NCBI GenBank assembly: GCA_003694425.1
Contig: RFJX01000260.1
Coordinates: 1 to 14,711 of the forward strand
DNA length: 14,711 bases
Source: Gammaproteobacteria bacterium
GTDB lineage: Bacteria; Pseudomonadota; Gammaproteobacteria; J113
Direction of reading: 5' to 3'
How positions within the stretch are numbered: the stretch's first letter is position 1; each line of letters begins with the position of its first letter. The notes under the pieces were generated by a model. The model was not told the DNA's origin, did not search any database, and worked only from the letters and a program-made list of their open reading frames with translations. A program made the translations under genes and the position numbers. Shown one piece after another: positions 1 to 14,711 of this stretch.

Positions 1-139
1 CCTCCCCGGTGGTGCCCAGACGGTCGGCGATCTCCGCCCAGGGCTCAGGTACCAGGGGGAATCCATCCTGCCATTCGTCCAGCAGCCGCCGGGCCAGCTC
101 CGGCAACTCCTCGACGGGGGTGACGGCTGGCCGCTTCAT
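1..139 (-). CDS. nirD: Siroheme decarboxylase subunit, NirD/NirL (Lrp/AsnC-like) family, N-terminal part
   Basis: Only the first 46 codons are in the window; the gene runs off the left edge. The visible protein begins MKRPAVTPVEELPELARRLL, followed by DEWQDGFPLVPEPWAEIADRLG. This is the N-terminal helix and first half of the winged-helix domain typical of the NirD/L/G/H proteins. In denitrifiers these decarboxylate siroheme to 12,18-didecarboxysiroheme, the second committed step of heme d1 synthesis. The start is set by a 1-base overlap, ATGA, with the nirF stop codon, so translation is probably coupled to nirF. The upstream GGA is a weak ribosome site, which fits coupling. It could be a stand-alone NirD or a NirDL fusion; the rest of the gene would decide. 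Confidence 0.8.
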   Translation of the reverse strand, partial: MKRPAVTPVEELPELARRLLDEWQDGFPLVPEPWAEIADRLGTTGE

Positions 140-1344
140 CACAGTCCGATCCGGTGGGCGCGGGCGGTGAGGAAGATCCCGCTCGGCTTCGGCACCGGCA
201 GCCGCGCCAGTTCCCCGAAGGTGGCGGTGTCGTAGACCACCACCCGGTCGTCGTCCCGGGCCGAGACCCAGACCTGTTCCCCGCGGGGGGTGAATTCCAT
301 GTGCAGCACCGCCCGGCCGGGTTTCAGCTCCCGCACCACCTCCAGGCGGTCGACGTCGATCACCTGCACGGTGTCGTTGTCGGGAAAGGCGAAGTTGACC
401 CAGACCTGGCGGCCGTCCGGACGCGCCATGGCGAAGACCGGCTGGCCGTGGAGCGCGATGCGGGTGACCTCCTTCCACTCGTGCGGGTCCACGACCAGCA
501 CGGAGTGGTGGCCGACGGCGGGGATGAAGAGGTAGTCGCCCGCCCGGGCCCACCCCTCAAGGTGGGGCATCTTGTAGACCGGCAGGGCCTGTTCCCCGCG
601 GCCGTAGTGGTCGAGGATGCGGCGCACGCCGGCCTCGGGGTGCCAGAGGTCGAGCAGGGCCAGGCCGTCCTCTCCGAACAGCCCGGCGATGTAGTAGCGG
701 CCGTCGGGGGTGATGAGCCCGTCGTAGGGCTGGCGGCCGATCCCGGGAAAGCGGGTTATGACGGGTTGACCCGGATCCCCGGCCTCGGCCAGCCAGATCT
801 CTCCGGCATCGAACAGGGAGAAGACGAAGCGGTCGCCCGGGGCATCCACCAGCCCGACGACGCGGGAGCGTTTCCCGCCCTCACCGCTGCGGGCCGGGAT
901 CTCCGCCACGGGGTCCAGGCTGGCGGCATCGAAGAGCCGGACACCTCCGGGCTCGTAGTTGGAGACGGCAATGACCCGCCCGTCCTGGGAGATGGCCCCG
1001 CCGATGCTGTTGCCCGCCTGTACGATGCGCTTCTCGACCCTGCGCCTGAGCAGGTCCACCTTGCTCAGCCCGCCGTCGCGGCCGAAGACGTAGGCGTAGC
1101 GCTCGTCACGGGAAAAGACTACCGAGGCGTGGGAGAGGTCGCCCAGCCCGTCGATGCGGCCCAGTGCGGTCCGGTGGGTGGTCTCGATCACCGTCAGACT
1201 GCCGTCGGCGCGACCGATGACCACCCCCAGGTCACCGGTCCCCCGCAGGGAGCCGGAGGCCATGCAGAGCAGGGACCAGAGGCAGAGGAGGGTGGCGGCA
1301 GGCCATCGGGGAACCCGCCTTTGCAGCAACCGGTCAGCGGGCAT
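139..1344 (-). CDS. nirF: Heme d1 biosynthesis protein NirF
   Basis: A 401-residue protein of the NirF family, eight-bladed beta-propeller relatives of the d1 domain of NirS. NirF proteins act in or facing the periplasm in late heme d1 synthesis, where they convert the tetrapyrrole intermediate towards dihydro-heme d1. Family landmarks visible are GTGDLGVVIGRADGSL (about residue 36), GLGDLSHASVVFSRD (66), FGRDGGLSKVDL (87) and GNSIGGAISQDG, followed by SNYEPGGVRLFD. An N-terminal hydrophobic stretch (about residues 17-32, AATLLCLWSLLCMASG) looks like a signal peptide or anchor. It contains LLC but not a good lipobox, because Leu precedes Cys. The ATG follows a G-rich stretch (GGGGGG, about 6 bases upstream). 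The gene overlaps nirC by 11 bp and nirD by 1 base, so the three are almost certainly one transcript. Confidence 0.95.
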   Translation of the reverse strand: MPADRLLQRRVPRWPAATLLCLWSLLCMASGSLRGTGDLGVVIGRADGSLTVIETTHRTALGRIDGLGDLSHASVVFSRDERYAYVFGRDGGLSKVDLLRRRVEKRIVQAGNSIGGAISQDGRVIAVSNYEPGGVRLFDAASLDPVAEIPARSGEGGKRSRVVGLVDAPGDRFVFSLFDAGEIWLAEAGDPGQPVITRFPGIGRQPYDGLITPDGRYYIAGLFGEDGLALLDLWHPEAGVRRILDHYGRGEQALPVYKMPHLEGWARAGDYLFIPAVGHHSVLVVDPHEWKEVTRIALHGQPVFAMARPDGRQVWVNFAFPDNDTVQVIDVDRLEVVRELKPGRAVLHMEFTPRGEQVWVSARDDDRVVVYDTATFGELARLPVPKPSGIFLTARAHRIGL

Positions 1345-1654
1345 GGATGGCCCCCCGTTGCAGCTGCTCCACCAGCCAGCGGATCTCCTCTTCCTTCAGA
1401 TAGGGGCCCCAGGGCGGCATGGCGGTACCGGGACGGCCGTCACGGATGGTCAGAAAGAGCGTCTCCGGGTCGCGTCCCTCGAGGGCCCGGGCGGTGAGCG
1501 CCGGGCCCAGCCCGCCCCTGAGGGTCCTGCCGTGGCAGGCACCGCAGTCCTCCAGCAGCAGTTCCGTCAGCCGGGCCTGGCGCCCTTCGGGCATGGGCGC
1601 GGCCGCGGCCTGAAGGGCTACCGGGAGCAGAAGGATGAGCAGGATAGGAAACAT
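1334..1654 (-). CDS. nirC: Cytochrome c55x, NirC
   Basis: A small periplasmic c-type cytochrome of 106 residues. The signal peptide is MFPILLILLLPVALQAAAAP. One heme-binding motif, CGACH, is at residues 37-41, and a likely axial Met is at 79 in GTAMPPWGPYL, which is the usual cytochrome c class I layout. NirC donates electrons in the cd1 nitrite reductase system and has been implicated in heme d1 maturation. The ATG at 1654 is preferred to an upstream in-frame ATG at 1741. The shorter form begins directly with a signal peptide and has GGAG about 7 bases upstream, while the longer form would read through the nirS-nirC hairpin. It is separated from nirS by 83 bp containing a terminator-like hairpin and overlaps nirF by 11 bp. 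Confidence 0.93.
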   Translation of the reverse strand: MFPILLILLLPVALQAAAAPMPEGRQARLTELLLEDCGACHGRTLRGGLGPALTARALEGRDPETLFLTIRDGRPGTAMPPWGPYLKEEEIRWLVEQLQRGAIHAR

Positions 1655-1673
1655 GCAGGCTCCGGAAAAGAAA

Positions 1674-1710
1674 GGTGCATGAGGGCGGGTGGGAACGCCC
1701 TGCATGCACC
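1674..1710 (-). terminator. Hairpin with T-rich tail between nirS and nirC (intrinsic terminator or attenuator)
   Basis: Read on the minus strand, GGTGCATG (1703-1710) pairs with CATGCACC (1674-1681), and AGGGCG (1696-1701) pairs with CGCCCT (1682-1687). There is one unpaired base (1702) and an 8-base loop. The 14-pair stem is followed at once by TTTCTTTTCC (1664-1673). This is the form of a Rho-independent terminator. It lies after the nirS stop and about 20 bases before the nirC ATG, so it probably reduces read-through. nirS would then be expressed far above the biosynthetic genes. It could also protect the nirS message at its 3' end. Confidence 0.8.
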
Positions 1711-1737
1711 AATTAGGAGGGAGGAAGTCAGATCCTG

Positions 1738-3526
<1,789 letters not shown>

Positions 3527-3556
3527 GTGAAAGTGGAAAAAGGGGTCTGCAGAGCG

Positions 3557-4465
3557 TCAGTCGCGCAGATCGGGCTCGAAGAAGACCCAGCGGACCTCGG
3601 GAAGGGCGCTGCGCAATCTGCGTTCACAGCGGTTGATCGCCTCTATCAGGGCCAGGTCGTCCGCCTGCCGCCGCATGCGTGCCTTCACCGCGACCATCAC
3701 CTCGCTGCCGAGCTGCTGGGTGATGAGGCCGAGCACCTCCTCCACCTCCTCGCAGGCCTCGAGCTCCCTGCGGATCGCCCGTTCCAGGGCCGGATCGGCG
3801 CTCTCGCCCAGGAGCAGGCTGTGCACCTCGGCCGCGACCGCGAGGGCCACGAGGATCAGCAGCACGCCGATGGCGATGCTGCCGGCGGCGTCGTAGCTGG
3901 GGTCCCCGGTCCGGATCGCCAGCAGCACCGCGAGCAGGGCGAAGGAGAGCCCGGTCAGGGCCGCCAGGTCCTCGCCCACCACCACGATCAGCTCACTGTG
4001 GCGGGTCTCCCGGAACCAGCGCCACAGACTGCGCCCGCGGCGCAGCTTCGCCACCTCCTTCAGGCAGCCGGCCAGGGAGAGGCCCTCGGCGGCGATACCG
4101 AAGGCGAGGATCGCCACTGCCACCCAGGGGTCGTGCAGTCCTTCCGCCCCCTGCAGCCGGTGGACACCCTCGTAGATCGAGAACAGTCCCCCCATGCTGA
4201 ACAGCATCAGGGCGACGATGAAGGACCAGAAATAGATCGCCTTGCCGTGCCCCAGCGGGTGCTCGGGGGTGGGCGGGCGGCGCGACTGCCTCAGCCCCCA
4301 GAGCAGCAGGAGCTGGTTGCCGCTGTCGGCCAGCGAGTGGATCGCCTCGGCCAGCATGGCGGAGGAGCCGGTGTAGAAGGCCCCGCCCAGCTTGGCCGCG
4401 GCGATGGCCACGTTGGCGGCCAGGGCGTAGAGGATCGACCTGAGGGAGTCGGCGCCCTGTGTCAT
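3557..4465 (-). CDS. Cation diffusion facilitator transporter, SLC30A9/ZnT9-like subgroup
   Basis: A 302-residue inner-membrane metal efflux protein with about six membrane segments and a C-terminal cytoplasmic domain. Landmarks are HSLADSGNQ (His43, Asp47, Asn50) in the second segment, EHPLGHGKA at 68-76 and YDAAGSIAIG at 191-200. The fifth segment carries GEDLAA (Glu165-Asp166). The usual zinc-site pattern of bacterial YiiP, Asp/His-xxx-Asp in both helices, is altered here. The EDxAA and DxxNQ pattern resembles the ZnT9-like branch, whose substrate in bacteria is poorly known. The start overlaps the cbiX stop as ATGA, with AAGGG 7 bases upstream, so the two are translationally coupled. The substrate could be Zn, Fe, Mn or Co; the link to cbiX hints at a tetrapyrrole-relevant metal, which is inference. 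Confidence 0.9.
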   Translation of the reverse strand: MTQGADSLRSILYALAANVAIAAAKLGGAFYTGSSAMLAEAIHSLADSGNQLLLLWGLRQSRRPPTPEHPLGHGKAIYFWSFIVALMLFSMGGLFSIYEGVHRLQGAEGLHDPWVAVAILAFGIAAEGLSLAGCLKEVAKLRRGRSLWRWFRETRHSELIVVVGEDLAALTGLSFALLAVLLAIRTGDPSYDAAGSIAIGVLLILVALAVAAEVHSLLLGESADPALERAIRRELEACEEVEEVLGLITQQLGSEVMVAVKARMRRQADDLALIEAINRCERRLRSALPEVRWVFFEPDLRD

Positions 4466-4833
4466 CAGGGGACCCTTGCGGCGATGTCGAGCAGCAGGTC
4501 GACCATCCCCGGTGCCTGGCCCGGGATCCCGGCAAGCCGGATCTCCAGCCCGGGATGGTCCGCCTCCAGCCTCCGCTGCAGCGCCGGCAGGTCCTCCCGC
4601 AGGTGCCGGCCCGGTGCCAGGAAATAGGGCAGGATGACCAGCCGCGTGACCCCCTCCGCGACCAGACCGGCGACCACCTCAGGGGCGGTGGGGGCGGCCA
4701 GCTCGAGGAAGGCGTGGCGCACCGCGTGGAAGCGGCCGCCGGTGCGGCTGGAGAGCCGTTCCGCGAGCTGCGCGACCGCCTCGTTCGCCTCCGGCTGGCG
4801 GCTGCCATGGGCGAGCAGCAGCAGGGCTCGCAT
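4465..4833 (-). CDS. cbiX: CbiX-type sirohydrochlorin chelatase (short form)
   Basis: A 122-residue cytoplasmic single-domain chelatase, the size of the small homodimeric CbiX type. Proteins of this family insert Co(II) or Fe(II) into sirohydrochlorin for cobalamin or siroheme. The family start LLLLAHGSR has the metal-binding His9. The second conserved histidine is His77 in LPYFLAPGRHLREDLP. The ATG has AGGA 5 bases upstream. The gene stands two genes upstream of nirS on the same strand and overlaps the cation transporter gene by ATGA. Siroheme is the precursor of heme d1, so a role as the ferrochelatase feeding the nir pathway is reasonable. A cobaltochelatase role in cobalamin synthesis is not excluded, because no other cobalamin gene is in view. 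Confidence 0.88.
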   Translation of the reverse strand: MRALLLLAHGSRQPEANEAVAQLAERLSSRTGGRFHAVRHAFLELAAPTAPEVVAGLVAEGVTRLVILPYFLAPGRHLREDLPALQRRLEADHPGLEIRLAGIPGQAPGMVDLLLDIAARVP

Positions 4834-4875
4834 GGGTTATCCTGTCGCCACGGTAATGATCGCCCTGAATCCCAG
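4834..4875. promoter_or_regulatory. Divergent 42-bp spacer between cbiX and the GH13 phosphorylase gene
   Basis: The cbiX-transporter pair and the phosphorylase gene start back to back with only 42 bp between their ATGs. Both promoters must therefore lie within, or overlap, the neighbouring coding sequence. I see the AGGA ribosome site of cbiX but no convincing -35/-10 pair, and no FNR-type box, on either strand. Confidence 0.35.
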
Positions 4876-6654
4876 ATGACCGGACCCGTTTCCCTGCCGC
4901 CTCAGGAGATAGCGGCACTCGAACGCCATCTTATCCACATCTACGGGGATGCGCACGCCCTCGAGCCGCTGCTGGGCAAGCTTCGCTCCCATCTCGCGCT
5001 GCACCCCCCGAGGCCCAGGCCGCACTGGAGCAACCGGGACATCCTCCTCATCACCTATGGAGATACTGTCCTCTCCCCGGACATTCCGCCGCTCAAGTCA
5101 CTCCACCGGTGGCTCTCCCGGCGCGTGGGCAAGGCGGTGAACGGAGTCCACCTGCTCCCCTTTTTCCCCTACAGCTCCGATGACGGCTTCTCGGTGATCG
5201 ACTACCGGCGCGTCAATCCAGAACTCGGCGACTGGGACGATATCCATGCCCTGGCCGGAGAGTACCGTCTGATGGTGGACCTGGTGCTCAATCACGTCTC
5301 CCGCCAGAGCCTCTGGTTTCACGACTTTCTCAACGATGTCGAGCCCTACCGCCACTTCTTCATCGAGGTGGACCCCGATGCCGACCTCTCGAAGGTGGTG
5401 CGCCCCCGCTCCACCCCGCTCGTCACCGAGGTACAGACCCATCAGGGCTACCGGTACCTCTGGACCACCTTCAGCGATGACCAGATCGACCTCAACTACG
5501 CCAATCCGGCCGTGCTGCTGGAGATGATCGACATCATGCTCTTCTATGTGACCCAGGGAGCACGCTATCTCCGTCTCGACGCGGTCCCCTACCTGTGGAA
5601 GGAGCCGGGGACCACCTGCTTCAACCTCCCCCGCACCCACGAGCTGGTCAGGCTCTTCAACCGCGCCCTGCGTATCGCCGCCCCCCACGTCTCGCTGCTG
5701 GTGGAGGCCAACGTCCCCCACCGGGAGAACATCCGCTATTTCGGTGACGGCAACGAGGCGCACATGGTCTACCAGTTCGCCCTGCCACCGCTGATCCTGC
5801 ACACCCTCAACCGGGCTGACAGCAGCCGCCTGACTGCGTGGGCGCGCCGTCTGGAGCCGCCCCCGGCCGGCTGCACCTTCCTCAATTTCACTGCCTCGCA
5901 CGACGGCATCGGGTTGCGCCCGGTGGAACGGATCCTGCCGCGGCGCGACCTGCAGGACCTCATCGATTCGATGCGCCGCTTCGGCGGCTTTGTCAGCTTC
6001 CGCTCCGACGGGGGCGACGAGGTACCCTACGAGATCAATATCTCCTGGTTCGATGCCATGGCCGGGACCCGCCGGGGCGGGGATACCCTCCAGGTGGAGC
6101 GCTGTCTCTGCTCGCAGGCGATCATGCTGGCCCTGCAGGGAGTGCCAGCGGTCTATGTCCATGTCCTGACCGGCACGCCCAATGCCTTCGACCTGGTCGA
6201 ATCGACCGGTCACACCCGATCCATCAACCGCCGCAAATGGCAGGTCGGGGAGCTCGACACCCTGCTGGACAATCGCGCCTCACTCCAGTCGAGGGTCTTT
6301 CGGGGGATGCAGAAGCTGCTGCGTATCCGTCGCGAGGCGGAGGCGATGGACCCCGAGGTGCCGCAGGAGGTCCTGGACCTGGGGCCGGCGCTGTTTGCAG
6401 TCCTGCGCCGGGCCCGCTGGTGTCGGCAGGAGGTGCTCGCCCTGCACAATGTCACCCTGCGCCCGGTGCTGGTGGACGGGGCGGCCCTGGCGGAGACGGT
6501 CAGCGACGAGGGGTGGCACGATCTGGCCACGGGAGAGCCGGTAGCCCTGTCAGGGCTGGAGGTGAGGCCCTGCCGCTATCGCTGGCTGGGACGGGTCACC
6601 CCGGGGACCTTCAGCGGCCCGGATCAGTCGTTGTCTTCCTCGACCAGGGAGTAG
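4876..6654 (+). CDS. GH13_18 glycoside phosphorylase, probable glucosylglycerate phosphorylase (sucrose phosphorylase family)
   Basis: A 592-residue cytoplasmic alpha-glucoside phosphorylase of the sucrose phosphorylase subfamily. Family motifs seen are LLPFFPYSSDDGFSVIDY (93-110), DLVLNH (135-140), YLRLDA with nucleophile Asp235, LLVEAN with acid/base Glu277, and FTASHDGIGL with stabilising Asp343. GHTRSINRRKW is near the C-terminal side. The subfamily includes sucrose, glucosylglycerol and glucosylglycerate phosphorylases. The adjacent glucosyl-3-phosphoglycerate synthase and phosphatase genes favour glucosylglycerate, cleaved to glucose-1-phosphate and glycerate. The ATG at 4876 is the first start giving the family N-terminus; longer in-frame sequence upstream runs antisense to cbiX and is not coding. 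The ribosome site is weak. The 3' end overlaps the convergent synthase gene by 31 bp. Confidence 0.87.
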   Translation: MTGPVSLPPQEIAALERHLIHIYGDAHALEPLLGKLRSHLALHPPRPRPHWSNRDILLITYGDTVLSPDIPPLKSLHRWLSRRVGKAVNGVHLLPFFPYSSDDGFSVIDYRRVNPELGDWDDIHALAGEYRLMVDLVLNHVSRQSLWFHDFLNDVEPYRHFFIEVDPDADLSKVVRPRSTPLVTEVQTHQGYRYLWTTFSDDQIDLNYANPAVLLEMIDIMLFYVTQGARYLRLDAVPYLWKEPGTTCFNLPRTHELVRLFNRALRIAAPHVSLLVEANVPHRENIRYFGDGNEAHMVYQFALPPLILHTLNRADSSRLTAWARRLEPPPAGCTFLNFTASHDGIGLRPVERILPRRDLQDLIDSMRRFGGFVSFRSDGGDEVPYEINISWFDAMAGTRRGGDTLQVERCLCSQAIMLALQGVPAVYVHVLTGTPNAFDLVESTGHTRSINRRKWQVGELDTLLDNRASLQSRVFRGMQKLLRIRREAEAMDPEVPQEVLDLGPALFAVLRRARWCRQEVLALHNVTLRPVLVDGAALAETVSDEGWHDLATGEPVALSGLEVRPCRYRWLGRVTPGTFSGPDQSLSSSTRE

Positions 6655-7835
6655 AGTTCCTCGTAGAACTCCGGAAGGGCGCTGCTGACCCGGTCCCAGC
6701 TGGGTATGAAGGGTGTCTCCATGGGATTCTCCAGGAAGGTGTCGCCGGCCCGCATGATGCTCTCGGCGAAGACTTCCACGGCCTTCTCCTCTTCATGCCG
6801 GTCCAGTCGCAGGCCGTTCATCCTGGCATCGTGGTAGTAACTGCGGATGAAGTCGAGCGCGATGCGATAGTAGGTCGCCTTGATGGTCCGGAAGGTGCCT
6901 GGCGAGAAGACGTAACCCAGGGTCGCCAGCTTGCGGAACACGGCCTTGCAGATGTCATTGCTCATCCGGGCCAGCCCGCGCTCGAAGTCTTGCTCCGAGA
7001 GCTCCTGGTGCTTGTGATCGTAGCGGTGGCTGATCTCCACCTGGCACAGGCGCTTGGTGGAGTAGTTGCGGTAGACCTCCGAGAGGATCCCGATCTCCAG
7101 GCCCCAGTCGCAGGGGATGCGCAGGTCCTGCAGGGCATAGGTCTTGATGGAGAATTCACCCGATAGCGGATAGCGGAAACTGTCCAGGTATTCGAGATAG
7201 GGCACCGGATCGAAGATGCGCCGCAGGGCGCGCAGCAGGGGGGTCACCAGGAGGCGGCAGACCCGGCCGTTGAGGCGGTTCTCCGAGAAGCGCGCGTAAT
7301 AGCCCTTGCAGAAGGTGTAGCTGAAATGGGGCTGGGCGGTGGGGTAGAGCAGCCGGGCCAGCAGGCCCCGGTCATAGGTGATGATGTCGGCGTCGTGCAC
7401 CGCCATGATCCTGCTGCGGCCGGCGGCCAGCAGGTAACCGATGCAGTACCAGACGTTGCGGCCCTTGCCGGGCTCTTCGGGCGCCAGATGTTGCTCGCCG
7501 AGTGTCCGGGCCAGGCTCTTCATGACGGGACCGTCGTGCCAGAGGATGCGATGCTGCTGCGGCAGGCGGGAGAAGTATTCGCGGGCATGGCGGAACTGGT
7601 CCTCATCGGCACGGTCCAGGCCGATGATGATCTCCTCGAGGTATTCCACCTGGCACAGGGTGTCGACGATGCTGGCCAGCGCGGGGGTCCCGAGCTCGGA
7701 GTAGAGGCAGGGGATCACCAGTCCCATGGGGCAGCGCTGGCGGTAGATCATCAGCTCCCGCTCCAGTTCTTCGACGCTGCGTTCGGTCAGGTTGTGCAGG
7801 GTGGTAACCACCCCGTTCTGAAAGAAATCGGTCAT
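6624..7835 (-). CDS. gpgS: Glucosyl-3-phosphoglycerate synthase
   Basis: A 403-residue cytoplasmic glycosyltransferase (GT81/GT-A fold) that transfers glucose from a nucleotide sugar to 3-phosphoglycerate, the first step of glucosylglycerate synthesis. The nucleotide-binding start is MGLVIPCLYSELG (37-49). The motif PGKGRNVW is at 122-129, and the metal-binding DxD is Asp148-Ala-Asp150 in AVHDADIIT. The Cys-Asp-Trp-Gly-Leu-Glu stretch and the later His-rich SHRYDHKHQ fit the acceptor and metal site of this family. The ATG has GGAGG about 6 bases upstream. It lies 83 bp downstream of the phosphatase gene on the same strand and overlaps the phosphorylase gene by 31 bp at the 3' ends. A mannosyl-3-phosphoglycerate synthase is the main alternative, but the sequence looks closer to GpgS. 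Confidence 0.88.
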   Translation of the reverse strand: MTDFFQNGVVTTLHNLTERSVEELERELMIYRQRCPMGLVIPCLYSELGTPALASIVDTLCQVEYLEEIIIGLDRADEDQFRHAREYFSRLPQQHRILWHDGPVMKSLARTLGEQHLAPEEPGKGRNVWYCIGYLLAAGRSRIMAVHDADIITYDRGLLARLLYPTAQPHFSYTFCKGYYARFSENRLNGRVCRLLVTPLLRALRRIFDPVPYLEYLDSFRYPLSGEFSIKTYALQDLRIPCDWGLEIGILSEVYRNYSTKRLCQVEISHRYDHKHQELSEQDFERGLARMSNDICKAVFRKLATLGYVFSPGTFRTIKATYYRIALDFIRSYYHDARMNGLRLDRHEEEKAVEVFAESIMRAGDTFLENPMETPFIPSWDRVSSALPEFYEELYSLVEEDND

Positions 7836-7918
7836 CCCGGTCCTCCACCTGGCGGTCGTCCTAGTATGGAAGCGGAGCGGCCATTCCGCCAGTCGTCATG
7901 CGGGATTCCCTGACCAGG

Positions 7919-8788
7919 TCAGGGCCGGTGCGAGGCCTGCCGGTCCAGTCCCAGGAGCCGCGAGAGGGCCCTGGCCCATCCTGCCGGCCCCGGTGCCGGC
8001 GCCACCACCACACCTTCCCGGCGCTGCAGCGACAGCCGCTCGCCGGCGGCCCCCGGAACGACCACCGCCACGTCGGCCAGCTCCAGCATCTGCCGGTCGT
8101 TCTCGCTGTCGCCCAGGGCAATGGATCGCACCGCGGCGCCCCGGTGCCGGGCATAGAGACCGAGCAGCCAGAGCATGGCCCGGCCCTTGTCGCAGGCCGG
8201 GTCCTGCACGTGGAGGAAGCGCCCACCGCGGACCAGTTCCAGCCCCTCCTGGCGGAGGAGCTCCCGGAACCGATCCAGTCGCGCGGGACTGTCCTTCCAC
8301 TCCAGGGGCTCGCTTGCCTGGCGCCTCAGGGCGAGGGCGGCGGCCTCCGGATCGAGGCCGGTGATGGCGGCGAGCCGCCCCGGATCGAGGTCGTGGAATG
8401 CGCGGAAGCGAAAGCCGTGTTCCTGCCGCAGTCGACCCAGCACGGTCAGGATCTCCGTTCGCTGGCGGGCGGGTGCGTACTGCCATACCCCCCGGGAGCG
8501 GACACAGCCGGCCCGGGCCGGCTCTTCTCCCAGCAACCCCTCCGGTATCAGTATGGCGGCTCCGTTCTCGACGATGTAGGGGTCCCGATTGCCCAGGTCC
8601 CGGCGCAGACGCTCGACCTCGGCCCGGGTCTTGCTCGAAGCGAAGACCACCGGGATGCCAAGTTCCCGCAGCCGCTGCAGGAGAGGCTGCGCGGGGTCGC
8701 AGCGATAGTTCCCGTCCAGCAGGGTACCGTCGAGATCGGTGAATATCACCGTCTCGGCCTGTGCCATTGGCTCTCCGGTTTCCTTCAT
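7919..8788 (-). CDS. HAD-IIB phosphatase, glucosyl-/mannosyl-3-phosphoglycerate phosphatase family
   Basis: A 289-residue haloacid-dehalogenase phosphatase. Motif I is FTDLDGTLL (nucleophile Asp18, general acid Asp20), motif II is ASSKTRAEVE, the motif III lysine is in ACDKGRAM, and motif IV is GDSENDRQML. FASSKT and IVENGAAI are characteristic of mannosyl-3-phosphoglycerate phosphatases. Beside gpgS, the likely job is removal of the phosphate from glucosyl-3-phosphoglycerate to give glucosylglycerate. Two starts are possible. The ATG at 8788 has GGAGG 10 bases upstream. The ATG at 8767 has GGAG 5 bases upstream and would shorten the leader before motif I to the usual length. The gene begins a two-gene leftward operon with gpgS and diverges from the DUF4197 gene. 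Confidence 0.87.
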   Translation of the reverse strand: MKETGEPMAQAETVIFTDLDGTLLDGNYRCDPAQPLLQRLRELGIPVVFASSKTRAEVERLRRDLGNRDPYIVENGAAILIPEGLLGEEPARAGCVRSRGVWQYAPARQRTEILTVLGRLRQEHGFRFRAFHDLDPGRLAAITGLDPEAAALALRRQASEPLEWKDSPARLDRFRELLRQEGLELVRGGRFLHVQDPACDKGRAMLWLLGLYARHRGAAVRSIALGDSENDRQMLELADVAVVVPGAAGERLSLQRREGVVVAPAPGPAGWARALSRLLGLDRQASHRP

Positions 8789-8820
8789 GCTTCCTCGACC
8801 TCCCCGGCACCATGGTAAGC

Positions 8821-8848
8821 TTTATCTCTATCCGTTTCAGGGAGTGAA
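8821..8848 (-). promoter_or_regulatory. Possible sigma-70 promoter for the phosphatase-gpgS operon
   Basis: In the 62-bp divergent spacer (8789-8850), the minus strand reads TTCACT (8843-8848), 16 bases, then GATAAA (8821-8826). Each hexamer matches four of six consensus positions. A start near 8814 would give a leader of about 25 bases before the ATG at 8788. The opposite promoter, for the DUF4197 operon, must share this spacer, but I cannot place it. The call is weak. Confidence 0.3.
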
Positions 8849-8850
8849 CC

Positions 8851-9573
8851 ATGTCGCGCTATCTCTTCCCCCTCCTTCTTTCCATGGCCTTTCCCGCCCA
8901 GGCCGGCTGGCGCGACCTGCTGGGGGACTTCATGGGCGACGGGCAGGCGCAGGAGGTGGCCGGCGCCGCGCTCTCGGGCGAGGAGGTCACGCAGGGGTTG
9001 CGCGAGGCCCTGGCGACCGGCGCCAAACGGGCGGTGCGCAGTCTCGGCAGGCCGGGAGGCTTCCTCGACAACCCGAAGGTCCGCATCCCCCTGCCGGGGA
9101 AACTGGGGATGATCGGGGATGCCCTGTCCAGGATAGGGCAGGGGGAGAAGGTGGATGCCTTCATCGCCAGCATGAATCACGCCGCCGAGCAGGCGGTGCC
9201 GAAGGCCACGGACATCTTCATCGACGCCATCTCGAAGATGAGCTTCGAGGACGCGCGCCGGATCCTGGAAGGCCCGGACGACGCCGCCACCCGTTATCTG
9301 CAGCGCAGCGCCAGTGCCGATCTGGAGCGGGAGATGCTGCCGCTGGTTTCGGACGCCACCAGCGCGGTGGGGGTCACCCGCCGCTACAAGGAACTGCTGG
9401 CGGCGGCCGGGCCGGTGGCGCGTCTGGCCGGGGACAGCCTGGATCTGGACCGCTATGTCACCGGCAAGGCGCTGGAGGGACTGTTCCTGGTCCTGGCCGA
9501 GGAGGAGGCAAGGATCCGCCACGACCCGGTTGCACGCAGCAGCGAACTGCTGCGCAAGGTCTTCGGCGACTGA
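8851..9573 (+). CDS. DUF4197 domain envelope protein
   Basis: A 240-residue protein with a clear signal peptide (MSRYLFPLLLSMAFPAQA, cleavage before GWRD), so it is probably periplasmic. The mature part matches the DUF4197 pattern. The pieces are EVTQGLREALATGAKRAV, then FLDNPKVRIPLPGKLGMIGD, FIASMNHAAEQAVPKATDIF, AISKMSFEDARRILEGPDDA and ATRYLQRSASADL. Near the end it has YVTGKALEGLFLVLAEEEARIR. The family is widespread in proteobacteria and has no established biochemical role; the fold is largely helical. The ATG follows GGGAG, about 7 bases upstream. It is the first gene of a three-gene plus-strand operon, 15 bp ahead of the mechanosensitive channel gene, which hints at envelope stress or osmotic physiology. 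Confidence 0.9.
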   Translation: MSRYLFPLLLSMAFPAQAGWRDLLGDFMGDGQAQEVAGAALSGEEVTQGLREALATGAKRAVRSLGRPGGFLDNPKVRIPLPGKLGMIGDALSRIGQGEKVDAFIASMNHAAEQAVPKATDIFIDAISKMSFEDARRILEGPDDAATRYLQRSASADLEREMLPLVSDATSAVGVTRRYKELLAAAGPVARLAGDSLDLDRYVTGKALEGLFLVLAEEEARIRHDPVARSSELLRKVFGD

Positions 9574-9588
9574 GGGAGGGGGGCGGCG

Positions 9589-10422
9589 ATGCCGGAGGAG
9601 ATCGACACCCTGCAGTCGGTGATGGACCAGGTCACCGCCTTCTTCATCGCCTACGGCTTCCAGATCCTGGGCGCCGTCATCATCCTGCTGGTCGGCTTCA
9701 GGCTGGCCGGCTGGGCCGGCAATGCGGTACTGGCGCTGTGCCAGCGACGGGAGCTGGACATCACGCTGGCGAAGTTCTTCGCCGGGGTGACACGCCTCAC
9801 GGTGCTGGTGTTCGTGGTGATCATCGCCATGGGCAAGTTCGGGATCAGCATCGCCCCCTTCATCGCCGCCCTGGGCGCGGTCGCCTTCGGCAGCTCCCTG
9901 GCCCTGCAGGGCCCGCTCTCGAACTACGGCGCGGGGCTGGGCATCATCCTCACCCGGCCCTTCGCCGTGGGAGACACCCTGCGGGTGCGCGGGGTCACCG
10001 GAGTGGTCGAGGAGATCCGCCTCGGTGCCACCTTTCTGCGCACCGAGGACGGCGAGACCATCATCGTACCCAACGGCAAGATCGCCGGCGAGGTCCTCAC
10101 CAACTCCTATCACCACACGGTGGTGGAGCAGACCCTCGGGATCGCATACGACGCCGATCCCGGTCGCGCCATCGACCTGGTCGAGGGGGTGCTGGCGGAA
10201 CATCCCGGGGTGACTGCGGAGCCGGCGCCGCAGGTCGGGATCCACGACTTCGGCGACTCGGCGATCCTTCTGGGGCTGCGCTACTGGGCCCCCACCGAGC
10301 GCTATCATCAGACCCGCTACGCGGTGAACCGGGAGATCCATCAGGCCCTGAAGGAGGAGGGGATCACCATCCCCTGTCCGCAGCGTGAGGTGCGCCTGCT
10401 CGGCGGGGAGACGCCTCCCTGA
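9589..10422 (+). CDS. mscS: Small-conductance mechanosensitive channel, MscS family
   Basis: A 277-residue inner-membrane channel, close to the size of E. coli MscS (286). Three membrane segments are visible: about 18-41, 60-82 and the pore helix 90-115. The pore region (VAFGSSLALQGPLSNYGAGL) and the following LTRPFAVGD match the TM3 pore and hinge of MscS. The beta domain follows, with VEEIRLGATFLRTEDGETII and VPNGKIAGEVLTNSY, then the alpha/beta vestibule. It opens under membrane tension to release solutes on osmotic downshock. That suits a cell which accumulates glucosylglycerate from the neighbouring genes. The ATG follows a GGGAGGGGGG ribosome site. The stop codon TGA overlaps the proposed CTG start of the next gene. 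Confidence 0.94.
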   Translation: MPEEIDTLQSVMDQVTAFFIAYGFQILGAVIILLVGFRLAGWAGNAVLALCQRRELDITLAKFFAGVTRLTVLVFVVIIAMGKFGISIAPFIAALGAVAFGSSLALQGPLSNYGAGLGIILTRPFAVGDTLRVRGVTGVVEEIRLGATFLRTEDGETIIVPNGKIAGEVLTNSYHHTVVEQTLGIAYDADPGRAIDLVEGVLAEHPGVTAEPAPQVGIHDFGDSAILLGLRYWAPTERYHQTRYAVNREIHQALKEEGITIPCPQREVRLLGGETPP

Positions 10423-11504
10423 TCCCGCGATTTCTCCGCCGCGGGACCGGTACTCCCGGGCTGCTGGCCGGCACGCTGCTGGCACTGGTGGCCGGCACTC
10501 CGGCATTCGCCGGGTCGGAGTGCCCCGAGGCGACTCCCGCCACCTTCAGGCCCGGTACCTTCTCCATCATCTTCGAAAACGATCTGTTCGCCGATCGCGA
10601 CGAGAACTACACCAACGGGCTGCAGCTCGGCTGGGTCTCCGGCGACCTGAGCGCCTACCGCGACGACCCTCGCCTGCCGGACTGGAGCCGCCCGCTGATC
10701 GAACACCTGCCCTTCATCCACGACTGTGGCCTGCAGCGCAGCGTGGCGCTGGCGCTGGGCCAGAAGATCTTCACTCCCCGGGACATCTCCCGGCGTGACC
10801 TGATCCGGGACGACAGGCCCTACGCCGGCTGGCTCTACGGCAGCGCCGCCTTCCACAACAAGAACATCGACCGGCTGGACACGGTGGAGCTGCAGCTCGG
10901 GGTGGTGGGGCCGGCGGCACTGGGCGAGCAGGCGCAGAACACGGTCCACCGCCTGCGCGGGATCCCCACCGCCAGGGGCTGGTCGAACCAGCTGCACAAC
11001 GAGCCGGGGCTGATGCTGATCTACGAACACAAGCGCAGGCTGCTGCGCGGCGAGACGGGATCGGGCTGGGGGATGGACGTGATCGGGCACTTCGGCGCCG
11101 CCCTGGGCAACGTCCATACCTATCTCAGCAGCGGGATGGAGGCCCGCGTCGGCTGGAACATCCCGGCCGATTTCGGCACCTCGCTGATCCGTCCGGGCGG
11201 CGAGAACAGCGCCCCGGTGGACAGCAACGCCCCGCGCTACCGGGCCCGCCAGCGTGCCGGCTTCCACGCCTTCGCCGCGGTCATGGGGCGGGCGGTGCTG
11301 CGCGACATCTTCCTCGACGGGAATACCATCGGAGACTCCCATTCGGTGGACCGGCGCAGCGTGGTCGGGGACCTGGTCACCGGTTTCGGCCTCACCTGGC
11401 GGGGAGTCAAGCTGACCTATGCCCGGGTCTTCCGCACCCGGGAATTCGATGGCCAGGAACATGGCCACCGGTTCGGTTCACTGAGTCTGTCGTTCTCCCT
11501 CTAG
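10419..11504 (+). CDS. LpxR-family outer-membrane lipid A 3'-O-deacylase (DUF2219), probable CTG start
   Basis: A 361-residue outer-membrane barrel protein of the LpxR family, which removes the 3'-linked acyloxyacyl group of lipid A. Near the N-terminus is FENDLFADRDENYTNGLQLGW, carrying the conserved Asn-Asp (54-55). Further on, GWSNQLHNEPGLML supplies the conserved His and Glu. Both agree with the calcium-dependent active site of Salmonella LpxR. The first ATG/GTG/TTG in frame is a GTG at 10488, which would cut off the signal peptide. Starting at CTG 10419 gives MIPRFLRRGTGTPGLLAGTL, then LALVAGTPAFA, a complete signal peptide. This CTG overlaps the mscS TGA as CTGA and has GGGGAG about 8 bases upstream. 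If the CTG is wrong, the fallback is 10488-11504. Catalytic activity in this species is inferred. Confidence 0.85.
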   Translation: MIPRFLRRGTGTPGLLAGTLLALVAGTPAFAGSECPEATPATFRPGTFSIIFENDLFADRDENYTNGLQLGWVSGDLSAYRDDPRLPDWSRPLIEHLPFIHDCGLQRSVALALGQKIFTPRDISRRDLIRDDRPYAGWLYGSAAFHNKNIDRLDTVELQLGVVGPAALGEQAQNTVHRLRGIPTARGWSNQLHNEPGLMLIYEHKRRLLRGETGSGWGMDVIGHFGAALGNVHTYLSSGMEARVGWNIPADFGTSLIRPGGENSAPVDSNAPRYRARQRAGFHAFAAVMGRAVLRDIFLDGNTIGDSHSVDRRSVVGDLVTGFGLTWRGVKLTYARVFRTREFDGQEHGHRFGSLSLSFSL

Positions 11505-11521
11505 TCGGGAAGCAAAGCCCT

Positions 11522-12328
11522 TCAATCGAGGGCGTCGGGGTGGAACAGCTGCTCCCCGTGCAGGCGGTACTCGGCGATGATGCGCTGCCCCTCCGGGCCG
11601 GTGAGGAAGTCGATGTAGGCCCTGGCAAGATCGACCTGGACATCGGGATAGCGCTGTGGGTTGACCATCATCACGTGGTAGGGGTTGTACAGCAGCGGAT
11701 CGCCCTCGAACGCGATCTCCAGGTCCAGTCGGTCCTTCATCGCCAGCCAGGTCCCGCGGTCGGTCAGGGTATAGCCCTGCTTCTCGCTGGCGATCTGCAG
11801 CGTCGCGCCCATGCCCTGACCCACGGAGAGGTACCAGCGGCCGGAAGGGTTGATACCGATCTGCCTCCACAGGGCGATCTCCTTCTTGTTGGTCCCAGAA
11901 TCGTCGCCCCGGGAGATGAAGGCGTTGCGCACCGCCGCCAGCCGCTTGAGCGCGGCGGCGGCCGATTTCTGCTGCCTGAGGCGGGCCGGATCGGACTTCG
12001 GTCCGACGATGACGAAGTCGTTGTGCATCACCGGCCGGCGGTCGACGAAGGCCCCCTCCGCGAGGTAGCGCTCCTCGGCCTCGGGGGCATGGACCAGCAC
12101 CACATCGACATCCCCGTTCGCCCCCAGCCGCAGGGCCTTGCCGGTGCCCACCGCGATCACGTCCACATGACAGCCGCACTGCTTCTCGAATACCGGGTTG
12201 AGCCGATCGAGCAGCCCGGAGTTCAGGGTGCTGGTGGTGGTCGCCAGCCGCAGCCGCGGCACCGGCTCTCCCGCCTGGACCGCCACACCGATGACCAGCG
12301 ACGTGATCAGTACGAAGATTCGTTTCAT
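11522..12328 (-). CDS. tupA: TupA-type periplasmic tungstate/molybdate-binding protein
   Basis: A 268-residue solute-binding protein with signal peptide (MKRIFVLITSLVIGVAVQAG). The oxyanion-binding TTTST is at 30-34 (LATTTSTLNSGLL). Other TupA landmarks are VGTGKALRLGANGDVDVVLV and HAPEAEE, HNDFVIVGPKSDPARL, and SRGDDSGTNKKEIALWRQ (139-156). TupA proteins bind tungstate very tightly, and some bind molybdate, for delivery to a TupBC ABC transporter. The family usually has His after SGT; here it is Asn147. No permease or ATPase gene adjoins: an outer-membrane porin gene lies upstream and a convergent gene downstream. The ATG has GGGAG 8 bases upstream. The reading of specificity as tungstate rather than another oxyanion is family-based inference. 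Confidence 0.88.
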   Translation of the reverse strand: MKRIFVLITSLVIGVAVQAGEPVPRLRLATTTSTLNSGLLDRLNPVFEKQCGCHVDVIAVGTGKALRLGANGDVDVVLVHAPEAEERYLAEGAFVDRRPVMHNDFVIVGPKSDPARLRQQKSAAAALKRLAAVRNAFISRGDDSGTNKKEIALWRQIGINPSGRWYLSVGQGMGATLQIASEKQGYTLTDRGTWLAMKDRLDLEIAFEGDPLLYNPYHVMMVNPQRYPDVQVDLARAYIDFLTGPEGQRIIAEYRLHGEQLFHPDALD

Positions 12329-12352
12329 TGCAGATTCTCCCGTCTGGTTGAA

Positions 12353-12391
12353 CAGCTATCGGCCATCAGCTTTCAGCATTCGGCAATCGGT
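12353..12391. repeat. Degenerate 7-bp tandem repeats in the tupA-porin gap
   Basis: The 106-bp gap between the porin and tupA genes (12329-12434) contains a run of heptamers. The first unit is partial (CAGC), followed by TATCGGC, CATCAGC, TTTCAGC, ATTCGGC and AATCGGT. The shared pattern is WWTCRGC on the plus strand, or GCYGAWW on the minus strand; CATCAGC departs from it at its first base. It lies upstream of the tupA ribosome site, in the leader or promoter side. Similar short heptamer runs are scattered through many proteobacterial genomes without known function. Confidence 0.7.
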
Positions 12392-12407
12392 CAATTCAGA
12401 TTTTACA

Positions 12408-12433
12408 GGTCGGCCAGGGTGTCTATACCGACC
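12408..12433 (-). terminator. Weak hairpin after the porin gene
   Basis: Just past the porin stop codon, the minus strand reads GGTCGG (12428-12433), 14 bases, then CCGACC (12408-12413). The stem is only six pairs, the loop is long, and the following bases (TGTAAAATCTG) are not a proper T-tract. It may be a poor terminator or an RNA-stabilising structure, or nothing. Confidence 0.3.
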
Positions 12434-12434
12434 G

Positions 12435-13784
12435 CTAAAACTCCACCTGCGCGCGCAGCGACAGCACCCCGGGCTCGTCCCCGTCGTGGCTGCCACCCTG
12501 CACATCCAGCATCTGTACGTAGTTCGCCATGAAGCGCAGGTTGGGGACAGGGTACCAGTTCACCCCCGCGGTGAAATTCCGTTCCTCGCCACCGGCGATG
12601 TCCTCGTCGCTGAGGTCGATACCACTGTAGCGCAGGCCGATTTCCCAGGCCCCCCAGCCGCCATCGCCGACAGACGCCTTCGGCGTGACGGCGGCGAACC
12701 TGCCTTGGCGGTAATGGCGCGACTCGCCGGTCAGGAACCAGCTCCCCTCCAGGTACCAGCCATCGAAGTAGGGATCGCGCCTTCCGGGCTGTGCACGATC
12801 GACGGCCACGCCCATGTACTCACCCTGCAGGTTGAAAGGTCCGTGGACCCAGGAGACCTCGGCGCCGAAACGCAGCAGCGAATCGGCATCGAAGTCGCCG
12901 GTATCGACCAGTTGCACCCCCGCACCGTGGGCCTCCGGCCGGGTACGGAAGCGCAGGGTCGAGCCGCTGCCGGTGTCGCGCCAGGAGGCCGAAAGACCCA
13001 GATGCAGCAGGTTGCCGTCGCTGTACAAGGGCAGGAAGGTGGCGCGCCCGGAAACTGCGTAACCCTCTTGTGCGGTGGCGACGGCCGGCTTGCCGACCCC
13101 CTCACCGAAGAGCCCGACGGCGGCGCTCCAGCGCAGGCCGGCACCGCTCCATCCCAGTCCGATGGCGCGCCCGGGGCTGAAGGCCTCGGGCAGGGCCCGC
13201 TCGATGAAGGTGACGTATTTGGAGCTGGTCTGGTCATCCAGCGACCAGGGCTCCTTGAAGTGGCCCATCTTCACGGAGCCGAGCGGCAGAGCGGTGTAAC
13301 CGATCCAGGCATCCTTGATCCCGGCCCGGCCGGTATTGACGAAATCGTATTGCAACTTGTAGTCCCAGACCCGCCACAGGGTCCCGCTGGCGAACAACCG
13401 CGCACGCCGGATTTCGCTGCCGCCGCCCATTTTCGCCACGTCGCTGTCGAAGGCGTCGTAGTCGGCCTGGACGCGGCCGCCGATGCGGGTCCTGAAGGCG
13501 CCATCGGGGCTGCGGAACTCCAGCCGGCCCCGCTGATCGATGGTGGTCATGGAGGGTTCCGCGGCCCGGTTGTCGGGCTTCTTCGTTGCCACCTGCCGCA
13601 GAGGCTGATGTGCCAGTCGAGCCTCGATCGCCGCGCGCATGGTCCGGTAGGCCTCGTCACTCAGGGTCCCGTTGTCGTGCAGCAGCCGCGTCAGGACCAG
13701 CAGCGGGTCTTCCGTTGCCGGCGCCGCGGCTGCCAGGATGCAGAGGGGGAAGAGAGCAGCGAGGCGGGATGAAATATGCAACAT
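12435..13784 (-). CDS. Porin O/P-family anion-selective outer-membrane porin
   Basis: A 449-residue outer-membrane barrel. The signal peptide is MLHISSRLAALFPLCILAAA, with probable cleavage near PATEDP. A short helical N-terminal part (LTRLLHDNGTLSDEAYRTMR) precedes the barrel, as in OprP/OprO relatives. Barrel landmarks are GRLEFRSPDGAFRTRIGGRV, RRARLFASGTLWRVWDYKLQ, FVNTGRAGIKDAWIGY and GHFKEPWSLDDQTSSKYVTF, then ERALPEAFSPGRAIG. The last residue is Phe (LSLRAQVEF), the usual barrel assembly signal. The ATG at 13784 has AAGGA about 8 bases upstream and starts the signal peptide; a start at 13832 would add 16 unneeded residues. It lies between a TupA-type gene and a divergent oxyanion-type regulator. 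This suggests entry of tungstate, molybdate or phosphate; the family alone only implies an anion channel. Confidence 0.9.
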   Translation of the reverse strand: MLHISSRLAALFPLCILAAAAPATEDPLLVLTRLLHDNGTLSDEAYRTMRAAIEARLAHQPLRQVATKKPDNRAAEPSMTTIDQRGRLEFRSPDGAFRTRIGGRVQADYDAFDSDVAKMGGGSEIRRARLFASGTLWRVWDYKLQYDFVNTGRAGIKDAWIGYTALPLGSVKMGHFKEPWSLDDQTSSKYVTFIERALPEAFSPGRAIGLGWSGAGLRWSAAVGLFGEGVGKPAVATAQEGYAVSGRATFLPLYSDGNLLHLGLSASWRDTGSGSTLRFRTRPEAHGAGVQLVDTGDFDADSLLRFGAEVSWVHGPFNLQGEYMGVAVDRAQPGRRDPYFDGWYLEGSWFLTGESRHYRQGRFAAVTPKASVGDGGWGAWEIGLRYSGIDLSDEDIAGGEERNFTAGVNWYPVPNLRFMANYVQMLDVQGGSHDGDEPGVLSLRAQVEF

Positions 13785-13862
13785 TGTTCTTATCCTTCTT
13801 GGCTGGAATCGATAGTGTAGCCAAGCTATCATGGTTCAGTTCCAGCTAAAATATGAACTAAT
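13785..13862. promoter_or_regulatory. AT-rich divergent control region with overlapping inverted repeats
   Basis: This 78-bp spacer separates the porin and regulator start codons and is far richer in A+T than its surroundings. It holds several overlapping dyads: GCTGGAA (13802-13808) with TTCCAGC (13840-13846); GATAG (13811-13815) with CTATC (13826-13830); TAGC (13818-13821) with GCTA (13825-13828); and GTTCA (13834-13838) with TGAAC (13854-13858). TAAAAT at 13847-13852 is a good -10 for the regulator, without a clear -35. ATCGATAG and CTATCAT are loosely like the ends of ModE boxes. It is the probable operator for the divergent regulator. Confidence 0.55.
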
Positions 13863-14711
13863 ATGCCGAAAAGAGTCCGCCTTGGCCTGGATTGGCAATT
13901 TGACGGGATCGGCGGGGGAGGGCGGGATGCGCTGCCGCGTCTGCTTGCCGCCATCGAGGAGAGCGGCACCTTGCGCGAGGCGGCTCAGCGCTGCGGTGTC
14001 TCCTACCGTCACGGCTGGGGCCTGCTGGAGCAGGCGCAGGCCCGGTTCGGCCAGCCGGTGGTCCACCTGAGCAGGGGCCGTGGCAGTCGGCTGACCCCCC
14101 TGGGAGAGCTGCTGTTGCGTCACTACCGGCAGGTGGAAGGCCGGTTGCATCCACAGCTGCAGGAGCTGGAACACCGGCTGGAGGCCGAACTGGAGGGTCT
14201 GCTGGCAGGGAGTGACCGTGAGGGGATCCGCATCGTCGCCAGTCACGACATGGGGTTGCTGGCCTTGCGGGACCTGCTGTCCGGTGAAGTTGCCGGGATC
14301 CGGCTTGAACTGAGCTTTCGGGGCAGCCTGGAGAGCCTGCTGGCCTGGCGGCGGGGTGAAGCGGAGCTGGCGGGATTCCACCTGCCCATCGGGGGCCTCG
14401 GGCGCGGGCTCATCCCCGATTACCGATCGCTGCTCGATCCGCAGACCGACTGCCTGTTGTCGCTGGCGCGGCGGGAACAGGGGCTGATGGTGATGCCCGG
14501 CAATCCGTTGGCCATCGGCGGGCTGGCCGATCTCTCCCGGCCGGGGTTGCGCTTCATCAATCGTCAGCCCGGCTCAGGCAGCCGCCTGCTGCTGGATCGC
14601 CTGCTGCGGGAGGCCGGTCTATCGGGCGGGCGGATCTGTGGTTACGACAATGTCGAGTTCACCCATCTGGCGGTGGCCGCCCATGTGGCCGGCGGCGGCG
14701 CGGATGCCGGC
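13863..14711 (+). CDS. ModE-type HTH regulator with TupA/ModA-like (PBP_like) ligand domain, C-terminus cut off
   Basis: At least 283 residues, open to the window edge. Residues 22-95 form a ModE/LysR-like winged helix: LLAAIEESGTLREAAQRCGV, then SYRHGWGLLEQ, and later SRLTPLGELLLRHYRQ. After a charged helix (about 95-115), residues 120-283 form a periplasmic-binding-protein-like sensor of the PBP_like family. Landmarks are GIRIVASHDMGL, LAGFHLPIG, FINRQPGSGSRLLLDRLLRE and FTHLAVAAHVAGGGADAG. Such proteins resemble ModA/TupA without a signal peptide and are thought to sense molybdate- or tungstate-like ligands in the cytoplasm. An in-frame stop at 13854 forces the start at 13863 or later. No ribosome site precedes the ATG. 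Divergence from the porin gene and closeness to tupA suggest that it controls both. Confidence 0.88.
   Translation, partial: MPKRVRLGLDWQFDGIGGGGRDALPRLLAAIEESGTLREAAQRCGVSYRHGWGLLEQAQARFGQPVVHLSRGRGSRLTPLGELLLRHYRQVEGRLHPQLQELEHRLEAELEGLLAGSDREGIRIVASHDMGLLALRDLLSGEVAGIRLELSFRGSLESLLAWRRGEAELAGFHLPIGGLGRGLIPDYRSLLDPQTDCLLSLARREQGLMVMPGNPLAIGGLADLSRPGLRFINRQPGSGSRLLLDRLLREAGLSGGRICGYDNVEFTHLAVAAHVAGGGADAG

Follow-up and report, generated by a model that had tools for sequence, protein, structure and literature searches.

Uptake of tungstate and molybdate has mostly been described from the periplasm inward, while general porins are usually credited with the step across the outer membrane. The locus described here raises the question of whether some bacteria devote an outer-membrane channel to these oxyanions. 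The window, meaning the whole stretch of DNA that was analysed, is an entire contig of 14,711 bases from an assembly that is 76% complete. Its open reading frame list places frames at 11522-12328 and 12435-13832 on the minus strand and at 13863-14711 on the plus strand, the last of which, the regulator gene REG, runs off the end, since the window stops where the contig does. A sequence-only reading had described these frames as a tandem porin and tupA with a divergent regulator; frames and Pfam matches agree, and the arrangement is real (Table 1). For the porin, a start at 13784 is preferred over 13832 on a by-eye reading of a signal-peptide-like start. The same reading placed the locus next to anaerobic respiration genes, which is loose, as the cytochrome-d1-type genes at 139-3447 lie about 8 kb off. 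No Rfam match was found in the window at gathering thresholds, and a search for sigma-70-like promoters between 11450 and 14000 returned none.

Table 1. Features of the porin-tupA locus, in window coordinates.
Feature	Coordinates	Strand	Description
tupA	11522..12328	-	TupA-type periplasmic oxyanion-binding protein, 268 aa; profile and solved-protein matches, contact residues
Porin_O_P outer-membrane barrel	12435..13784	-	449 aa from preferred start; PF07396 and OprP match
REG, divergent regulator	13863..14711	+	ModE/LysR-type helix-turn-helix and PF12727 sensor; 283 residues, 3' end cut
Operator-like site ATATG-N10-CTTAT	13774..13793		9/10 positions
Weak second operator-like site	13851..13870		ATATG left half; 7/10, hand count

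The tupA product matched PF12849 (1.2e-45) and scored 237 bits against the TupA model NF041772, under the NCBI naming cut-off of 400, and is therefore called TupA-type here; this cut-off serves for naming, and the TupB of G002, one of the sampled genomes, likewise falls below its own (185 of 320). The closest solved proteins were 3muq, 3lr1 (tungstate-binding) and 5my5. In Desulfovibrio alaskensis TupA, tungstate is contacted by a TTTS motif, H59, R118, T124 and D170 (PMC5517513, in excerpt). When these residues were mapped by alignment, all were kept in the window protein, as T30-S33 (TTTS), H80, R140, T146 and D190, and the contact H, R, T and D do not vary across all 54 rows of the alignment, in which the window protein is counted twice. 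We infer that its substrate is tungstate, or possibly molybdate. No TupA relative was confirmed in viral contigs.

The neighbouring porin matched PF07396 Porin_O_P (7.8e-74, 249.6 bits) and the OprP structure 2o4v (6.2e-33), placing it in the family of the OprP/OprO phosphate and pyrophosphate porins (2o4v, 4rjw). An alignment of constriction residues shows that R34, R59 and R60 of OprP are kept, whereas Y62, Y114 and K121 are replaced by R, K and D, a departure from Y/F62, Y/D114 and K121. Unlike OprP and OprO, the window porin is linked to tupA and not to pho genes, and its selectivity is putative. All four aligned pho-linked porins also depart from OprP at positions 62, 114 and 121, and a tup-specific constriction signature was rejected, as the OprP constriction residues do not split tup-linked from pho-linked porins. 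In the porin tree, from which two duplicate rows were left out, the tup-linked and pho-linked porins lie close together.

The porin may accordingly be read as a general or phosphate-type anion channel under shared REG control, with TupA as the specific component and the channel adding little for tungstate. A family named for phosphate, the conserved RR59/60 and R34, the lack of a tup-specific residue and the proximity of the two groups in the tree would all fit. However, the window genome has, on contig C179, a separate porin adjoining PhoB-PhoR-PhoU-type genes, which groups with the pho-linked porins (97/91), and in six other genomes the slot beside tupA is filled by a different barrel family. 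We consider a general or phosphate-type channel unlikely, though it keeps some weight.

Conservation of the cassette was followed in 369 genomes of the class, 93 of which hold TupA. At least 17 of these 93 have a gene for an outer-membrane channel beside tupA or the tupA operon (Porin_O_P in 11, an Alginate_exp barrel in 6), with porin linkage taken from coordinates in all 93 at porin matches of E up to 1e-30; the count is a lower bound because alginate-type barrels were looked at in fetched neighbourhoods only. The "no channel" labels on the TupA tree are likewise checked in part. Eight of the 369 genomes, from four families, have porin and tupA as immediate neighbours on a single contig, where about 0.03 would be expected by a rough estimate that ignores relatedness and takes each genome to have 1.5 porin copies and 3000 genes. 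Lack of conservation of the trio in related genomes was one of the outcomes that the sequence-only reading had named as refuting it, and the trio proved to be conserved: the order REG-porin-tupA occurs in six genomes of four families (one of them, G139, split over two contig ends), three more genomes have porin-tupA without an adjoining REG, and three more have REG, an alginate-type barrel and tupA. The Alginate_exp barrel takes the porin slot in G118, G234, G184, G043, G331 and G027, and in G331 the barrel gene, tupA, tupB and tupC are consecutive on one strand. REG was found with TupA in 19 of 22 genomes. A chance neighbourhood or assembly artefact might be suspected from one contig of an incomplete assembly, but the same order recurs in independent assemblies from other families, with porin identities of 41-49%, and we reject this explanation as having next to no probability. 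Support for the earlier proposal of a dedicated outer-membrane route comes from the linkage and from the use of one slot by two barrel families, with the transport itself putative.

The window contig carries neither tupB nor tupC, and the one-operon TupABC arrangement is not found there. The statement that no permease is in view thus holds for the contig but fails as a claim of absence, since tupB is found elsewhere in all nine porin-tupA genomes that lack linked tupBC. Contig C126 carries a TupB-like gene that is truncated at a contig end. TupA could instead act outside any importer here, working with the porin as an orphan buffer, scavenger or signalling protein: besides those nine genomes, the only TupB of the window genome, which is linked to fdhD, belongs to a different TupB clade than those of six cassette relatives, and in G118 and G234 a TupA linked to a channel exists alongside a full tupABC. 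Against this stand a tupB in nine of nine such genomes, unlinked TupB proteins that fall in a single clade for six of the seven cassette genomes whose TupA groups with that of the window, and the uninterrupted row in G331; we judge an orphan TupA highly improbable. A TupB-type permease encoded elsewhere may be the partner in the window genome.

The REG product combines a PF12727 PBP_like sensor (2.7e-43) with an HTH_1 match exactly at the cut-off (26.6 bits), and scored 43.4 bits against ModE_repress TIGR00637, below the cut-off of 98.5. Within the 283 residues present, PF12727 was found and no MOP/TOBE domain matched at E up to 0.001; LysR_substrate gave no match in the window REG. The near relatives P0122 and P0123 have 361 residues, and as a proxy for the lost end the relative at locus L043 has PF12727 and no TOBE. 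REG resembles the molybdate regulator ModE in its helix-turn-helix and its position divergent to group-6 oxyanion genes, but differs in having PF12727 rather than MOP/TOBE and in the sequence and spacing of its putative operator, the Escherichia coli ModE consensus being ATCGNTATATA-N6-TATATANCGAT (PMC545781, in excerpt). A model of P0122 has a helix-turn-helix, linker helix and two-lobed sensor in common with LysR-type regulators (8sbf and others). The Foldseek list was led by full-length LysR proteins (TM 0.4-0.5), and the best fold rows for the sensor were phosphate- and molybdate-binding proteins, with TupA ranking lower, in a comparison that draws on Foldseek and VIA-align rows only. The suggestion that TupA and the regulator carry the same kind of ligand domain therefore stands at the level of fold but not of Pfam family.

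A 20 bp operator, ATATG-N10-CATAT, often doubled, occurs at REG-channel junctions. Over nine junctions a spacer of 10 scored 84 of 90, with the window junction taken from 13785, leaving out the 13774 site, and counted as 6/10; other tested spacers gave 63-73 and shuffles 0/300. Since eight of the nine junctions had been used in choosing the motif by eye, held-out REG loci serve as the independent test. The operator was present at 11 of 19 such loci, ahead of tup operons and formate-dehydrogenase-type genes, and absent at the other 8; L077 has no REG and was left out of the count. Among the held-out sites, 14 of 17 lie at expected promoters. Sites also stand ahead of genes for Mo/W enzymes, namely a molybdopterin oxidoreductase gene in Aquabacterium and, in G120, one resembling fdsG, and at the unlinked tupBC loci of cassette genomes the operator lies just upstream of tupB in G139 alone.

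In the window, the site at 13774-13793 overlaps the porin start codon about 70 bp before REG and is the only one of 9/10 or better, where 0.006 would be expected given the junction's own composition. Across the window genome, three sites have up to one mismatch, this one included, and a reversed-pattern control also gave three. The site at 13851-13870 (7/10, under the 9/10 threshold of the motif scan) overlaps the REG start, where relatives have their REG-proximal site. A palindrome at 13811-13830, GATAG-N10-CTATC, was considered as the window operator and dropped. The idea of self-regulation is supported by the conserved pair of predicted operators that extends across the junction.

AOR, a family whose members are usually tungsten enzymes, was found in 46 of 93 genomes with TupA versus 5 of 276 without. 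Channel-linked TupA genomes are not richer in it (8 of 17 versus 38 of 76 other TupA genomes). The window genome has nine PF00384 matches, an AOR-family match and a separate ModABC. A unit mainly for molybdate, with tungstate incidental, would be consistent with the nanomolar Kd of TupA proteins for molybdate (PMC5517513, in excerpt), with moaC and moaE adjoining the cassette in G002, G159 and G363, all outside the set of 51 AOR genomes, and with REG sites ahead of formate-dehydrogenase-type genes, where either metal is possible. The ModABC of the window genome and the tracking of AOR by TupA across the class argue against it, and we find it distinctly unlikely.

Taken together, the gene identities, conserved linkage, second barrel family, unlinked tupB and conserved operator, as read from sequence, suggest that the trio is probably one regulated unit acquiring tungstate, possibly molybdate. 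The porin would pass the oxyanion across the outer membrane, TupA would capture it on the periplasmic side, and inward transport would fall to a TupBC-type ABC permease with genes at another locus. REG would bind ATATG-N10-CATAT-type sites in the divergent junction and tune porin-tupA and its own gene, with a sign that we infer, to the oxyanion putatively sensed by its binding-protein-like domain. A broader proposal, plausible but falling a little short of even likelihood, is that REG-controlled pores of two barrel families are dedicated to tungstate and coupled to TupA as a trans-envelope route, and that REG represents a new class of one-component tungstate or molybdate sensor, which acts through the ATATG-N10-CATAT operator and has formate dehydrogenase genes under its control as well.

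Known systems share parts of this arrangement. TupABC systems such as that of D. alaskensis have the TupA fold, the equivalent contact residues and a TupB-type permease in the genome (PMC5517513, in excerpt), whereas the window tupA lies apart from any tupBC and is joined instead with genes for an outer-membrane channel and a divergent regulator. Geobacter bemidjiensis has split mod genes, with modB1C1 apart from modA1, so that a group-6 binder gene likewise lies away from its permease genes, but the excerpt of PMC2996986 reports no channel gene or REG. The T6SS-ModA-IcmP molybdate uptake of Pseudomonas aeruginosa also gives a group-6 oxyanion binder an outer-membrane partner, but with a secreted ModA and a metalloproteinase-type protein instead of a channel gene in tandem with tupA (PMC8602904, in excerpt). 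The M. extorquens moeA1-mobB-tupBCA cluster similarly ties tup to tungsten-cofactor genes, but its tupBCA is complete, and the word "porin" is absent from the text of PMC13197769. The open-licence PubMed Central literature yielded neither a tungstate- or molybdate-linked outer-membrane porin nor an ATATG-N10-CATAT operator.

A conserved channel-binder cassette that comes in versions with two barrel families opens a dedicated outer-membrane step to experimental test, and the operator provides a handle on a widespread regulator family. At E up to 1e-20, this family counts no fewer than 670 proteins, which are named at source as ModE-like protein, as putative molybdopterin biosynthesis protein or, generically, as regulators. 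A 1999 study of Ralstonia eutropha fdsR may concern a relative of REG.

Domain matches across 11522-14711 confirmed the sequence-only reading that genes for a porin, a TupA-type binding protein and a divergent regulator lie together, at the right end of the window, which is the complete contig C72 (14,711 bases); the assembly has 301 contigs totalling 2.08 Mb and is 76% complete. The regulator, here termed REG, pairs a ModE/LysR-type helix-turn-helix with a binding-protein-like sensor. The window TupA has equivalents of all residues that PMC5517513 names for D. alaskensis TupA (TTTS, H59, R118, T124, D170). The H, R, T and D do not vary across the 54 aligned rows, a set in which the window protein occurs twice.

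Features of the window
Feature	Position	Strand	Basis or remark
Consecutive genes for two cytochrome-d1 proteins and one small c-type cytochrome	139-3447	-	nitrite-reductase-like
CbiX gene	4465-4833		with the cytochrome-d1 genes
Clustered GH13 sucrose-phosphorylase-like, glucosyl-3-phosphoglycerate synthase-like and mannosyl-3-phosphoglycerate phosphatase-like genes	4879-8788
LpxR-type outer-membrane gene	10488-11504	+	PF09982; convergent to tupA
TupA-type binding protein	11522-12328	-	PF12849; solved-structure matches 3muq, 3lr1, 5my5
Porin_O_P barrel	12435-13784	-	domain match; upstream of tupA on same strand
Operator-like site, 9/10	13774-13793		over porin start, about 70 bp before REG
REG	13863 to contig end	+	helix-turn-helix and PF12727 sensor

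Cassette genes were counted in 369 genomes of the class (G numbers), of which 93 carry TupA and 67 the porin (both E up to 1e-30) and 22 carry REG (E up to 1e-25). The order REG-porin-tupA occurs in the window genome (G000), G002, G363, G159, G065 and, split across two contig ends, G139. In G197, G084 and G208 porin and tupA occur with no REG beside them, the porin following tupA in the latter two, while in G173 and G090 the porin is divergent to tupBCA (tupB and tupC being the permease and ATPase genes of the TupABC tungstate transporter). The porin directly adjoins tupA on one contig in eight genomes of four families, against 0.03 expected by a rough calculation that ignores relatedness.

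A second channel family occupies the same position. An Alginate_exp barrel gene lies upstream of tupA in G118, G234, G184 and G043, with REG divergent to it in the first three and none seen beside the barrel of G043. The order in G331 is barrel, tupA, tupB, tupC, and G027 has an Alginate_exp-type barrel divergent to tupBCA-REG, at the place taken by a Porin_O_P gene in its family mate G173. These assignments come from a PF13372 scan for G118, G234, G043 and G027 and from similarity for G184 and G331; the G184 barrel matches in two pieces and its gene may be broken. Altogether, tup genes are linked to an outer-membrane channel in at least 17 of the 93 TupA genomes (11 porin, 6 alginate-type). 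That two barrel families fill one slot is our chief reason for thinking that the channel matters to the binder; they are separate Pfam families, though they may be remotely related. A possible further link, left out of the count, is locus L072 of G154 (1567-4384, minus strand), where tupA is followed by a gene that by eye is ModA-like and by a Porin_O_P match that is weak, at 29% identity.

The REG-channel junctions share the motif ATATG-N10-CATAT, whose consensus differs from that of E. coli ModE (PMC545781). Spacer 10 scores 84 of 90 over nine junctions, other spacers tested score 63-73, and none of 300 shuffles reaches 84. Because the motif was picked by eye on these junctions, held-out loci provided the independent test; they include Aquabacterium olei, with REG divergent to a molybdopterin oxidoreductase gene, and a Halomonas plasmid. 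A site of at least 9/10 was found at the promoter of REG, or of the tup operon holding REG, in 11 of 19 held-out REG loci and was absent there in 8; of the 17 sites of this quality in 307 kb, 14 fall at those promoters. The 3.7 Mb of G120 contain three perfect sites: one lies at REG/tupB, and the other two, separated by 16 bp, are at the start of an fdsG-like gene, whose best named model is that of the formate dehydrogenase gamma subunit (165.7 bits vs a cut-off of 198). Sites often come in pairs spaced 65-98 bp, with one member overlapping the REG start or lying shortly ahead of it; over the window REG start the site is weak (7/10). The site over the porin start is the sole one of at least 9/10 in the window, where the composition of the junction itself predicts 0.006; it is also one of three sites with up to one mismatch genome-wide, as many as a reversed-pattern control gives. 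Among the unlinked tupBC loci of cassette genomes, that of G139 has a 9/10 site some 56 bp ahead of tupB; G002 has one in a distant gene only, and the loci of G065, G159, G363 and G197 and the cut locus on contig C126 of the window genome have none. By eye, four REG homologues without adjoining tupA (L153 of G084, L156 of G142, L157 of G271, L151 of G106) lie near ModA/ModB-like or formate-dehydrogenase-like genes. The self-regulated oxyanion module previously proposed is supported in part: the genes make up a conserved unit whose junction appears regulated, with a probable outer-membrane step, and its function we infer throughout.

Linked tupBC is absent in nine porin-tupA genomes (the window genome, G002, G065, G139, G159, G197, G363, G084 and G208), each of which has one TupA and a tupB elsewhere. 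The unlinked tupB is accompanied by tupC in G002, G065, G139, G159, G197 and G363, and the tup ATPases of G002 and G065 have a TOBE domain. The window genome has a TupB-like gene directly behind fdhD on C126, cut by the contig end; G+C is alike (0.665-0.674) over the four of its contigs examined. The TupAs of these six genomes and the window share one branch (support 97/93; 14 rows, 10 channel-linked), yet the C126 TupB falls in another clade than the six TupBs, which counts against a simple permease story. Either the matching tupBC lies in the missing quarter of the window genome or the partner has been exchanged. On C126 (L040, 4732-6083) tupB follows fdhD with no tupA between, where G177 (L052) has fdhD, tupA, tupB, tupC; tupA may have been lost there. 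Beside the unlinked tupBC of G084 (L114, 10745-11656, minus strand) is a regulator-like protein that by eye has a sensor resembling that of REG and an N-terminus like an excisionase-type DNA-binding domain.

Besides the porin of the cassette, the window genome carries another Porin_O_P gene, on contig C179 beside PhoB-, PhoR- and PhoU-type genes, which groups with pho-linked porins in the tree (97/91). The tup-linked porins fall into four supported groups, and the tree does not show how these relate to one another. Compared with the OprP constriction, the window porin keeps R34, R59 and R60 but has R for Y62, K for Y114 and D for K121. Constriction residues did not separate the aligned tup-linked from pho-linked porins, so the pore substrate is not fixed by sequence. 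One 786-residue protein, P0102, joins Porin_O_P, PF03150 and cytochrome c (PF00034) domains in a single chain.

For the oxyanion, we lean towards tungstate, with molybdate also possible. The window genome has ModABC, with ModA and ModB over NCBI cut-offs, nine PF00384 matches (two short) and one match to the AOR enzyme family. Over the class, AOR co-occurs with TupA (46 of 93 TupA genomes vs 5 of 276 others) but is not enriched with channel linkage (8 of 17 channel-linked vs 38 of 76 other TupA genomes). In G002, G159 and G363 the cassette has moaC and moaE as neighbours, with a Pfam check for G002.

Among the other window genes, an LpxR gene is also found near tupA in G065 (L044, 12620-13576) and G197 (L211, 3410-4453), which belong to the same genus. 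The cluster at 4879-8788 probably serves glucosylglycerate metabolism, judging from its predicted enzymes.
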